Assembly: GCA_944382875.1 (NCBI GenBank)
Contig: CALWNQ010000007.1
Span: 1 to 64,000, forward strand
Source: an uncultured Clostridia bacterium
GTDB lineage: Bacteria > Bacillota > Clostridia > Oscillospirales > Ruminococcaceae
Direction: 5' to 3'
DNA: 64,000 bases
Shown one piece after another: positions 1-64,000 of this stretch. The notes below the pieces were generated by a model. It worked only from the letters and a program-made list of their open reading frames with translations. It was not told the origin of the DNA and made no database searches. The translations under genes were made by a program, and so were the position numbers. How positions within the stretch are numbered: the stretch's first letter is position 1; every line of letters begins with the position of its first letter.

Positions 1-1
1 A

Positions 2-139
2 GCCCAACCCTTTCTGGATGCACTGGAAATCGCATCCGAAAGAGTTCGGGCTTTTATTTCTGCCGTCCTCGCCAGAGAAAAGGAAACAAGGGAACTTAAA
101 ACACCCGCCCGCAAGCGTGGACAGGACATGGAACTTTGA
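2..139 (+). CDS. C-terminal fragment of an unrecognised mobile-element protein (partial)
   Basis: An open frame runs from the window edge to TGA at 137-139 (45 codons). The visible tail is helical and charged and ends in KTPARKRGQDMEL. A ribosome binding site for the next small gene starts directly after the stop, so the two are probably co-transcribed. I do not recognise the family. Its position upstream of an HTH gene and a serine recombinase suggests cargo or a mobilisation function of the same element, which is inference only. Confidence 0.45.
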   Translation, partial: AQPFLDALEIASERVRAFISAVLAREKETRELKTPARKRGQDMEL

Positions 140-154
140 TGGAGGGATTGCCTA

Positions 155-340
155 TTGAAGAAATACTATGAGGAAGCGAAATATAATGCGGCATTTGACC
201 GCTGTGTGGATGTTATGACTCAGTTGCTCCAGAAATACGGGCATCAGGTTTTGGATAAATTAGAGCAGGACGCTCCACAAACGGCGGATTGCTCCAAGGA
301 TGATAAGCAAGCGCAGCCATTAACGGATAAGGCTGCGTAA
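155..340 (+). CDS. Small hypothetical protein of the mobile element
   Basis: This is a 61-residue protein starting at TTG 155, with a GGAGGG ribosome binding site at 141-146 and 8 bases of spacing. It is helical and polar, with a YYEEAKY start and a Gln/Asp/Lys-rich tail. No known domain is visible. It begins 15 bases after the stop of the upstream partial gene, so translation is probably coupled. Its last codons overlap a GC-rich hairpin (CGCAGCC/GGCTGCG) that could end the upstream transcript. Function unknown. Confidence 0.5.
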   Translation: MKKYYEEAKYNAAFDRCVDVMTQLLQKYGHQVLDKLEQDAPQTADCSKDDKQAQPLTDKAA

Positions 341-352
341 AAATTTACGATT

Positions 353-403
353 TACACGTTGCGTATTCGATGTAGCTGTGCTATAATGATTACGCAACGT
401 GTA
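353..403 (+). promoter_or_regulatory. Promoter inside a perfect 13-bp inverted repeat (probable autoregulatory operator)
   Basis: TACACGTTGCGTA at 353-365 is repeated as its exact reverse complement at 391-403. A -35-like TTGCGT (359-364) lies in the left arm, and TATAAT (382-387), 17 bases further on, ends just before the right arm. A dimer bound to both arms would cover the promoter. The HTH gene starts 25 bases downstream, so it is the natural candidate to bind here. The arms could also pair in RNA or ssDNA. Confidence 0.7.
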
Positions 404-428
404 TTTTTGCTTTTAGGGAGATAATCAG

Positions 429-659
429 ATGGATTGTAAAAACAGAATTATAAAGTTGCGGGAAAGCACAGGATTGAACCGGAAGGACTTTTGCAAGCTC
501 GTCAATATCCCATACCGGACAATGACCGAATGGGAACTGGACAACCGCCATGCACCGGATTATGTGCTTAGACTTTTGGAGTATTATATCCGCAACGAGG
601 GATTGATGGTAAAAGAAATGTACGAAGGAGGTGGCGATTCTGAAAAAGAAACAACTTAA
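429..659 (+). CDS. Small helix-turn-helix DNA-binding protein
   Basis: This 76-residue protein starts at ATG 429, with GGGAG and 8 bases of spacing. Residues about 5-50 look like an XRE-type helix-turn-helix: RIIKLRESTGLNRKDFCKLV, then a recognition helix region PYRTMTEWEL. The C-terminus is short and acidic. Its last 29 bases overlap the frame of the serine recombinase, so the two genes form one unit. The inverted repeat around its promoter suggests it represses itself and the recombinase. This small HTH plus recombinase pair is a familiar arrangement at the end of clostridial integrative elements. Confidence 0.75.
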   Translation: MDCKNRIIKLRESTGLNRKDFCKLVNIPYRTMTEWELDNRHAPDYVLRLLEYYIRNEGLMVKEMYEGGGDSEKETT

Positions 660-2307
660 ATGCTATCTTTATACAAGAGTGTCCACCTCTATGCAGGTTG
701 ACGGGTACAGCTTGGATGCACAGAGAGACAAGCTGCGGAAGTATGCGGCATACGAAGATATGATCGTTGCCGGGGAGTATTCTGACGAAGGATTTTCCGG
801 CAAGAACATCCAAGGGCGGCAGGAGTTCCAACGGATGCTGAACGACATCCAGGACGGTAAAGACGGCGTTTCCTATGTGCTTGTCTTTAAGCTCTCCCGA
901 TTTGGCAGAAATGCAGCCGATGTTCTGAACTCTTTGCAGCTCATGCAGGATTTTGGTGTCAACCTGATCTGCGTAGAGGATGGCATTGACAGCTCCAAGG
1001 ATGCCGGAAAGCTGATGATCTCTGTGCTGTCTGCGGTGGCAGAGATTGAGCGAGAAAATATCCGCACACAGACAATGGCAGGACGGGAGCAAAAGGCTCG
1101 TGAGGGCAAATGGAACGGCGGTTTCGCTCCCTATGGATACAAACTGGAAAACGGAAACCTTGTCATTGCAGAGGATGAAGTGGAAGTAATCCGTGTCATT
1201 TATGACCGTTACATTCACACCAATGAGGGCGTTGCCGGAGTTGCAAAATATCTGAACCGCAACGGGTTTATCAAGAAGCTGCGTCAGAACAATACTATTC
1301 CCGGATTTTCAAGGAATTTCGTGCAGGATGTACTGGACAATCCCGTTTACATGGGCAAAATTGCTTATGGCAGACGGAGAACCGAAAAGAAGCAGGGTAC
1401 AAGAAATGAGATGCACGTGGTTGAGCAGTCGGAGTTCCCTGTTTACGATGGGCAGCACGAAGCCATTATTTCCGAAGAAGATTGGTATCTGGCACAGGAA
1501 AAGCGCAAGATCAATTCTTTCAAGCGGGAAAAGGTCAACAATCCAGCCCATGCACACATCCTGTCCGGTATCTTGAAATGCCCATGCTGCGGCAAGAGTA
1601 TGTACGGCAATATCGCCAAGGCACACAGCAAAGACAAGAAAACACGGTATTATTACTACTGCAAAAATACAGTTACGCCGACAGGGCATGAGTGCAGTTT
1701 CCGGCTGAATATCGAACAGACAGAGATCAACAAATTTGTGGCGAAGATTATTTCCGCTATGGTCAACAATCCCCGATTTGTAGAAGCAATTCAAGCGAAA
1801 ATCGGAACAGCGGTTGATACAGAGGATATGGAAAAGCAGATCGCCGTCCTGCAAGGGCAGCTAAAGCAAGCCTTTGGAACGAAAAGCCGCCTGGAGCGCC
1901 AGATGGATACCCTGGACATCAATGATGCCCACTATGACAGAAAAATTTTGGACTTGCAGCGTCGTTATGATGAGCAGTATGATACGATAGAGGAAATCGA
2001 AGTTCAGATTGGTGAGTTGCAAGGGCAGATCCGCAGCATCCAGCAGGAGAAAATCTCTGGTGATAACATTTATCGACTCTTACTGGCATTTGATGAAGTC
2101 TACCATTCCGCAACAGAAGCGGAACAGAAAGAGTTTATGAAAGCCTTTATCGAGCGAATTGAGATGTTCCCGGAAAAGAGGAAAGACGGTAGCTGGATAA
2201 GGAAGATTGTGTTCAACTTCCCTGTGCCTGTTGATGGCGAGGAAGTGAAAGAACTTCCCTTGGAAACTGAAACAACCGCTGAGACGGTTGTTCTATTGTC
2301 AAAATAA
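631..2307 (+). CDS. Large serine recombinase (site-specific integrase of the mobile element)
   Basis: A protein of up to 558 residues that should catalyse excision and integration of the element. The N-terminal resolvase domain (about 10-160) has the catalytic motif YTRVST with Ser18. A recombinase domain follows (about 170-290), then a zinc ribbon (CPCCGKSMYG, later YYYCKN and HECSF) and a coiled coil (about 390-480). This is the standard large serine recombinase layout. The start is uncertain. An excellent AAGGAGGTG at 625-633 overlaps the GTG at 631, so initiation may really use ATT 637 or CTG 640. The downstream genes look chromosomal, so the element probably ends just after this gene; I cannot see the att core. 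Confidence 0.93.
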   Translation: MAILKKKQLKCYLYTRVSTSMQVDGYSLDAQRDKLRKYAAYEDMIVAGEYSDEGFSGKNIQGRQEFQRMLNDIQDGKDGVSYVLVFKLSRFGRNAADVLNSLQLMQDFGVNLICVEDGIDSSKDAGKLMISVLSAVAEIERENIRTQTMAGREQKAREGKWNGGFAPYGYKLENGNLVIAEDEVEVIRVIYDRYIHTNEGVAGVAKYLNRNGFIKKLRQNNTIPGFSRNFVQDVLDNPVYMGKIAYGRRRTEKKQGTRNEMHVVEQSEFPVYDGQHEAIISEEDWYLAQEKRKINSFKREKVNNPAHAHILSGILKCPCCGKSMYGNIAKAHSKDKKTRYYYYCKNTVTPTGHECSFRLNIEQTEINKFVAKIISAMVNNPRFVEAIQAKIGTAVDTEDMEKQIAVLQGQLKQAFGTKSRLERQMDTLDINDAHYDRKILDLQRRYDEQYDTIEEIEVQIGELQGQIRSIQQEKISGDNIYRLLLAFDEVYHSATEAEQKEFMKAFIERIEMFPEKRKDGSWIRKIVFNFPVPVDGEEVKELPLETETTAETVVLLSK

Positions 2308-2335
2308 CCATGACAGTTCCAACGGGAGGTGTAAT

Positions 2336-2545
2336 GTGTTTTTATATCATTATTTTAATAAAGAAATAGGCCCCTTTCTTAATTTATCTGACCTTTCTAT
2401 AAATGATGCAAATGCGTTAACAACAGAATTGAAGCAAAAATACCCGGATTCACAAGTTGCACAAAGAGATGCCGACTACATATTCAGAAGACGCATGTAT
2501 GAAGACATTATAAAAAAAGAATTCATAAAAAAGGCGGCATTGTGA
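2336..2545 (+). CDS. N-terminal part of a conserved hypothetical protein (frame-split)
   Basis: 69 codons from GTG 2336, chosen because GGGAGG at 2324-2329 sits 6 bases upstream; the longer frame from 2288 has no ribosome binding site. It starts VFLYHYFNKEIGPF and ends FIKKAAL at TGA 2543-2545. The remembered family, a roughly 190-residue clostridial hypothetical protein with HYF..GPF near the start and SPHYMVVEHSPW in the middle, continues in the next frame. The two parts are joined at A AAA AAG (2527-2533). A -1 step there gives KKGGIVKRNAPHY with no gap. It is either a pseudogene, a base error, or a programmed frameshift. Confidence 0.6.
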   Translation: MFLYHYFNKEIGPFLNLSDLSINDANALTTELKQKYPDSQVAQRDADYIFRRRMYEDIIKKEFIKKAAL

Positions 2546-2913
2546 AGCGAAATGCCCCTCATTATATGGTGGTGGACCATAGTCCCTGGCTAAGTTCCTG
2601 GTTTGAGAACAGCGCATATATTCGGATCCCAATCGAAGAATTTGATTTAAAAACCGTTTCATTTACATATGGAGATTCCCATCCAACTTTCAGCCCATGG
2701 CCGCACGACGATGATTGGAAAGAATATCGAAGAAAATTATATACATTTGATGAAATTCTCAGAATGATCAAAAAATACGGCATGCCGCAGGATTGGAACA
2801 ATGATGGAAAATTTGGCCCAGAACGATATATAGAAGCACATATATGGAGTGACGATGTAATTAATAAATATTGTAGATTGATGAACACAGATGAAAACAA
2901 ATTGAAATTATAA
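2542..2913 (+). CDS. C-terminal part of the same conserved hypothetical protein
   Basis: 123 codons starting at GTG 2542, which overlaps the TGA of the N-terminal part (GTGA). No ribosome binding site is visible before it. It contains PHYMVVDHSPWLSSWFE, then IPIEEFDL, SFTYGDSHPTFS and a C-terminal GPERYIEAHIWSDD. The frame is open upstream of the GTG to before the A-run, so a -1 shift at 2527-2533 produces one continuous protein of about 192 residues. Expression as a separate product by stop-start coupling is the alternative. Function unknown. Confidence 0.6.
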   Translation: MKRNAPHYMVVDHSPWLSSWFENSAYIRIPIEEFDLKTVSFTYGDSHPTFSPWPHDDDWKEYRRKLYTFDEILRMIKKYGMPQDWNNDGKFGPERYIEAHIWSDDVINKYCRLMNTDENKLKL

Positions 2914-2941
2914 TGCCATAAAAGTCGTAAGGAGCGTAAAT

Positions 2942-3934
2942 ATGTTCATACCCCCCGATGTTTCATCCGACGAACAGGAAATTATCAATCAAACCAGTTT
3001 TATGATGCACAAATTTTATTGTGAGAATGATATAGAAGCTGTCATTGACAAAATGGACAACCATATCGTATGGTTCGGCGCCGCCGAAAATGAGTACGCT
3101 ATGGAGGCTGAAACTGTTATCGGTATATTTCGCCAATTTGCTGGCCAGGTTCCCAAATGCAACATTTCAGAAGAACAGTATCATGTGCTTCAAATTGCTC
3201 CAGATGCCTACCTATGTAGCGGCCGGATGTGGATTGCCACCGATCCCTCCACACAAATCAGCCTGCGGGTTCACCAACGCATCACAATGATTTTTCGACG
3301 TTCCAACGGTATTTTTCGCTGCTGTCATATCCATATATCTAATCCATACACAGAAATGACCGAAGAAGATGTGGGGTTCCCACACAAAATGGCACAGCAA
3401 TCGTATCAATATCTTCAAGAACAGATTGACCAACAGAAAAAGCAGATAGAATCCCAATCAGCTGCACTTCAGCAAATGATCTACGAAGATTTTTTAACAG
3501 GCGTCTACAATCGGAATAAGTTTATGAAAGTAGAAAGCACCATTTTGTATAAGGATAAAAACAAAATGGGAATTGCTTGTTTTGACTTGAATGGCCTTAA
3601 AAAACGAAATGACAAATTTGGCCACAGCGCCGGGGATGCGATGATTTGTAGTGCTGCCGATCAACTCCGCCAAGTATTTGATGGGAAAGTGTACCGCATT
3701 GGCGGTGATGAGTTTGTGGTAATCGATGATACAAAAGAGGAAGCAGAATTTCACGCTGCGGTTTGTGCAGTTCAAAAAGGGATGGAAGAAAACGGCATCA
3801 GCTGTTCTATTGGTATTTCCTGGCGTTCGGAAAACTGCAGTATTCGGGAACAGGTTGAAGAGGCAGACCGGCTTATGTATCAGCAAAAAAGAAAGTTTTA
3901 CAGTTCCCGGGAAAACGATCGCAGAAATCGGTGA
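2942..3934 (+). CDS. NTF2/SnoaL-like sensor with GGDEF diguanylate cyclase domain
   Basis: 330 residues, ATG 2942 with AAGGAG 7 bases upstream. Residues about 10-140 look like a SnoaL/NTF2-like domain (HIVWFGAAENEY, later FRCCHIHISNPY). A short coiled coil at about 150-185 (QEQIDQQKKQIESQ) leads into a GGDEF domain, with DFLTGVYNRNKF at the start and an intact active site RIGGDEFVVID at about 245. No RxxD inhibitory site is present just before the GGDEF motif. It probably makes cyclic di-GMP in response to a small ligand bound by the N-terminal domain (inference). It has no transmembrane segment, so it should be cytoplasmic. It stands alone and ends at a bidirectional terminator. Confidence 0.88.
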   Translation: MFIPPDVSSDEQEIINQTSFMMHKFYCENDIEAVIDKMDNHIVWFGAAENEYAMEAETVIGIFRQFAGQVPKCNISEEQYHVLQIAPDAYLCSGRMWIATDPSTQISLRVHQRITMIFRRSNGIFRCCHIHISNPYTEMTEEDVGFPHKMAQQSYQYLQEQIDQQKKQIESQSAALQQMIYEDFLTGVYNRNKFMKVESTILYKDKNKMGIACFDLNGLKKRNDKFGHSAGDAMICSAADQLRQVFDGKVYRIGGDEFVVIDDTKEEAEFHAAVCAVQKGMEENGISCSIGISWRSENCSIREQVEEADRLMYQQKRKFYSSRENDRRNR

Positions 3935-3958
3935 TTGATAGGTCCACATAATAGAAAA

Positions 3959-3994
3959 GGACGCGCTTCCAATAATCGGAACCGCGCCTTTTTT
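3959..3994. terminator. Bidirectional rho-independent terminator
   Basis: A GGACGCGCTTCC / GGAACCGCGCC stem is followed by six T on the plus strand, and by CCTTTTC when read on the minus strand. It separates the GGDEF gene from the convergent PfkB-mannosidase operon. Confidence 0.8.
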
Positions 3995-3995
3995 G

Positions 3996-4952
3996 TTATC
4001 CCCTTCGATAACGCTCTAATCGTTCTGGAATATCCCCTTCATATTCGGTATCACCGTTCCAAAACCGCTCCACCATTTCCATCGTGGGAATCCCGGCACG
4101 GCCCCCAATGTATCGGCACTTCATCGAGGCGACTGTACCCGCAAAACGCAGAATCTCCGGAAGCTTCCAGCCTTTTGCCATACCGCAGACAAACGCTCCG
4201 TGATAAGTATCACCGGCGCCTACTGTGTCTACAACCTTGACCTTGGGTGCAGGCGAAAAGTAAAATCCTGTGTCATCTGCCGCTGCCGACCCGCTGCCGC
4301 CAAAAGTGAAACCGGCAATCTGCAGCCGGTATTTTTCCCGAAATGCCAGGCAGTTTTCCCGGATTTTAGACAAGCTTGCGCCATCCGCATGAAAATAATC
4401 CCGATAAAAGAACTCGGAACCGATTAATACATCCAGCTTCGGGAGAATTTCCTCCACTTGAGGGGAATAGGCGTCCCCATCATAAAAAACCGTAACCCCT
4501 GCCTGTCTGGCCGCTTCGGCCGCCTGCTGCTGTACCGCACCACAGGAAGCGAGATGCAGAATCTTGGCTGTCCGGATCATCGCAAGATCCTCTTCCTCCA
4601 ATTCATACGGAGAACGCTCAATTCCGGAGTATAAGATGCTGCGCCCCTGCGATTCCTTATCAGATATCACATAATTGAGCCCCATCCAACCCGGTAATAC
4701 CCGCAAACGTTCGGTATGAATCCCATGGTATTCCAGATCTTCTTTGCAAAAATGCCCCCAATGATCGTCGGTAACACTCCCAATGATTGCTCCCGAAACG
4801 CCTAAACGTCCCACCGCAGCCAGAGCGGTGGCAACTTTCCCGCCGCCCTGCAAACTGGTTTCGGTGATCCGCATGCTTTCGTTTGGAAGAGGCCGTCTCT
4901 CCAGATGAATCAGACAGTCCATACAGGGGAAATCCAAGCCGACAATTTCCAT
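3996..4952 (-). CDS. PfkB-family carbohydrate kinase
   Basis: 318 residues from ATG 4952, with GGAGG 8 bases upstream; the longer TTG start at 4967 would overlap that site. It is a ribokinase-fold enzyme. GGGKVATALAAVGRLG near residue 40 is the N-terminal PfkB signature, and VDTVGAGDTYHGAF at about residue 250 is the C-terminal signature with the catalytic Asp. It is the last gene of the mannosidase operon, 4 bases after the aldolase stop. Paired with an aldolase, it probably phosphorylates a ketose phosphate such as fructose-6-phosphate or tagatose-6-phosphate. Substrate cannot be fixed from sequence; PfkB members also act on ribose, fructose and adenosine. Confidence 0.88.
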   Translation of the reverse strand: MEIVGLDFPCMDCLIHLERRPLPNESMRITETSLQGGGKVATALAAVGRLGVSGAIIGSVTDDHWGHFCKEDLEYHGIHTERLRVLPGWMGLNYVISDKESQGRSILYSGIERSPYELEEEDLAMIRTAKILHLASCGAVQQQAAEAARQAGVTVFYDGDAYSPQVEEILPKLDVLIGSEFFYRDYFHADGASLSKIRENCLAFREKYRLQIAGFTFGGSGSAAADDTGFYFSPAPKVKVVDTVGAGDTYHGAFVCGMAKGWKLPEILRFAGTVASMKCRYIGGRAGIPTMEMVERFWNGDTEYEGDIPERLERYRRG

Positions 4953-4956
4953 GCCA

Positions 4957-5817
4957 TCAGCCTCCAAACGGGATATGCCGCGGATTCAGGATCCGGATCT
5001 TCTCCTGGACAAACGCAATCATCTCTTCTTCAATCGCGCGCAGACAAGGATAATGCGCGGTATATTTCTTTTCTCCCTCGGTAGTTAGACGGTGCAGAAC
5101 CTGATAAAATGCACGGTCATATTCGGTCGCAATGTTAAATTTGCTGATACCGAGTTCCACTGCCTTTTGCAGCTGGTCAGTGGGGATATCGGAACAGCCG
5201 TGCAGTACCAGGGGAATATCCAGCGCGGCACGGAGTTTTTCAATCCGGTCAAAGTCCAGCTCCGGCGTCCGAACATACGCTCCGTGGCCGTTGCCGACCG
5301 AAACCGCCAGCGCATCAGCGTTTGTTTCGGCTATAAATCGAACCGCTTCTTCCACACCGGTAAAGTGGTTGGGGTTGGTAAAATCGTCCAAATTGGCGGC
5401 AGAACCCACATGGCCAAGCTCCGTTTCAACAAGAGCACCCATCGCGTGAGCTGCCCGCACGACAGCAGCTGTTTCCCGCGCGTTTTCCTCAAAGGAGGAG
5501 GTGGATTTGTCGATCATCACCGACGGAAATCCGGCACCGAGGCCGCTGACTGCCAGCTCATAGCTGGAAGAATGGTCCAGATGCAGTCCGATTGGCACCG
5601 AGACCGACTCGATACAGTCTTTGGCAATGTCTGCCACCACCTTCATCGGAATAAACGGCACATAGCCGGGATAAAACTGAATCAAAATCGGGCACTGCTC
5701 CCGCTCGGCGGCTTTGACCGCCCAGGCAATCGATTCATAGTTAAATACATTGATGGCCGGCAAACCATAGCCATGCTTCCAGCCGTCTGTCAATAAGGTG
5801 CGTACATTTTCAAGCAT
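4957..5817 (-). CDS. Class II fructose/tagatose-bisphosphate aldolase family protein
   Basis: 286 residues from ATG 5817 (GGAGG 8 bases upstream; the TTG at 5832 overlaps that site). The zinc-dependent aldolase signatures are clear: GLHLDHS near residue 80 with the catalytic Asp and a zinc His, ETELGHVG near 135, and LHGCSDIP near 205 with another zinc His, then ISKFNIATEYDRAF. It should split a ketose bisphosphate into DHAP and an aldehyde. It lies between the aldo/keto reductase and the PfkB kinase, so kinase and aldolase probably act in sequence. Whether it prefers fructose- or tagatose-bisphosphate (GatY/KbaY type) is open. Confidence 0.9.
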   Translation of the reverse strand: MLENVRTLLTDGWKHGYGLPAINVFNYESIAWAVKAAEREQCPILIQFYPGYVPFIPMKVVADIAKDCIESVSVPIGLHLDHSSSYELAVSGLGAGFPSVMIDKSTSSFEENARETAAVVRAAHAMGALVETELGHVGSAANLDDFTNPNHFTGVEEAVRFIAETNADALAVSVGNGHGAYVRTPELDFDRIEKLRAALDIPLVLHGCSDIPTDQLQKAVELGISKFNIATEYDRAFYQVLHRLTTEGEKKYTAHYPCLRAIEEEMIAFVQEKIRILNPRHIPFGG

Positions 5818-5832
5818 GTCAATTTCCTCCAA

Positions 5833-6792
5833 TCAGTCGGGATCCACGATGGTCGCGTCAAAAAAGGTTTTGTAATTGGGAAGCTGATCGGTGAATTTTT
5901 TGCTGAGAGTATCCAGAGCAGCGTATTCCTCGGGAGTAATCGCAAAATCCGCAGCCCCTTTGTTGTCCGGCACATGCTTTGCCTTGGTCGCACCGGCAAT
6001 CAGAGCGGTAATGCCTGGCGTCTGCAACACCCAGTTGAGGGCAACCTGTGCCTGGGTTTTGCCGTGCGCCTCCGCAACCGGAAGAAGCGCGTCCGCTACT
6101 TCCAGCGCACCTTTTCTCCACTTCTGTTCAAAGAGCGGCGCGTGGGAACGTCCGTCGGTAAAAACAGTATCCTCTTTAACACGGCCAGCCAGGAATCCCT
6201 GTGCCAGCGGGCTGTAAGGGATCACACCGATTCCGTTTTCGATACAGAAGGGCAGGATATCACGGTCGATAAAGCGCCAGAGCAGGCTGTAGCAGGGCTG
6301 GATGATATCTATCTGACCGTACTGCATAGCCTCTTTCATCTGCTTCAAGCTGAAATTGGAAAGTCCAACCGCCCGGATCTTGCCCTGGTCCCGCAGCTTG
6401 TTGAGCTGTTCCATCGTTTCACCGATCGGAATCGTTTCGTGAGGATAATGGATAAAATAAACGTCGATCACATCGGTGCGCAGCCGTTTCAGCTCCCGCT
6501 CACATTCGGGAATGACATCAGGTCCAGCCATAAAGGTTTTCCACAGCTTGGTGATGATGGTGCACTTGTCCCGGCGGCCTTCCAGCGTTTTGCCGAGCAC
6601 TTCCTCCGAATGGCCGTTGCCGTAGCAATAGGCCGTGTCAAAAGTGGTAATCCCGCAGTCGAGCGCCGCCTCAATACATTCTACCGATGCGCGATCGTCC
6701 TCGCCCCCGAAATAGGAGCCGCCCATCTGCCAGCAGCCCAAAATCACTTCGGAAAGCTGCACGCCGGTTTTGCCCAGTTCTTTCATTTTCAT
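5833..6792 (-). CDS. Aldo/keto reductase
   Basis: 319 residues from ATG 6792, which has AAGGAAGG 6 bases upstream. The ATG at 6810 overlaps the MFS stop as ATGA but has no binding site. It has the AKR barrel with the catalytic set visible: DTAYCYGNGHSEEVLG (Asp, Tyr), TIITKLWK (Lys) and VYFIHYPHE (His). VGLSNFSLKQ and LIAGATKAKHV near the C-terminus are typical cofactor-binding regions. It probably reduces or oxidises a sugar or sugar-derived aldehyde with NAD(P)H. Its place in the operon suggests a mannose-related substrate, which cannot be confirmed from sequence. Confidence 0.9.
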   Translation of the reverse strand: MKMKELGKTGVQLSEVILGCWQMGGSYFGGEDDRASVECIEAALDCGITTFDTAYCYGNGHSEEVLGKTLEGRRDKCTIITKLWKTFMAGPDVIPECERELKRLRTDVIDVYFIHYPHETIPIGETMEQLNKLRDQGKIRAVGLSNFSLKQMKEAMQYGQIDIIQPCYSLLWRFIDRDILPFCIENGIGVIPYSPLAQGFLAGRVKEDTVFTDGRSHAPLFEQKWRKGALEVADALLPVAEAHGKTQAQVALNWVLQTPGITALIAGATKAKHVPDNKGAADFAITPEEYAALDTLSKKFTDQLPNYKTFFDATIVDPD

Positions 6793-6806
6793 ATAAGACC
6801 TTCCTT

Positions 6807-8030
6807 TCATTCAGCGGGAAGCCGCAGCTTATCCCGCATCCCAATCATAAATACAACGGTAGCAAACAGGATCATCCCGCCTGCCACAAGATAGGATCGC
6901 TGAATTCCCAATAGATCACCCAGCAGCCCGCCGCCGGTGTTAGCCAGAATACTGCCCAAACCGCCCTGGATCCCCTGCAGCAGGGATTGACCAGTGGATT
7001 GTTTATCCGGCGGCATTTTTTGACTGATGTACACAATGGTGCAGTAGGAGAGGATCATATAGGTAACGCCCTGCAAAAGCTGGGAAGCCACCAGCATCCC
7101 GATACCGACTGTTCCCGCCATCGAGTCCATCAGCATCCGCAGCACCATAATACCGCCCGCAGCTGACAACAGGCGGAATACATTGTACTTTCTCATAATC
7201 CGGTCGATCAGCAGAAGAACCGGCACCTCGCTCAGCGCCGAGGTGCATTGCAGCACACCGATCATCGAATTTTCATAACCCAGATTCTTGACATAAACAC
7301 TCAAAAAAGTGCTGTGAAATCCCAAAGATATCTGCATGACCAGCGCGAAAAACAACACCAGCACCAGTTCCCGGTCCAGCACTTCCCGCACACTGCCCTT
7401 TGCCCTTCCATGCCGATGGGAATCTCCTGGCTCCGCCGCCACTTTGGGGAGGATCCAGGTCACCGCCATGCAGAGGATGTTCATCGCCGCCCCGATTAAA
7501 AAAATCACTGTGAGCTGCAAACTACCCAAAATTCTGCCCAGGACAAAAACCGAAAAGGCATAGCCAACCGTCCCTGCCAAACGGATATGGGAAAATTTTA
7601 AACTATTGGCGTTCAAATACCGCAGCGTGTAGGAATCGCTCAATGGCATGACCGCCGAGTTGCAGGCTGTGTAAACAATCGAGATCAGGATAAAGTGCCA
7701 ATACTGCCTTCCCAACAGGAAAAGCAGCACCAACCCGCCAACCAGAATGAATACCGCCCGCAGCACAGCCAACGGATGGCCGGAACGGTCGCTTGCAACA
7801 CCCCACAGCGGCTGAATCAGCAGGCAGACAATTGCGCCTACCGAAGAAAGCAGCCCGATTTCAAAAACCGAAAACCCCAAATCGACATAATAAGCGCCCA
7901 AATACGGGCCGACAATCGAGGAGGTCATCCAGATCATCGCGTAATACAGGACAAAGGTTGCCTTTTCTTTTGGAAAATAGGCAAAGGAGTGCCGCCGCAG
8001 CCGGATAGGCTCCCCTCGGAAACGGATCAT
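6807..8030 (-). CDS. MFS transporter, probable sugar or oligosaccharide permease
   Basis: 407 residues with about 12 hydrophobic segments and a long basic loop in the middle (GDSHRHGRAKGSVREV). The N-terminal half has MTSSIVGPYLGAYYVDLGFS and WGVASDRSGHPLAV, the usual MFS loop 2-3 pattern. It resembles the MFS_1_like group that includes LacY-type sugar permeases. Its ATG overlaps the ManA stop by four bases (ATGA), so translation is coupled. It gives the locus a second uptake (or export) route besides the ABC importer. Substrate is inferred from the operon only. Confidence 0.85.
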   Translation of the reverse strand: MIRFRGEPIRLRRHSFAYFPKEKATFVLYYAMIWMTSSIVGPYLGAYYVDLGFSVFEIGLLSSVGAIVCLLIQPLWGVASDRSGHPLAVLRAVFILVGGLVLLFLLGRQYWHFILISIVYTACNSAVMPLSDSYTLRYLNANSLKFSHIRLAGTVGYAFSVFVLGRILGSLQLTVIFLIGAAMNILCMAVTWILPKVAAEPGDSHRHGRAKGSVREVLDRELVLVLFFALVMQISLGFHSTFLSVYVKNLGYENSMIGVLQCTSALSEVPVLLLIDRIMRKYNVFRLLSAAGGIMVLRMLMDSMAGTVGIGMLVASQLLQGVTYMILSYCTIVYISQKMPPDKQSTGQSLLQGIQGGLGSILANTGGGLLGDLLGIQRSYLVAGGMILFATVVFMIGMRDKLRLPAE

Positions 8031-9139
8031 TGCACGCCACCCCGGGCAATCCGCTCCGGATCCACTTCACCGGGATTGCAGAGAACCAAGCTGACACCCT
8101 CTTTTCCGGGAACCAGACGCAGCTTTTCCATCGAAGCGGGGAAAAACAGCTCATCCGCCTTTTTTACCGGCAGATGGGTGTGCTCTCCCTCCAGAACACC
8201 GTCGCCATCCAGCACAATTACGGTCTGAGGACGGCCTGTAGACAACAGCGGCACCTCTTTCACCGCATCCAGACGGGTAAAGGAAAAATAGTTCGTCTGT
8301 GCCGGACCGATGAGAAGGGATTCCTTGCCCCAATCCCCGCTGCGGATCACAGTCGGCGGAATCCGGTACCGGTGCAGATTTTCCTCATAATCGCTGCCGT
8401 TATAGATATAGCAGCCCAGCAGCCGCTGTTTGTAGGCTTCCGCTTCCTCCGGGCTTACCGGCACCCGGGGTTTTCCGGCACCGACCGTAATGTCAGAGGG
8501 CTCCTGCACCTCGACCACAAAACAGCCCGGCCCGATTGCGTGGGGCACACCGGCCGCGATAAAGAAAACATCCCCCACCGAAACGGGCACCTTGTGGCAG
8601 CACTGTTCCATCGCACGAATGTCGCCTGCATCATAACCGGCTTCAAACTTTGCCCGGTCGGCATCCTCTTTGAATCCCATCAGGACATAGGGCGGTTCCT
8701 CGGTGTCATCCCGAAGCCCGATGACATACCAGCTTTCTTCCTTTCCGTAGTCACTGCCGAAATGTTCTTTTGCATAGGGACGGGTGGGGTGAGTTTGCAG
8801 ACCGAGCTGACGCTGTGCGTCCAGCAGTTTGACCAACAGCCCGACACGCTCCCCGTTCAGCGCAAGATGGGCTTCTCCCAGTGCTTCCTTTGGATTTTCG
8901 GCGATCGCTTCAAACAGCCAGCATTCCCGTCCATCCGGCAAGATGCAGCGGGAACAACCATCGTTCGGATCGCTTCCCGATGCCGCACGAACCGTACGGG
9001 TATCCGATCCTACCCAAGCTTCGGGCCGGCCGTCGTCCTGCGGCGGCTTGATGCCGCGGAAACGGTCGATTTCCCTTCCGCCGGGATAACGGACAATTTT
9101 GTTTTGAATAAGACGCCAAGGCATTTGAAAAATGTTCAT
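8027..9139 (-). CDS. manA: Class I mannose-6-phosphate isomerase
   Basis: 370 residues from ATG 9139; AGAGGTG 6 bases upstream covers the in-frame GTG at 9148, which is therefore unlikely. It interconverts mannose-6-phosphate and fructose-6-phosphate. The cupin zinc ligands are visible in GLQTHPTRPYAKEHFG (Gln and His), KEESWYVIG (Glu) and AAGVPHAIGPG (His). Length fits class I enzymes (about 310-390). It follows the alpha-mannosidase gene by 18 bases and links released mannose to glycolysis. No dedicated mannose kinase is next to it, so phosphorylation may come from the PfkB kinase or from elsewhere. Confidence 0.93.
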   Translation of the reverse strand: MNIFQMPWRLIQNKIVRYPGGREIDRFRGIKPPQDDGRPEAWVGSDTRTVRAASGSDPNDGCSRCILPDGRECWLFEAIAENPKEALGEAHLALNGERVGLLVKLLDAQRQLGLQTHPTRPYAKEHFGSDYGKEESWYVIGLRDDTEEPPYVLMGFKEDADRAKFEAGYDAGDIRAMEQCCHKVPVSVGDVFFIAAGVPHAIGPGCFVVEVQEPSDITVGAGKPRVPVSPEEAEAYKQRLLGCYIYNGSDYEENLHRYRIPPTVIRSGDWGKESLLIGPAQTNYFSFTRLDAVKEVPLLSTGRPQTVIVLDGDGVLEGEHTHLPVKKADELFFPASMEKLRLVPGKEGVSLVLCNPGEVDPERIARGGVQ

Positions 9140-9157
9140 ACTAAGCACCTCTAAAAA

Positions 9158-11641
9158 TTAATATCCTTCCAGTAACGGACAATCTTCCAATTTTCGCTCT
9201 GCGGGGATAAAACGCCAACTGCGCACTTCCTGCCCTTCCAGCCGGATTTGCTGTGAAAAGCTGAGCGCAGGGAAGGAGAGTACAGCCGATTGCTCCTGTC
9301 CGGTAGTTTCATATAGCCGCAGGATGTAGCCGCGGCCATCCTCTGCCTTTTTCCAAGCGGAGAGGACTACCGAAGGATTATCAATCAAAAGGGCAGGAGC
9401 AGCTTTCTTTCCTTTGCCGGAGGGGCAGAAGGCCAATGCGTAGGGCTTTTCATTAAAGACCAGCGCTTCGTTGTCCAGCGAGTCCAGCAGTTCAGGCGAA
9501 CCACCATCAAAACGGAACCGGAATTCCCGCATCCCCTGTTCCATCCGGGGAGCGTAACGGTCCTCGCTGAACGCCTTGCCCATTACAAAGTCAGATGAAG
9601 TGTATCCCGCCGAACGCAGCATCGTCAGCCGCAGCAAACTCCCACGGCAGTCCGCACCGTAGGTTCCGGCGGTAATGGCCGCAAAAGCCCGCTCCGCATC
9701 ATGCAGCGCCAGCCACTTCTGCGCCACGATCTCCCGGTCTTTGTCCAGCTCCTCCCGGCCGAACATAACCTGTCCGGTAAAGTCCGCTTCATCCAGCGCC
9801 GTATCGATCGCCAGTTTGAGCGTCTGCTGTTTTTCTCCAAAGAAAACGCTGGCTTCCAGATCAAAATATGTACCGTGTTTGGGAAGCAGATACCGCACCG
9901 CCGCTTTTGAATCGTGCAGTCCAAACACCGCTTCGACAACGGTGCGGACGCTGCCGTCCTCAATCACCCGGACGGAGGGGATGACACGGTCCTCAATGCC
10001 GGAAAATTCAGTGCCCTCGTAAGGTGTAAGAAGCTGGAAAGTGCGTTCAGCGTGGGAATATTTGGAACCAAGTCCCCACGGATTGTTGCCGTCATCCACC
10101 GTGACAAGGCGGAAGCTGCCGGGACGAACCAGCTCTCTGCCGCCCACTGCATACCGGTCAATCAAGCCGGTCGAGGTATTGATCTCCACCTGCATTTCCC
10201 CGTTGTCAAAACAAAATGCCTTATCGTTGATGATCGGGGCAAAAGCGGGACGAGCGGGAAGCGGCTCCCAGGCAACATCCATCCGGGTAACCGAACCGGC
10301 CTTGAGGGTGGCGTGCACTGTGACCATTTTGCGCCAGTCCAGACTGAAATTGCTGAGCTCTTTTTCCGCCTGCGCCGGGACTGCTTCGCCGGGATGATCG
10401 GAAGCGTCGCCCATTGTCACAACAGGAGACATGAAATTTGTCGTCCAGTTCTGCTTGGGCAGTCCGCATTCACAGCTGAAATCCCCGGTGATATCGAAGG
10501 GGTGGGGGTTGTAGAACAGGATGGGGGATGTGCCGTCTTTCACACGAGGTTCGCCGGCTGTCAGCGCGATAAAGGTGTACATTTTCTCCCGGCTGACAAT
10601 TTCCAGCCCGTGATCCAAAAGCCGGAGGGTATCTTCTTCCACCAGATGGGTGCCGGAACCCGGCAGCGCATCGTGAAATTCGCTGAAAAGCAAATCTTTG
10701 GCCGCCTCATCCAACGCCGCCTTGGGATATGGTTTCTCATAGAGAAGCTCGGCCGCCGACGCCATTTTTTCCGCTGTGTACAGCTCGTTTTCCAACTCGC
10801 GGTGCTTCTGCTTTACCCGGATCTGAGAGGTATAACAGCCGTCCGCCACCGGGTTGAGTCCCCGTTCCACCACCGGCATCTCCGCGCCCAGCTCTTGCCG
10901 CTTTGCAAAATACGCTTCAGGGAAAGAGTGACAGATTTCATGAGCCGTATCGGTTTCGATTATCTCTTTGAGATCCTGCAAATCCTTGCGGGAAGGTCCG
11001 CCGCCGTGATCCCCAACGCCCCAGAGCACCAGAGTGACCGGTTCTTCCTTCTTTTCTTCGAGGAACTTTTTCAGCTCCTCCGCCGCATGTCCCCAAACCG
11101 AATTGTAGTTTTCATCCGAACGGTGAACTGCAATCTCGGTACCGTGGTATCCTTTCCAGAGATAATCCTGATCGGCAAAATCAAAATTGTTTTTGGCAGG
11201 ACGGCAAACCAAATAGGAATCATATCCCGCCTGCCGCAAAATCTGCACCAACCCACGGGAATGTCCAAAGGAGTCAAAATTGATCGCGGTATTCGGCCGC
11301 ACATTAAAATTTTCCGCAAAAAATTTTCGTCCGGAGAGAATATTGCGCACAATGGATTCGCCTGCAGGCATATTACAATCCGGCTGCAAATACCAACCGC
11401 CGATGATATGCCATTTTCCCTCCTTTACCTGTTGCTGAATCTCCGCAAACAGCTCCGGATCGTGATCTTTTACCCACTGGTACAGAATACTCTCGTTGTG
11501 ATTAAAGATAAACCCCGGAAATTCCCGGGTCAGTTCTGATGCCGTCCGAAAAGTAGAAAGTGCTTCTGCGCAGCCTTCTTCCCATCTCCATAACCAAACA
11601 GGGTCCAAATGGGCATTGGCAACCAGATATACCTGTTTCAT
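9158..11641 (-). CDS. GH38 alpha-mannosidase
   Basis: 827 residues from ATG 11641 (GGAGG, 7 bases). The family 38 zinc site begins at VANAHLDPVWLWRW near residue 7 (His and Asp ligands). The nucleophile region is AINFDSFGHSRGLVQILRQAG near residue 130. There is no signal peptide, so it acts in the cytoplasm on imported manno-oligosaccharides. The C-terminal beta domains are typical. Size is close to E. coli MngB (about 877), so 2-O-mannosylglycerate-type substrates are an alternative to N-glycan fragments. First gene of a six-gene operon with its own promoter upstream. Confidence 0.95.
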   Translation of the reverse strand: MKQVYLVANAHLDPVWLWRWEEGCAEALSTFRTASELTREFPGFIFNHNESILYQWVKDHDPELFAEIQQQVKEGKWHIIGGWYLQPDCNMPAGESIVRNILSGRKFFAENFNVRPNTAINFDSFGHSRGLVQILRQAGYDSYLVCRPAKNNFDFADQDYLWKGYHGTEIAVHRSDENYNSVWGHAAEELKKFLEEKKEEPVTLVLWGVGDHGGGPSRKDLQDLKEIIETDTAHEICHSFPEAYFAKRQELGAEMPVVERGLNPVADGCYTSQIRVKQKHRELENELYTAEKMASAAELLYEKPYPKAALDEAAKDLLFSEFHDALPGSGTHLVEEDTLRLLDHGLEIVSREKMYTFIALTAGEPRVKDGTSPILFYNPHPFDITGDFSCECGLPKQNWTTNFMSPVVTMGDASDHPGEAVPAQAEKELSNFSLDWRKMVTVHATLKAGSVTRMDVAWEPLPARPAFAPIINDKAFCFDNGEMQVEINTSTGLIDRYAVGGRELVRPGSFRLVTVDDGNNPWGLGSKYSHAERTFQLLTPYEGTEFSGIEDRVIPSVRVIEDGSVRTVVEAVFGLHDSKAAVRYLLPKHGTYFDLEASVFFGEKQQTLKLAIDTALDEADFTGQVMFGREELDKDREIVAQKWLALHDAERAFAAITAGTYGADCRGSLLRLTMLRSAGYTSSDFVMGKAFSEDRYAPRMEQGMREFRFRFDGGSPELLDSLDNEALVFNEKPYALAFCPSGKGKKAAPALLIDNPSVVLSAWKKAEDGRGYILRLYETTGQEQSAVLSFPALSFSQQIRLEGQEVRSWRFIPAERKLEDCPLLEGY

Positions 11642-11679
11642 GTTGTTTCCTCCTTTTGCCATAACAAACCTATTTTATT

Positions 11680-11708
11680 ATATAACTTATTTATGTCCTT
11701 TTTGTAAA
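11680..11708 (-). promoter_or_regulatory. Probable promoter of the alpha-mannosidase operon
   Basis: On the minus strand TTTACA (11703-11708) is followed after 17 bases by TTATAT (11680-11685) in a run reading TTATATAATA, so the exact -10 may shift by a few bases. It lies just downstream of the terminator of the ABC importer genes, so the hydrolase operon can be expressed on its own. Confidence 0.55.
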
Positions 11709-11729
11709 CGTGATGTACTTATTTGCCAA

Positions 11730-11768
11730 GAAAAACGGAAGGAATACGATTTAACATATTCCTTCCGT
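11730..11768 (-). terminator. Terminator of the sugar ABC importer operon
   Basis: A perfect 12-bp stem (ACGGAAGGAATA at 11735-11746 with TATTCCTTCCGT at 11757-11768, loop of 10) is followed by five T on the minus strand. It ends the binding-protein transcript. Confidence 0.85.
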
Positions 11769-11808
11769 CTTGGTCAATTAGGTGACGAATGCTGAACCTT
11801 TTTGGTGG

Positions 11809-13140
11809 TTAGTGGCTTTCCCAATAGTTAGAGATTGCTTTGTTGATATTCTCCACCATCGCGTCAATATCCGCATCTGTCTTGGTGCCATTAATGATCG
11901 GGCCCCAACCATCCGTGATGAACGCGGTTGCATCGCTCGCAAACGGATCCAGGAAGCGGATCGGGAGCTTGGTTTCAGCTTCCAGCATATAAGTCATGCC
12001 GTCAACAAGATCTTGATGTCCCTCTTCAACCAGCTTGTCGTAATAAGCCTGGCCGTAATCAGTTGCTGCGGGAGGCGCAACAGGAGTCTGAGGAAGAACT
12101 TCAGAGTACATTTCGGTGTGAATAAACTTGATCATATCATAGATCAGATCGGGATCTTCGATATCCTTGGAGCTGGCCCAGCCAGTGCAGTCATAAATGG
12201 AGGTCTGGATTCCGCCTTCTGCGATTGGCCAGGAAACAAATCCCCATTCAAAATCTTCGGGCGCATTGCGGATAAACTCATCTGCAAACCACTGTCCGGC
12301 AGTAAACATCGGGCACTGGCCTTCCATAAACATGGTGGAAGCGTTGGTGACATTCCATTCGTTATCGGTCATGTAGCCATTCTGTACTGCTTCGCCGATC
12401 ATCTGAACAGCCTTCTTAAAGGAATCGCTCGCGGTTACGCTCTGCACGTTGGTAATGGTGCTTGCAAACGGTTCGTCACCTGCGGATGCCGCATAAACCG
12501 ATACAAAGAAGGGGTCAAACTTTGCATTCGCATATAAGCCGTAGGTGTGGTTTCCGCCCTCGTCTTTGGTCAGCTTTTCGGCATATTCGAGACACTGTTC
12601 CAGCGACCAGCCGTCTTTGGGGTATTCCAGTCCGGCTTCATCGAACGCCGCTTTGCTGTAGAAAACACCGTAAGTATTCAGCAGGCCGGGGAAGCCATAC
12701 AGTTTTCCGTCTACCTTCCAGTTTTCTACAACGCCGGGATAGTAAAGCTCTTCAATGCCGTCTTCGGCTGCCTTTTCGGTCCAGTCATACAGGTTTCCGG
12801 AAGAGCCGTACTGGATTACCCAGTCATTACCTACCATAAATACATCTGGCGCAGTTTTAGAGGAAATCATAGATTTGATTTTGGTGCCGTAGTCTGTCAG
12901 CGGGGAAGGAGTCAGCTCAACGGTTACACCGGGATGCGACTCTTCAAATTTTTTGAAGGACTCTAGAATCAGCTGATTCATGGTTTCGGATTCCCAGGTC
13001 ATAAAGCTGATGGTTGTCTCCTTGGTGCTGTCGCCCGTGTTGTTGCCGCTGGAAGTTCCATTGGAATCTCCGCAGCCGGCCAGAGCAGCAGCCGACATCG
13101 CGATTGCACACAGCGCTGCCAATATTCTGATTTTTTTCAT
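11809..13140 (-). CDS. ABC transporter sugar-binding lipoprotein (family 1)
   Basis: 443 residues from ATG 13140 (AAGGAG, 7 bases; the ATG at 13146 is too close to that site). It is a lipoprotein: MKKIRILAALCAIAMSAA then lipobox LAGC, with Cys about 22, followed by a Ser/Gly/Asn/Thr linker. The mature part is an extracellular solute-binding protein of the maltose type (TISFMTWES, FEESHPGVTVELTP, APDVFMVGNDWV). It should catch a sugar or oligosaccharide outside the cell and pass it to the two permeases encoded upstream. The adjoining mannosidase operon suggests manno-oligosaccharides. Last gene of the importer operon. Confidence 0.93.
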   Translation of the reverse strand: MKKIRILAALCAIAMSAAALAGCGDSNGTSSGNNTGDSTKETTISFMTWESETMNQLILESFKKFEESHPGVTVELTPSPLTDYGTKIKSMISSKTAPDVFMVGNDWVIQYGSSGNLYDWTEKAAEDGIEELYYPGVVENWKVDGKLYGFPGLLNTYGVFYSKAAFDEAGLEYPKDGWSLEQCLEYAEKLTKDEGGNHTYGLYANAKFDPFFVSVYAASAGDEPFASTITNVQSVTASDSFKKAVQMIGEAVQNGYMTDNEWNVTNASTMFMEGQCPMFTAGQWFADEFIRNAPEDFEWGFVSWPIAEGGIQTSIYDCTGWASSKDIEDPDLIYDMIKFIHTEMYSEVLPQTPVAPPAATDYGQAYYDKLVEEGHQDLVDGMTYMLEAETKLPIRFLDPFASDATAFITDGWGPIINGTKTDADIDAMVENINKAISNYWESH

Positions 13141-13218
13141 AACCATTCTCCTTTTACATAATATTGATTTTATGTATGTTTTTCCGGACACACCGGAACA
13201 ATCCCAAAATGACGCGGA

Positions 13219-14073
13219 TTATTTCAGCCCCGCTGTTGTCAGAGAACCAAGACCCTGCATAAAGTATTTCTGTGCTACAAAAAAGAGAATCAGAGTGGGA
13301 AGCATATAGACCAGGTCTGTTGCCATAAACTTGTTCCATTCTACCGCGTACAGGGTAGAGTAGGAAGCAACCGCCAATGAAAGCGTCCACTTTTCACCGT
13401 CGATCAGGTAAATCAACGGGCTTAGATACTCGTTCCAGGAAGCCTGGAACTGCATGATTACAATGGTGATGATAGCCGGTTTGATAATTGGCATAATAAT
13501 TTGGAACAGGATCCGTACATGTCCGGCTCCATCGATTTTTGCCGCCTCATCAAAGGAACGCGGAACTCCCATGAGGAACTGCCGGATCAGGAAGGTGTAG
13601 AACGGGCTGCCAAGAAATGCCGGCAAAATCAGCGGCCAATATGTATTCAGCGCGTTCAAAGCGGTCCACAAACGGTAAACAGGAATCAGACCAACCATAG
13701 AAGGCAGCATCATACTTCCCACGAACAGGTAGAACCAGAATTTTCTTCCGGCAAACCGGATTCGAGCCAGGCCGTATCCAACAACACTGCAGCTTAAAAC
13801 CTGCCCGATTACGCACATAGCACTGATAAATACCGTGTTCACGAATCTGGGCCAAAAGCTAACTGCCGCAAGTCCTTCCGGAAAATTCTCCCAGTGAAAT
13901 TCTTTCGGAATCCATTCGGGAGGAATTGACATAATGGAGGAGTTGCTTTTCAGCGCCGCCGTTATCATCCAGAGAAGCGGGAGGATCATGGCGAGAGACA
14001 GAATCCACAGAATAATCCCGCGAATCAGGTTGCCAATAAAAGTTCTTCTTTTTTTAGACTGCAAAACTGACAT
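13219..14073 (-). CDS. ABC sugar permease, MalG/UgpE type
   Basis: 284 residues from ATG 14073 (GAGGAGG, 7 bases). Six hydrophobic segments. The cytoplasmic EAA loop reads GVPRSFDEAAKIDGAGHVRILFQIIMPI, diagnostic for binding-protein-dependent sugar permeases. It pairs with the MalF-type permease just upstream, 14 bases away, and with the binding protein downstream. No ATPase gene is present in the operon, so the importer must use a shared ATPase of the MsmX type encoded elsewhere (inference from known Firmicute carbohydrate importers). Confidence 0.93.
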   Translation of the reverse strand: MSVLQSKKRRTFIGNLIRGIILWILSLAMILPLLWMITAALKSNSSIMSIPPEWIPKEFHWENFPEGLAAVSFWPRFVNTVFISAMCVIGQVLSCSVVGYGLARIRFAGRKFWFYLFVGSMMLPSMVGLIPVYRLWTALNALNTYWPLILPAFLGSPFYTFLIRQFLMGVPRSFDEAAKIDGAGHVRILFQIIMPIIKPAIITIVIMQFQASWNEYLSPLIYLIDGEKWTLSLAVASYSTLYAVEWNKFMATDLVYMLPTLILFFVAQKYFMQGLGSLTTAGLK

Positions 14074-14087
14074 AACCACGCCTCCTC

Positions 14088-15020
14088 TCAATCGTTATTC
14101 TCATAGTAGACATATGCGTTTGAAAAACGGAATACGATGGCAGTAAATATCATAATGATAATAAACAGCACCATAACCTGTGCCATGGCATATCCATACT
14201 TAAAGCCGTTAAACGCCTTATCATAGATGGAATAGGCAAGCAGGTAGGTAGAATAGTTTGGTCCGCCGCCCACACCGCCGTAGTTTGTCAGCAACTGAGG
14301 CGGGTTAAATGCCTGGAATGCAGTAATCAGACCGGTAATCAGCTGCAAAAACAGTACCGGGGACATCATGGGAATTGTAATCTTGAAGAATTTTTGCAGG
14401 CCGTTTGCTCCGTCCACGTCTGCCGCCTCATACAGTTCCGCCGAAATGGACTGCAATCCAGACAGGAAAATAATCATCATACTGCCAACGCCCCAAATAG
14501 AAACGATTGCCATAGATACCAACGCGGTGTCTTCACTTTGTAGCCATTTGGGACCTTTGATTCCGAAAATTGCCAGAAGCTGATTGATCAGGCCGTAATC
14601 CGGATCATACACAAATTTCCAAAGAACGAGAGCTGCAACAGAAGGAAGCACGACAGGAAGATAAAATAACGTCCGCAACACCTTAACGCTAAACATGTTT
14701 TTGTTGAGCATAACTGCAAGCAACAAGCCAAAAACCAAAGTTAGCGGCACTGTCATTAAAACATACAGGAATGTCGCCTTAATTGCTTTCGGAAAAGACG
14801 GATCGGTTGTAAACATATAGGTATAATTTTCAAATCCAATAAATCTTGCCGGAGAAAGCCCGTCCCATTCTGTAAAAGAATAAAAAATTGCGACGATTAA
14901 AGGATAGGCCACAAAAGCGGCAAAACCAATCAGCGAAGGCAAAATGAACATATATCCGATAAATCCATCTCGCTGCCAAAACCGCCTTTTCCGCGGAATT
15001 TCCGCTTTGCTGTTATTCAT
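14088..15020 (-). CDS. ABC sugar permease, MalF/UgpA type
   Basis: 310 residues, ATG 15020 with an AGGA-rich site upstream. Six transmembrane segments and the EAA loop SISAELYEAADVDGANGLQKFF at about residue 200. It starts with a short basic cytoplasmic stretch (RKRRFWQRD) before the first membrane helix. First gene of the importer operon, transcribed from a promoter that carries a candidate operator for the divergent GntR/LacI-type regulator. Confidence 0.93.
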   Translation of the reverse strand: MNNSKAEIPRKRRFWQRDGFIGYMFILPSLIGFAAFVAYPLIVAIFYSFTEWDGLSPARFIGFENYTYMFTTDPSFPKAIKATFLYVLMTVPLTLVFGLLLAVMLNKNMFSVKVLRTLFYLPVVLPSVAALVLWKFVYDPDYGLINQLLAIFGIKGPKWLQSEDTALVSMAIVSIWGVGSMMIIFLSGLQSISAELYEAADVDGANGLQKFFKITIPMMSPVLFLQLITGLITAFQAFNPPQLLTNYGGVGGGPNYSTYLLAYSIYDKAFNGFKYGYAMAQVMVLFIIIMIFTAIVFRFSNAYVYYENND

Positions 15021-15106
15021 ATTTTTTCCTCCTTGTCATTATTACTGCATTTTTAACATGATGTGAAATGAAATCATAAAATATTGATAATCCTGCTTAC
15101 AGCTAT

Positions 15107-15135
15107 ATTGTACATATCATTTTCAGTTTTGTAAA
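15107..15135 (-). promoter_or_regulatory. Promoter of the sugar ABC importer with operator-like element
   Basis: On the minus strand TTTACA (15130-15135) is 17 bases from TACAAT (15107-15112). The spacer contains AAATGATATGT (15112-15122 read on minus), the same 11 bases found at the regulator's own start region. A repressor bound there would block RNA polymerase. Confidence 0.7.
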
Positions 15136-15377
15136 TAGGATTTTTCAAAAAAAGAACATAATTTTCAAAAAAAATATCCATAACATTCCGATTTTACTTT
15201 ATATTTTTATGCGAATAGAGAACACTGTTCTAATAAACTTTGCAAAATTGATATATAAATTGGATTTATTTATTCGTTTTGTATTGTTTGGCATATCATT
15301 TTGTTTTTACTACTTAAAAATATTATTTTATCGCTTTATCAGAGAAAAATATTGCTTTTCTTTGTTTTATTTGCCAG

Positions 15378-15406
15378 TTGCATCTAACTTTTTCAAATGA
15401 TATAAT
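15378..15406 (+). promoter_or_regulatory. Promoter of the GntR/LacI-type regulator
   Basis: TTGCAT (15378-15383), 17 bases, TATAAT (15401-15406). AAATGATATA (15395-15404) overlaps the -10 hexamer. Confidence 0.75.
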
Positions 15407-15413
15407 ATTTTTG

Positions 15414-15429
15414 AAATGATATGTCATTT
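15414..15429 (+). promoter_or_regulatory. Candidate operator palindrome AAATGA-TATG-TCATTT
   Basis: A perfect 6-bp dyad with a 4-base centre lies at the expected transcription start of the regulator gene. Its first 11 bases recur inside the importer promoter on the other strand. This is the likely binding site of the encoded repressor (inference from position and symmetry). Confidence 0.65.
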
Positions 15430-15442
15430 GGAGGCGAAACTT

Positions 15443-16573
15443 TTGAGCAAAAGCAAACCAAACCCCTTTCAACAGAAACAGCCGCTCTATATGCAGATAT
15501 ATACCGATCTTCTTCGTAAAATCAACAGTGGAGATTTTCCGGTAGGAAGCAAGCTGCCCTCTGAACAGGAAACGGCACAGAACTACCATGTCAGCCGGAT
15601 TACCAGCAAAAAAGCAATGGACACTTTGGCGGCAAACGGATATATTTCCCGTACACCCGGACGCGGGACCTTTGTTCTAAAACAGGAGCGTCCCAAACCG
15701 ACAGAATCATCTACCTCAAAAAGGTTACCCATTATTGGCGTTGTCATCGAAAAGTTTTCGGTCAGCTTTGGCGGCGAATTAATCCTTGGAATCGAGCGGG
15801 AGTGCCGCCGATTTGGATATACCATGGCGCTTCGATGCACCTACCACGATGAAAAAGAAGAAGAACGCGCCATCGACGAGCTGATGGAATTGGGGGTTGC
15901 CGGCTTAATTGTCATGTGTGTCTATACCGAAACCTACAATACACGGATTCTAAAGCTGGTGCTGGACGACTTTCCCATCATTCTCGTAGACCGGGTCATG
16001 AGCGGCATCCCGCTTTCCTGCGTCTGTACCAACAATAAAAAAGCTGCCGAAGAATTGGCAGACATTCTCTTTGAAAAAGGTCATGAGCAGATCGCTTTTG
16101 TGGTTGCACAAAAATCCTTCCTCACTTCAACGGTTGGAGAACGGGCAGACGGTGTGATTGAAAGCTGTGTCCGCCACGGAAAAAGCGCCAACCGGAGCGA
16201 CTGGGTAGTAGATTTAAACAACCCCGACGGAAATTATCCTCCGGGCAATTTGGAAAGCCTACGCAGAGCGGATATTGATACTCTCAAACATTTTATGCTG
16301 ACGCATAAGGAAATTACCGGATATATGGCCGCTTCTTATGATGTCGCCATGCTTGTAATGCAAGCAGACCGCGAATGTGGTCCTCCTCAAGGGAAACAGC
16401 GGCAAGTTGTATGTTTTGACGCACCTGAAGGGACAAGCATTACCAATCCGCTAATTCATGTTCGACAGAACCAGCAGGAAATGGGCCGGTTAGCCGTCAA
16501 ACAACTGATTGATCGCATTTCGGGAAAACAGACTCCTCGTATCACTTATGTCGATTATAAGATCGTAAAATAA
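15443..16573 (+). CDS. GntR-type HTH regulator with LacI-like sugar-binding domain
   Basis: 376 residues from TTG 15443, which has GGAGG 8 bases upstream; the ATG at 15416 lies inside the operator and has none. Residues about 10-75 are a GntR winged helix (PLYMQIYTDLLRKINSGDF, GSKLPSEQETAQNYHVSRIT, GRGTFV). The rest is a periplasmic-binding-protein-like effector domain as in LacI and AraR (PIIGVVIEKFSVSFGGELILGIERECRRFGY; ending DYKIVK). This AraR-like build fits a repressor released by a sugar. It is divergent from the importer operon, whose promoter shares its operator-like element. An AraC gene follows 22 bases later, probably on the same transcript. Confidence 0.93.
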   Translation: MSKSKPNPFQQKQPLYMQIYTDLLRKINSGDFPVGSKLPSEQETAQNYHVSRITSKKAMDTLAANGYISRTPGRGTFVLKQERPKPTESSTSKRLPIIGVVIEKFSVSFGGELILGIERECRRFGYTMALRCTYHDEKEEERAIDELMELGVAGLIVMCVYTETYNTRILKLVLDDFPIILVDRVMSGIPLSCVCTNNKKAAEELADILFEKGHEQIAFVVAQKSFLTSTVGERADGVIESCVRHGKSANRSDWVVDLNNPDGNYPPGNLESLRRADIDTLKHFMLTHKEITGYMAASYDVAMLVMQADRECGPPQGKQRQVVCFDAPEGTSITNPLIHVRQNQQEMGRLAVKQLIDRISGKQTPRITYVDYKIVK

Positions 16574-16595
16574 AACCGCATCAGGAGGGACAAAC

Positions 16596-17393
16596 ATGCT
16601 TCCGTACCGCGAAAATCTGGAGGAACGGCTGGAAGCTTCTCCGCTGCTAATCTTTCTGAACCACCGCCATACCGCCGGACGAATGGCAGCGGAGCATTGG
16701 CATCCTTGCCTGGAGCTTTTGTATGTATTGGATGGGGAAGCGGAACAAACGATCGGTGACAGCCGGTTTGTTTTTCACGCAAAAGATACCCTGCTCATCC
16801 CATCCGGAGCCGTCCACGCCACACAAGCCACACGGGACGACTGTTACATCAGTGTCACCTTGTTTGATCCGGGCAGCAGCTTTCCAGGATGGTATCTCCC
16901 AGCTGAACGGGGGAGGGAAATGGAAGCGCTGTTCAGCCGGATGCAGGAAGAATCCGCACTTCGAAAACCGGGCTGGCAGATGGTTGCGCGTGGACTTCTT
17001 CTGCAGATTTTGGGGCTCCTGGAACGAAAAGGCGAACCGCTGGCTTTGCCGGATATTCCGCCCGAAGAAGGAAAACGGCTGGAAGAATATCTGCGTGCCA
17101 ACCTATCGGGAGATCTTTCCTTACAAACAGCAGCTGCTTTTGCGGGATATTCCCCCACATACTTTTCCCGGCATTTTTCCCGCGTGATGGGGATGCCGTT
17201 TAAGGCTTATGTCGACCGGATGCGGATGCAGGCTGCCAAAGGGATGCTCTCGGACGGACTGAGTGCCGCTGCTGCCAGTGAAGCGTTGGGATATGAAACG
17301 CCTTCCTCCTTCTGCCGTGCGTTCAAGCGGCTGACCGGTCTCACCCCTTCGGAATACCAGTCCCAAACGCAAAAAATGAACAGGAACCGATAA
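16596..17393 (+). CDS. AraC-family regulator with cupin sensor domain
   Basis: 265 residues, ATG 16596 with AGGAGGG 7 bases upstream. Residues about 20-95 form an AraC-type cupin (EHWHPCLELLYVLDGEAEQTIG, LLIPSGAVHAT). The C-terminal about 100 residues hold two HTH motifs: LQTAAAFAGYSPTYFSRHFS and ASEALGYETPSSFCRAFKR, then TGLTPSEYQ. It lies between the GntR-type regulator and a UROD-family gene and probably senses a sugar or aglycone to adjust part of this locus. Target unknown. Confidence 0.93.
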   Translation: MLPYRENLEERLEASPLLIFLNHRHTAGRMAAEHWHPCLELLYVLDGEAEQTIGDSRFVFHAKDTLLIPSGAVHATQATRDDCYISVTLFDPGSSFPGWYLPAERGREMEALFSRMQEESALRKPGWQMVARGLLLQILGLLERKGEPLALPDIPPEEGKRLEEYLRANLSGDLSLQTAAAFAGYSPTYFSRHFSRVMGMPFKAYVDRMRMQAAKGMLSDGLSAAAASEALGYETPSSFCRAFKRLTGLTPSEYQSQTQKMNRNR

Positions 17394-17452
17394 GAAATGC
17401 CATTCCTTTTTTCTATGGAACCCGGTATACTGGACAAAAAGGAGGAATTTCT

Positions 17453-18481
17453 ATGAGTTTGAACCGTGTCCATCACGAACCTGATTTTGAAAATATTCGC
17501 CGCGTCCTCTGCCGGGAAAAGCCGGAACGGCCCACCTTATTTGAGTTTTTTATGAATCCGGCTGTCTATGAAGAAGTAGCCGGTCCCGCTCCCACCGATC
17601 CTGATCCGATTGTCCAGATGGCCTATACCATTCGCGCTTTTGCCGCCTGCGGCTATGATTACGCCACCGTTGCCGGATGTGATCTTGGCTTTCCTACTGG
17701 AGAAACCGAACGAAAAAACACCATTTCGCTCAACGCTCACACCCTGATCCGAAATCGCGCGGATTTCGAAGCGTATCCTTGGCCGGACGCGAAAAACGCC
17801 GATTATTCTCGTCTGGAAAAAATCAAGCCCTTTCTGCCGCCTAAAATGAAGCTGATGACTTCCGGACCAAACGGTCTTTTGGAAAATGTCATCAGCATTG
17901 TGGGAAATGATAATCTCTGCTTGCTCCTCTACGATGATCCGGAACTGGTACAGGATATTTTTGACCGGGTAGGCGGAATCCTTCTCGATTATTACGAAAA
18001 CTGCGCCCGGTACGACACTGTGGGCATCCTGATGATCAACGACGACTGGGGCTTCAACACCCAAACCATGCTCTCGGTTGCTGATATGCGGAAATACGTT
18101 TTCCCTTGGCACAAAAAGATGGTGGAAGCCGCCCACCAAAACGGCAAACTCGCCGTGCTGCACTCCTGCGGGTATATGGGCGATATTATGGAAGATATCA
18201 TCGAAGACATGAAGTTTGATGGCCGCCATTCCTATGAGGACAATATCATCCCGGTAGAAGAAGCTTACCGCCGCTGGGGCGGACGGATTGCCATTCTGGG
18301 CGGGATGGATGTGGATTTCCTTATTCGTTCCAGCGAAGAAGAAATCCAGCGTCGTGCCAAAGAAATGCTTGCCCTTTCTGCTGAAAAAGGCGGCTATGCC
18401 CTCGGCTCCGGAAACAGCATTCCATATTATATTCCAAACGAAAAATATTTTGCCATGACAGCTGTTGTCGCGGAAGCATGA
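17453..18481 (+). CDS. Uroporphyrinogen decarboxylase (URO-D) family protein, methyltransferase-like
   Basis: 342 residues, ATG 17453 with AAAGGAGG upstream. It belongs to the URO-D fold group that includes the corrinoid-dependent methyltransferases MtaA and CmuA. LHSCGYMGDIMEDII near residue 225 offers the His-x-Cys zinc-ligand pattern of the methyltransferase branch, and LGSGNSIPYYIP is near the C-terminus. It is unlikely to be HemE: no other heme gene is near and the context is sugar catabolism. No corrinoid protein or reductive activator is nearby, so the substrate is open. Followed by a strong terminator. Confidence 0.82.
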   Translation: MSLNRVHHEPDFENIRRVLCREKPERPTLFEFFMNPAVYEEVAGPAPTDPDPIVQMAYTIRAFAACGYDYATVAGCDLGFPTGETERKNTISLNAHTLIRNRADFEAYPWPDAKNADYSRLEKIKPFLPPKMKLMTSGPNGLLENVISIVGNDNLCLLLYDDPELVQDIFDRVGGILLDYYENCARYDTVGILMINDDWGFNTQTMLSVADMRKYVFPWHKKMVEAAHQNGKLAVLHSCGYMGDIMEDIIEDMKFDGRHSYEDNIIPVEEAYRRWGGRIAILGGMDVDFLIRSSEEEIQRRAKEMLALSAEKGGYALGSGNSIPYYIPNEKYFAMTAVVAEA

Positions 18482-18487
18482 AAAAAA

Positions 18488-18518
18488 CCGGGAAGGAAAA
18501 ACCCTTCCCGGCCTTTTT
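18488..18518. terminator. Bidirectional terminator
   Basis: CCGGGAAGG / CCTTCCCGG stem with T-run on the plus strand and a long T-run on the minus strand. It ends both the UROD-family gene and the convergent DUF6512-like gene, whose last codon touches the T-run. Confidence 0.85.
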
Positions 18519-19026
18519 ATGCCACAGGATTCCGGAACATCCCAAATTCCGGAGGGAAAAAGGTAAACAGCGCGAATGCACCAACCAATCCCGCCAGAAC
18601 CAAAACTCCGATCACTTGAGATGTTTTTCCGGATAGTGCTCCATTTTCCAGCAGCTTATAGCTGAAAACATAGGCTCCGATGACACCAATAAAAAAAGTC
18701 GCAATATCTGCCACCATGAAATTTTTTCCTAAAATTCCGGAATAGGTGTAAAAAGCCGCGACAATCAAAAACATCCCAAACACAATCGAAACGACACGCA
18801 CTGTGATAAAATTCGGAAGGTCTTTGCCATATAAAAAATATTCCGCTATTCCGAATACCAGCATTGGCACAAAGAGCAATTTCAGATGCTCCCAAGTGCT
18901 CTCGCTGACAGCCGAAAACAAGCCGACCGCTGGGCTTTTTCCAAACCATTCATAGGTAAAATGCAGAAGAGTCCCTAAAATCAGAGTAAAAATCGTCCCC
19001 ACTGTCTGCCATTGCTTGATTTGCAT
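18517..19026 (-). CDS. Five-helix membrane protein, DUF6512-like
   Basis: 169 residues from ATG 19026 (GAGG 8 bases upstream; ATG 19032 would be too close). Five hydrophobic segments are visible. The first loop carries HFTYEWFGKSPAVGLFSAVSES followed by TWEHLKLLF, a stretch I associate with the DUF6512 family of small integral membrane proteins. No catalytic motif is evident. It stands alone with a shared terminator, so context gives no clue to its job. Confidence 0.75.
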   Translation of the reverse strand: MQIKQWQTVGTIFTLILGTLLHFTYEWFGKSPAVGLFSAVSESTWEHLKLLFVPMLVFGIAEYFLYGKDLPNFITVRVVSIVFGMFLIVAAFYTYSGILGKNFMVADIATFFIGVIGAYVFSYKLLENGALSGKTSQVIGVLVLAGLVGAFALFTFFPPEFGMFRNPVA

Positions 19027-19115
19027 ACTCATCGCCTCTCATCCTTTATTCCGTCTTATTTTATGCTAAAATTACAGAAAATATACCATTTTTTGAATTT
19101 TATCACTTTACATTC

Positions 19116-19143
19116 TTGACTTTGATTTGGATTGTGCTACAAT
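19116..19143 (+). promoter_or_regulatory. Promoter of the short transcript
   Basis: TTGACT (19116-19121), 16 bases, TACAAT (19138-19143). GAGGTGA at 19171-19177 and ATG 19183 follow, so the RNA looks made to be translated. Confidence 0.65.
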
Positions 19144-19182
19144 GGTATCATTGCTTTAACAGGAAGAATTGAGGTGACAGCT

Positions 19183-19603
19183 ATGGTACAGGACACGGCT
19201 CCCGCAAAGTGGGTTGCCTTTGGAACAGCTTTTTGCCGTTTTGTTTTTTGCTGCGTCACCTCGCCTGTTTAAAACGCCCATCGAAGCTGTCCAGCAGCGG
19301 TTTGGGCTTTCCCGCCGGAATGCCATAATGATTGTGGAGCTTGTCGCTGTCGGCATTTTGATCGAAAACGGCGATATTGTGGGGAGCTAGATGGACATTG
19401 TTTTGATTTACATCATCCTGCTGGGTGCCATGATTGCAGCCATCATGTTCTTCTGGGTTTGTGCGAAAGATTTTGGCCAGTAGCAGGTGCAGACGGGACG
19501 GGGAAAAAATTGGAGGATTGTTAAACCAATAACGCAGTGGGTGTTTGTGGGACTCACATGGATTGTTTACATTCTTGGCATTGTATTTCGGGGGATCGGA
19601 TGA
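19183..19603 (+). pseudogene. Possible degraded small membrane protein gene
   Basis: ATG 19183 has GAGGTGA 8 bases upstream, but its frame stops at 19270-19272 after 29 codons. A one-base shift near 19217 enters a frame reading LEQLFAVLFFAAS, then FGLSRRNAIMIVELVAVGI up to TAG 19388. After that TAG the same frame continues with the hydrophobic ORF at 19391, then TAG 19481, then KPITQWVFVGLTWIVYIL to TGA 19601-19603. Three disablements in 420 bases favour decay. No family was recognised. Separate small ORFs are the alternative. Confidence 0.35.
19391..19483 (+). CDS. Possible 30-residue hydrophobic small protein
   Basis: ATG 19391 directly follows TAG 19388-19390 and has GGGGAG 4 bases before that stop's end, so stop-start coupling is possible. 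The product is almost one transmembrane helix (MDIVLIYIILLGAMIAAIMF) ending FWVCAKDFGQ. Such peptides occur as subunits of membrane complexes or as type I toxins. Nothing here tells which, and it may be only part of a decayed gene. Confidence 0.3.
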   Translation: MDIVLIYIILLGAMIAAIMFFWVCAKDFGQ

Positions 19604-19618
19604 TCCCCGTTTATTTTG
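19589..19618 (+). terminator. Terminator of the short transcript
   Basis: GGGGATC (19591-19597), loop GGAT, GATCCCC (19602-19608), followed by GTTTATTTT. It ends the unit just before the MATE gene's ribosome binding site. Confidence 0.6.
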
Positions 19619-19634
19619 GAAAGGATTTTGAAAA

Positions 19635-20981
19635 ATGGTAAAAAATCTAACAGAAGGAAAACCGTTGCGACTGATCCTGATGTTTTCCCTGCCTCTGGTA
19701 TTGGGGAATCTATTCCAGCAGTTTTACAGCATGGCTGACACCATCATTGTCGGGAAATGTATCGGAGTAGACGCACTTGCCGCAGTTGGAGCAACCGGAT
19801 CGCTCAACTTTTTGATTATGGGATTCGCAACCGGAATCTGCAGCGGGTTAACCATCCCGATGGCGCAGTTTTTTGGAGCAAATGACGAGAAAAATCTGCG
19901 CCAGAGCGCTGCCAATTCCCTTTATGTTGTGGCTGCCCTCACAGTTATTCTGACCGTGACAACCATGCTGTTTACCCGTCAGATCCTGGAACTGATGCAG
20001 ACACCGCCCGACATCCTGCAGGGTTCTTACGATTACATCATCGTCATTTTTGCCGGTATGGGCGCGACACTGCTTTACAACCTGCTTTCTGGTATGCTCC
20101 GGGCATTGGGAGACAGCAAAACCCCGCTGTATTTCTTAGTGATTGCCTCCCTTTTGAACGTAGGGCTCGACTTTTTATTTATTATGTCTTTTGGGATGAA
20201 TGTAGAAGGTGCTGCTTGGGCAACCGTGATTTCTCAGGGCGTTTCGGCGCTCCTTTGTTTCGGATATATTATCTGGAAATTCCCGATCCTGCGGCTGCAC
20301 GGGGAAGATTGGAAGTTCAGCTGGCGGCATATTGGTAAAATGCTGGGGATTGGCGTTCCAATGGGCTTGCAATTCTCACTGACCGCGTTGGGAAGCATCA
20401 TCCTCCAGAGTGCGGTGAATACACTGGGTTCCAGCGTGGTCGCCGCAATTACGGCGGCAAGCCGGGTGCAGATGATCCTGACACAGCCAATGGAAACACT
20501 GGGCATTACACTGGCCACCTACTGCGGCCAGAACCTTGGCGCTATGAAGCTGAACCGGATTCGAACCGGCGTGCGGCAGGCAACCTGGGTGGGGCTGATC
20601 TACACAGTGGCTGCATTCTTTATCGCTGTTTTAGCAGGACAGAAAATCGCTCTGCTCTTCCTTGACGCAAGCGAAACGGCAATTTTAGGAATGGTGTCCC
20701 ACTTCTTGCTGATTAACGGATTCTTTTATCCGTTGTTGGTACTGATTTTTATTTACCGCAATTCTCTGCAGGGGCTGGGATTTGCGCTGCCGGCTATGAT
20801 TGCCGGAATTTTCGAGCTGGTCGGGCGCGCCGCGGTAGCATTTTGCCTGGTCGGTGTCTTTGGGTTCAACGCTGTCTGCTTTGCCAACCCGGCTGCATGG
20901 GTAATGGCGGATATCCTGCTGTTGCCGGTTTATTTTGTGTCAATCCGAAAATTATTTCATACCTATCCGAACCGCGAATAA
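19635..20981 (+). CDS. MATE-family multidrug/sodium antiporter
   Basis: 448 residues, ATG 19635 with GGAAAGG about 10 bases upstream. Twelve hydrophobic segments in two halves. The N-terminal half has LVLGNLFQQFYSMADTIIVG and the second half GVPMGLQFSLTALGSIILQ, both typical of MatE domains. It should export drugs or metabolites in exchange for Na+ or H+. It has no neighbouring regulator. A second MATE gene lies at 30.8-32.2 kb. Confidence 0.93.
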   Translation: MVKNLTEGKPLRLILMFSLPLVLGNLFQQFYSMADTIIVGKCIGVDALAAVGATGSLNFLIMGFATGICSGLTIPMAQFFGANDEKNLRQSAANSLYVVAALTVILTVTTMLFTRQILELMQTPPDILQGSYDYIIVIFAGMGATLLYNLLSGMLRALGDSKTPLYFLVIASLLNVGLDFLFIMSFGMNVEGAAWATVISQGVSALLCFGYIIWKFPILRLHGEDWKFSWRHIGKMLGIGVPMGLQFSLTALGSIILQSAVNTLGSSVVAAITAASRVQMILTQPMETLGITLATYCGQNLGAMKLNRIRTGVRQATWVGLIYTVAAFFIAVLAGQKIALLFLDASETAILGMVSHFLLINGFFYPLLVLIFIYRNSLQGLGFALPAMIAGIFELVGRAAVAFCLVGVFGFNAVCFANPAAWVMADILLLPVYFVSIRKLFHTYPNRE

Positions 20982-21302
20982 TCGGGAAAGAAAATTCCTC
21001 CAATCTGTATAGAACGCCTTGACAGAATGACCTTTCAGTAATAAAATAATATAGAATGGAGTAATTTCTCTGAAAATCCGGCGCTTCTTTCGAAGGCCGT
21101 TTTCCATACACGTTCTGATGCGGAATTCAATGGATCGGAAAAAGAAGAAAAGGGAAACAGAGGGGGTACTCTGTCCTCCGGCAGGTATTGCCGGAGCGAA
21201 ATGCAGGGTTCATAGGAGCATCGCATCCGCGAGGCTTTGATGATCTGTTTTTCATATCACTCTGATCATAGAAAAAAAGAGAAAAGGAGGGATCCATTCC
21301 GC
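20982..21302 (+). other. Promoter and long structured leader of rny
   Basis: 321 bases without a gene. After the promoter at 21019-21047 a leader of about 250 bases remains. It contains ACAGAGGGGGTACTCTGT and CTCCGGCA / TTGCCGGAG hairpins around 21158-21200 and a run of purines before the ribosome binding site. I match it to no known riboswitch. It may control RNase Y expression or be processed by RNases. Confidence 0.5.
21019..21047 (+). promoter_or_regulatory. Promoter of rny
   Basis: TTGACA (21019-21024), 17 bases, TAAAAT (21042-21047). Confidence 0.65.
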
Positions 21303-22862
21303 ATGGAACAAATTATTTTGTCTTGTGCTATCACATTTGTTATTACCCTGCTTGCAGGGGGCGCCGCATGTTTTTTTATCGGCGTAGCCTATCGCAAAAA
21401 GGTTGCAGAAACCGAAATTGGAAGCGCTGAGGATCAGGCCAAACGGATCGTCAACGAAGCATATAAGTCGGCCGAAGCAAAGAAAAAAGAACTGTTGATA
21501 GAGGCAAAGGAAGAAGTCCACAAGCTGCGTTCCGAAGCTGACCGGGATATTAAGGAGCGGCGCTCCGAAGTTTCCCGTCAGGAACGCAGAATCCAGCAGA
21601 AAGAGGAATCTTTGGATAAACGGCTGGATAACCTGGAAAAGAAAGAAGAAGCTATCCAGGAAAAACATCAGCAGGCTGAGGAACGCCTGAAAGAAGCGGA
21701 AAAAATCAAAAAAAGCCAGATTGACTCGCTAGAACGCATTTCCGGCCTGACCGCAAGCCAGGCCAAAGAACAGTTGCTGGAAAGCCTGGAAGGGGAACTT
21801 GTTCACGAAAAGGCTTTGAAAATTACAAGTTTTGAGCAACAGCTTAAAGATGAAGCGGAAGACAAAGCCCGTGAACTTTTGTCGCTGGCCATTGCACGTT
21901 GCGCCGCTGACCACGTCAGTGAAGCCACTGTTTCCGTGGTAACTCTCCCAAGCGACGAAATGAAAGGCCGGATCATCGGCCGAGAAGGCCGCAATATCCG
22001 AGCTCTGGAAACGCTTACTGGCGTGGATCTGATTATCGACGACACACCTGAAGCAATTACTCTGTCAAGCTTCGACCCGGTACGCCGGGAAATTGCACGG
22101 CTCTCATTGGAAAAACTGATTACCGACGGCCGTATTCATCCCGCCCGTATCGAGGAAACAGTAGAAAAAGCCACGCGCGAAGTCGAAGCAAAGATCAAAG
22201 CCGAAGGTGAACGCGCCATGATGGAAACCAATGTCCACGGCTTGCATCACGAACTGGTCAAGCTGCTGGGACGGCTGCGTTACCGCACTTCCTACGGTCA
22301 AAATGTTTTAAACCACTCGATCGAAGTAGCCCATCTGGCAGGCGTCATGGCAGCCGAACTCGGCGTGGATGTTACAATGGCCAAGCGCGCAGGTTTGCTG
22401 CATGATATCGGTAAGGCGCTCAGCCACGAAATCGAAGGCTCCCATGTCCAGATCGGTATGGATGTCTGCCGCAAATACAAAGAAAATCCGCAGGTTCTGC
22501 ACGCAATTGAAGCCCATCACGGCGATGTGGAAACTAAAACAGTTATTGCAGCTCTGGTTCAGGCAGCGGATGCCATTTCGGCGGCACGTCCTGGAGCACG
22601 ACGTGAGAATCTCGAAAACTACATCAAACGTGTGGAAAAACTCGAAGAGATTGCCAAATCGTTTGACGGTGTGGAAAAATGCTACGCCATTCAGGCTGGC
22701 CGTGAAATCCGCATCCTGGTCAAACCGGAAGTGATCCATGATGATGAAATGGTCATTACCGCCCGCGAGATTGCTAAGCGAATTGAAAGTGAGCTGGAGT
22801 ATCCCGGTCAGATCAAAGTACACATGATTCGAGAAAGCCGCGCCATTGACTACGCAAAGTAA
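21303..22862 (+). CDS. rny: Ribonuclease Y
   Basis: 519 residues from ATG 21303, the usual length of RNase Y; AAGGAGGG is about 11 bases upstream. Domains in order: an N-terminal membrane helix (about 3-27), a long Lys/Glu coiled coil (about 35-190), a KH domain with [15 protein letters not shown] (about 220), and an HD domain with [11 protein letters not shown] and the HD pair (about 365). It starts bulk mRNA decay as a membrane-anchored endonuclease in Firmicutes. It stands alone with a long structured leader and a strong terminator. Confidence 0.97.
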
Positions 22863-22868
22863 ATCCCA

Positions 22869-22906
22869 GAAGCTCTTTACAGATATCTGTAAAGAGCTTC
22901 TTTTTT
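22869..22906 (+). terminator. Terminator of rny
   Basis: A fully palindromic 32-base stem (22869-22900, arms GAAGCTCTTTACAGAT) with six T. The nadE promoter begins right behind it. Confidence 0.9.
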
Positions 22907-22907
22907 A

Positions 22908-22936
22908 TTGCAAACTGGAACAGAATGTTGTACAAT
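22908..22936 (+). promoter_or_regulatory. Promoter of nadE
   Basis: TTGCAA (22908-22913), 17 bases, TACAAT (22931-22936). Confidence 0.7.
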
Positions 22937-22969
22937 AAAAACAGATTGAAAAGACAGGGGAGTATCGTT

Positions 22970-24889
22970 ATGAAAACCGCATCCGATTTCGGATTTGTTA
23001 AAATTGCCGTCTGCTGTCCCAAAACCGCAGTCGCAAATCCTGAAAAAAACGCCGGCTTTGTATTGGATTCGATTGCTACGGCTTCAGAAAAGGGCGCGCA
23101 GGTTATCCTGCTGCCCGAACTGGCGCTTTCCTCCTACACCGCAGCAGATCTGTTCCACCAGCAGCGTCTCATCCGCCGCTGTGAAGACGCACTTACACAG
23201 ATTCTGGAAAAAACTTCCGAAAATCCCGCTGTTATTGCACTGGGAATGCCGGTTTGGGCGGGAGACGCACTGTATAATTGCGCCGTTTTAGTACAAAACG
23301 GAAAGATTCTGGGTGCTGTTCCCAAAGAATATCTGCCGAATTACCAGGAGTTCTACGAAAAACGCTGGTTTGCCTCCGGCTCATCCGCACTTGTGGAGGA
23401 AGTGACATTCTGCGGTCAGACAGTTCCCTTCGGAGAGCTTCTGTTTCAGTTTGGGGAATTAGTTGTTGGCGTAGAGATTTGTGAGGACCTGTGGGTTCCG
23501 CTTCCGCCCAGCTCGCGGCTTGCAGTTTGCGGCGCCAACTTGATTCTCAACCTGTCCGCCAGCAACGAGCTGGTTGCCAAAGACAGCTACCGCCGGGAAC
23601 TGATCGCAGGGCAGAGCGGCCGCTGCATCTGTGCCTATGCCTATGCGTCGGCGGGACTGGGAGAATCCACCACCGACCTGGTCTTTGGCGGGGCCTGCAC
23701 CATCGCGGAAAACGGCAGCATTCTGGCGGAAAGTGAACGCTTCTGCCCGGAAGGAAGCATCACAACCGCTTGTATCGATATCTCCCGCCTGATGGCGGAA
23801 CGGCGCAAAAACGGCAGCTTCCACGACTGCGCAGCCGTTTACGGCGGCTGCGTTCGGACAGTTCGGGGAAAATTGCCTGTGCTCTCTCTTGAACAGATGG
23901 ACCGCCCCTTTGATCCCACCCCGTTTATCCCCAGCGACAACAAAACCCGTGCGGATCGCTGCCGTGAAATTTTTGCCATCCAGTCCGCCGGATTGGCGCG
24001 CCGGCTCTCACACACCGGTTTAAAACGCGCTGTCATCGGCATTTCGGGCGGTCTGGATTCGACACTGGCACTGCTGGTTTCCCACGAAGCCATGAAACGG
24101 CTGGGCCTTCCCAACGAAAATATCCTCTGCGTCACCATGCCCGGCTTCGGCACCACCGACCGCACCTACCAAAACGCCTTGGAGCTGATCCGCTCGCTGG
24201 GCGCCGAGCTGCGTGAAGTGGATATCAAACCGTCCTGTTTACAGCACATGAAGGACATTGGTCACGATCCCGCCATTCACGACATCACCTATGAAAATAC
24301 ACAGGCGCGGGAACGCACTCAGATCCTCATGGATCTGGCCAACAAGGAAGGGGGACTGCTGGTTGGCACTGGCGACCTCTCCGAGCTGGCAATGGGCTGG
24401 TGCACCTACAACGGCGACCATATGAGCATGTACGGCGTCAATGCATCAGTCCCCAAAACGCTGGTCCGGCACCTTGTCAATTTTGTGGCGGAGGAATCCG
24501 ATCCCCGCACCGCCGCCGTCCTCCGGGAGGTTTTGGACACACCGGTCAGCCCGGAGCTGCTGCCTCCCGACGAAAACGGCCAGATTCAGCAGAAGACCGA
24601 AGAAAAAATCGGGCCGTACGAGCTGCACGACTTTTTCCTCTACCATTTCCTGCGGTTCGGCTTTGAGCGCGACAAGCTGGCTCTGCTGGCGGCGCGCGCC
24701 TTTGGAGAAAAGTATTCCGAAGAAGAAATCGACAAATGGCTCTCGCTCTTCCTCAAGCGCTTTTTCATCAGCCAGTTCAAACGCTCCTGCCTGCCCGATG
24801 GTCCCAAAGTTGGATCGGTCAGCCTTTCTCCCCGCGGCGACTGGCGGATGCCGTCTGATGCGGATATGGGCGCTTTTCTGGCAGAGTAA
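22970..24889 (+). CDS. nadE: Glutamine-hydrolysing NAD+ synthetase
   Basis: 639 residues from ATG 22970 (GGGGAG, 7 bases). It makes NAD+ from deamido-NAD+, ATP and glutamine. The N-terminal nitrilase-like glutaminase domain shows the Glu-Lys-Cys triad in LLPELALSSYTA, VPKEYLPNYQEFYE and VGVEICEDLWVP. The C-terminal synthetase has the PP-loop GISGGLDSTLALLV near residue 360 and GTGDLSELAMGW further on. Complete. It is followed by a small membrane protein gene 45 bases later. Confidence 0.97.
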   Translation: MKTASDFGFVKIAVCCPKTAVANPEKNAGFVLDSIATASEKGAQVILLPELALSSYTAADLFHQQRLIRRCEDALTQILEKTSENPAVIALGMPVWAGDALYNCAVLVQNGKILGAVPKEYLPNYQEFYEKRWFASGSSALVEEVTFCGQTVPFGELLFQFGELVVGVEICEDLWVPLPPSSRLAVCGANLILNLSASNELVAKDSYRRELIAGQSGRCICAYAYASAGLGESTTDLVFGGACTIAENGSILAESERFCPEGSITTACIDISRLMAERRKNGSFHDCAAVYGGCVRTVRGKLPVLSLEQMDRPFDPTPFIPSDNKTRADRCREIFAIQSAGLARRLSHTGLKRAVIGISGGLDSTLALLVSHEAMKRLGLPNENILCVTMPGFGTTDRTYQNALELIRSLGAELREVDIKPSCLQHMKDIGHDPAIHDITYENTQARERTQILMDLANKEGGLLVGTGDLSELAMGWCTYNGDHMSMYGVNASVPKTLVRHLVNFVAEESDPRTAAVLREVLDTPVSPELLPPDENGQIQQKTEEKIGPYELHDFFLYHFLRFGFERDKLALLAARAFGEKYSEEEIDKWLSLFLKRFFISQFKRSCLPDGPKVGSVSLSPRGDWRMPSDADMGAFLAE

Positions 24890-24934
24890 ATACAAAACAA
24901 AATATATTTATGATATTATACAGGAGGGATTTAC

Positions 24935-25171
24935 ATGAGACGACTGTTATCCTGCGCAAACCGCCTGATACTGGAATGTGACTGGAAAGATATGGCGCTG
25001 CTCAAACTCTGCCTGTGTGCACTCGGCGTGCTGATCGGGGCAAGCTTACCGGTTCAAAAGAAAAAAGTACCGCTGATAATTGCCGCCTGTACTTTCCTGG
25101 GAACCTATATTCCGCTGATGATAAAAATTGTACCGGCATTCTGCCGGATCTGGCGGGAAGAAGAAGTATAA
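24935..25171 (+). CDS. Small conserved membrane protein
   Basis: 78 residues, ATG 24935 with AGGAGGG 6-7 bases upstream. Two hydrophobic segments (KLCLCALGVLIGASL and LIIAACTFLGTYIPLMI), with a short basic loop QKKKV between them. The start RRLLSCANRLILECDWKD is typical of a conserved small clostridial protein that databases often label a permease of a phosphate transporter; that label has no visible support here. It ends at a strong terminator. Confidence 0.75.
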   Translation: MRRLLSCANRLILECDWKDMALLKLCLCALGVLIGASLPVQKKKVPLIIAACTFLGTYIPLMIKIVPAFCRIWREEEV

Positions 25172-25180
25172 TGGATTTCA

Positions 25181-25209
25181 CGGAGCAGCAAAAGCTGCTC
25201 CGCTTTTTT
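25181..25209 (+). terminator. Terminator after the nadE unit
   Basis: GGAGCAGC / GCTGCTCC stem with a 4-base loop followed by GCTTTTTT. Confidence 0.85.
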
Positions 25210-25286
25210 CTGTCCGAAAATGCGCACAAAAAATGATTTCCGCTTTACGTAAAAAGAGCGAAAAAAAGGGAATTGCGAAGAATCCA

Positions 25287-25315
25287 TTGCAAAATTGTGA
25301 CAATTTGATTATAAT
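25287..25315 (+). promoter_or_regulatory. Promoter of the uracil/xanthine permease gene
   Basis: TTGCAA (25287-25292), 17 bases, TATAAT (25310-25315). The leader carries a CCGGG/CCCGG hairpin (25343-25361) that ends 4 bases before the ribosome binding site; I see no PyrR-type or purine riboswitch signature. Confidence 0.75.
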
Positions 25316-25374
25316 AGATACGATTGTGCAGATTTTGACAAACCGGGTGAATTTTGCCCGGAAAAGGAGGACAT

Positions 25375-26712
25375 ATGAAAAAACAGAAATCCGTTCCGAT
25401 TGGACGGGAAGGGCTCTTTGACGCAAGAACCCTGGGAATCCCGAAAATGCTGCTGCTTGGCGTTCAGCACACCTTTGCCATGTTCGGCGCAACGGTGCTG
25501 GTACCCATCATTACCGGATTAGATATCTCCACCACACTGCTTGTCGCTGGACTGGGCACCCTACTGTTCCATCTGATTACCAAAGGAAAGGTTCCTGCTT
25601 TTCTAGGTTCCTCCTTTGCCTTTCTGGGCGGATTTGCGGCGGTAGCTCCCCGCTTGGAGGACGGCACCCCTAACACCGAGCTGCTCCCTTATGCCTGCGG
25701 CGGTGTGGCAGTCGCGGGACTGGTTTATGTGGTCCTCTCTCTACTGATTTCCGCATTTGGCGTCAAACGAGTCATGCGGTTTTTCCCGCCCGTTGTAACT
25801 GGTCCGATCATTATTTCCATCGGCTTAATTCTGGCGCCCAGCGCCGTCACCAACGCAAGTGACAACTGGCTGCTTGCGATTGTAGCACTGGCTGTTATTA
25901 TCGCCTGCAACATCTGGGGCAAAGGGATGATAAAAATTATCCCCATCATTTTGGGCATTATCGCCGCTTATGTTGTAGCGCTTTGCATGGGGGAAATCGA
26001 CTTTGCCCCAATCCGGGAAGCTGGATGGCTTGGAATCCCGATCCACACCAGCGCTTTGGCAAAATTTGATTTAAATGCTATCCTGATGATCGTCCCAATT
26101 GCGCTTGCCACCATTATGGAACACATCGGTGATATGGCGGCAATCAGCGCCACCACCGGCAAAAACTACATCGCAGATCCCGGCTTATCCAAAACACTGC
26201 TGGGCGACGGTCTTGCCACAACCATGGCAGGTCTGCTCGGAGGCCCCGCCAACACCACATATGGCGAAAACACAGGTGTATTGGCCATGACCCGCATTTA
26301 TGATCCGCGTGTCATGCGGATTGCCGCCTGCTTTGCAATCGTCCTGAGCTTCAGCCCCAAAGTTGACGCTGTCATCAATACCATTCCCACTGCCATTATC
26401 GGCGGTGTTTCCATCATCCTTTACGGCATGATTTCTGCGGTCGGCGTCCGCAATATCGTGGAAAATCGAGTAGACTTTACAAAATCCCGCAATCTGGTCA
26501 TTGCGGCGGTCATTTTGGTCAGCGCGCTCGGTATCAACTTTGCCTTTGAAAACAACGGCATCTCCTTTGCAGCCGGACAATACACCATCACCCTTTCCGG
26601 ACTCGCTATTGCGGCGATTCTTGGCATCCTGCTTAATGCCATCATCCCCGGCAACGATTACGAATTCGGAAAAGAGGAAGAAGGCGAACAAGCCGTTTCC
26701 TTTAAAGTATAA
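25375..26712 (+). CDS. Uracil-xanthine permease (NCS2/UraA family)
   Basis: 445 residues from ATG 25375 (AAGGAGG, 4-5 bases). About 14 hydrophobic segments. GVQHTFAMFGATVLVPIITG near residue 30 is the family start, with FLGSSFAFLGGFAA soon after, and EHIGDMAAIS and GGPANTTYGENTGVLAMTR hold the substrate-binding Glu residues of UraA-like carriers. It imports uracil or another nucleobase by proton symport. No purine or pyrimidine gene is next to it, so specificity between uracil and xanthine is open. Confidence 0.94.
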   Translation: MKKQKSVPIGREGLFDARTLGIPKMLLLGVQHTFAMFGATVLVPIITGLDISTTLLVAGLGTLLFHLITKGKVPAFLGSSFAFLGGFAAVAPRLEDGTPNTELLPYACGGVAVAGLVYVVLSLLISAFGVKRVMRFFPPVVTGPIIISIGLILAPSAVTNASDNWLLAIVALAVIIACNIWGKGMIKIIPIILGIIAAYVVALCMGEIDFAPIREAGWLGIPIHTSALAKFDLNAILMIVPIALATIMEHIGDMAAISATTGKNYIADPGLSKTLLGDGLATTMAGLLGGPANTTYGENTGVLAMTRIYDPRVMRIAACFAIVLSFSPKVDAVINTIPTAIIGGVSIILYGMISAVGVRNIVENRVDFTKSRNLVIAAVILVSALGINFAFENNGISFAAGQYTITLSGLAIAAILGILLNAIIPGNDYEFGKEEEGEQAVSFKV

Positions 26713-26715
26713 AAA

Positions 26716-26751
26716 ACAAGCCCCGGACGGAAATCTTCCGACCGGGGTTTT
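26716..26751. terminator. Bidirectional terminator
   Basis: CCCCGGACGGAA / TTCCGACCGGGG stem between convergent genes, with TTTTA on plus and a T-rich TTGTTTTTTAT on minus. Confidence 0.85.
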
Positions 26752-26752
26752 A

Positions 26753-28228
26753 CTATTCTTTCTCCTTTAACACCTTTTCCAGAGCATCAATCAGGATATG
26801 GAGCACTTTTAGCCGGGCATATCGCTTATCTTTGGACTCGATAATATACCACGGGGCATATTGTGTGGAGGTTTTTTGGAGCATTTCGTCCACCGCAACC
26901 TCATACAAATCCCATTTCTCGCGGTTGCGCCAGTCCTCTTCGGTAATCTTCCACTGTTTTTCCGGGGTGTTCTGCCGTTCGGTAAAGCGTTCCAGCTGGG
27001 TATCCTTATCAATATGAATCCAAAATTTGAGAATGACCGCGCCCCAGCTACTCAGTTCCTGCTCGAACTCGTTCATCTCATGGTAAGCGCGTTTCCAATC
27101 CGCTTCCTTACACAAACCTTCCAACCGCTCTACCATCACCCGACCATACCAGCTTCGGTCAAAAATGGTAATATGGCCGGTTTTGGGAATCCGATTCCAA
27201 AACCGCCAGAGATAGTGACGGGAAAGCTCATGCTTATCCGGTGCGGCAATCGGCACTACTTCATATCCACGGGGATCCAGTGCAGCGGCAACCCGCTTGA
27301 TATTGCCGCCTTTTCCGGCAGCATCCCAGCCCTCGTAAACCAGGATCACCGGTATCTTTTTGCGGTAAATGCGATTGTGGAGATCCTTGAGATGGTTCTG
27401 CGCCTCTTTGAGCTGGATGCGGTAATTCGCCTCGTCCACCTGCTGATTGAGCGGCACATCGGCGAGTTTTGGCATCGCAAGCAGCGGGAAGGATTCTTCC
27501 GGAGGAAGATATTCCGGGCGTTTTCCTTCCGCAGCTGCGGCTATAGCATCGGTCAGGATGCGGTATACCTGCAACCGTTTCGAATATTCTGTTCCATCGA
27601 TGATGTGCCAAGGAGCAGCAGGCGTATCGGTTTTTTCCATCAGCTTATCCCAAGCCGCCGCATATTCTTTATAATGCTTGTTTTCCCGTTTATCCAAATC
27701 AGAAATACGCCACTCGGTATTTTTGGAATCCAACAGCTTTTTAAAACGTTTGTCTTGTACTTTTTTCGGAATATGCAGGAAGAATTTGACAACCAGATAA
27801 CCATTGTCAACAAGCTGCCGTTCAAAGGCGTTGATACTCCGGATCCGTTCTTTACAATCCCGGTTATCCATATCGTCAACCATGATATTTTTGATCGTTT
27901 CGCCATACCAGCCGGAATCAAAAAATACAAATTGTCCGGCTTCCGGAATTTTTTTAAAGTAGCGCCACAAAAACGGATGGCGCGCTTCTTCTTCCGTTGG
28001 CGGATTGATGGAATGAACCGTAAAAGAACGTGGATCAATACTCAGAATAATGTCGCTGATCAGGCTTCCTTTTCCAGATGCGCCCCATCCTTCGATCAGC
28101 ACAATCACCGGCAGCTTTATCTGCTTGATTTGCTGCTGCTGTACGGAAAGTCGCGATTTCAAGGCAGAAATTTCCGCTTTTACCAACGATTTTTCACTTT
28201 CGGCAATTGGGGTCAGTTTTTCAAACAT
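26753..28228 (-). CDS. pap: Polyphosphate:AMP phosphotransferase (two-domain PPK2)
   Basis: 491 residues, ATG 28228. Two PPK2 domains in tandem, the layout of polyphosphate:AMP phosphotransferases that turn AMP into ADP using polyphosphate. Walker A loops are EGWGASGKGS (about 46-55) and EGWDAAGKGG (about 299-308). The second domain has the canonical TIFDRSWYGRVMVERLEG. The first has FFDSGWYGETI instead of DRSWYGR, so it may be the less active or regulatory half, as known for this class. Stands alone between a terminator and its own promoter. Confidence 0.93.
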   Translation of the reverse strand: MFEKLTPIAESEKSLVKAEISALKSRLSVQQQQIKQIKLPVIVLIEGWGASGKGSLISDIILSIDPRSFTVHSINPPTEEEARHPFLWRYFKKIPEAGQFVFFDSGWYGETIKNIMVDDMDNRDCKERIRSINAFERQLVDNGYLVVKFFLHIPKKVQDKRFKKLLDSKNTEWRISDLDKRENKHYKEYAAAWDKLMEKTDTPAAPWHIIDGTEYSKRLQVYRILTDAIAAAAEGKRPEYLPPEESFPLLAMPKLADVPLNQQVDEANYRIQLKEAQNHLKDLHNRIYRKKIPVILVYEGWDAAGKGGNIKRVAAALDPRGYEVVPIAAPDKHELSRHYLWRFWNRIPKTGHITIFDRSWYGRVMVERLEGLCKEADWKRAYHEMNEFEQELSSWGAVILKFWIHIDKDTQLERFTERQNTPEKQWKITEEDWRNREKWDLYEVAVDEMLQKTSTQYAPWYIIESKDKRYARLKVLHILIDALEKVLKEKE

Positions 28229-28277
28229 AAGCTCACTCCTATTCTGCGAGATGAAAGTCCTGTAAGCATCTATTCAA

Positions 28278-28306
28278 ATTATATACTGCTTTTTTTTAAA
28301 ACACAA
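28278..28306 (-). promoter_or_regulatory. Promoter of pap
   Basis: Minus strand TTGTGT (28301-28306), 17 bases, TATAAT (28278-28283). Confidence 0.6.
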
Positions 28307-28443
28307 GATATTAATCAAGATTTCGCCTGTTTTTTGTTTATTTTGCTACAAACATATTTGGCTAAAAATTGTCTCTTCTTCACAAAATTTATCAATTCTA
28401 TTTTACAAAAGTCTCAAATTCATTAATTGTTTACAGAATCTTT

Positions 28444-28472
28444 TTGACAAACAACAGATTTCATGGTACAAT
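28444..28472 (+). promoter_or_regulatory. Promoter of the flavodoxin-like gene
   Basis: Consensus TTGACA (28444-28449), 17 bases, TACAAT (28467-28472). Confidence 0.8.
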
Positions 28473-28560
28473 AAATAATATTGAATATTTTCCACATTTT
28501 CTATTATAAATACACAGAATATGCGGAATAACTAACAAATTGAAAGGATCGAGATCTATT

Positions 28561-28995
28561 ATGAAAATGCAGGTACTCTATTTCTCTAAAAACGGAAAAG
28601 GCAATGCGGAAGCACTTGCGACTTCTGTTGGCAGAACCTTTAAATGCAAATGTGACCAGATTCCTCCGGCATATCCCTGTGAAGGCCAGAAATTGGTTAT
28701 CATTGTATACGATAACTATTCTTCTCCCGCAAAACAGCTGATTGATTTTTGTAAAGATCTCTCTCCTGAACGTGCATCCAATGTTGCTGTTATCTCTTTG
28801 TCTGCAAGCGGAAATAAAGGAATCGGACAGCTGGAAGAAATTTTCAAAGCAAATAAAGTAGAAGTTTCCGGCAAACTGGAGTTGAAAGTGAGCAAAGGTC
28901 TGTTTGGTTATGGAAAACTGACCGAAGAGGATGTAAAGAAAGCGAATGATTTCGCGGTTTCCATTGCAAAACAGCTCTTTGAACATCTGGACTAA
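28561..28995 (+). CDS. Flavodoxin-like protein
   Basis: 144 residues from ATG 28561. The start MQVLYFSKNGKGNAEALATS matches the first strand and phosphate-binding loop of flavodoxin-like folds, though the classical TxTGxT is replaced by SKNGKGN. LVIIVYDNYSSPAKQLIDF and NVAVISLSASGNKG give the next strands. It probably binds FMN and carries electrons or acts as a small NAD(P)H-flavin partner. It has a strong promoter and its own terminator, so it is a single-gene unit. Function unproven. Confidence 0.78.
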   Translation: MKMQVLYFSKNGKGNAEALATSVGRTFKCKCDQIPPAYPCEGQKLVIIVYDNYSSPAKQLIDFCKDLSPERASNVAVISLSASGNKGIGQLEEIFKANKVEVSGKLELKVSKGLFGYGKLTEEDVKKANDFAVSIAKQLFEHLD

Positions 28996-29008
28996 AATAT
29001 ACATAAAA

Positions 29009-29040
29009 ACCGGTACAGCAAAAGCTGTGCCGGTTTTTTT
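29009..29040 (+). terminator. Terminator of the flavodoxin-like gene
   Basis: ACCGGTACAGC / GCTGTGCCGGT stem with seven T. The convergent GNAT gene ends right at the T-run and may use the hairpin too. Confidence 0.88.
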
Positions 29041-29041
29041 A

Positions 29042-29494
29042 CTAAAATCGAAGGAGATATAAAAGTTCTCCGCTGGGTGCGGTTCCAAATTGCCGGAAGC
29101 CGCACTTTTCATACAGCGCCTGTGCCCGAAAATTGGCGATATGTGTGGTTAACAGAACCCCGCCTTTTCCCTTTTCGCGCGCATACTGGATAGCCATTTC
29201 GGCAAGCTTTCTTCCCAATCCGATACCCTTCGCTTCATCCGCCACCGCAATTCCAAACCAGGGAACAGTGGTGTCCAAATCCCACAAAAATACATATCCA
29301 ACCATTTTCTCCCTGTCACAGGCCATCCAGCGAACACATTTTTCCGGATCATCCTGCGGATAGGAGAGCGCTCCCTGCCGGTTTCCGTCCAAACGATTAA
29401 AAAACATCCGTGCCTCAAAACTAAGCGCATCGAAAAAACCGTTGATCCGGTCTTCATCACCAGGCTGAAAACGGCGTATCTCATAATCTTTCAT
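29042..29494 (-). CDS. GNAT-family N-acetyltransferase
   Basis: 150 residues from ATG 29494 (AGGAGG, about 6-7 bases; the upstream GTG frame has none). GNAT fold: motif A is GIAVADEAKGIGLGRKLAEMA near residue 90, with the acetyl-CoA loop KGIGLGRK, and ANFRAQALYEKCGFRQFG is the motif B region. The acceptor is unknown. It is co-directional with the small acidic membrane protein gene but separated by 89 bases. Confidence 0.9.
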   Translation of the reverse strand: MKDYEIRRFQPGDEDRINGFFDALSFEARMFFNRLDGNRQGALSYPQDDPEKCVRWMACDREKMVGYVFLWDLDTTVPWFGIAVADEAKGIGLGRKLAEMAIQYAREKGKGGVLLTTHIANFRAQALYEKCGFRQFGTAPSGELLYLLRF

Positions 29495-29583
29495 CGTACT
29501 CCTCCTGTCGCCAACATTTATAAAAAGCCGGAACAAGCACGCAGCCCGTTCCGGCTCTTTTTAGTAGAACATAACAGTCCCTG

Positions 29584-29862
29584 TCATTCTTTTTCGTCTT
29601 CTGAAACTTCCTCTGGATAAATCGGAATGGTTTCCTCTTCTTCTGTTTCTGCAGAATCCTCTGTATCAGTTTTTTCATCTTCTTCACAGCTGCATTCCTC
29701 ATCGCAGCAGTCGCACTCATCCTCAAAATACTCATCCGGATCATAATCCAGATGTTCTGACAGTGCTTTGCTCTTTTTCCGCAGATACGTAGCAACTGCA
29801 ATCGCACCCGCTACAACCGCAGCTACACCGGCAGCAATGGCAATCCATACATTCTTTTTCAT
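29584..29862 (-). CDS. Small membrane-anchored acidic protein with Cys cluster
   Basis: 92 residues from ATG 29862 (AAAGGTGG, 7 bases). One N-terminal transmembrane helix (about 4-25, IAIAAGVAAVVAGAIAVA) with Lys before and RKKSK after it, then a very acidic tail. That tail contains ECDCCDEECSCEE, five Cys within 11 residues, so it may bind a metal or be oxidised. The remaining tail is almost all Glu, Asp, Thr and Ser. No family recognised. Confidence 0.65.
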   Translation of the reverse strand: MKKNVWIAIAAGVAAVVAGAIAVATYLRKKSKALSEHLDYDPDEYFEDECDCCDEECSCEEDEKTDTEDSAETEEEETIPIYPEEVSEDEKE

Positions 29863-29932
29863 ACAATTTTCCACCTTTCTTTGCTGTGCGGAAAAATCCC
29901 GGTGGGATCTTTGGCCGCATCCAATAATTCTA

Positions 29933-30646
29933 TCATATATCGCCCATCAGGCTAAGCATCACAGAAATTCCACAAATCGGAGCGGTTTCACATCGTAAAA
30001 TCCGGGCTCCCAACGTGGCTGTCCGTACTCCGCTGCTTTGGAGAAACGAAATTTCCTCCGCGGAAAAACCGCCTTCACTTCCTACAAAAATCCCCCATTC
30101 GGTATCTTCTGGCGAAACCAGCTCACAAAGCCGTTTTCCACCGCCTTCGTAAAAAACCAAGGACTTTTGAGGACAAGCTTTTGCTGCCTGTTCCAATGTC
30201 AACAATGGACAAACTGTAGGGATAATTCCGCGCCCACTTTGTTTGGCCGCTTCAGTGGCAATCTTTTGATAGCGCTCCACCTTTTTGGCCATACTTTTGG
30301 CATCCGGCCTGGATACACAGCGAGAAGTCAGCACCGGCACAATCTTTACCGCGCCAAGTTCTACACTTTTCTGGATAATCCACTCCATCTTATCGCTTTT
30401 GGGTAAAGCCTGAAACAAAGTAATCCGGGCACGCGGCTCCGATTTGTTGGAAAATTTTTCGCGGATCAGCACCTCCACAGAATCGCCTACCGTCAAAATT
30501 TCTCCTAGATAATCATAACCGCTTCCATCGCAAAGGGTAATTTGTTCTCCGGGCCTCAGCCGAAGTGAACGAGTTATATGGGCAGCATCTTCTCCTGAAA
30601 GAAGAGCGCGCTCGCCCGCTATCGGGGCTGTAAAAAACCGGGGCAC
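29933..30646 (-). CDS. rsmE: 16S rRNA (uracil1498-N3)-methyltransferase
   Basis: 237 residues from GTG 30646 with AAAGGAG upstream. It methylates U1498 of 16S rRNA. An N-terminal PUA-like part (MPRFFTAPIAGERALLSGEDAAHI) is followed by a SPOUT knot domain with FVGSEGGFSAEEISFL and the C-terminal TATLGARILRCETAPICG, which is the SAM-binding knot of this family. Length is normal. It is a separate unit here and not with the usual prmA neighbour. Confidence 0.95.
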   Translation of the reverse strand: MPRFFTAPIAGERALLSGEDAAHITRSLRLRPGEQITLCDGSGYDYLGEILTVGDSVEVLIREKFSNKSEPRARITLFQALPKSDKMEWIIQKSVELGAVKIVPVLTSRCVSRPDAKSMAKKVERYQKIATEAAKQSGRGIIPTVCPLLTLEQAAKACPQKSLVFYEGGGKRLCELVSPEDTEWGIFVGSEGGFSAEEISFLQSSGVRTATLGARILRCETAPICGISVMLSLMGDI

Positions 30647-30791
30647 AGAGTGAATCTCCTTTCTGTTATTATCTCATAAAAAACTGCAGATTTCCACCAG
30701 ATTTCGTGAAACCTTTATGAATTTTATAGATTGTTACTGCTTTTTTATCATACACTGTTTTGGCTAAAAAAGCAAGCCCATTTGACAAAAA

Positions 30792-32207
30792 TCAGGCATT
30801 TTCCGAAACCGTACTGCCTTTTGTTTGGAGCAACTTTCGGCTCTTTACCCAAAAAACCGTTCCAGTTGTGACTGCTGCCAGAATATCCGCAACAGGTTCT
30901 GCTAAAAACAGTCCATCGGTTCCCGAAAGGCCGAACAAACCAGTGTGAGTAATCAGAACCGGCAAAATAAGCGCCAGCGGAATCAACAGGATGATTTTAC
31001 GCAGCAGCGCCAAAAACATGGAGATTTTTGCCTGACCAAGCGCGACAAGGGTACTTTGACAGGCATTCTGTACGCCCGACATAAAGATGCCAAACATAAA
31101 GATCCGGATGCCATATACTCCAATTTCTACCAAAGTGGGATCATCATTGAACAAATAGATCAGCGTTTCCGGGAACAGCTGCACAAACAGCCAGCAGAAG
31201 ATCGCAATCCCGCTGCATCCCAGAATCATGTATTGGAAGCATTTTTTCACCCGATCATATTGTTGTGCGCCGTAATTGTAGCTGACAATCGGCTGTGCGC
31301 CTTGTGAATATCCCATCAGCGGCATCATCACCACCTGCATACAGGTAATAATCAGCGCAATCGCTCCGACATAATCGTCATTTCCGTATTTCTGCATCCC
31401 AGCGGTAAAGGTGATTTGCACCAGGCTTTCGGTGGACTGCATGATAAATGGTGAAACACCCAACGAAAGCACCGGAAGCATTACACTTGCCTTAATGCGC
31501 AGCGCCTCCCGCCGAACCCGGAGCATTGTCTTTTTCCCAAAGAAGAACAGGAGCACCCAAACTGCCGAAACCGCCTGCGCAATAATCGTTGCAAGAGCCG
31601 CGCCGCGAACTCCCATTCCAAATCCAAAGATAAAAACTGGATCCAACACGATGTTGACAACAGCACCAATCAAAACCGTAAGCATCGACATCGTCGAAAA
31701 TCCCTGCGCCGTAATGAAATTATTTAACCCCAACGAAAGCTGTACAAAAATCGTACCGAGCAGATAAATAGCCAAATAGTCACTTCCATAGGAGAGCGTA
31801 TTTTCCGAAGCGCCAAACCACAAAAGAAGCTGATTTCTTGACGGCAGCAGAATCGCGGTCAGCACCAACGATAAAATTATCAGCGAAACAAGACAGTTCC
31901 CAAAAATTTCCTCCGCACGGTTCCGATTCCCTTCTCCCATCCGGATTGCGGCAAGTGGCGCACCACCCATTCCGATCAACGCCGCAAACGCCGAAATTAC
32001 CATGATAATCGGGAACGCAATTCCCAATCCAGCTAATGCCAGTTTGCCCTCATCACCAGGCAGCCGGCCGATATAAATCCGGTCGACAATGTTATAAAGA
32101 GCATTGATCAACTGCGCCACAATGGTAGGAACCGACATTTTGACAATCAGCCGCCCAATTGGGGCAGTGCCCAGAATATTTTCCTTTGCATTTCCTGTCT
32201 GCGGCAT
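30792..32207 (-). CDS. MATE-family efflux transporter
   Basis: 471 residues from ATG 32207 (AAAGGAG, 8 bases). Twelve hydrophobic segments; MSVPTIVAQLINALYNIVDR near residue 25 and VSPFIMQSTESLVQITFT in the second half are MatE signatures. It is the subtype with GDEGKLALAGLGIAFP after helix 1. Unrelated in detail to the MATE gene at 19.6 kb. A hairpin terminator lies between it and the PBP gene upstream, so it should have its own promoter near TATAAT at about 32272-32277. Confidence 0.93.
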   Translation of the reverse strand: MPQTGNAKENILGTAPIGRLIVKMSVPTIVAQLINALYNIVDRIYIGRLPGDEGKLALAGLGIAFPIIMVISAFAALIGMGGAPLAAIRMGEGNRNRAEEIFGNCLVSLIILSLVLTAILLPSRNQLLLWFGASENTLSYGSDYLAIYLLGTIFVQLSLGLNNFITAQGFSTMSMLTVLIGAVVNIVLDPVFIFGFGMGVRGAALATIIAQAVSAVWVLLFFFGKKTMLRVRREALRIKASVMLPVLSLGVSPFIMQSTESLVQITFTAGMQKYGNDDYVGAIALIITCMQVVMMPLMGYSQGAQPIVSYNYGAQQYDRVKKCFQYMILGCSGIAIFCWLFVQLFPETLIYLFNDDPTLVEIGVYGIRIFMFGIFMSGVQNACQSTLVALGQAKISMFLALLRKIILLIPLALILPVLITHTGLFGLSGTDGLFLAEPVADILAAVTTGTVFWVKSRKLLQTKGSTVSENA

Positions 32208-32235
32208 AAAATCCGCTCCTTTGCTGTTTTTTCCC

Positions 32236-32261
32236 AAAAAGAAAACGCCCGTTTCCGGGCG
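32236..32261 (-). terminator. Terminator between PBP and MATE genes
   Basis: Minus strand CGCCCG / CGGGCG stem with a GAAA loop (a stable tetraloop) followed by TTTTCTTTTT. A TATAAT-like -10 lies upstream of it on the same strand, so the hairpin could also attenuate MATE transcription. Confidence 0.7.
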
Positions 32262-32321
32262 AACCTTTTTTATATTATAACACGATTCTGTAATAGATTG
32301 ATGAAATATTTGTTAAATTCT

Positions 32322-33983
32322 CTATGATTGAATCGATGCAATCGCATCTGCAACCGCAGCAAATACCGGCGCTGCTGTCTCTCCTCCAAAACCGCTGTCC
32401 TCCGACAGTACTGTCACCACATATTCGGGCGTTTCTGCCGGAAAGAAACCCGAAAACCAGCCGTGTTCATACTCTTCGCCCTCTTCATCAAAGCGGCCAG
32501 TCTGCGCAGTAGCGGTTTTTCCGCCTGCTGTAACCAGTGTGGGGAGTGCTTTTTGATCCGGCTCGACCATCACACACTGAATCAGCATACTCTGAAGCTG
32601 CGCTGAGATCTCCTCTGAAAGAATCTGTTGCGCCGGAACCGCCGCATCCTCAGCCACCGTTTTGCCGTCCCGCGTTGTGCCCAAGACCAGCCGCGGCGTG
32701 ACGAGCAAACCGCCGTTGCAGGCTGCTGCCATCATCCGACAGATTTGAACCGGCGTGGCGGAAAGTTTTCCTTGTCCGAAGCTCAGGTTTGCCACCGCAG
32801 CCGGGTTAATCATCTCACTTTCGGGCGGAAGAGTCCCTGCCTCGGCACTTAAGCCGGTACAGAAGGGAAGTGCTTCCCCAAACCCGAACCGAACCGCCAT
32901 TTGAAGCAGGGAACTACCGCCAACCTGTAAGCCAAGGTTGATAAAATATGGATTACAGGATTTCATCAGCGCGTCGGTCATATCCATTTCTCCGTGACCA
33001 CTCCGTTTGTGACAGCGGATAATCTGCCCGCTGACATCAATTTGCCCCACACATTCATAAGTTTCCTGGATAGAAAGTCCCTGTTCCAAAGCAGCGGATG
33101 CTGTCACTACTTTAAAGGTGGAACCAACGCTGTATGGCAGAAAAGCGCGGTTAATCATCGGCGTATTTTCTTCATCTTGTATTGCATCGGCCAGCGTATC
33201 CAAGGTGTATCCAGGGAAACTCGCCGAAGCGCGGATCTCCCCGGTGTATGGATCCATCACCACAATCGCGCCTTTTTGGAGCATTCGGCTCCCAATCTCT
33301 TCCACAACCCTCTGAATCTCCGCATCAATAGTCAGCACCACACCAGCAGAGGAACCACCGCCTTCCCGAATTTCCGGCTCAATCCCTGCAATCCCATGAC
33401 CAAGCGCGTCAAGCTGGTAGACAATCTGCGTTTGACTGCTGTTTTCACGCAAAAATTCGTCATAGTTTTTTTCAATACCGCAGACACCGCTTCCCGCATC
33501 ATCGAGGTACCCCACAATATGCGCGGCTAACTGCGGTACCGCTGTGCGAACCGGCACGTCAAATCGGACGATTCCCGGCGCTTCTAACTCTCCTGCACCA
33601 TATAGAAGAAATGGTTTTCCGTTTGAAAGAAGCGTTTCCACTTCCTCACGGCGGGAAGAGGGGACAGAATCAAGCACCGCAATTTGATTTTCCGCAAGGG
33701 GCAAAATAGCATAAACCAGCTCGGAATAAGTGTCCGTCAGCGGAAGATTGTTACAGTCGTAAATTGCCTTTCTGCTTTCCGACACCGTAAGGGTATACCG
33801 GCGCTGCTGCTGTGCCGCCTGTAAAAGTCCTCCCGACTGGCCCAGCAGCCCGATGCGAAGATAAAGCAGGGTAAATCCCACAACCATTGCCGAAAAAAAG
33901 GCAATCACTCTATTTTGAAACCCCGCTTTTCTCTTTTTGGCACGATCCGTAGCGGAATTATTTTGTTGTTGATTTTTCTGCAT
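32322..33983 (-). CDS. Class B penicillin-binding protein (transpeptidase)
   Basis: 553 residues. Short basic cytoplasmic start, one membrane helix (about 27-45), a small dimerisation domain, then a transpeptidase domain from about 215. Active-site motifs are SxxK as S288-T-F-K, SxN as S342-C-N and, near residue 490, GGKTATAQTG, so the usual KTG is KTA. It crosslinks peptidoglycan and may belong to the elongation, division or sporulation machinery; subtype is uncertain. It is divergent from guaA, with a TTGACA-like -35 in the 102-base gap. Confidence 0.9.
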   Translation of the reverse strand: MQKNQQQNNSATDRAKKRKAGFQNRVIAFFSAMVVGFTLLYLRIGLLGQSGGLLQAAQQQRRYTLTVSESRKAIYDCNNLPLTDTYSELVYAILPLAENQIAVLDSVPSSRREEVETLLSNGKPFLLYGAGELEAPGIVRFDVPVRTAVPQLAAHIVGYLDDAGSGVCGIEKNYDEFLRENSSQTQIVYQLDALGHGIAGIEPEIREGGGSSAGVVLTIDAEIQRVVEEIGSRMLQKGAIVVMDPYTGEIRASASFPGYTLDTLADAIQDEENTPMINRAFLPYSVGSTFKVVTASAALEQGLSIQETYECVGQIDVSGQIIRCHKRSGHGEMDMTDALMKSCNPYFINLGLQVGGSSLLQMAVRFGFGEALPFCTGLSAEAGTLPPESEMINPAAVANLSFGQGKLSATPVQICRMMAAACNGGLLVTPRLVLGTTRDGKTVAEDAAVPAQQILSEEISAQLQSMLIQCVMVEPDQKALPTLVTAGGKTATAQTGRFDEEGEEYEHGWFSGFFPAETPEYVVTVLSEDSGFGGETAAPVFAAVADAIASIQS

Positions 33984-34085
33984 AAAACCCCGCTTTCCTA
34001 TGAAAAGATACTTGTATTTTTCCCTGCTTTATGTCAAAATATAAATGTCAGGAAAAATATTCCGCAACAGAGAAAGAAGGATTTT

Positions 34086-35393
34086 ATGAAACAGGATACC
34101 ATCATCATTTTGGATCTTGGCAGCACTGAAAATCCCCGGATTGCCCGCCTGATCCGCAATCTTGGCGTATACAGCGAAATTTATCCGCACGACACCACAG
34201 TTGCACAACTGCAAAACTCCGGCAATATCAAAGGCATTATTTTAAACGGCGGCAAAAACCGCATTGTAGACGGCAAAGCAGTAGAAATTCTCGACGAAAT
34301 TTATGGAATGGGACTGCCCATCCTCGCGGTAGATCATCCCACCGCCAAAAGCGAAAACCGTCTGGAATCCTGGCCGGACAGCGACAAAGAAATCGAAGCT
34401 ACGCTCCGTTCCTTTCTGTTCAAGGATTGTAACGCCGAACCCAACTGGAATACCGAAAACTTCCTCTCTGATCAGATCGAACTGGTTCGCCGTCAGGTCG
34501 GAGACCGCAAGGTTCTGCTGGCTCTTTCCGGCGGCGTGGACAGTTCGGTTGTTGCCGCGCTACTGCTCAAAGCCATCGGCAATCAGCTGACCTGCGTCCA
34601 TGTCAACCACGGCCTGCTGCGCAAAGGGGAACCGGAACAGGTTGTGGAGGTGTTTCGCAATCAGCTCGGCGCCAATCTGGTGTATGTAGACGCCTCGGAA
34701 CGGTTTTTGACCAAACTGGAAGGCGTTGCCGATCCGGAACAAAAGCGCAAAATCATCGGCGCGGAATTTATCCGGGTATTTGAGGAAGAAGCCCGGAAAC
34801 TGGAAGGAATCGACTTCCTGGCACAGGGCACCATCTACCCCGACATCATCGAAAGCGGCACCAAGACTGCCAAAGCAGTCAAAGCGCATCACAATGTCGG
34901 CGGCCTGCCGGATGATCTGAAATTTGAGTTAGTAGAACCGCTGCGCCAACTGTTCAAGGATGAAGTTCGCGCCTGCGGCCTTGCACTGGGACTGCCTGAA
35001 TCGATGGTGTACCGTCAGCCGTTCCCTGGACCTGGACTCGGTGTCCGCTGTTTGGGTGCTATTACGCGTGACCGTCTGGAGGCTGTCCGTGAATCCGACG
35101 CCATCCTGCGGGAAGAATTCAAAAACGCGGGACTGGAAGGAAAAGTCTGGCAATATTTTACCGCTGTCCCGGACTTTAAATCGGTTGGTGTACGTGACAA
35201 CGCCCGTTGCTTTGAATATCCTGTTATTATCCGCGCAGTCAATACAATCGATGCCATGACAGCAACAGTTGCCGAAATTGACTGGCCGGTGCTCCATAAA
35301 ATTACCAACAGGATTTTGCAAGAAGTCAAAGGCGTCAACCGTGTCTGCTTCGACCTCTCACCCAAGCCCACCGCTACCATTGAATGGGAGTAA
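34086..35393 (+). CDS. guaA: GMP synthase with reduced glutaminase domain
   Basis: 435 residues from ATG 34086 (AGAAGGA upstream). Normal GuaA has about 510-525. The ATP-pyrophosphatase domain is complete (LALSGGVDSSVVAALL near 150, then HVNHGLLRKGE and QGTIYPDIIES), as is the C-terminal dimerisation domain ending FDLSPKPTATIEWE. The N-terminal class I amidotransferase is cut: GIILNGGKNRI and GLPILAV align with the usual start, but the Cys loop is AVDHPTAK. The segment up to and including the His-Glu pair is missing, and it resumes at the usual FLF..C.....W...NF. It should need free ammonia or a partner glutaminase. No frameshift or stop is present. Confidence 0.9.
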   Translation: MKQDTIIILDLGSTENPRIARLIRNLGVYSEIYPHDTTVAQLQNSGNIKGIILNGGKNRIVDGKAVEILDEIYGMGLPILAVDHPTAKSENRLESWPDSDKEIEATLRSFLFKDCNAEPNWNTENFLSDQIELVRRQVGDRKVLLALSGGVDSSVVAALLLKAIGNQLTCVHVNHGLLRKGEPEQVVEVFRNQLGANLVYVDASERFLTKLEGVADPEQKRKIIGAEFIRVFEEEARKLEGIDFLAQGTIYPDIIESGTKTAKAVKAHHNVGGLPDDLKFELVEPLRQLFKDEVRACGLALGLPESMVYRQPFPGPGLGVRCLGAITRDRLEAVRESDAILREEFKNAGLEGKVWQYFTAVPDFKSVGVRDNARCFEYPVIIRAVNTIDAMTATVAEIDWPVLHKITNRILQEVKGVNRVCFDLSPKPTATIEWE

Positions 35394-35409
35394 CTTTTCC
35401 TATAACAAA

Positions 35410-35447
35410 CCCACCGACTGGAATCGACAGCCGGTGGGTATTTTTTT
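35410..35447 (+). terminator. Terminator of guaA
   Basis: CCCACCGACTG / CAGCCGGTGGG stem followed by TATTTTTTT. Confidence 0.88.
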
Positions 35448-36360
35448 ATTCGTACCAGGCGAGCTTTTCGTACTCGTCCAGCATAATGTGGTAATTTTCA
35501 AGCGGCATCCCCGCAAAGATACAGTTGGAGGTGGAGAAGATATACTTTCCGCCGGGTTTGCCGTGCTGAATCGCATACCGGACCGATTCCCGGATGACCT
35601 CCGGCTCAGAATCCTGGAGTGCTGCCGACTTCACATTTCCCATGAGAATCAGCCGGTCACCGTACTGCTTTTTAACTTCTGCAATATCCATGTGACCCTG
35701 CGGGTCAACTGACTGGTAGCCGTCCAACCCGGTGGAAACCAGCTGGTCGAGGATTTTCCGCAGATCACCATCCGAATGGAGAATCGCTTTGAGTCCCAGG
35801 TCGTGAATCGCTCCCACAATCTCAGTGAGGTAGGGAGTGACAAACTCCGCAAACATAGTCGGACTGATAAACGGTCCTTCATTAAAACCATAGTCGCTGT
35901 TGATGCAGATGAACTCGGCACCGGCATCCGCCTGCTTCTTGGCCAATTCAATCGAATCGCGACATTTTACTTTGGCTTCTTCATGGAGCTTTTCGGGATT
36001 CTCAAACAAATCCACCACAAAATCCATGATCTTATCTCCGGGCGGCATCCAGAAAGTGCCTTCTCCATTATAGGTAAACACCATTGCCTTATCCGCAAAG
36101 CGGCGACGTGCTGCCGGGATAAAGGGCAGAGAAATGGGGACCGCAGCCCAATGGTAACGGTCGACAATCTTCTCCCACATATCCAGATGTGCTTCGGTCA
36201 ACCGCTCCTGTTCCGCTTTGGAAGCTTCCCAGTATCCGCTCAGATCGGGAAATCCTTCTCCGAACGCCTCTTTTGCGAGCTGGAAATCCAGCTCAAAATG
36301 TGGCACCTTGTCCGGACATTTTCCAGCCAGAACCGCCTGCATCCGCTCTCTTCCGGTCAT
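35446..36360 (-). CDS. Uroporphyrinogen decarboxylase family protein (second of a pair)
   Basis: 304 residues, ATG 36360 with AAGGAG about 9 bases upstream. URO-D fold: it begins MTGRERMQAVLAGKCPDKVP, the usual start of MtaA/UROD-like proteins. ILHSDGDLRKIL near residue 200 replaces the HxCG zinc pattern with HSDG, and ILMGNVKSAAL follows. It lies 12 bases after the other UROD-like gene and is surely co-expressed. Probably a corrinoid-linked methyltransferase or an enzyme of unknown reaction; not HemE by context. Confidence 0.82.
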   Translation of the reverse strand: MTGRERMQAVLAGKCPDKVPHFELDFQLAKEAFGEGFPDLSGYWEASKAEQERLTEAHLDMWEKIVDRYHWAAVPISLPFIPAARRRFADKAMVFTYNGEGTFWMPPGDKIMDFVVDLFENPEKLHEEAKVKCRDSIELAKKQADAGAEFICINSDYGFNEGPFISPTMFAEFVTPYLTEIVGAIHDLGLKAILHSDGDLRKILDQLVSTGLDGYQSVDPQGHMDIAEVKKQYGDRLILMGNVKSAALQDSEPEVIRESVRYAIQHGKPGGKYIFSTSNCIFAGMPLENYHIMLDEYEKLAWYE

Positions 36361-36372
36361 GCTGCCATCTCC

Positions 36373-37482
36373 TTAATATTGTCCGTATTTGTCTACCAGT
36401 TCACGCACCCGGCGCAGACGGCGGACCGTCGAACCGGGAACCACCTGGTCCGCAACACCCAGCACATAATTCGGGGTTTTGGTCATCACTTCGATGCAGT
36501 GCATCAGATGTGCGTCAAAATCCTCATCGCTGAAGCTGTCCTCCCGGAACAGGCCGCCCGGCATACCGCCCCAGATAATGGTTTCCGGCAGCACCAGATC
36601 CCGCACCTCGCCAATTTCCACATCGCCGACCGGCTTGGGGGTTACCGCTTCAATCACATCAAATCCGGAGCGTTTGGAAAGCTCTCCGATCAGACCACGG
36701 ACCGTGCCGTCCTGATGGACAAAGGAATATTTTCCGGCTGCACGGATTCGATCGGTCCATTTTTTGTGATATCCCTCCATCAGCTCATAAAACGGCTTAA
36801 CACATTCCGAGGTGATGTTTTCGGGGATCATAATACACTCGGCGGGGGATTTGATAACCAATTCGCAGGCTTCGTCAAACTTTTTCTCCATCCGGCTGAG
36901 GCAGTCGAGGACAGTTTCTTCCTCGTCCATTAGCATATAGGTAAAGTTTTCCACTCCGCTTGCCAGTGCAATCAGATGCATCAGGGGACTTTTGGGGGTA
37001 TAACAGAGGACAACGCCGTTATCACCAATGGTTTTATACCGGGTTTCCGCAAACGCATACTCCGGCGCATAGGTAGTGTTTTCCAGCATTTCGCAGTACA
37101 GTTTGAGATCATCGGCGGTTTCCACCATGTGTTTCAGAACACCCTGGCTGTAACTTGTGCGGCTGAATTCCGAAATTTCCACAAGTTCCTTGCCGCCGGG
37201 GCAGCAGAGGCGCTGTGTCGTACGGTTGCCGTCTTTTTCCCACTTGGTTTCATAACCGGGGGTTGTACCGGAAAAAGGCTGGAACCCCTGCAAATAAAAT
37301 CCGATCCCCAAATCCCGGTGCAGCTTCTGCAAGCCGTTATCGGCAAAAGTGTTTTTGTATTCTTCCGGATATTTTCCGTCCACCTCCAGCCCATAGGTCC
37401 AATAGGCCAAGTCGGCACACCAGGGCAGCTGGTCTGGTTGTTTTCTTTGCAAAATCGAAAGAACCCGCTCGCGTTCTGTCAT
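36373..37482 (-). CDS. Uroporphyrinogen decarboxylase family protein (first of a pair)
   Basis: 369 residues, ATG 37482 with GGAAGGAG 8 bases upstream. It opens MTERERVLSILQRKQPDQLP, then LAYWTYGLEVDGKYPEEY. The site corresponding to the methyltransferase zinc motif is FVHQDGTVRGLIGEL, so the Cys is replaced here as well. WGGMPGGLFREDSF and VADQVVPGS follow. It forms a two-gene operon with the downstream paralogue. No corrinoid protein or transporter is next to it, so the substrate is unknown. Confidence 0.82.
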   Translation of the reverse strand: MTERERVLSILQRKQPDQLPWCADLAYWTYGLEVDGKYPEEYKNTFADNGLQKLHRDLGIGFYLQGFQPFSGTTPGYETKWEKDGNRTTQRLCCPGGKELVEISEFSRTSYSQGVLKHMVETADDLKLYCEMLENTTYAPEYAFAETRYKTIGDNGVVLCYTPKSPLMHLIALASGVENFTYMLMDEEETVLDCLSRMEKKFDEACELVIKSPAECIMIPENITSECVKPFYELMEGYHKKWTDRIRAAGKYSFVHQDGTVRGLIGELSKRSGFDVIEAVTPKPVGDVEIGEVRDLVLPETIIWGGMPGGLFREDSFSDEDFDAHLMHCIEVMTKTPNYVLGVADQVVPGSTVRRLRRVRELVDKYGQY

Positions 37483-37621
37483 ATTTCATGCTCCTTCCGT
37501 AAAATCCCATTCTTCTTATTTTCAGTATAAACAATCCAGGCTGCTTTTTCATTCAAAATTATCCGGAGTACAAATTTATATTCCAATAAAATACACCGCC
37601 CTGCTTATTTTTTGTGAAATC

Positions 37622-37650
37622 TTGACGGAAACTTTCCGTTTTGGTATCAT
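37622..37650 (+). promoter_or_regulatory. Promoter of the acetyltransferase pair
   Basis: TTGACG (37622-37627), 17 bases, TATCAT (37645-37650). Confidence 0.65.
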
Positions 37651-37668
37651 AGGAATGAGGTGATGCTG

Positions 37669-38163
37669 ATGGAATACCGTTTGTTTCAATCAGGCGACGA
37701 CCTGCGGCAAGTAAGCCGCATTTATGCCCAAAGCTGGAAATCCGCCTACCGCGGTATCGTCCCCCAGGACTATCTGGATGCACTGCCCGAAGACCGATGG
37801 GTAAAACCTCTCTCTCGTGATGTCGATTGCCTCTGGCTCGCGTTCAATGGAACCTTGCCGGTTGGTGCCGCCACTTTTGGCCCCGCAAGAGACAAAGCAA
37901 TGGCAGGGTGGGGAGAATTGGTTTCCATTTACCTGCTGCCGGAATATCAGGGAAAAGGGATTGGCACAGCACTTTTTCAAAAAGCTGTCCATTCTCTGCA
38001 AAACTGCGGCTACACGAATCTGTATCTTTGGGTTTTGGAAGAAAATCATAACGCCCGCCGGTTTTACGAAAAGATGGGATGGAAACCGAATGGCGACCGG
38101 CTTTCTGCTCTGATCGGCGGCAAAGAATTGATTGAAATTCGCTATATTTTTACTACATCATAA
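37669..38163 (+). CDS. GNAT-family N-acetyltransferase
   Basis: 164 residues from ATG 37669 with GAGG 8 bases upstream; the GTG at 37660 and ATG at 37663 are too close to that site. The GNAT core is LVSIYLLPEYQGKGIGTALF near residue 90, with the acetyl-CoA loop QGKGIG, and LWVLEENHNARRFYEKMGW is the C-terminal motif B. The acceptor is unknown. It is followed 10 bases later by a larger Eis-like acetyltransferase gene, so the two form an operon. Confidence 0.9.
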   Translation: MEYRLFQSGDDLRQVSRIYAQSWKSAYRGIVPQDYLDALPEDRWVKPLSRDVDCLWLAFNGTLPVGAATFGPARDKAMAGWGELVSIYLLPEYQGKGIGTALFQKAVHSLQNCGYTNLYLWVLEENHNARRFYEKMGWKPNGDRLSALIGGKELIEIRYIFTTS

Positions 38164-38173
38164 GGAGGACACC

Positions 38174-39442
38174 ATGAAAATCCGCACATTGGAACCAAAT
38201 GAAGGCTGGCGCGCTACACAGGTGGCCGCTGTCTGCTTTGAATTTCCGTTCAATCTGGAAGAAGAACGCGCCAAAGCGGAGGCAATGACCGCAGAAGAAA
38301 TCGAGGCCGCCAAAAACCCGCCCAAAACCGATGGGTACCCACTTCCTTCGGATAGTTTTCCGGCACACACCGTTTGGGGATGCTTTTCCGATGATGAAAA
38401 AACGCTGATGGGAAGTATTGGCATTACCAACTACACCTGTCGGTTTGACGGAAATGCCGTTCTGATGGGTGGTATCGGAGGGGTTTCTACTCTGCCGGCT
38501 TACCGCCGCGGCGGTACCATCCGGAAATGTTTTGAAGCAGCACTGCCGGATTTATATGAAAAAGGATTTGTCTTTTCCACCCTTTATCCGTTCAGCCGGG
38601 CTTATTACCGGAAATTTGGCTATGAAAACGGTGCCTTTGTCCGGGAACTGACCGTTGACATCGAAGCGCTTCCGTCTCAGCCGGTTGGCGGAACGATCGA
38701 ACAGCTTTTCCCCGGCGACGATCTTTCCCCGCTGCTCGAAATATACAACGAATTTTACAAAACGTATAATCTTTCCGTATATCGCAGAGAGTATGATCCT
38801 GCGCTCGTCAAAGAAAATCTGCTGGCGCAGCAGCGGTACATCTATCTCTGGCGGAACGAGCAAGGAAAACCGCGCGGCTTCTTTATCTCCAAAAAGACAG
38901 ATGGCGGCGTTTTGAACTGTACCTACACTTTCCCGCTCCGCAACGGATTCCTGGCGCTGGATGTCCGCGCTTACCAGGCGCTTTTTGCTTTTATTCGCAG
39001 CGCTTTTGCTGCTCACTACCAGAAAGTAAAATTCGCTGTTCCGGATGTTGTACGGCTGGATTCGTTGTTCCCTGAAGGAAACTTGGTGGGAATCCATTTG
39101 GACTACAACGGCATGGTGCGGGTGGTCCATTTAGAAAAGGCGCTGGAGCTTTGCCGGTGCAGGGGAGAGGGAACTCTCAAAATAGAAGTCACCGACCCGC
39201 AGATTCCACAGAACACCGGTACCTGGCGGATGGATTTTGCCAAAGGTCAACCCAACCGAGTCACTAAAACGAATGATGCCCCCGACATTTCGATGCCGGT
39301 TAGTGCGTTTGCACCGCTCATCTGCGGTATTCGGACGGCGGAAGAACTTTCCATGATGCCGGAAGTAACCGTGCACAATCCGGATGCACCATTTGAATCG
39401 GTATTCTATTGCAAACCTTGTTTTCTGACGGAATTGTTCTGA
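38174..39442 (+). CDS. Eis-like GNAT acetyltransferase
   Basis: 422 residues from ATG 38174 with AAGGAGG upstream. N-terminal GNAT domain with VLMGGIGGVSTLPAYRRGGT, in which RRGG is the acetyl-CoA loop, and STLYPFSRAYYRKFGYE. A second degenerate GNAT lobe follows, and the C-terminal about 100 residues resemble the sterol-carrier-like domain of Eis proteins (CGIRTAEELSMM near the end). Eis-type enzymes acetylate amines, including aminoglycosides in mycobacteria. A resistance role here is not shown. Second gene of a two-gene unit. Confidence 0.88.
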   Translation: MKIRTLEPNEGWRATQVAAVCFEFPFNLEEERAKAEAMTAEEIEAAKNPPKTDGYPLPSDSFPAHTVWGCFSDDEKTLMGSIGITNYTCRFDGNAVLMGGIGGVSTLPAYRRGGTIRKCFEAALPDLYEKGFVFSTLYPFSRAYYRKFGYENGAFVRELTVDIEALPSQPVGGTIEQLFPGDDLSPLLEIYNEFYKTYNLSVYRREYDPALVKENLLAQQRYIYLWRNEQGKPRGFFISKKTDGGVLNCTYTFPLRNGFLALDVRAYQALFAFIRSAFAAHYQKVKFAVPDVVRLDSLFPEGNLVGIHLDYNGMVRVVHLEKALELCRCRGEGTLKIEVTDPQIPQNTGTWRMDFAKGQPNRVTKTNDAPDISMPVSAFAPLICGIRTAEELSMMPEVTVHNPDAPFESVFYCKPCFLTELF

Positions 39443-39450
39443 ATGATGAG

Positions 39451-39479
39451 AAAGACGGCACGAAAATGTGCCGTCTTTT
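39451..39479. terminator. Bidirectional terminator
   Basis: AAAGACGGCAC / GTGCCGTCTTT stem between the Eis-like gene and the convergent BlaR1-like gene. Confidence 0.82.
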
Positions 39480-39485
39480 GTATTA

Positions 39486-42400
39486 TCAACCCAAATTTAT
39501 ACTATTTGCAATCGCAGCAGCACTCTCCTGCGATACAGCTTCGGTAAACGAAATGGCAATATACCGCAAAATATCCAGATTATAGGAAAGAATTCCCGGC
39601 ATTTGGATGATGGGACCTGCCGCACCGTTGTCGGTATGCTGAATCAATACGGTTGCGGTTTCCGTAACAGGAATTCCGTTCGAATTGATGCTGCCCTGTT
39701 TGATTGGCGTGTATTCGTTATTCCAGTTGGTCACCGAACTGAGCATCAGCTCGCTGTAAACCGAAATCGGGAAATTCTCACCAACCGCTTCCGGATAATA
39801 GGTAAAGGCATTCTGGGTGATGGTGCCCATCGGCTGCCCGAGTTCATCCAAAATATTTGCCTGCCCACCGGTAAGCATCCCATCCTCCGGCATAATCTGC
39901 CAGTTTTCCGGAAGAGTGAGGGTAAGAAAAAACTCCCTGCCATGTGCTTCTGAATAATGCAGCGTCCACTGCCGTCCCTGCTGTTCCGCCTGGACCGTCG
40001 TTTCGAAAGGCCAGGGCTGCCGCACCATTTGGCCATCCTGATACACCCAGCTTGCATACCAGCCGGCTGTTTCATGGATGAGATTCTCCTCCGGTTTCTC
40101 GTAAAACCGGAGATACATCGAAACGGTGCTGCCTTCGGTCCAGCCATTTGGCGCCGCCAATACCGAATAGGTTTTTCCCGCCTCCCAGCCAGTTTCATTT
40201 TGTTCCGCAAAAAGATCGACATTGCTGGTAAACCCACCGGCACCATCCGCAATTTGAGCGCTGGCCTGAATTTCAAGCGGATGCTCTTTCGGCAGCTCGG
40301 CCGGCAAAGCAAAGGATACGCTCCCATTTGTAAATATAATATTTTTCAATACATATTGTAATGTCGCTGGCTCATTGATTCCATTGGAATAGCCGGACAA
40401 AGATTCTTCCCAATACATTTGATAGAGTTTCCAGTCTCCGTTTTTCTCGGCGCACAGGAATATGCGGGAGTATCGTCCTTCTTCCAGCTGAGGCGCCAAA
40501 GCAGCCAGTGCCTGGGAATAGGTCATATCCACATCCGCTCGAACAGCCACATAGTCCGTAAGACCAAAGCTTTTCGCATCAGCTGTCACCTGAGATGGAA
40601 TCGTATTGCCGGACAGCGTTTCAAGCGTATACACGATATAGCTTTGGATATATTCGCCCTGTTCCGCCATTTGCAACTCATTTTGAACTGAGTTTTGCAG
40701 CTGCCCGCTCTCACTGCAAAGCGCTGTCAGCGAATCCGAATCCCCGGCGATACTCCAGGCATAGTAATGGGAAACCGCTTCTTCGGCTGGATTTTCTGGG
40801 ATATCCTCCAACTGGAATGTGCGATCGCCAACCCTCAGGCTGGTTTCGCCCGCATAAGAATAATCGCCCCAGTCCGGAGATGTTTGCGCAATGGTTTCAC
40901 CATCAACAATCCCATTCAGGAGATCCAGCAAAGAGGAAAGCTCCTCTACAGATTTTACCCGAACATCCGGTATTTCGAGCCATTCCTCCGCCCATGTTCG
41001 GTCATAAATCAGCGCTTCGGATGGAAACTGATAGGCAATTTCATCTGCATTATCAATCAGTGCCAGCAGCAGGACCGCATTTTTTTCATAGGGAAGAAGA
41101 TCCGGTGCATCCTCCGCAAAATTGACTGTCAATCCATAAGGTTGTGCATCCGTTTTCAAAGAAAAACTGCCCCGCGTCTGCGGAAAATCAAGCGCATCCA
41201 GCAAATTTCCGACAGCGGACTTTTTGCCGATATACTCCGTGCGAAGAGAAAAGAGAATTTCCGTCTGATTTTCCCTAGCAGAAACCGGTGTCAAAGCAAA
41301 CAGCCAGAAAACAGATGCGGCAAGTTCATCCTCCGTTTTTCCCAGTACCAGGTAGATGCCCTCCTGATTTTCAGGCTGCAGAATATAACAGATTTCAGAG
41401 CCTTCCTCCTGCACCCGCCATGTCTGCACAGCATTTTTCCGCAGGTTCCGGATTGTCTGTTCCTGCTCCTCATCCAGCAAGACGAACCAGTCATCGAAAT
41501 TTTCCGGTGTCAGCTCAAATGGTTCCGCTGTTCCCAAAATCGTCCATTCCGTGTTGGGATCACCGCCCAATGAAGAGTCATTGGATTGCAGCAATGTATG
41601 CTGCTCCGTCAACTGATACCGCGGCGCTCCTTCTACCTTAAGATGGAACGAAATCTGAGGCGACTGGTATGGGATCGCGTCAACCTCATACTCCTGCCCG
41701 AAAGGAGATTCCGTTACCGTTTTGTCTGATTTTTTGGGATTTGCCGCCAGCAGGAAAACCGCTGCTGCCACGGCAATCACCGCCGCAATCAGCACCCAAA
41801 AGGCCGGTTTGCGGTAGGAAAGGACATTTTTGATCCGGCTTTTGGTGTCGCCCTCACCGAAAGCCAGCGGGGTACCGCCCACCCATCTCCGGCCGGACGC
41901 CAGCGAGAGCAGGGAAGTGGAATAATCCTTTTTAACTTCATTGCCCAGCTTTTTGAGCACCGCCTCGTCACAGGACATCTCCATATCCCGGCTGCTCACA
42001 AAAAAGGCGAGCCAGACCAGAGGATTAAACCAATGCAGACAGAGCGCCGCAAACGCTGCCAACCGGGCCAGGTAATCTTTCCGGCGGATGTGGGTTTGCT
42101 CATGGAGCAGAATATAACGCCGCTCTTTTTCAGACAATCCCTCCGGCAGATAGATTTTCGGCCGGAAAATTCCCAGTACAAAGGCTGTTTGCAACCCTCT
42201 TGCGTGATAAATATTTGCTTCCTCCCAAACGGCACCCCGCAGTTTTTTCCGCAGCCGCACAAAAGAAATCAGGCTGATTCCCAGCAAAAGCATGCAGCCG
42301 ACGAGCCAAATTGTTCCCAGTACCTGCGAAAGATCCAACGAAAAATCTGTCGGCACAGTGACGCCCTCATAATAATGGCTGCCCAGATATTCATTGACCG

Positions 42401-42671
42401 GTGTATCAATGACAGGAATGTTGGTATTTACCTGAAAGGGAAGTCCCGCCTGACCAGTTGGTTCCACCACCTGTGCGCTTGGAATCAGGCTGAGCACACT
42501 TTCAAAGGAAAAAGGACAAAGCAAACGGAACAGCACCACACTCCATAAAGCATAGGAAAAAACACGCGGTGCTTTTTTCAAAAGCAGCCGAATCAGCAGC
42601 ACTGCCAGAATACAAAGACTTGCCGTTCCAGTCATCTGCAAAATTGTATGAAATATTGTAGAAATCGGCAT
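39486..42671 (-). CDS. BlaR1-like M56 metalloprotease sensor with very long extracellular region
   Basis: 1061 residues, ATG 42671. Four membrane helices lie in the first 310 residues; the zinc protease motif RYILLHEQTHIRRKD is at about 185-199 and DEAVLKKLG about 235 follows, as in MecR1/BlaR1. After the last helix (about 290-310) a predicted extracellular part of about 745 residues remains. It contains a DUF4825-like stretch (YIGKKSAVGNLLDAL, about 475) and repeats of unknown type, but I see no penicillin-binding domain. It probably senses a cell-envelope signal and cleaves the BlaI-type repressor encoded 2 bases upstream. The ligand is unknown. Confidence 0.85.
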   Translation of the reverse strand: MPISTIFHTILQMTGTASLCILAVLLIRLLLKKAPRVFSYALWSVVLFRLLCPFSFESVLSLIPSAQVVEPTGQAGLPFQVNTNIPVIDTPVNEYLGSHYYEGVTVPTDFSLDLSQVLGTIWLVGCMLLLGISLISFVRLRKKLRGAVWEEANIYHARGLQTAFVLGIFRPKIYLPEGLSEKERRYILLHEQTHIRRKDYLARLAAFAALCLHWFNPLVWLAFFVSSRDMEMSCDEAVLKKLGNEVKKDYSTSLLSLASGRRWVGGTPLAFGEGDTKSRIKNVLSYRKPAFWVLIAAVIAVAAAVFLLAANPKKSDKTVTESPFGQEYEVDAIPYQSPQISFHLKVEGAPRYQLTEQHTLLQSNDSSLGGDPNTEWTILGTAEPFELTPENFDDWFVLLDEEQEQTIRNLRKNAVQTWRVQEEGSEICYILQPENQEGIYLVLGKTEDELAASVFWLFALTPVSARENQTEILFSLRTEYIGKKSAVGNLLDALDFPQTRGSFSLKTDAQPYGLTVNFAEDAPDLLPYEKNAVLLLALIDNADEIAYQFPSEALIYDRTWAEEWLEIPDVRVKSVEELSSLLDLLNGIVDGETIAQTSPDWGDYSYAGETSLRVGDRTFQLEDIPENPAEEAVSHYYAWSIAGDSDSLTALCSESGQLQNSVQNELQMAEQGEYIQSYIVYTLETLSGNTIPSQVTADAKSFGLTDYVAVRADVDMTYSQALAALAPQLEEGRYSRIFLCAEKNGDWKLYQMYWEESLSGYSNGINEPATLQYVLKNIIFTNGSVSFALPAELPKEHPLEIQASAQIADGAGGFTSNVDLFAEQNETGWEAGKTYSVLAAPNGWTEGSTVSMYLRFYEKPEENLIHETAGWYASWVYQDGQMVRQPWPFETTVQAEQQGRQWTLHYSEAHGREFFLTLTLPENWQIMPEDGMLTGGQANILDELGQPMGTITQNAFTYYPEAVGENFPISVYSELMLSSVTNWNNEYTPIKQGSINSNGIPVTETATVLIQHTDNGAAGPIIQMPGILSYNLDILRYIAISFTEAVSQESAAAIANSINLG

Positions 42672-42673
42672 GA

Positions 42674-43036
42674 TTATTCCTCCTTGTATTCATCAATCAG
42701 CTTTTGCAGTGCTTCCACTTCCTCTGTTTTGAGTTTATTCCGCCGTGTAAAAGCCGTCAGAAAGCGCGGCAGGGAACCGCCAAAGCTTTTGTCGATCAGT
42801 TCCTCTCCCTGCATCGCATGGAATTCTTCTCGTTTGATTTTGGCGGAAACAATCCCACCGTTGTTTTCAAAGATTTTTCGTTCGCACAATCGTTTCAGCA
42901 TAGTATAAGTCGTCGATTTTTTCCAATTAAATGCTTCTTCACAGAGCTTGACCAGTTCGCCGGAACTGACCGGTTCCTGCTTCCAGATCAGCTCCGCAAA
43001 TTTTTCTTCCATTTCGCCCAGTTTATACGGCTCCAT
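42674..43036 (-). CDS. BlaI/MecI-family transcriptional repressor
   Basis: 120 residues, ATG 43036 with GGAGGG 8 bases upstream. The winged helix occupies about 5-75: EMEEKFAELIWKQEPVSS, then WKKSTTYTMLKRLCERKIF, typical of BlaI/CopY/MecI. The C-terminal half would dimerise and carry the protease site. It is first in a two-gene operon with the M56 sensor. The promoter upstream overlaps a dyad with TCTAA half-sites, the expected self-operator. Confidence 0.93.
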   Translation of the reverse strand: MEPYKLGEMEEKFAELIWKQEPVSSGELVKLCEEAFNWKKSTTYTMLKRLCERKIFENNGGIVSAKIKREEFHAMQGEELIDKSFGGSLPRFLTAFTRRNKLKTEEVEALQKLIDEYKEE

Positions 43037-43079
43037 CTTGAAATCCCTCCATTTGGTCTAACGATATTCGACTACGCCT

Positions 43080-43110
43080 TTAGTCTAACACAATTAGACC
43101 AACCTGTCAA
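43080..43110 (-). promoter_or_regulatory. Promoter and operator of the BlaI/M56 operon
   Basis: Minus strand TTGACA (43105-43110), 17 bases, TAGACT (43082-43087). The dyad AGTCTAA-CACAA-TTAGACC... (43082-43100) covers the -10 and spacer, and another TGGTCTAA half-site lies at 43054-43061. BlaI-type repressors are known to bind such promoter-overlapping dyads. Confidence 0.7.
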
Positions 43111-43122
43111 GCTGTTTAAAAT

Positions 43123-43151
43123 AAAAAAGACAGGGAATTTTTCCCTGTCTT
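43123..43151 (-). terminator. Terminator of the rsmI unit
   Basis: GACAGGGAA / TTCCCTGTC stem with six T on the minus strand, between rsmI and the BlaI promoter. Confidence 0.85.
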
Positions 43152-43156
43152 CATGT

Positions 43157-43987
43157 TTATTCTTTCAGCATTCCGGCATAAATCTCGCTTTTCTTAAACC
43201 CGGTTTCAGAAGCCGTAATCCGAGCCGCTTCCGTTGGCTTCATCCCATCCCCAGCCAACACTTTTGCCGCCGCAACCGCTTCTTCCAATGTGCAGGATTC
43301 TTTCTCCTCCTGTTCCGGCGCTCCCTCGACAATCAGCACAAACTCTCCTTTGGGCGCTTTTTCCTGAAAGTAGGCAACCGCACCCTCCAAATCAGTGCGG
43401 AGCACTTCCTCGTGCACTTTGGTCAGCTCCCGCGCCAGCGAAATCCGCCGGTTGCCAAACGCCTTATACAAATCCTGCAGGGTATTCTGCAATTTGTGGG
43501 GCGCTTCATAAAAAATCAGAGTATGAGGATCGTTCTTCAAAGACTCCAGATGCAGCTGCCGATTGTGGCGATTGGTGGAAAGGAATCCCTCAAAACAAAA
43601 GCGGGAAGTCGAGAGTCCGCTCAAGCAAAGCGCAGAAACGGCAGCACTCGGACCGGGAATTACCACCGCGGAAATACTGTTTTCCGCCGCAAGACGGACT
43701 AGATCTTCACCCGGGTCCGAAATGCACGGCATCCCGGCATCTGAAACCACAGCGCAGCTTTCCCCCTCCTGAATCCGGCGGATAATCATCATGCCACGTT
43801 CCCGCAGATTGTGTTCGTGATAGCTCACCATTGGCTTTTTGATTTCAAAATGGTTCAGCAACTTTAATGTTACCCGTGTATCCTCTGCCGCGATAAAATC
43901 CACCTGCTGCAGTGTTTCAATCGCACGCGGCGAAAAATCGGAAAGATTTCCGATCGGCGTGCCTACTACATATAAAATTCCGCTCAT
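43157..43987 (-). CDS. rsmI: 16S rRNA (cytidine1402-2'-O)-methyltransferase
   Basis: 276 residues; ATG 43987 overlaps the upstream gene's stop by four bases. It 2'-O-methylates C1402 in 16S rRNA. It is a tetrapyrrole-methylase fold protein: LYVVGTPIGNLSDFSPRA at the start, then AVVSDAGMPCISDPGEDLVR near residue 75, both diagnostic of RsmI. The C-terminal HTH-like tail (VLAGDGMKPTEAARITASE) is common in this family. Operon partner of the TrmN6-like gene. Confidence 0.96.
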   Translation of the reverse strand: MSGILYVVGTPIGNLSDFSPRAIETLQQVDFIAAEDTRVTLKLLNHFEIKKPMVSYHEHNLRERGMMIIRRIQEGESCAVVSDAGMPCISDPGEDLVRLAAENSISAVVIPGPSAAVSALCLSGLSTSRFCFEGFLSTNRHNRQLHLESLKNDPHTLIFYEAPHKLQNTLQDLYKAFGNRRISLARELTKVHEEVLRTDLEGAVAYFQEKAPKGEFVLIVEGAPEQEEKESCTLEEAVAAAKVLAGDGMKPTEAARITASETGFKKSEIYAGMLKE

Positions 43988-44751
43988 CGTGCTTTGTCCC
44001 TTTCTTCGTTGTTTACTGTCTGTATATTTCCGTATATTTTCAACATTTCGTTTGTAAAAGAGCCATCTGAATTCATGGCAGACAACGGCGGTTCTACCTG
44101 CATAAACGGTTTTGCACCCCGTTTTCCTTCAATCAAAAACAGCCAGGGGAGCGTCTGCGGATTCTTGGCGGCAAACCGCAGTCGTTTCGGTTCAATCTGA
44201 TGCGCGCGCATGGCACAAATGACGTCTGCCAGCCGCTCCGGGCGTTGGCAGAGACATAATCTCCCTCCAAATTTCAGCAGTCTTGCTGCGGTGCGGCAGA
44301 CATCGTCGATAGTACAGGAGAGTTCGTGCCGTGCAATGCATCGCCCCGGATCCTCGTTTAGAAAACCGGTCTGGGCAACTTTATAAGGCGGGTTACAAGT
44401 CACCAAATCCAGAGATCCGGCTGGAATGAGGCCATCCAGCGCACGCAAATCAGCTTCTATCGGCACAATCGTTTCTGCTGCACCAGAAGCATCCACAGTT
44501 CGACGGCATTGTTTAGCCGCATCCGCTTGCAATTCCACGGCGTAAATTTTATTCGGATAATACTTTTTGTACAACACCATTGGGATAATTCCACAGCCGG
44601 TTCCCAGATCTGCACACACATCCTTATGCCGGGCGGCAGCAAAATCCGCCAGCAAAAAAGCATCTGTACCGAATTTATGCACATCACTGACACAAACGCA
44701 CAGTTCCTGCCCAAGCGGACCGGTTCCCAACGATTCAAAATGGAGCGACAT
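43984..44751 (-). CDS. tRNA1(Val) (adenine37-N6)-methyltransferase-like protein
   Basis: 255 residues, ATG 44751 with AAAGGAG upstream. SAM-dependent N6-adenine methyltransferase: ADLGTGCGIIPMVL (motif I) near residue 45 and the catalytic NPPY in LVTCNPPYKVAQTG near residue 125. This matches the YfiC/TrmN6 family, commonly found next to rsmI in Firmicutes. Whether it modifies tRNA-Val or another tRNA cannot be seen. It lies just before the divergent tRNA-Leu gene. Confidence 0.88.
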   Translation of the reverse strand: MSLHFESLGTGPLGQELCVCVSDVHKFGTDAFLLADFAAARHKDVCADLGTGCGIIPMVLYKKYYPNKIYAVELQADAAKQCRRTVDASGAAETIVPIEADLRALDGLIPAGSLDLVTCNPPYKVAQTGFLNEDPGRCIARHELSCTIDDVCRTAARLLKFGGRLCLCQRPERLADVICAMRAHQIEPKRLRFAAKNPQTLPWLFLIEGKRGAKPFMQVEPPLSAMNSDGSFTNEMLKIYGNIQTVNNEERDKAR

Positions 44752-44836
44752 AATTCTCTCCTTTCTTTTATTACTCCCATTGTATCACAATCGAAACCAG
44801 CCCGCAAGAAAATCTGCAAAAAATTCCGAAAAACTC

Positions 44837-44866
44837 TTGACTTTTCCCCTCACTTTGTTGTATGAT
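44837..44866 (+). promoter_or_regulatory. Promoter of tRNA-Leu
   Basis: TTGACT (44837-44842), 18 bases, TATGAT (44861-44866), 11 bases before the mature 5' end. Confidence 0.75.
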
Positions 44867-44877
44867 AGTATAGTAAC

Positions 44878-44964
44878 GCCGGTATGATGGAATTGGCAGA
44901 CGTGACGGACTCAAAATCCGTTGGTAGCGATACCGTGTCGGTTCGACCCCGACTACCGGCACCA
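44878..44964 (+). tRNA. tRNA-Leu (anticodon CAA)
   Basis: 87 bases. Acceptor stem GCCGGTA / TACCGGC, encoded ACCA end, anticodon stem ACGGA / TCCGT around loop CTCAAAA (anticodon CAA), long variable arm typical of class II tRNA, and T arm GTCGG-TTCGACC-CCGAC. All elements pair. Confidence 0.97.
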
Positions 44965-44974
44965 GACTGGGTCT

Positions 44975-45008
44975 GGAGCAGAACACGCTCCGGGCTCTTT
45001 TCTTTTTC
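44975..45008 (+). terminator. Possible terminator of tRNA-Leu
   Basis: A GGAGC / GCTCC stem and then a CTCTTTTCTTTTT stretch. The stem is short, so confidence is moderate. Confidence 0.45.
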
Positions 45009-45072
45009 CAGTGGGAATGTCCCGCAATGAAAAAATATCTTTTTTGCAGTATTCATATTTTTGTGCAAACAA

Positions 45073-45113
45073 AAACCGCACACCTGGCAAATCCAGGTGT
45101 GCGGTTTTTTCAT
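45073..45113. repeat. Terminator hairpin, copy 1 of a 41-base direct repeat
   Basis: ACCGCACACCTGG / CCAGGTGTGCGGT stem, five-base loop, T-run on plus and AAAA-preceded T-run on minus. Copy 2 at 45771-45811 differs at two positions. It ends the XRE gene (minus) and perhaps read-through from tRNA-Leu. Confidence 0.8.
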
Positions 45114-45121
45114 TCATATTT

Positions 45122-45649
45122 TCATCGGATACCATAACGCTCGCAATAATCTAAAACAATTTGCCGAAAATGTTCACTTTTAAAATTTCGCTTTACATCT
45201 GTTAAATCAATATAATTTCCTAATTTTAAATTCTGTATTATTGCTTCTGCTACTAAACACTCAAATATATAATCATTCGAAAAAGCTTCTTCTACGTTTA
45301 TATTCATACCTTCATTGATTCCACGAATAGCATGGCGATAAATTAAATTATCTTTTCCAAGGTGTTTTCCCATATCATCTAGACACTGAATCCCCTGAAT
45401 CATATCAGAAACCGTTATTGTTCCCCGATAACACATCGCTTTCTTACCTCCATTCAAAATATAGTCTACCGTTGTTTCCAATACCTCTGCTAAATTAGAT
45501 AGTACTAATACATCTGGCGCTGTTTCTCCACGTTCCCATTTGCTCATTGCCTGGAATGATACGCCGAGTCGTTCTCCTAAGTCATTTTGTGTTAACCCTT
45601 TCCGCTTACGCAATATAGCAATCTGATTTCCAAGCTCCTGTAAATTCAT
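45122..45649 (-). CDS. XRE-family transcriptional regulator
   Basis: 175 residues, ATG 45649 with AAAGGAG upstream. Residues 1-60 are a standard XRE helix-turn-helix (LRKRKGLTQNDLGERLGVSF then QAMSKWERGETAPDV), followed by a C-terminal domain of about 100 residues (DDMGKHLGKDNLIYRHAI) without a known name. Its AT content is higher than the neighbours, and the gene with its promoter lies between two nearly identical terminators, which hints at a separate insertion. A perfect palindrome just downstream of its -10 suggests autoregulation. Confidence 0.9.
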   Translation of the reverse strand: MNLQELGNQIAILRKRKGLTQNDLGERLGVSFQAMSKWERGETAPDVLVLSNLAEVLETTVDYILNGGKKAMCYRGTITVSDMIQGIQCLDDMGKHLGKDNLIYRHAIRGINEGMNINVEEAFSNDYIFECLVAEAIIQNLKLGNYIDLTDVKRNFKSEHFRQIVLDYCERYGIR

Positions 45650-45674
45650 GGAGTATCTCCTTTCTGAATAGTTT

Positions 45675-45725
45675 AGAAAGCGCTTTCTGTAACATCATTA
45701 TAACGAATTTTAAATTCTGTTACAA
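45675..45725 (-). promoter_or_regulatory. Promoter and palindromic operator of the XRE gene
   Basis: Minus strand TTGTAA (45720-45725), 17 bases, TATAAT (45697-45702), followed by the perfect 14-bp palindrome AGAAAGCGCTTTCT (45675-45688) at the transcription start. Confidence 0.72.
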
Positions 45726-45770
45726 TAACGAAACCGTTGAAAACTTTTTGAAAAAGTTCAACCAAACTGA

Positions 45771-45811
45771 AAACCGCACACCCGGCAAATCCAGGTGTGC
45801 GGTTTTCTCAT
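45771..45811. repeat. Terminator hairpin, copy 2 of the direct repeat
   Basis: ACCGCACACCCGG / CCAGGTGTGCGGT stem with one mismatch relative to copy 1. The stop codon of the ABC permease (45808-45810) lies inside the repeat. Confidence 0.8.
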
Positions 45812-46587
45812 ACCAATTTCTTTTTTCGGAACAGCAGACTGCTAAAAAGTACCGCGGCGAAACATACGACTACCGCAAGTCCAATCGAAATACTGTAGTC
45901 CACCAGATCTGGTGCAGAGGTAAAATTACTGCCGAATGTATAAAGTGCAAAAGGATTATATCGGTTCCAACCCAGCGTTCCCAGTGCAGTTGTGAGGATA
46001 GTATGGAGCAAATAAAGAATTGCCACAAAAATACCGGCTTTTCCGGTTGCGCAACCGCACCCCAAAAGCAGACAGACCTGCATCGCAAAATACACCCCAA
46101 GTGCTAAAGCAGGTAAAAGAATATCTACAAACCCAATTTGATGGGTAAATAACAGCAGGGTAGTACCATAGGCTGTACAAACACCAAGCAAAACCGAAAT
46201 AAATACCAACGGCGGATAGACGAGAAATTTTGCATACAGGTACGCATCCCGATCAAAACCTAATGTCAGCGGAATTACCACACTCCGGCGCTTTTGTTCT
46301 CCGCCCGCTGTCCTCATCAGAAGCAGAAAAACAACCAGCATACCGGTCGAAACACAGTCAGCCGCATAGGAGGCCAAAGCCGTCTGCTGCCCAAAAACCC
46401 CGGACAAAGCTTCCAATGATGACATAGACGGCGCATCCTGAAACACTTCCATCAACAATGCCAAAAACCGGATCATAATGGGATCGAATAGCGAAAGGCC
46501 CAAAATAATCAGTAAAATTCCCAGAAGCCGGCCGGTTTTACAAAGCTCCAACCATTCTTTCTTAATTCCAGCCTTTAGCTGCAGCAT
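45808..46587 (-). CDS. ABC-2 type permease subunit
   Basis: 259 residues from ATG 46587 (AAGGTGG about 9 bases upstream; the GTG at 46593 is only 3 bases from it). Six hydrophobic segments; it opens LKAGIKKEWLELCKTGRLLG, the typical amphipathic start of ABC-2 exporters, and ends RKKKLV. It overlaps the ATPase gene by 26 bases. Together they form a two-gene exporter, of lipids, peptides or drugs. No regulator or peptide gene is adjacent, so the cargo is unknown. Confidence 0.87.
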   Translation of the reverse strand: MLQLKAGIKKEWLELCKTGRLLGILLIILGLSLFDPIMIRFLALLMEVFQDAPSMSSLEALSGVFGQQTALASYAADCVSTGMLVVFLLLMRTAGGEQKRRSVVIPLTLGFDRDAYLYAKFLVYPPLVFISVLLGVCTAYGTTLLLFTHQIGFVDILLPALALGVYFAMQVCLLLGCGCATGKAGIFVAILYLLHTILTTALGTLGWNRYNPFALYTFGSNFTSAPDLVDYSISIGLAVVVCFAAVLFSSLLFRKKKLV

Positions 46588-47491
46588 GCGCACCCACCAC
46601 CTTCAAATAAATTTGTTCCAATGTCGGACGAACAACCTGATAACTGCTGACTAAAATTTTATTTTCAGCAAGAATCCGGAATAACGCACGGTTTCCCTCT
46701 TCAAAATCTTCCGCAATTTCCACTTTGCCGCCGTGTTGTGTGAGGTTACAGGAAATTGCAAACGGACTCTTTGCAATTTTTTCTATCAAATCCGCTGGCA
46801 AATTCTCTGTTTCCAACATGATTTCATGTCCCGCATTGGCCCGCAACAGCTCGGCAATATTGCCTTCCAGCTGCAAAACACCGTTGTGCAGAATCCCGAC
46901 ACGGTCCGCTACCCGTTCTACATCAGAAAGAATATGGGTGGAGAGGATAACCGTTTTGCCCATTTCCTTGAGCTGTAAGATAATCTGCATCACTTCGGCG
47001 CGCCCCTGCGGGTCAAGTGCAGATGTTGGTTCATCCAGAATGAGAATATCCTTTCCCGAATACAATGCACAACCAATTCCGATCCGCTGCTTCATTCCGC
47101 GTGAAAATCCCTTGATTTTGCGGTCGATTGCATTTTCCAGTCCAATCAAACGAATGACTTCTTCGGTCCGCTTCCGGATATCTCCCTCATAACTGCATGC
47201 CGCAGCAATATAAGCAAAATACTGCCGGCAGGTCATATAATCAAAAAACTCTGGGGATTCTGGCAGATATCCAATCGGATGTTCTTCCATAACGGACAAA
47301 TCTTTTCCATTGATGCGCACTTCGCCACCATCTTTTTCTAAAAGACCAGTAACGATATTCATGGTTGTACTTTTCCCAGCACCGTTTTCTCCTAAAAAAC
47401 CGTATACCTCCCCTGGCTTGACCTCCATGTTCAAGCCATTTAATACCCTTTTGCTGCCAAACGATTTTTGCAGCCCGGATATTTCAATCAT
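46562..47491 (-). CDS. ABC-2 exporter ATP-binding protein
   Basis: 309 residues from ATG 47491 with GGAGGG upstream. Walker A FLGENGAGKSTTMNI near residue 35, signature FSRGMKQRIGIG, Walker B DILILDEPTSALDP, and the His switch ILSTHILSD. The C-terminal about 90 residues are the usual extension of ABC-2 exporter ATPases (NatA/CcmA type). First gene of the pair with the permease; the promoter is not obvious. Confidence 0.95.
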   Translation of the reverse strand: MIEISGLQKSFGSKRVLNGLNMEVKPGEVYGFLGENGAGKSTTMNIVTGLLEKDGGEVRINGKDLSVMEEHPIGYLPESPEFFDYMTCRQYFAYIAAACSYEGDIRKRTEEVIRLIGLENAIDRKIKGFSRGMKQRIGIGCALYSGKDILILDEPTSALDPQGRAEVMQIILQLKEMGKTVILSTHILSDVERVADRVGILHNGVLQLEGNIAELLRANAGHEIMLETENLPADLIEKIAKSPFAISCNLTQHGGKVEIAEDFEEGNRALFRILAENKILVSSYQVVRPTLEQIYLKVVGAHAAAKGWN

Positions 47492-47555
47492 TTGTGTCCC
47501 TCCCTTAGCTGTTTTGTATGATATATTGTAATACAGAACGATCTGTCTGTCAAGT

Positions 47556-47590
47556 AAAAAAGAGTTCCGCAAAAGACGGAACTCTTTCTA
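47556..47590 (-). terminator. Terminator of the phosphoesterase gene
   Basis: AAGAGTTCCG / CGGAACTCTT stem with T-runs on both sides; the minus-strand run TTTTTTACTT ends the phosphoesterase gene. Confidence 0.85.
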
Positions 47591-47593
47591 TTT

Positions 47594-49456
47594 TTATTCA
47601 TACAGAACATATCGGGCGCCGCCCATCCAGCTGCCTTCTTTAAAGTCAAAGCCATTGATACGAACGAAATCCTCACAGATCTCAACATAGATACCCTGAC
47701 TTCCTGTATAATTTCCTTCTTCCCGGCTCCAAAGACGGCTGACACAACCGGCATGAACCGTGCTGATTCCTTCCCCATAGCCGCTGTTTACATCGGTTTC
47801 CACATCCAGCGCATAATGCGTGTGACCGGAAATGAAAATCACCTGCGGATACTGTTCCAGAATTGCCATAAGCTCATCATTCTGCTGAATCGTCTCATAA
47901 TGACTTTCCGGAACTGTGTTCAATAAAGGCTGATGAGAAATCACAAAAATGGGTTGTTCAGGAGCACGTGCGGCTTCTTCAGCAAGGCCTTCCGCTAACC
48001 AGTCAAGCTGCTCCTGCGACATCCAGGAAACATCCGAACCAATTGCAACCGAATCCGGCTGCCCATCCGAGCCAATCACAAAAAAGCTGTACCCATCCAT
48101 ATCAAATTGATAATAATTGCCCGGCATTTGCGTATATTCCAGGAAATAATCAATCTGACGTTCTGGATCATCCCGATTGAGCATCATATCATGATTTCCA
48201 ATTGCAAAATAAACACTCGGCAAAGATTCCTGATAATTACTAATCGCATCCATCAGTTTCTCATACTCTGGTGTTTTACCATTATTGGTGATGTCTCCTG
48301 AAAGAATAAGGGCATCACTATCCGGCATGTATTTTGATACCTGTTTTAATGCATTCACAAAATTGCGATTAAAAACGTTGCTTGCAGATTGTGTTACATG
48401 AACATCCGAGAGAACTGTAAAGGAAGCCAGAACAGGGGAATCCCCCGACGAAATTCCCGAGGGCAACTCCAGTACAAAAGGTACAGCACTGCTCTTTTTC
48501 ACATGTGCTGTTCCAGGATACATATAAATATGGGTTGCTTCGGCGGGTGCTTCTTCATTGGTGCGGAACCAAACAGTATTGCTTTCCTCTGTGTCCAGAA
48601 TGGCAATTGGAGTATAGTCATCCAATATTCCTTGTTCATCGCCCCAATACAGCCAATAATAATCTTCCAGTTTCTTTTTACCTGAATTGATTATAATGCT
48701 GCCTTCTACTGTGCCGTTATGTGCATCAGAAGAACGACGATAAGCAGCACTTGTCTCAACCTGCTGCTGAATCGTAAAATCAAAAGATTCCTCCGGTATA
48801 TAGTCTGTGTCATCCGCAAACAGGTATATTTGATAATTACCGGGTGATAACTGAATAAACCGATTACTATTTCCTGTCAAAGAACCTGTCCAAATACAGG
48901 ATTCTTCATCAGAAAGATAAGCCCAAACCTTACTATACTCTTCTTCCGGATCTGCGCCTTTTTTATATATTCCAATCCACGCATTTTCTCCCAAAATGGA
49001 AGGATCATAGTATATAAAGCCATCCGTTCCCGCTGTATAATTCTGCCGGTTCGAATATAAAGAATCATCTGTAACAATCAGATCACCTCTGCCGGCTACA
49101 ACAGAAGAACTGCGATAATAAATAATACTGTATTCACCGGGAATCAACGGATAATCTTGAAACGCAACATTCAGAAACCCATTCGTATCCTCTGTTTCCC
49201 ATTCATACAATGGATTCTCAAACTGTTCATCGTTCTTTTCATAAATACTGATTCTACTGCCCGTATAACTTCCATAATACCGCATAGTAAAATCTTTTCC
49301 ATACGGTACAACATTTTGGTCCATTTGGAGTTGATTCACTTCAGCCGCACACGCTGGAGGCACAATTGTTGCCGGTGCAAAAACAAGCAGACACAATGTA
49401 AAAATAACAGTAAACAGCGCCGTACGATGTATCCCGTGTTTCCAATTGCGAAGCAA
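47594..49456 (-). CDS. Secreted calcineurin-like phosphoesterase
   Basis: 620 residues from TTG 49456 (AGAGG 8 bases upstream; no ATG available). Signal peptide: basic RNWKHGIHR, hydrophobic TALFTVIFTLCLLVFA, cleavage after ACA-A near residue 37. Three beta-rich segments follow (about 40-320). The metallophosphoesterase domain starts at SFTVLSDVHVTQ near residue 345, with GDITNNG, YFAIGNHDMML and FISGHTHYALD, so all metal ligands are present. Its substrate is unknown; cell-wall teichoic acid or nucleotide breakdown are possibilities. Single-gene unit. Confidence 0.88.
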   Translation of the reverse strand: MLRNWKHGIHRTALFTVIFTLCLLVFAPATIVPPACAAEVNQLQMDQNVVPYGKDFTMRYYGSYTGSRISIYEKNDEQFENPLYEWETEDTNGFLNVAFQDYPLIPGEYSIIYYRSSSVVAGRGDLIVTDDSLYSNRQNYTAGTDGFIYYDPSILGENAWIGIYKKGADPEEEYSKVWAYLSDEESCIWTGSLTGNSNRFIQLSPGNYQIYLFADDTDYIPEESFDFTIQQQVETSAAYRRSSDAHNGTVEGSIIINSGKKKLEDYYWLYWGDEQGILDDYTPIAILDTEESNTVWFRTNEEAPAEATHIYMYPGTAHVKKSSAVPFVLELPSGISSGDSPVLASFTVLSDVHVTQSASNVFNRNFVNALKQVSKYMPDSDALILSGDITNNGKTPEYEKLMDAISNYQESLPSVYFAIGNHDMMLNRDDPERQIDYFLEYTQMPGNYYQFDMDGYSFFVIGSDGQPDSVAIGSDVSWMSQEQLDWLAEGLAEEAARAPEQPIFVISHQPLLNTVPESHYETIQQNDELMAILEQYPQVIFISGHTHYALDVETDVNSGYGEGISTVHAGCVSRLWSREEGNYTGSQGIYVEICEDFVRINGFDFKEGSWMGGARYVLYE

Positions 49457-49610
49457 GCTAACAACCTCTTTTCTTTAAATTCGTAATCGTTAATAACATA
49501 CCACATTTTTTTGTAATATGCAAGTAAAATTCAACTATTTTCCCGTTTTCTACAAATATTTATCAAAAAATACGTAAAAATACAAAATCGAAACCTTATT
49601 TTTTGAAACA

Positions 49611-49638
49611 AAAAGGCCGTCCGAAATGGACGGCCTTT
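49611..49638 (-). terminator. Terminator of the thioesterase-serS unit
   Basis: AAAGGCCGTCC / GGACGGCCTTT stem with TTTTTGTTT on the minus strand. Confidence 0.85.
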
Positions 49639-49661
49639 GCCATGACTTTTTTCTCACCCTA

Positions 49662-50381
49662 TTAAGAGCGATATCCAAATTCGCATAAAAAGCAGTCATG
49701 ATCCCCAACTACGCCTTTTATGACCACGGTATAATCATCTGTTTGCTGTAAAAAGAGGGAAATGGTATCTCCCAAAACAGCCTGATGGATAAAATTAATT
49801 TGAAATGTATATAATTGCTTTTTCCGAAATTCCTCCGGTAAAACATCTACCGCAATATCGGAATACACAGCATTATAAACATGTCCGTTTGCATCCAGAT
49901 CGGAATACCGGACCTCCCGTTTTCCAACCGGTAAGCCTTCGTCCATTTTCAGCCTACGGCACGGCGGGCAATCTGCCTCGATTCCTGTCGGTTGCGCATT
50001 CGGAAAGGCAGATGGACGCAAAACCTGCCAGGTTGCAGGATCCACTAACATCCATGCTGTGCAGGCAGTCAACACACGGTTTCCTTCCGCATCCCGGACT
50101 TCAAAATCCCGTAAGAAAGAGGCTCCCTTGATTCCGCGCTCCCAGGTATCCGCCGTTAAAATTTCACGGGGGCAGGGAAGCCGGTCAAACCGGATGCTCA
50201 CTTTGGATACCAGAAATACAAATCCATGTTCCCAAAGCCAACGGTGATCCATTCCACGGGCGGCATAATGCGCATCTGCCATATCTGCCAGCAATCTGTT
50301 CGCTGCCGATATTTTCATCCTGCTCTGCGGATCACAATCGTAGAAATGGACTTCCTGTTCCCGGCGAAATATTTTTTCCAA
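49662..50381 (-). CDS. Acyl-ACP thioesterase (FatA-like)
   Basis: 239 residues from TTG 50381, which has GGAGG 8 bases upstream; the longer TTG at 50402 overlaps that site. Double hot-dog protein: EQEVHFYDCDPQSRMKISA at the start and REVRYSDLDANGHVYNAVY near residue 165, which supplies the Asn and His of the active site. It should release fatty acids from acyl carrier protein. It lies 36 bases downstream of serS and may be read from the same RNA. Confidence 0.9.
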   Translation of the reverse strand: MEKIFRREQEVHFYDCDPQSRMKISAANRLLADMADAHYAARGMDHRWLWEHGFVFLVSKVSIRFDRLPCPREILTADTWERGIKGASFLRDFEVRDAEGNRVLTACTAWMLVDPATWQVLRPSAFPNAQPTGIEADCPPCRRLKMDEGLPVGKREVRYSDLDANGHVYNAVYSDIAVDVLPEEFRKKQLYTFQINFIHQAVLGDTISLFLQQTDDYTVVIKGVVGDHDCFLCEFGYRS

Positions 50382-50417
50382 CGGAATCGCCTCCGAAATC
50401 AATGAATCTATGCTAAA

Positions 50418-51707
50418 TTACTTTGTCTTAGGAATCAGTTTTTCTTTTCCGCCCATATAAGGCCGAAGTGCAACTGGAATATTCACTGTACCATCTGCAT
50501 TCAGATTATTTTCCAAAAATGCAATGAGCATACGAGGGGGTGCAACAACCGTATTATTTAAGGTATGCGCAAAGTATTTGCCATCCTCACCGTTGACACG
50601 GATTTTCAGGCGGCGTGCCTGTGCATCGCCGAGGTTGGAACAGCTGCCCACCTCAAAGTATTTCTTCTGACGGGGAGACCAGGCTTCCACATCGATGGAT
50701 TTCACTTTCAGATCAGCAAGATCGCCGGAGCAGCATTCGAGTGTCCGAACCGGGATATCCATCGAACGGAACAGATCCACAGTATTCTGCCACAGTTTGT
50801 CAAACCACATTTTGCTGTCTTCCGGTTTGCAGACTACAATCATTTCCTGTTTTTCAAACTGATGGATCCGGTACACGCCCCGTTCTTCCAAACCGTGTGC
50901 GCCTTTTTCCTTCCGAAAACAAGGAGAGTAACTGGTCAGTGTCTGGGGAAGAGATTTTTCGTCCAGAATGGTATCGATGAACTTACCGATCATGGAATGT
51001 TCGCTGGTACCAATCAGATAGAGGTCTTCACCTTCGATTTTGTACATCATAGCATCCATTTCGTCAAAGCTCATAACACCGGTTACCACATTACTGCGGA
51101 TCATAAAAGGCGGTACACAATAGGTAAAGCCGCGATCAATCATAAAATCGCGCGCATAAGAAATCACGGCAGAGTGCAGCCGGGCGATATCACCCATCAG
51201 ATAATAGAATCCGTTGCCGGCTACTTTACGGGCACTGTCAAGGTCAATGCCGTTGAAAGATTCCATAATGTCGGTATGATAGGGGACTTCAAAATCCGGA
51301 ACAACCGGTTCACCGTATCTCTGCACCTCAACATTTTCGCTGTCATCCTTACCAATCGGAACACTGGGGTCGATGATGTTCGGAATCGTCATCATAATCT
51401 TGGTGACCTTTTCCTGAAGTTCTGTTTCCAGAGCTTCCAGCTCTGCCAAACGATCTGCCTGCTCCGCAACCTTTTTCTTCATTTCCTCAGCTTCTTCTTT
51501 TTTGCCCTGCGCCATTAGTCCGCCAATGCTCTTGGAAATCTTGTTACGGGAAGCACGCAGCTCGCTCGCTTCCTGCTGAGCAGCGCGGCTCTGCTTATCC
51601 AGCTCAATGACTTCATCGACAAGCGGAAGTTTCCGGTCCTGGAATTTTTTGCGGATGTTTTCTTTGACGATATCGGGGTTGTTTCTTAAAAATTTGATAT
51701 CCAGCAT
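50418..51707 (-). CDS. serS: Seryl-tRNA synthetase
   Basis: 429 residues from ATG 51707 (AGGAGG, 9 bases). An N-terminal tRNA-binding coiled-coil arm (about 30-105) precedes the class II catalytic core: motif 2 around SPCFRKEKGAHGLEERGVYR, with HQFEKQEMIVV, and motif 3 near the end with NTVVAPPRMLIAFLENN. It starts 22 bases after the parB stop, so it is probably transcribed with parAB. No T-box leader exists because there is no room upstream. Confidence 0.97.
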   Translation of the reverse strand: MLDIKFLRNNPDIVKENIRKKFQDRKLPLVDEVIELDKQSRAAQQEASELRASRNKISKSIGGLMAQGKKEEAEEMKKKVAEQADRLAELEALETELQEKVTKIMMTIPNIIDPSVPIGKDDSENVEVQRYGEPVVPDFEVPYHTDIMESFNGIDLDSARKVAGNGFYYLMGDIARLHSAVISYARDFMIDRGFTYCVPPFMIRSNVVTGVMSFDEMDAMMYKIEGEDLYLIGTSEHSMIGKFIDTILDEKSLPQTLTSYSPCFRKEKGAHGLEERGVYRIHQFEKQEMIVVCKPEDSKMWFDKLWQNTVDLFRSMDIPVRTLECCSGDLADLKVKSIDVEAWSPRQKKYFEVGSCSNLGDAQARRLKIRVNGEDGKYFAHTLNNTVVAPPRMLIAFLENNLNADGTVNIPVALRPYMGGKEKLIPKTK

Positions 51708-51729
51708 TGAAAAATGCCTCCTGTATTGT

Positions 51730-52593
51730 TTATTCTCCGGCAACCTGAAAAGAAAGGTTCCCAAGATCTTCCTTATTATAAAACTCAATTTCCACCACGC
51801 CGCTGCCGGATGCATCCACCCGGATTTTCACCTTGCGGCCCAGTTCGCTGCTGAGTGCCAGCTCCATCTCCTGATAAAAGGTATCTTTGGGTGGTTTTGC
51901 CACCGCTTCCGTTTCTGTGTTCCCATTGCGGATTTTTGCGGCGCGTTTTTCGGTTTCCCGAACAGATAAGCCCTTTTCCGCCGCTTCTTTGCCAAGCTCC
52001 AGCATTGCTTCCCGATCTTCCAGTCCGATCAGGGCTTTTGCATGACCTGCGGAAAGGGAGCCCTGTACCACAAAGGTGCGCAGTTCTGTCGGCAGATTCA
52101 GAAGCCGCAGGGAATTGGCAACCGCTGAACGGGATTTTCCCACTCGTTTGGCAACCTGTTCCTGTGTCAAGCCACAGGCATTCATCAGTTCTTTATAACC
52201 ATTTGCCTCTTCCAGCGGATTCAGGTCTTCCCGCTGCAGATTTTCAATCAGCGCAACCTCCATCACCTGGGTTTCACTCATTTCCCGGACCACAACCGGA
52301 ACCTCGGCAAGCCCAAGCATTCGTGCCGCACGCCAGCGCCGTTCACCGGCTACCAGCTGATAACCTCCGCCCGGCAAAGGCCGGACCAGCAGCGGTTGAA
52401 TGATACCATGCTCCCGAATGGAATCCGCCAGTTCAGACAATGCCTGCTCATCAAACTCCTTACGGGGCTGATTCTTGTTCGGTTCAATTTCCGAAAGCCG
52501 CATAGTTGTTACGCCATCGCCCGATGAATTGGTGTCGTTATCAAGGAAGAGCGCATCCAGCCCTTTCCCAAGGCCGCCTGCTTTTTTTGACAT
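51730..52593 (-). CDS. parB: Chromosome-partitioning protein ParB (Spo0J)
   Basis: 287 residues, ATG 52593. [16 protein letters not shown] is the classic start. The CTP-binding ParB domain has [21 protein letters not shown] and the [14 protein letters not shown] motif. The HTH ([19 protein letters not shown]) follows at about 145-165, and the C-terminal dimerisation domain ends in [10 protein letters not shown]. It loads at parS sites and slides on DNA to organise the origin. Three parS sites are in this window. Operon with parA upstream and serS downstream. Confidence 0.97.
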
Positions 52594-52608
52594 ATCTCTC
52601 TTCCTTTC

Positions 52609-53373
52609 TTATGAATTTGCCTTTAAAAACTCTTTTGCGACTTCTTGATAAGCCAAAGACCCTTTGGACCAGCGGTCGTAATAATACACCGGAAGCCCAT
52701 AGCTCGGCGCCTCCGAAAGGCGCACATTGCGGGGAATTGTGGTGCGATAAACCTTTCCGGCAAAGTATTTCTTCACCTCGGCAACCACCTGTGTTGTAAG
52801 ATTTAAACGTCCATCGTACATGGTAAGAAGAACGCCCTCTACATCAATATTGGGGTTGTAGAGCTTTTTTACCTGACGCACCGTGGCAATCAGCTGAGAT
52901 AAACCTTCCAACGCGTAATATTCACATTGAATTGGAATAAACACTGTATCCACCGCAGTAAAAGCATTCAGCGTGATCAGTCCAAGCGAAGGTGGGCAAT
53001 CAATCAGAATAAAATCAAACTGGTCACGAACTGGTGCAAGTGCAATTTTCAGACGATTGATTCGATCATCCATTTCAACCAGCTCCACTTCAGCACCGGC
53101 CAGCTGGATACTGGACGGAATCAGCGAAACATTGCGGAAATCAGTTGTACAGATTACCTCTTCGGCTGTACATTCCCCGATGAGCATTTCATATGCGGTA
53201 TGATGCGTTTTCTTTTTTACAATTCCCATACCACTTGTGGCGTTGCCCTGTGGGTCTATATCCACAAGAAGAACGGTTTTCTTTTTCGCACCGAGGCAAG
53301 CAGCCAGATTTACCGCGGTAGTTGTTTTGCCAACCCCGCCTTTCTGGTTGGCCACCGCCACTATTTTACCCAT
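52609..53373 (-). CDS. parA: Chromosome-partitioning ATPase ParA (Soj)
   Basis: 254 residues from ATG 53373. Deviant Walker A AVANQKGGVGKTTTAVNLA at residues 4-22; Walker A prime LVDIDPQGNATSGMG follows; Walker B FDFILIDCPPSLGLIT at about 115. It works with ParB at the origin and, in Bacillus, also controls DnaA. A 15-base gap to parB shows co-transcription. The upstream 120 bases carry two parS sites. Confidence 0.97.
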   Translation of the reverse strand: MGKIVAVANQKGGVGKTTTAVNLAACLGAKKKTVLLVDIDPQGNATSGMGIVKKKTHHTAYEMLIGECTAEEVICTTDFRNVSLIPSSIQLAGAEVELVEMDDRINRLKIALAPVRDQFDFILIDCPPSLGLITLNAFTAVDTVFIPIQCEYYALEGLSQLIATVRQVKKLYNPNIDVEGVLLTMYDGRLNLTTQVVAEVKKYFAGKVYRTTIPRNVRLSEAPSYGLPVYYYDRWSKGSLAYQEVAKEFLKANS

Positions 53374-53462
53374 CCAATCCCTCACTATCCGCAAATCCAG
53401 TTTATCAATCTTCTCCTATTATAACACAGCTTCTTGCGAAATAAAAGCCTTTTTATAAAAAA

Positions 53463-53478
53463 TGTTCCACGTGAAACT
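53463..53478 (+). promoter_or_regulatory. parS site 1
   Basis: TGTTCCACGTGAAACT: 14 of 16 bases match the parS consensus TGTTTCACGTGAAACA. It lies in the parA-noc gap. Confidence 0.9.
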
Positions 53479-53495
53479 GCAATTTCTCGCATTTT

Positions 53496-53511
53496 TGTTT
53501 CACGTGGAACA
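53496..53511 (+). promoter_or_regulatory. parS site 2
   Basis: TGTTTCACGTGGAACA: 15 of 16 match the consensus. It is 33 bases from site 1, about three helical turns, so both face the same side of the DNA. Confidence 0.92.
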
Positions 53512-53514
53512 ATA

Positions 53515-54324
53515 TTAGCTTATATGACCGCCAATTGGAATCCGCACCCGATACTCAATACAACCGGCTTCTTCGTATTTTTCCGCTTCCGCAGGAATTC
53601 CGGCACTCTTCATGGTGTCAATTGCCTTGTTAATGGTGTTTAAAAATATTCGAACATCTTTGACAATAATAACTTTTCGCTTTTCTTTTTCTTTCGGCTT
53701 TTCAGGCCGATGCTGGATGTATTGTTCCATTTGAGAGACATTCATCTTTTTTTCCACAACAGCACGAAGGACATCCATTCGCTCTTCCGGCTGCACTGAA
53801 AGAAGGGCACGGGCATGCCGTTCAGTTAAACCATTCTGCAACAGAAAATTCTGCTCCTGCTCTGAAAGAGCAAGCAATCGCAGCTTATTCGCAACTGTCG
53901 ATTGCGCTTTTCCAAGTTTTCGAGCCGCTTCCTCCTGAGTGACACCCCACTCCTGAATTAAAACCTGTAATGCTTTTGCCTCTTCAAACATGTTCAGGTC
54001 CTGCCGCTGCACATTTTCAAGGATTGCGAAAACAGCTGACTGCTTTTCGGTAGAATCCAAAATAATTGCTGGTATTTCCGTTCTTCCCGCTATTTTGGAA
54101 GCGCGTAGCCGACGTTCCCCCGCGATTAGCTCATAACTACTACCATCTTTTCGCCGCACCGTTATTGGCTGCAGTACTCCATTTTCCCGTATGCTTTCAC
54201 ATAGTTCCCGTAGCTCGTCCTCCGCAAAGTCGCGGCGCGGTTGTGCCGGATTGGGGGAAATCCTCTCCACCGGAAGCAGCACAACTTTATTAACAATCTT
54301 TTCTTTTGAAAAAAATCCCGCCAT
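53515..54324 (-). CDS. noc: Nucleoid occlusion protein Noc (ParB-like)
   Basis: 269 residues, ATG 54324 with GGAGGG 7 bases upstream. A second ParB-fold protein: ISPNPAQPRRDFAEDEL, IAGERRLRASKIAG and an HTH at VTQEEAARKLGKAQSTVAN. The start MAGFFSKEKI is the amphipathic membrane-binding helix typical of Noc. The C-terminal half differs from ParB. Noc blocks division over the nucleoid from its own DNA sites. It sits between parA and rsmG, the conserved Firmicute position. Confidence 0.93.
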   Translation of the reverse strand: MAGFFSKEKIVNKVVLLPVERISPNPAQPRRDFAEDELRELCESIRENGVLQPITVRRKDGSSYELIAGERRLRASKIAGRTEIPAIILDSTEKQSAVFAILENVQRQDLNMFEEAKALQVLIQEWGVTQEEAARKLGKAQSTVANKLRLLALSEQEQNFLLQNGLTERHARALLSVQPEERMDVLRAVVEKKMNVSQMEQYIQHRPEKPKEKEKRKVIIVKDVRIFLNTINKAIDTMKSAGIPAEAEKYEEAGCIEYRVRIPIGGHIS

Positions 54325-54423
54325 CCGTTATCCCTCCATTTTGATCTTCTAATTGGAGTATAACACAGGCGGGAAATTATTTCCACAACTTTCCATCGCA
54401 GAAACTGCGGTTTCTCGACCGTT

Positions 54424-55143
54424 TTATCTGCGAACAAGCGGTGATTTTTTCATTTTTGCAGATGGACGCGGGTATTTCGGCGGAGTTTGTCGAACTTTTT
54501 TTATCAGAACAATGGCTCGGCTGGCTTCTTCACCCAGCACATACTTTTGAACAGCCGCCACTTCACCGCCCATCTGACTGATGGCATACTCGGCTTCCTT
54601 AAGCTCCTCTTCGATTTCATAGCCCTTCAAAGCTGCGAAATATCCGCCAACTTTGACAAACGGAATGCAGTATTCGGCCAGATCCCGGAGATTGGCCACC
54701 GCACGGGCTGTTGCAAGATCATACTTTTCCCGAAATTCCGCCTTCTGTCCAGCTTCCTCTGCACGCGCATGGACACATTGTGCCGGAATACCAAGCTCCT
54801 TGGTTAGCTCCTGTAAAAAGATAATCCGTTTATTCAGACTGTCAAGCAGCGTCAGCTTCATATCCGGTCGGAGCAGCACCGACGGTACCGACGGAAATCC
54901 CGCACCGGTTCCCACATCGATAATCGAAGCGTTCTGCGGAATCTCCAGTGCTTTGGTCAGCAGCAGACTGTCCGCAAAATGTTTGACCACAATCCCTGCC
55001 GGATCGGTAATGGCAGTCAGGTTGATTTTCTCATTCCATTCCACCAGCAGTTCTGCGTACCGGTCAAGTTTTTCATATAAACCATTCGGACAGGGAATCT
55101 GCTGTGATGCAAGCACCTGTTCCAGCAATTCTTTGGAAATCAT
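54424..55143 (-). CDS. rsmG: 16S rRNA (guanine527-N7)-methyltransferase
   Basis: 239 residues, ATG 55143. GidB family: YEKLDRYAELLVEWNEKINL at the start, SAM-binding IDVGTGAGFPSVPSVLLRPD near residue 75 and RAVANLRDLAEY later. The repeated PS in GFPSVPSVL is slightly unusual; the family norm is GFPGIPL. It methylates G527 of 16S rRNA. It lies 4 bases after the mnmG stop, as in most bacteria. Confidence 0.97.
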   Translation of the reverse strand: MISKELLEQVLASQQIPCPNGLYEKLDRYAELLVEWNEKINLTAITDPAGIVVKHFADSLLLTKALEIPQNASIIDVGTGAGFPSVPSVLLRPDMKLTLLDSLNKRIIFLQELTKELGIPAQCVHARAEEAGQKAEFREKYDLATARAVANLRDLAEYCIPFVKVGGYFAALKGYEIEEELKEAEYAISQMGGEVAAVQKYVLGEEASRAIVLIKKVRQTPPKYPRPSAKMKKSPLVRR

Positions 55144-55147
55144 ACTG

Positions 55148-57025
55148 TCATCCTTTCTGTTTCTGAGCCGTCAGATAAATCAGCAGCGCCGAAATATCGG
55201 CCGGATTGACACCGGAAATACGGGAAGCCTGTCCCACATTTTCGGGTTGCACCCGTTTCAGTTTTTCCCGCGCTTCCAGCCGCAATCCATCTATATGATC
55301 GTAGGGAAGATCTGCAGGAATCTTTTGACTTTCCAATCGTTTGAGTTCTTCCACTTCATGCATCTGCTTCTGAATATATCCTTCATACTTGAGCTGGATT
55401 TCCACCTGTTCGCAAACCGCACGATCCAGCACCGGACGCTCCGGATCAAACGGCGCCAGCTCCGCATATCCGAGCTGTGGACGTCGAATCAGGTCGGCAA
55501 GTTTTGTCCCACTGTTTAGCGGTGTTGTTCCACGTGAAACAAGGAGTCCGTTCAACTCAGCCGAAGGCGCCACCGATGTCTTCATCACACGTTCCTTTTC
55601 CAGGCGGATTTCCTCCATCTTCTTTAAAAAGAGCTGATAGCGTTCCTCCGAAATCAGGCCCAACTTGTAGCCCATTGGAGTTAGTCGCTCGTCCGCGTTG
55701 TCCTGGCGGAGAAGCAACCGAAATTCACTGCGGGAAGTCATCATCCGGTAGGGATCCGAGCATCCTTTTGTTACCAGGTCATCAATCAGTGTGCCGATAT
55801 AAGAAGTAGAACGGTCCAGTGTGAACGGTGCCTTACCTTCTACCTGCAAAGCCGCATTGATTCCGGCTATCAAACCTTGAGCTGCCGCTTCTTCATATCC
55901 AGAAGTCCCGTTGAACTGACCGGCACCAAAAAGCCCTTTGACCTGCCGGAATTCAAGAGTCGGCCTCAAATCCAACGGGTCGCAGCAATCATATTCAATT
56001 GCGTAAGCGTTGCGCATGATTTCCAGGTGTTCAAACCCTTTGATAGAATGAAGAAAAGCGAGCTGCACATCTTCAGGAAGGGAAGAAGAAAGCCCCTGCA
56101 AATACATTTCGTCGGTATCCATGCCCATTGGTTCAACAAAACATTGATGGCGGTCCTTGTCGGAAAAGCGCACAATCTTGTCTTCAATACTGGGACAATA
56201 ACGCGGTCCAATTGCATGAATGCGGCCACTGTAAATAGGAGAGCGATCCAGATTGTTCCGGATAATGTTGTGCGTTTCCGGGTTGGTATAGGCAATATGG
56301 CAGCTCACTTTATTTTCAGGCGGAATCTCTGTCGTAAAACTGAACGGTACGACTTCCGGATCACCAGGCTGTTCTTCCAGCTGGGAAAAATCAATGCTCC
56401 GGCGATGTACACGGGAAGGTGTGCCAGTCTTGAAGCGACGCAGATAAATACCGTTCTGTTCCAAGCTTTCACGCAGTCCAGTTGCAGGAGCAACCCCGTC
56501 CGGTCCGCCGGGATAGGAAACTTCTCCTACATGAATTTCACCATTTAAATAGGTACCGCTTGCAATAATTGCCGTTTTAACAGGATACCGCGCACCCAAC
56601 CTAGTGACCACAGCGCTGATTCTGCCATTTTTTGTTTCGATTGCAGTGATCTCTGCCTGACGAATCCAAAGATTCGACTGCTGTTCCAGCATCCGTTTAA
56701 TCCAGCCATGATATGCCGTTCGGTCAATCTGAGCACGCAGACTATGGACTGCTGGACCTTTTCCAAGGTTGAGCATCCGGCTTTGCAAGGTATTGGCATC
56801 CGCAGCAATTCCCATCACACCGCCAAGCGCGTCAATTTCCCGTACAAGATGTCCCTTTGCGGTTCCGCCGATTGATGGGTTGCAGGGAAGGTTGGCAATT
56901 CCGTCCAGTGTGAGTGTAAATAAAATTGTTTTTACCCCCAGTTTGGCAGCAGCCACCGCCGCTTCCACTCCCGCGTGTCCTGCGCCAATCACTGCAACAT
57001 CAAATTCATTCATTGTATATTCCAT
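55148..57025 (-). CDS. mnmG: tRNA uridine-5-carboxymethylaminomethyl enzyme MnmG (GidA)
   Basis: 625 residues, ATG 57025 with AAGGAG 6 bases upstream. FAD-binding VAVIGAGHAGVEAAVAAAKL near residue 9 and the family motif NPSIGGTAKGHLVREID near residue 48. With MnmE it modifies the wobble uridine of several tRNAs. The C-terminal helical domain ends LIYLTAQKQKG. Its coding sequence contains a parS site (55526-55541) encoded as VSRGTT. Confidence 0.98.
   Translation of the reverse strand: MEYTMNEFDVAVIGAGHAGVEAAVAAAKLGVKTILFTLTLDGIANLPCNPSIGGTAKGHLVREIDALGGVMGIAADANTLQSRMLNLGKGPAVHSLRAQIDRTAYHGWIKRMLEQQSNLWIRQAEITAIETKNGRISAVVTRLGARYPVKTAIIASGTYLNGEIHVGEVSYPGGPDGVAPATGLRESLEQNGIYLRRFKTGTPSRVHRRSIDFSQLEEQPGDPEVVPFSFTTEIPPENKVSCHIAYTNPETHNIIRNNLDRSPIYSGRIHAIGPRYCPSIEDKIVRFSDKDRHQCFVEPMGMDTDEMYLQGLSSSLPEDVQLAFLHSIKGFEHLEIMRNAYAIEYDCCDPLDLRPTLEFRQVKGLFGAGQFNGTSGYEEAAAQGLIAGINAALQVEGKAPFTLDRSTSYIGTLIDDLVTKGCSDPYRMMTSRSEFRLLLRQDNADERLTPMGYKLGLISEERYQLFLKKMEEIRLEKERVMKTSVAPSAELNGLLVSRGTTPLNSGTKLADLIRRPQLGYAELAPFDPERPVLDRAVCEQVEIQLKYEGYIQKQMHEVEELKRLESQKIPADLPYDHIDGLRLEAREKLKRVQPENVGQASRISGVNPADISALLIYLTAQKQKG
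55526..55541 (+). promoter_or_regulatory. parS site 3 inside mnmG
   Basis: TGTTCCACGTGAAACA matches 15 of 16 consensus bases. It lies within the coding sequence, 2 kb from the other two sites, as is known for Bacillus-type origin regions. Confidence 0.9.
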
Positions 57026-57097
57026 TAGGCGCTCCTTTTATTTATTATTTTATATATTCTTTATTTGCGTTTTTGTTCTTGTATCAAAAACATCTTG

Positions 57098-58465
57098 TTA
57101 TTTTCCTACACAGAAATGAGAAAACACCTGATCTACAACGGCATCACTTACCCGTTCTCCAGTCAGTTCCAGCAGCGCCGATATTGCGCTTTCCAAAGCA
57201 ACATCAATGGCATCCAATGTATAACCCATTTCCAGTGTCTGCAAGGTTTCCTGCAAAAGATCAAACGCCCGCTGCGCACAGGAAAACTGCCGCAGATTCG
57301 CGAGCATGGCACTGGAAGCCTCTGCGTCATGCAGGGAAAGCAGGTCCAATACGGCAGAGGAAAGCGCCTCCACACCGGTGTGATCCCTTGCCGAAATCTC
57401 CACCAGGTGGGGGAAAAACCCACGCAGTTCGGCGATATCCAGCTGCTGCTGCAAGTCCGATTTGTTACAGACTGCCACAACCGGCAGATCCCTCAGCTTT
57501 TCGATGAGCATCCTGTCTTCCTCCGAAAGTGGGGAAGAGCTGTCAAAGACCGCCAGCACAAGCTGTGCCGTTTCCAGACGCTCCAGTGCGAGCGAAACAC
57601 CGGCCTGCTCCACAACATCGCCAGTTTCTCGGATGCCGGCTGTATCCGCCAGTCGGAGGACGATACCATCCAGCATCACCGTTCCCTCCACAACATCCCG
57701 CGTTGTACCAGGGATGTCGGTAACAATGCTCTTTCTCTCCCCGGCAAGCAGATTCATCAGGGTAGATTTTCCCACATTCGGCTTGCCGAGAATGACTGTT
57801 TCGATCCCTTCCCGGATCATTTTCCCCTGGTCAAACCGGGAAAGCAACCCGGAAAGCTCTCCGGTCACATCCTGCAAAACGGTGTGAATTTCATCGGATT
57901 CCACCGGATCAATTTCCTCTTCCGGATAATCCAAAAAAGCCGCAATGTGCCCACTGACAGTCAGTAAACGATCTTTCATACTGCTGATGGTGTGGTAAAG
58001 GCTGCCCTTCATCGCGCTGCGTGCGCTTTTGAGGCTCTGTTCGCCGCCTGCCTGAATGAGGTCAGCTACCGCCTCTGCTTCGGTTAACGAAAGTTTACCG
58101 TTTAAAAAGGCACGTTTGGTAAACTCTCCGGGACCGGCCAGCAGCACGCCATTTTTGAGGAGTGCCATCAGCACCCGCCTTGTCACATACAGTCCACCGT
58201 GACAGGAGATTTCCACCACATCTTCGCCGGTGTAGCTTTTCGGCGCGCGAAACACAGTGGCAACCACATCATCTACCGGCTCATCTCCATCAAATACCGT
58301 CCCATATGCAGCAGTATATCCTTTATGTTCCTGCAGCATCTTTCCTGATACCGGACGAAAAACCTTGTCTGCCGCTGCAATGGCGTCCGGTCCGGAAATC
58401 CGGATGACACTAATCCCCCCCACTGCATTTGGAGTGGAAATGGCTGCAATTGTCTTTTCAGCCAA
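57098..58465 (-). CDS. mnmE: tRNA modification GTPase MnmE (TrmE)
   Basis: 455 residues from TTG 58465 (GGAGG, 7 bases). N-terminal folate-binding domain (IAAISTPNAVGGISVIRISG), a helical part, an inserted G domain with ILGKPNVGKSTLMNLL (about 225), DIPGTTRD and CNKSD, and the C-terminal CVGK whose Cys is essential. Partner of MnmG in wobble-uridine modification. The 72-base gap to mnmG has no terminator. Confidence 0.98.
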   Translation of the reverse strand: MAEKTIAAISTPNAVGGISVIRISGPDAIAAADKVFRPVSGKMLQEHKGYTAAYGTVFDGDEPVDDVVATVFRAPKSYTGEDVVEISCHGGLYVTRRVLMALLKNGVLLAGPGEFTKRAFLNGKLSLTEAEAVADLIQAGGEQSLKSARSAMKGSLYHTISSMKDRLLTVSGHIAAFLDYPEEEIDPVESDEIHTVLQDVTGELSGLLSRFDQGKMIREGIETVILGKPNVGKSTLMNLLAGERKSIVTDIPGTTRDVVEGTVMLDGIVLRLADTAGIRETGDVVEQAGVSLALERLETAQLVLAVFDSSSPLSEEDRMLIEKLRDLPVVAVCNKSDLQQQLDIAELRGFFPHLVEISARDHTGVEALSSAVLDLLSLHDAEASSAMLANLRQFSCAQRAFDLLQETLQTLEMGYTLDAIDVALESAISALLELTGERVSDAVVDQVFSHFCVGK

Positions 58466-58530
58466 AGAAAATCCTCCTTCCTGTTAGACAAAACCTCCCC
58501 GCCGAAAAGACGGCCGGAGAGGTTTGAAAG

Positions 58531-59628
58531 TTATAATTCAATTTTAGAATACAGTTTGAAATTATCCTCAATCACTGTAGTTTCAGTTTTCTGAACCGGA
58601 GCTTCTTCCACCGGCGCTTGTACTGCATCCTGTTGTACAGCATCCTCGGCGCGCGGAGGACGAGACTTTCCTCCACGATTACCAGAACGTCTGGAGCCGT
58701 TGTCCCGACGCGGTGGTCTTGTCTTAGCTGTTGGCTTGATCACAACCTTGCGGTTTGGCTCTTCTCCTGTTGATTTAGAGAAGACACCATCAATCTCGGT
58801 GACAACCGCATGGATGATTCGCCGTTCATATGGGTTCATCGGCTCAAGAGCTGCGGGACGACCGGTTTTTAATACCTTTTTTGCCATCCGTTGTGCCAAT
58901 GCGCGCAGTGTTTCTTCCCGCTTTTCACGATAATTTCCCGCATTGATGGTAAAGCGGACATATTCGCCCTCGCTGCGATTTGCAGCAAGAGAAACCAGGT
59001 ATTGGATTGCATCCAGCGTTTCGCCACGCTTTCCAATCACAGTTCCGATATCGCCGCCTTCCAGATGCACCAACACTGTGCGATTTTCCGCAGGTTCCAT
59101 CCGGATTTCAATCCCAGTCAAGCCCATTTTGTCAAAAATTTCCTGTAAATATGCTTTGGCCACATCCATTTTAGGTTGAAGCTGTTCCATTGGGATTTCC
59201 GGTTGTTTTTCTTCCTGCTTCTCTTCATTCTGAATCTCAGCCGGAGCTTCGACAGGTATTGCTTTAACTGCCTCTTCCTTTTTCTCCGTTTTTACAGGAG
59301 CTGCAGGTTTCTGTTCCGGAGCAGCACTCTTTTCTTTTTTAACAGTCTCCGCCTGCTTCTGCGGCTGAGCAGCTGTTTCCTTCTTGGTCACAGCCGGTGT
59401 TGTCTGCGATACCGGCTTACGAACTGGTTTTTCGGGCTTTTTGGCTTCTTCCTCAGTCTGGACTGTTACGCGAACCTCTGCATCAATTTTTCCGATGCCC
59501 AAAAAACCCTTTTTAGGAAAGCGCAATACTTCAGGCGTTACTTCATCAATCGAAACGCCCAGTTCTCTACACGCATTCTGAATGGCCTCTTCCACCGTTG
59601 CGCCGGTGGCTGTAAACTCGCGAATCAT
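58531..59628 (-). CDS. jag: RNA-binding protein Jag/KhpB with long Lys/Glu/Pro linker
   Basis: 365 residues from ATG 59628 (GGAGG, 7 bases). Jag_N domain at 1-55 (EFTATGATVEEAIQNACREL), then a disordered linker rich in Lys, Glu, Pro and Ala (about 65-145), a KH domain (VIGKRGETLDAIQYLVSLA, about 190) and an R3H domain (LEPMNPYERRIIHAVV). A further basic and glutamine-rich tail follows. Jag binds RNA and links to cell elongation control. The linker and tail make it longer than the usual 200-250 residues. Between yidC and mnmE as usual. Confidence 0.95.
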   Translation of the reverse strand: MIREFTATGATVEEAIQNACRELGVSIDEVTPEVLRFPKKGFLGIGKIDAEVRVTVQTEEEAKKPEKPVRKPVSQTTPAVTKKETAAQPQKQAETVKKEKSAAPEQKPAAPVKTEKKEEAVKAIPVEAPAEIQNEEKQEEKQPEIPMEQLQPKMDVAKAYLQEIFDKMGLTGIEIRMEPAENRTVLVHLEGGDIGTVIGKRGETLDAIQYLVSLAANRSEGEYVRFTINAGNYREKREETLRALAQRMAKKVLKTGRPAALEPMNPYERRIIHAVVTEIDGVFSKSTGEEPNRKVVIKPTAKTRPPRRDNGSRRSGNRGGKSRPPRAEDAVQQDAVQAPVEEAPVQKTETTVIEDNFKLYSKIEL

Positions 59629-59653
59629 AAACAAGCCTCCATTTTACCGCAGA

Positions 59654-60820
59654 TTACATCAAATCCTGATCGGTTACTTCCTTGTACTCTTCGCCGTATT
59701 TCTCGGCGTCCCGTTTTCTCGCTTCAGCAAGCCGCTTGCGGTTTTGTTCCTTTGCAGAAAGATATTCTGCCTGCGGATCCCGGCCTTCATTTTCCTTGTC
59801 AAGCTTTGCCAGATGTTCCTTCCGCTCTTTCCGCTGTTTTTCCTTGCGTTCTTCGTCGGTTAAATCATCATCATCCAACTCTTCGCCTTTTTCCAGCTTC
59901 TTTTTCCGCCTCATCTCACGTTCCAGACGTTTTTTATCCTCAATTTCTTTCATCTTCTGCTCATATTCTTCTCGGTACCTCTCTGGGTTATAGAGCTTGT
60001 TTAAGATAATTGTCTGTGCTCCAGCTAATACATTGGAAATAATCCAGTAAATACCAACGCCGACCGGTACCGAAAAAGTAATCCACAGTGAGAAAAGCGG
60101 CATGCCGTACATCATGCCCTTCATCATACAGCCGCTTTGCTGCGACTGCTGCGCAGCAGTCGGATTCATCTTCATGGAAATCATGGAAGCCAGTAAGGCT
60201 GTCACGCCAGAAAGAATCGGAATCAGCAAAAGCCAGTTCCAGGCAAACTGCGGTACAACACCCAAATCCAAACCAAACAAGCTGTAATCAAAATTCTGGA
60301 TTTTCTGAATGTACTCCGGAGCAATTCCAGAAAACATAGAAACTTTATCCGGATCCTGAACGGCTGCTACAATTTGCAGCTGCGCCTGATACGCGTTAAA
60401 ATTCTCTACAGAATTTGCAAGAATATCTTTCATTTCGGTGATTACATCTGTCGGAAGCCGCAGAATATGTTTCAGCGGATTGTAAACAACGTCGATAATA
60501 CCGAACAGAATGGGGAACTGAATAAATAGCGGCAGACACCCGCTCATCGGGTTATAACCATGTTCTTCATAGAATTTCATGGTTTCTTCCTGCTGCTTTT
60601 GCTTGTTATTCGCGTATTTTTTCTGAATCTCCATCAATTTCGGCTGAAAAACCGACATTTTTGCAGAAGATTTCTGCTGTTTAATGGAAAGCGGAAAAAG
60701 TGCCGCTCTAATAATAATCGTAAATAAAATCAGGCAGATACCATAGTTCTTAATAACGGTATACAGCAGCCACATAATCCAGCCAAGCGGATAGCCGAAA
60801 ATCTCGTTGATAAAGTTCAT
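59654..60820 (-). CDS. yidC: Membrane protein insertase YidC
   Basis: 388 residues from ATG 60820 (AGAAAGGAAAGG upstream). Five hydrophobic segments, the hydrophilic-groove Arg in IIIRAALFPLSIKQQKS, and MSGCLPLFIQFPILFGIIDV, the family motif. No lipobox is seen. The C-terminal about 100 residues are highly charged and could bind ribosomes. It inserts membrane proteins with or without SecYEG. It follows yidD in the origin-proximal cluster. Confidence 0.96.
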   Translation of the reverse strand: MNFINEIFGYPLGWIMWLLYTVIKNYGICLILFTIIIRAALFPLSIKQQKSSAKMSVFQPKLMEIQKKYANNKQKQQEETMKFYEEHGYNPMSGCLPLFIQFPILFGIIDVVYNPLKHILRLPTDVITEMKDILANSVENFNAYQAQLQIVAAVQDPDKVSMFSGIAPEYIQKIQNFDYSLFGLDLGVVPQFAWNWLLLIPILSGVTALLASMISMKMNPTAAQQSQQSGCMMKGMMYGMPLFSLWITFSVPVGVGIYWIISNVLAGAQTIILNKLYNPERYREEYEQKMKEIEDKKRLEREMRRKKKLEKGEELDDDDLTDEERKEKQRKERKEHLAKLDKENEGRDPQAEYLSAKEQNRKRLAEARKRDAEKYGEEYKEVTDQDLM

Positions 60821-60891
60821 GGAACCTTTCCTTTCTGGCACATAAAGCGAAAATTAAGAGGGAAATGCCATTTATCCAAATACACGAATGA

Positions 60892-61158
60892 TCACTTTCG
60901 CGTTTTTTTTCGATTTTTATGAGGTTTCCACGGAGGCAACCGAAATGTTTCCGGCACAGGATCAATCCCCCCCGGATGAAACGGGTTGCATCGCAAAATT
61001 CTCCATATACTTAAAATGCTGCCTTTCAGCGCTCCGAACCGTTCCAGCGACTGCAGGGCATAAGCGGAACAGGTCGGATAAAATCGGCAGCAGGGCGCTT
61101 TTAGCCCGGATAAATGTTTTTGATAAAATTGGACAAGAAATATCAGGACTTTTTTCAT
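60892..61158 (-). CDS. yidD: Membrane protein insertion efficiency factor YidD
   Basis: 88 residues; ATG 61158 overlaps the rnpA stop by four bases. [20 protein letters not shown] and [13 protein letters not shown] hold the three conserved Cys of the family. It helps YidC-dependent insertion. The conserved cluster rpmH-rnpA-yidD-yidC is complete. Confidence 0.96.
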
Positions 61159-61556
61159 GAATTAGCCGGCTTTCCGTTCTGTCTTACTGATGTTCCATTA
61201 TCAGCCGGTGCTTGTCCCTGAAGCTGTTTCAGACAGCCTTTCATCGCAGCGGCAACCTGATAGGATTTTGCCTGCAGAATCCGCTCTCTTGCAACAAAAA
61301 CATAATCAAACCGATTATCAAACCGGTCCAGTACCGACCGCATTGCGGCACGAATTAAACGCCGCGCACGATTCCGGCAAACAGCATTTCCAACCTTTTT
61401 GGTTGTTGTAATCCCATAACGGATCCCCATCCCGCGATTTCTGATTCGATAGCAAACAAAATACGGGCAAGCAATACTCTTTCCTTGATAATAAGCACGT
61501 TTAAACTCTTTATTCAATTTCAGCGTCTGAGGCATCCGGTATTTTTTTTGTTCCAT
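61155..61556 (-). CDS. rnpA: Ribonuclease P protein component
   Basis: 133 residues, ATG 61556. Core motif [19 protein letters not shown] near residue 55, the RNR signature that contacts P RNA. It assists the RNA subunit in trimming tRNA 5' ends. The 5' part [20 protein letters not shown] is typical. Overlaps yidD by four bases. Confidence 0.96.
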
Positions 61557-61646
61557 AATCCTTCCAATTCATGTTTAAAAACAGAAAGCTGAGGAAACCC
61601 TGTCCATATATGAAATCGGGCTTCCTCTGCTTGTATCCATGAACAC

Positions 61647-61781
61647 TTAGTGAGAGAGTCTTGCTCTGCCTCTGTCGCGTCTTCTCTTAAGCACTTTGCG
61701 GCCGTTGGCAGTTTTCATTCTCTGACGGAAGCCATGAACTTTTTTTCTCTGCAATTTTTTGGGCTGGTAGGTTCTTTTCAT
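61647..61781 (-). CDS. rpmH: Ribosomal protein L34
   Basis: 44 residues, ATG 61781 with GGAGGGGAAATCA upstream. [18 protein letters not shown] then [19 protein letters not shown] and a stop after LSH; every residue class matches L34. It was found by reading the gap, since it is very short. First gene of the rpmH-rnpA-yidD-yidC cluster. Confidence 0.97.
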
Positions 61782-61899
61782 TGATTTCCCCTCCTTTTAT
61801 CATAGACGAAGTTTCCGGTTTTCGGCTCTTTTCCAACAGAAATCAGAAGAATTAGAGGTATTGACTGTCCGGAAAATAAGCGAAAACCCTCAATGTAAT

Positions 61900-61929
61900 A
61901 GTATAATCTATAGAACTGCTTTTTGTCAA
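61900..61929 (-). promoter_or_regulatory. Promoter of rpmH operon
   Basis: Minus strand TTGACA (61924-61929), 18 bases, TATACT (61900-61905). Confidence 0.7.
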
Positions 61930-62032
61930 CCGTTTTTTTATAAAAATCCTTCCCGTGCTTCTTTTTTTTACAATTCACATTTTTTCACTTCTTTCCACCC
62001 GGAATTTTTTATCAACATTTCGTGTGGAAAAC

Positions 62033-62061
62033 TTGCGAAATAAAAAAGGATGTGCTATAAT
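62033..62061 (+). promoter_or_regulatory. Promoter of dnaA
   Basis: TTGCGA (62033-62038), 17 bases, TATAAT (62056-62061). A DnaA-box-like TGTGGAAAA just upstream and TTGTCCACT just downstream make DnaA autorepression likely. Confidence 0.7.
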
Positions 62062-62281
62062 AAACTTAATAGTTGTCCACTTAACATCGGCTGTATTTCA
62101 CATGTTCCGGTGTATATTTTTTGACCTTTTCCTGAATTTTTTTCTGTTTTTTCACTAGTCATCCACTACTTTTACTCGCCATTCCTTGACTTTTTCACTT
62201 TTATTCACAAACAGATGTGGAAAGAACTGCTTTTTTCCCAATTTCACTTTTTTAAAATTAACAGCCAGGAGGACGTTTCAC

Positions 62282-63727
62282 ATGCAGTCATTTTCTGATG
62301 TGTTGAATCTTGTGAAAGATTATTTTCAACAAAAAGTCCGCAGCAATGAGTTGACCGAAACGGCCTATCGCTGCTGGATTCAAAATATTGAACCGGACCG
62401 TTTTGAAAACAATACGGCTTATCTCACTGTCTCCTCTCCTTTTTATCGCGGAATTTTAATCGACCAGTATCTTTCCCAACTGAAAGAAGCGTTTGAATCG
62501 GTATTGGGTTTTCCGGTCAATGTAGAAATTCTCTGCGGCAACGAAAATCCACCCGCAGAACCCGCGTCAACGCAACCAGTTGAAACTCCTGCTCCTCCTG
62601 CACAGGAAGAAGCACATCAGCCGGTATTTTCAGGTGGCAGTAATGACTTTTCTTTTCTGGAATCCCGTGTCCACGAATCGGATTTTTTAGTTGGAGAATA
62701 CGATTATACCTTTGATACCTTTATTGTAGGCAGTAAAAACGAATTTGCGTACACAGCCTGTAAATCCGTTGCCAATATCGCCAATATCCACAGCACCTCA
62801 ATGAAGCCATACAATCCTCTTTTTATTTACGGTCCCAGTGGACTTGGCAAAACCCATTTGCTGATGGCAATTAAAAATGAAGTGCAGAAAAACGATCCTT
62901 CTTTAAATGTCATCTATACAAACTGTGAAACTTTTTCCAACGAACTGATTCTGGCAATTAAAAATCAGAATACCGGCCCATTCCACGAAAAATACCGGCA
63001 TTCTGACTTTTTCCTGATCGACGACATCCAGTTTCTCTCTGGCAAAGAAGCTTCACAGGAAGAATTCTTCCATACCTTTAACGAACTGTATCAGTGCGGC
63101 AAACAGATTGTCATCACCTCTGACCGTCCTCCCAAAGACATCAATGTAATCGCAGACCGTCTGAAATCTCGTTTTGAGTGGGGATTGCTAGCCGATATCG
63201 GCGCCCCGGATCTGGAAACAAGAATCGCTATCATTCAGCGTAAAGCCGAACTTCTCCAGCTTGCCATTCCGGATGACATCATTAACTTTATTGCAACCAA
63301 ACTGAAAAGCAATATCCGTCAGCTGGAAGGCGCCGTGAAAAAAATCAAAATGTACAAAATGTACACCGGCTCGGAGCCAACTCTTAGCGTTGCGCAGAAT
63401 GTCATCAAGGAAATTCTGAATGACAACCAGCCAATGCCCATTACCATTGAGCGAATCATTGAAGAAGTTGCACAGACCTATAAAGTCAACCCCAGCGATA
63501 TCCGCTCCAACAAAAAAAATGCTCCAATTTCTCAGGCGCGACAGATCGCTATTTATATTGTCCGGGAAATCACCCAGGCAACCATGAAGGAAATCGGACA
63601 GGAATTTGGCGGACGGGATCACACTACCATTGTTTACACGCTGAAAAAGGTAGAAAATCTGATTAAAACCAACCCGCACGACAAGGGGATCATTGAAGAT
63701 ATCATCAAAAATATCCGTGATCAATAA
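62282..63727 (+). CDS. dnaA: Chromosomal replication initiator DnaA
   Basis: 481 residues from ATG 62282 with AGGAGG 9 bases upstream; the upstream in-frame start at 62186 has no binding site. Domain I at 1-85, a Pro/Glu/Ala-rich linker (85-130), AAA+ domain III with Walker A IYGPSGLGKTHLLMA near residue 185, Walker B DFFLIDDIQFLSGKE near 245 and DNA-binding domain IV with FGGRDHTTIVYTLKKVE near 450. It opens the origin. Length is normal. dnaN would be expected beyond the window edge. Confidence 0.98.
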   Translation: MQSFSDVLNLVKDYFQQKVRSNELTETAYRCWIQNIEPDRFENNTAYLTVSSPFYRGILIDQYLSQLKEAFESVLGFPVNVEILCGNENPPAEPASTQPVETPAPPAQEEAHQPVFSGGSNDFSFLESRVHESDFLVGEYDYTFDTFIVGSKNEFAYTACKSVANIANIHSTSMKPYNPLFIYGPSGLGKTHLLMAIKNEVQKNDPSLNVIYTNCETFSNELILAIKNQNTGPFHEKYRHSDFFLIDDIQFLSGKEASQEEFFHTFNELYQCGKQIVITSDRPPKDINVIADRLKSRFEWGLLADIGAPDLETRIAIIQRKAELLQLAIPDDIINFIATKLKSNIRQLEGAVKKIKMYKMYTGSEPTLSVAQNVIKEILNDNQPMPITIERIIEEVAQTYKVNPSDIRSNKKNAPISQARQIAIYIVREITQATMKEIGQEFGGRDHTTIVYTLKKVENLIKTNPHDKGIIEDIIKNIRDQ

Positions 63728-64000
63728 CTTTCTGTAAAACTTTGTATTTTCACATTTTGTGGAGGGAAAAAACGCCTTTCTTTCCAGTTTTTCCTTGAAT
63801 ATTTTTGTGAATTCACCGGACTCACCAGAAAGTTTTCCACCAAAAAATGTGGAAAAATGTGAAAACATATCTTTCACTTTTTTCTCCACAATTTCTATTA
63901 TCTTAACCGATTTTTTTCCACCTGTTCGTGAATTCCAATTTTTCAGTTCACATATTCACATTTTTTCCACGCTACTTTCTTTTTTCTTAATCCGGAACAA
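63728..64000. other. oriC part 2: DnaA-box-like cluster downstream of dnaA
   Basis: 273 bases, AT-rich and gene-free to the window edge. Motifs of the TTTTCCAC type: TGTGGAGGG (63758-63766), TTTTCCACC (63833-63841), TGTGGAAAA (63848-63856), TTCTCCACA (63882-63890), TTTTCCACC (63914-63922), TTTTCCACG (63963-63971). These are one to three mismatches from TTATCCACA. Pyrimidine-rich runs lie between them. Position between dnaA and dnaN matches the main unwinding origin of Bacillus-type chromosomes. Confidence 0.75.

Follow-up and report, generated by a model that had tools for sequence, protein, structure and literature searches.

The reading frame and its interruptions

Can a frame that is open except for two in-frame TAG codons, and that begins a hydrophobic block directly after the first of them, encode a functional product? 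This question is raised by positions 19116-19618 of the window, the stretch of 64,000 nucleotides of DNA from an uncultured Clostridia bacterium that was analysed here. The initial annotation had described a short transcription unit with a promoter, a ribosome binding site and a terminator, and had proposed three explanations: a decayed gene, a set of coupled small membrane proteins, or a recoded gene. Features are given below on the forward strand unless stated otherwise.

The description of the frames was accurate. The frame at 19178-19603 is open save for TAG at 19388-19390 and TAG at 19481-19483, and it ends with TGA at 19601-19603. The start codon, ATG 19183, lies in another frame, as had been noted, and opens a frame of 29 codons (19183-19272). 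A 30-residue hydrophobic stretch is found at 19391-19480, its ATG lying immediately 3' of the first TAG. Upstream, a promoter-like site (TTGACT-16-TACAAT, 19116-19143) has 10 of the 12 consensus positions and a TG before the -10 element, and GAGGTG is present at 19171-19176. A search of its own genome with the DNA of the region gave a single match, the region itself. An Rfam search of 18000-21400 returned four matches, all under the gathering score and none of them inside 19116-19603; one such match, on the minus strand, spans 19610-19736.

The three pieces are collinear with the end of a sodium:neurotransmitter symporter

When searched alone, the three window pieces had no match to a Pfam family at E 0.01, and a tblastn scan of genome contigs with the 58-residue first piece recovered no relative. 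A search with the first piece in 100 genomes (own included) gave matches in 7 of them, the best outside the own genome being open frames of 452 codons in G004 (E 1.7e-11) and G003 (E 4.3e-11), two genomes of 'Candidatus Merdivicinus', which should also be the genus of the window. Both carry intact ORFs of 449 amino acids: L037 in G003 ('Ca. Merdivicinus intestinigallinarum') and L036 in G004 ('Ca. M. excrementipullorum'). The G004 protein belongs to the sodium:neurotransmitter symporter family (NSS/SNF, PF00209; E 2.9e-46).

The intact L036 protein was then aligned to the whole window by tblastn. Its residues 310-449 matched 19214-19600 with an E value of 5e-37, the sole significant match (the second best had an E value of 0.16), and nothing in the window matched residues 1-309 significantly. 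The first piece (19214-19387) aligns from residue 310 of the 449-residue frame and has lost 8 and 2 residues in frame; it is followed by the second piece (19391-19480), whose ATG corresponds to a Met codon inside the symporter gene. The third piece (19484-19603), one residue shorter than in the congeners, carries the gene's own end, TGA. The length of the open frame at 19178-19603 is thus due to symporter homology and not to chance, and the 29-codon frame from ATG 19183 enters this remnant out of frame. Compared with bacterial NSS/SNF members, which have about 450 residues, the window pieces are collinear with residues 310-449 and stop at the same position; unlike intact members, the window copy consists of the last third alone, with small deletions and two stops in frame. 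The PF00209 profile itself gave no match at this locus in the own genome, which retains two further symporters, both distant from L036 (37-38% identity across about 347 residues).

An intact symporter gene occupies the same place in two congeners

The remnant lies upstream of an intact gene for a MATE-family transporter (PF01554; 19635-20981), which provides a syntenic anchor for comparison with relatives. In G003 and G004, an intact symporter gene is found directly upstream of the MATE orthologue. When the intact orthologue was used as a tblastn query, 59 loci were recovered, and the symporter-MATE neighbourhood was seen in these two only (flanks of up to 4 kb were read, some cut by contig ends). 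In G001, G002 and G006, the sequence read next to the MATE orthologue contained no symporter. Of 7 genomes of the genus, 3 have a PF00209 match and 4 have none (one 95% complete, three 77-85%); given this and the other context, the family appears expendable in the genus and loss of the symporter unremarkable. The MATE gene of G004 (locus L099, same genome as L036) is broken into two frames at about residue 366 by a frameshift or an assembly error.

The lesions are confined to the window lineage

The window fragment was aligned with 55 homologues chosen for full length among the 59 loci; the 4 partial loci left out were L088, L090, L092 and L093, three of which begin at a contig end. The comparison of stops in related genomes, which the initial annotation had proposed, showed that they are not conserved, as neither TAG is carried by any of the 55 full-length homologues. 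The column of the first TAG is Trp in 55/55, and that of the second is variable and holds a sense codon in all 55. With respect to the congeners, the window copy lacks residues 1-309 and has sustained in-frame losses of 8, 2 and 1 residues.

The remaining sequence has also changed faster than its relatives. The window shares 79 of 127 comparable residues with L036, compared to 123 for the congener L037 and at most 97 for the other homologues, nearly all from other genera; of the full-length homologues apart from L036, 54 in number, 38 exceed the window in residues shared with L036, 3 equal it and 13 fall below it. In relative-rate counts, changes found only in the window (26-32) exceeded those found only in the congener (4-9) in 18/18 comparisons, which overlap (p 6e-6 to 0.006). 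Five of 22 invariant residues are changed in the window, whilst any intact copy has lost at most 1 of 22-23 (leave-one-out, n=55). A tree of 56 sequences places the fragment beside the two congeners (support 0.858), with a terminal branch of 0.57 against a median of 0.08, the third-longest of the 56; the two longer branches belong to L084 and L081, which are intact but distant homologues. For the adjacent MATE gene, pN is 0.16-0.19 when the window is compared with three congeners and 0.13-0.21 when these are compared with one another, which is no unusual divergence.

An error in the assembly or sequencing of a gene that is really intact has to be considered, the genome being a draft of 59 contigs. 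We regard this as highly improbable, because several separate lesions are combined with accelerated substitution across the whole piece, within a contig of 122,754 bases.

An intact homologue in relatives, with the stops absent there, had been named beforehand as the outcome pointing to a plain pseudogene, and it is what was observed. Homology, synteny, truncation, stops absent from the full-length homologues and accelerated change are all seen at this locus: an intact orthologue stands in the same place in relatives, the lesions belong to the focal lineage and constraint is relaxed. Of the three explanations first offered, the decayed gene is the one borne out, and positions 19214-19603 are almost certainly a plain pseudogene of a sodium:neurotransmitter symporter, reduced to its C-terminal third. 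Truncation pseudogenes of bacteria, degraded transporter genes among them, typically combine a large deletion, stops, accelerated substitution and an intact syntenic copy in relatives. The relic shares all of these features and differs in nothing essential; what is unusual is that a MATE-like promoter segment now precedes it. No report of a neurotransmitter sodium symporter pseudogene in Clostridia was found in a literature search.

The common ancestor would have carried an intact symporter gene upstream of the MATE gene. In the window lineage, the first two thirds of the gene would have been lost and the small in-frame deletions and the two in-frame stops would have arisen, probably in that order, leaving a remnant whose amino-acid sequence is drifting. 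The hydrophobic blocks are parts of the last membrane segments of the symporter, and the three small 'ORFs' leftovers between stops. The remnant probably makes no functional product, and the promoter may still transcribe it, possibly as a 5' leader of the MATE gene.

Residual constraint and the small-protein explanation

Substitutions with respect to L036 still favour third codon positions (36, 28 and 75 at first, second and third positions), and pN/pS stands at 0.32 for the whole fragment and at 0.23 for the middle piece of 30 residues. Decay is therefore probably not old, and some residual constraint is possible; its persistence fits decay begun well after the split from the congeners.

The same figures could be taken to mean that the pieces of the symporter tail (about 58, 30 and 38 residues) have been kept as small membrane proteins, translationally coupled at the TAG-ATG junction. 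Third-position bias persists, the pN/pS of the middle piece is low, a possible start is available for each piece (TTG 19214, ATG 19391 and GTG 19487) and a purine-rich stretch precedes ATG 19391. However, this stretch, GGGGAG, and the ATG are symporter codons, the ATG being the internal Met of a W-M-D motif of the family. The TAG-ATG junction is thus accidental, since this Met follows the column that is Trp in all full-length homologues. The middle piece is also not well kept, as its pN is 0.17-0.19 against intact homologues (5/5 comparisons), compared to 0-0.06 between intact homologues (7/7 pairs, the congeners' own pair left out). With the stops found in no full-length homologue, about two thirds of the protein gone and the invariant residues eroded as described, the coupled small proteins of the initial annotation have to be abandoned as very unlikely.

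TAG is an ordinary, infrequent stop codon in the window

It was also proposed that the gene is recoded, with read-through of TAG giving a longer protein. This explanation draws on the position of both TAGs, in frame with otherwise open sequence, and on the use of TAA or TGA as the stop in 10/10 window genes checked by hand. In a mechanical count, however, TAG terminates 7 of the 50 ATG-started window frames of at least 250 amino acids. Two of the seven are clear genes, for PPK2 and for a Transpeptidase (penicillin-binding protein), with a Pfam domain that ends no more than 2 and 9 residues before the TAG; the remaining five matched no Pfam family at E 1e-5. Taken with the genes checked by hand, this count indicates that TAG is used as a stop, but not often.

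The genome itself gives no sign of a recoding apparatus of the pyrrolysine type: PylS was searched for with TIGR02367, which had no match at E 0.001 in the own genome, a draft that is 98% complete (in a control set the model matched in 13/14 genomes, and above its cut-off in 1). Read-through would yield the last third of a transporter only, in a frame other than that of ATG 19183, and the second TAG falls in a column that varies among homologues. As the stops occur in no full-length homologue and TAG is the ordinary stop of at least two window genes, recoding is hardly credible.

The locus may serve as a cautionary example, because frames separated by TAG, hydrophobic blocks and an ATG that directly follows a stop mimic recoding or an operon of small proteins. 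The mimicry has a simple source: a decaying membrane transporter stays hydrophobic, and the W-M motif of this family gives rise to a TAG-ATG junction.

As a separate observation, an isolated symporter fragment was seen at one of the partial loci, L093, at 4001-4285 of a contig of Eubacterium sp. UBA3279. It covers residues 322-416 and is 74% identical; its open stretch is not cut by a contig end, and it is apparently an independent truncation.

The upstream segment resembles that of the MATE gene in two congeners

The segment 19108-19193, which comprises the promoter-like site, GAGGTG and ATG 19183, resembles the promoter, leader and start of the MATE genes of the congeners at loci L098 and L099. 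Local alignment scores were 45 and 42 with the sequences upstream of these MATE genes, compared to 34 and 35 with those upstream of their symporter genes. None of 6355 other 110-nt segments of the window reached the two MATE scores, whilst the symporter-upstream scores were reached by 9 and 6 of them. Upstream of the MATE gene of L096 the score was 33, equalled by 3/6355 other segments. Mononucleotide shuffles never attained (0/500) the scores obtained with the MATE upstream sequences of L096, L098 and L099, nor (0/500) those with the symporter upstream sequences of L098 and L099; for the MATE upstream sequences of L095 and L097 there was no excess over shuffles, 300/500 and 188/500 of which reached the score. 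We also considered that the promoter at 19116 is the old symporter promoter, and the resemblance to the MATE upstream sequence was the stronger of the two in the comparison with other window segments. A MATE origin of the segment is moderately supported by these sequence comparisons, and no more firmly than that because the symporter upstream sequences also exceed shuffles, L095 and L097 give no excess and the L096 score is equalled by three segments.

The spacer between the relic and the MATE gene is 31 nt long (19604-19634), against 120 nt in L098 and L099, and can be aligned to the beginning of the congener spacer. In the two congeners, the MATE gene has its own promoter-like site in the 120-nt gap; this site is absent from the window gap. 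With a MATE-like segment upstream and the MATE gene's own promoter missing, the relic may therefore now be the 5' leader of the MATE gene. A rearrangement may have placed a MATE-type promoter and start before the symporter tail, so that the MATE gene may be transcribed across the relic from the promoter at 19116, a reading with moderate support from the sequence. It is a more tentative, and in our estimate unlikely, proposal that the relic acts as a leader of about 450 nt, with small frames or a hairpin that modulate expression of the MATE gene. If the leader reading is true, the decay of one transporter would have rewired the regulation of its neighbour.

The signals around the relic differ in quality. 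The initial annotation was right about the promoter-like site and the ribosome binding site, but the terminator that it gave the unit is weaker than claimed. The hairpin at the end of the unit (19591-19608) has 7 pairs and is followed by the tail GTTTATTTTG, in which the U tract is broken; it overlaps the TGA of the frame, and 26 nt separate its end from the MATE start at 19635. The fold of the segment 19575-19640 is no more stable than that of shuffled sequence (z -0.09; 84/200 shuffles equally or more stable), and this weak terminator-like hairpin is not counted here as a functional terminator. Over 18500-20200, promoter-like hits numbered 5 compared to 2.5 in shuffles (sd 1.4) and terminator-like hits 5 compared to 2.3 (sd 1.6), a modest excess in each case. 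On the other side of the relic, a DUF6512 membrane protein (PF20122) is encoded divergently on the minus strand at 18517-19032.
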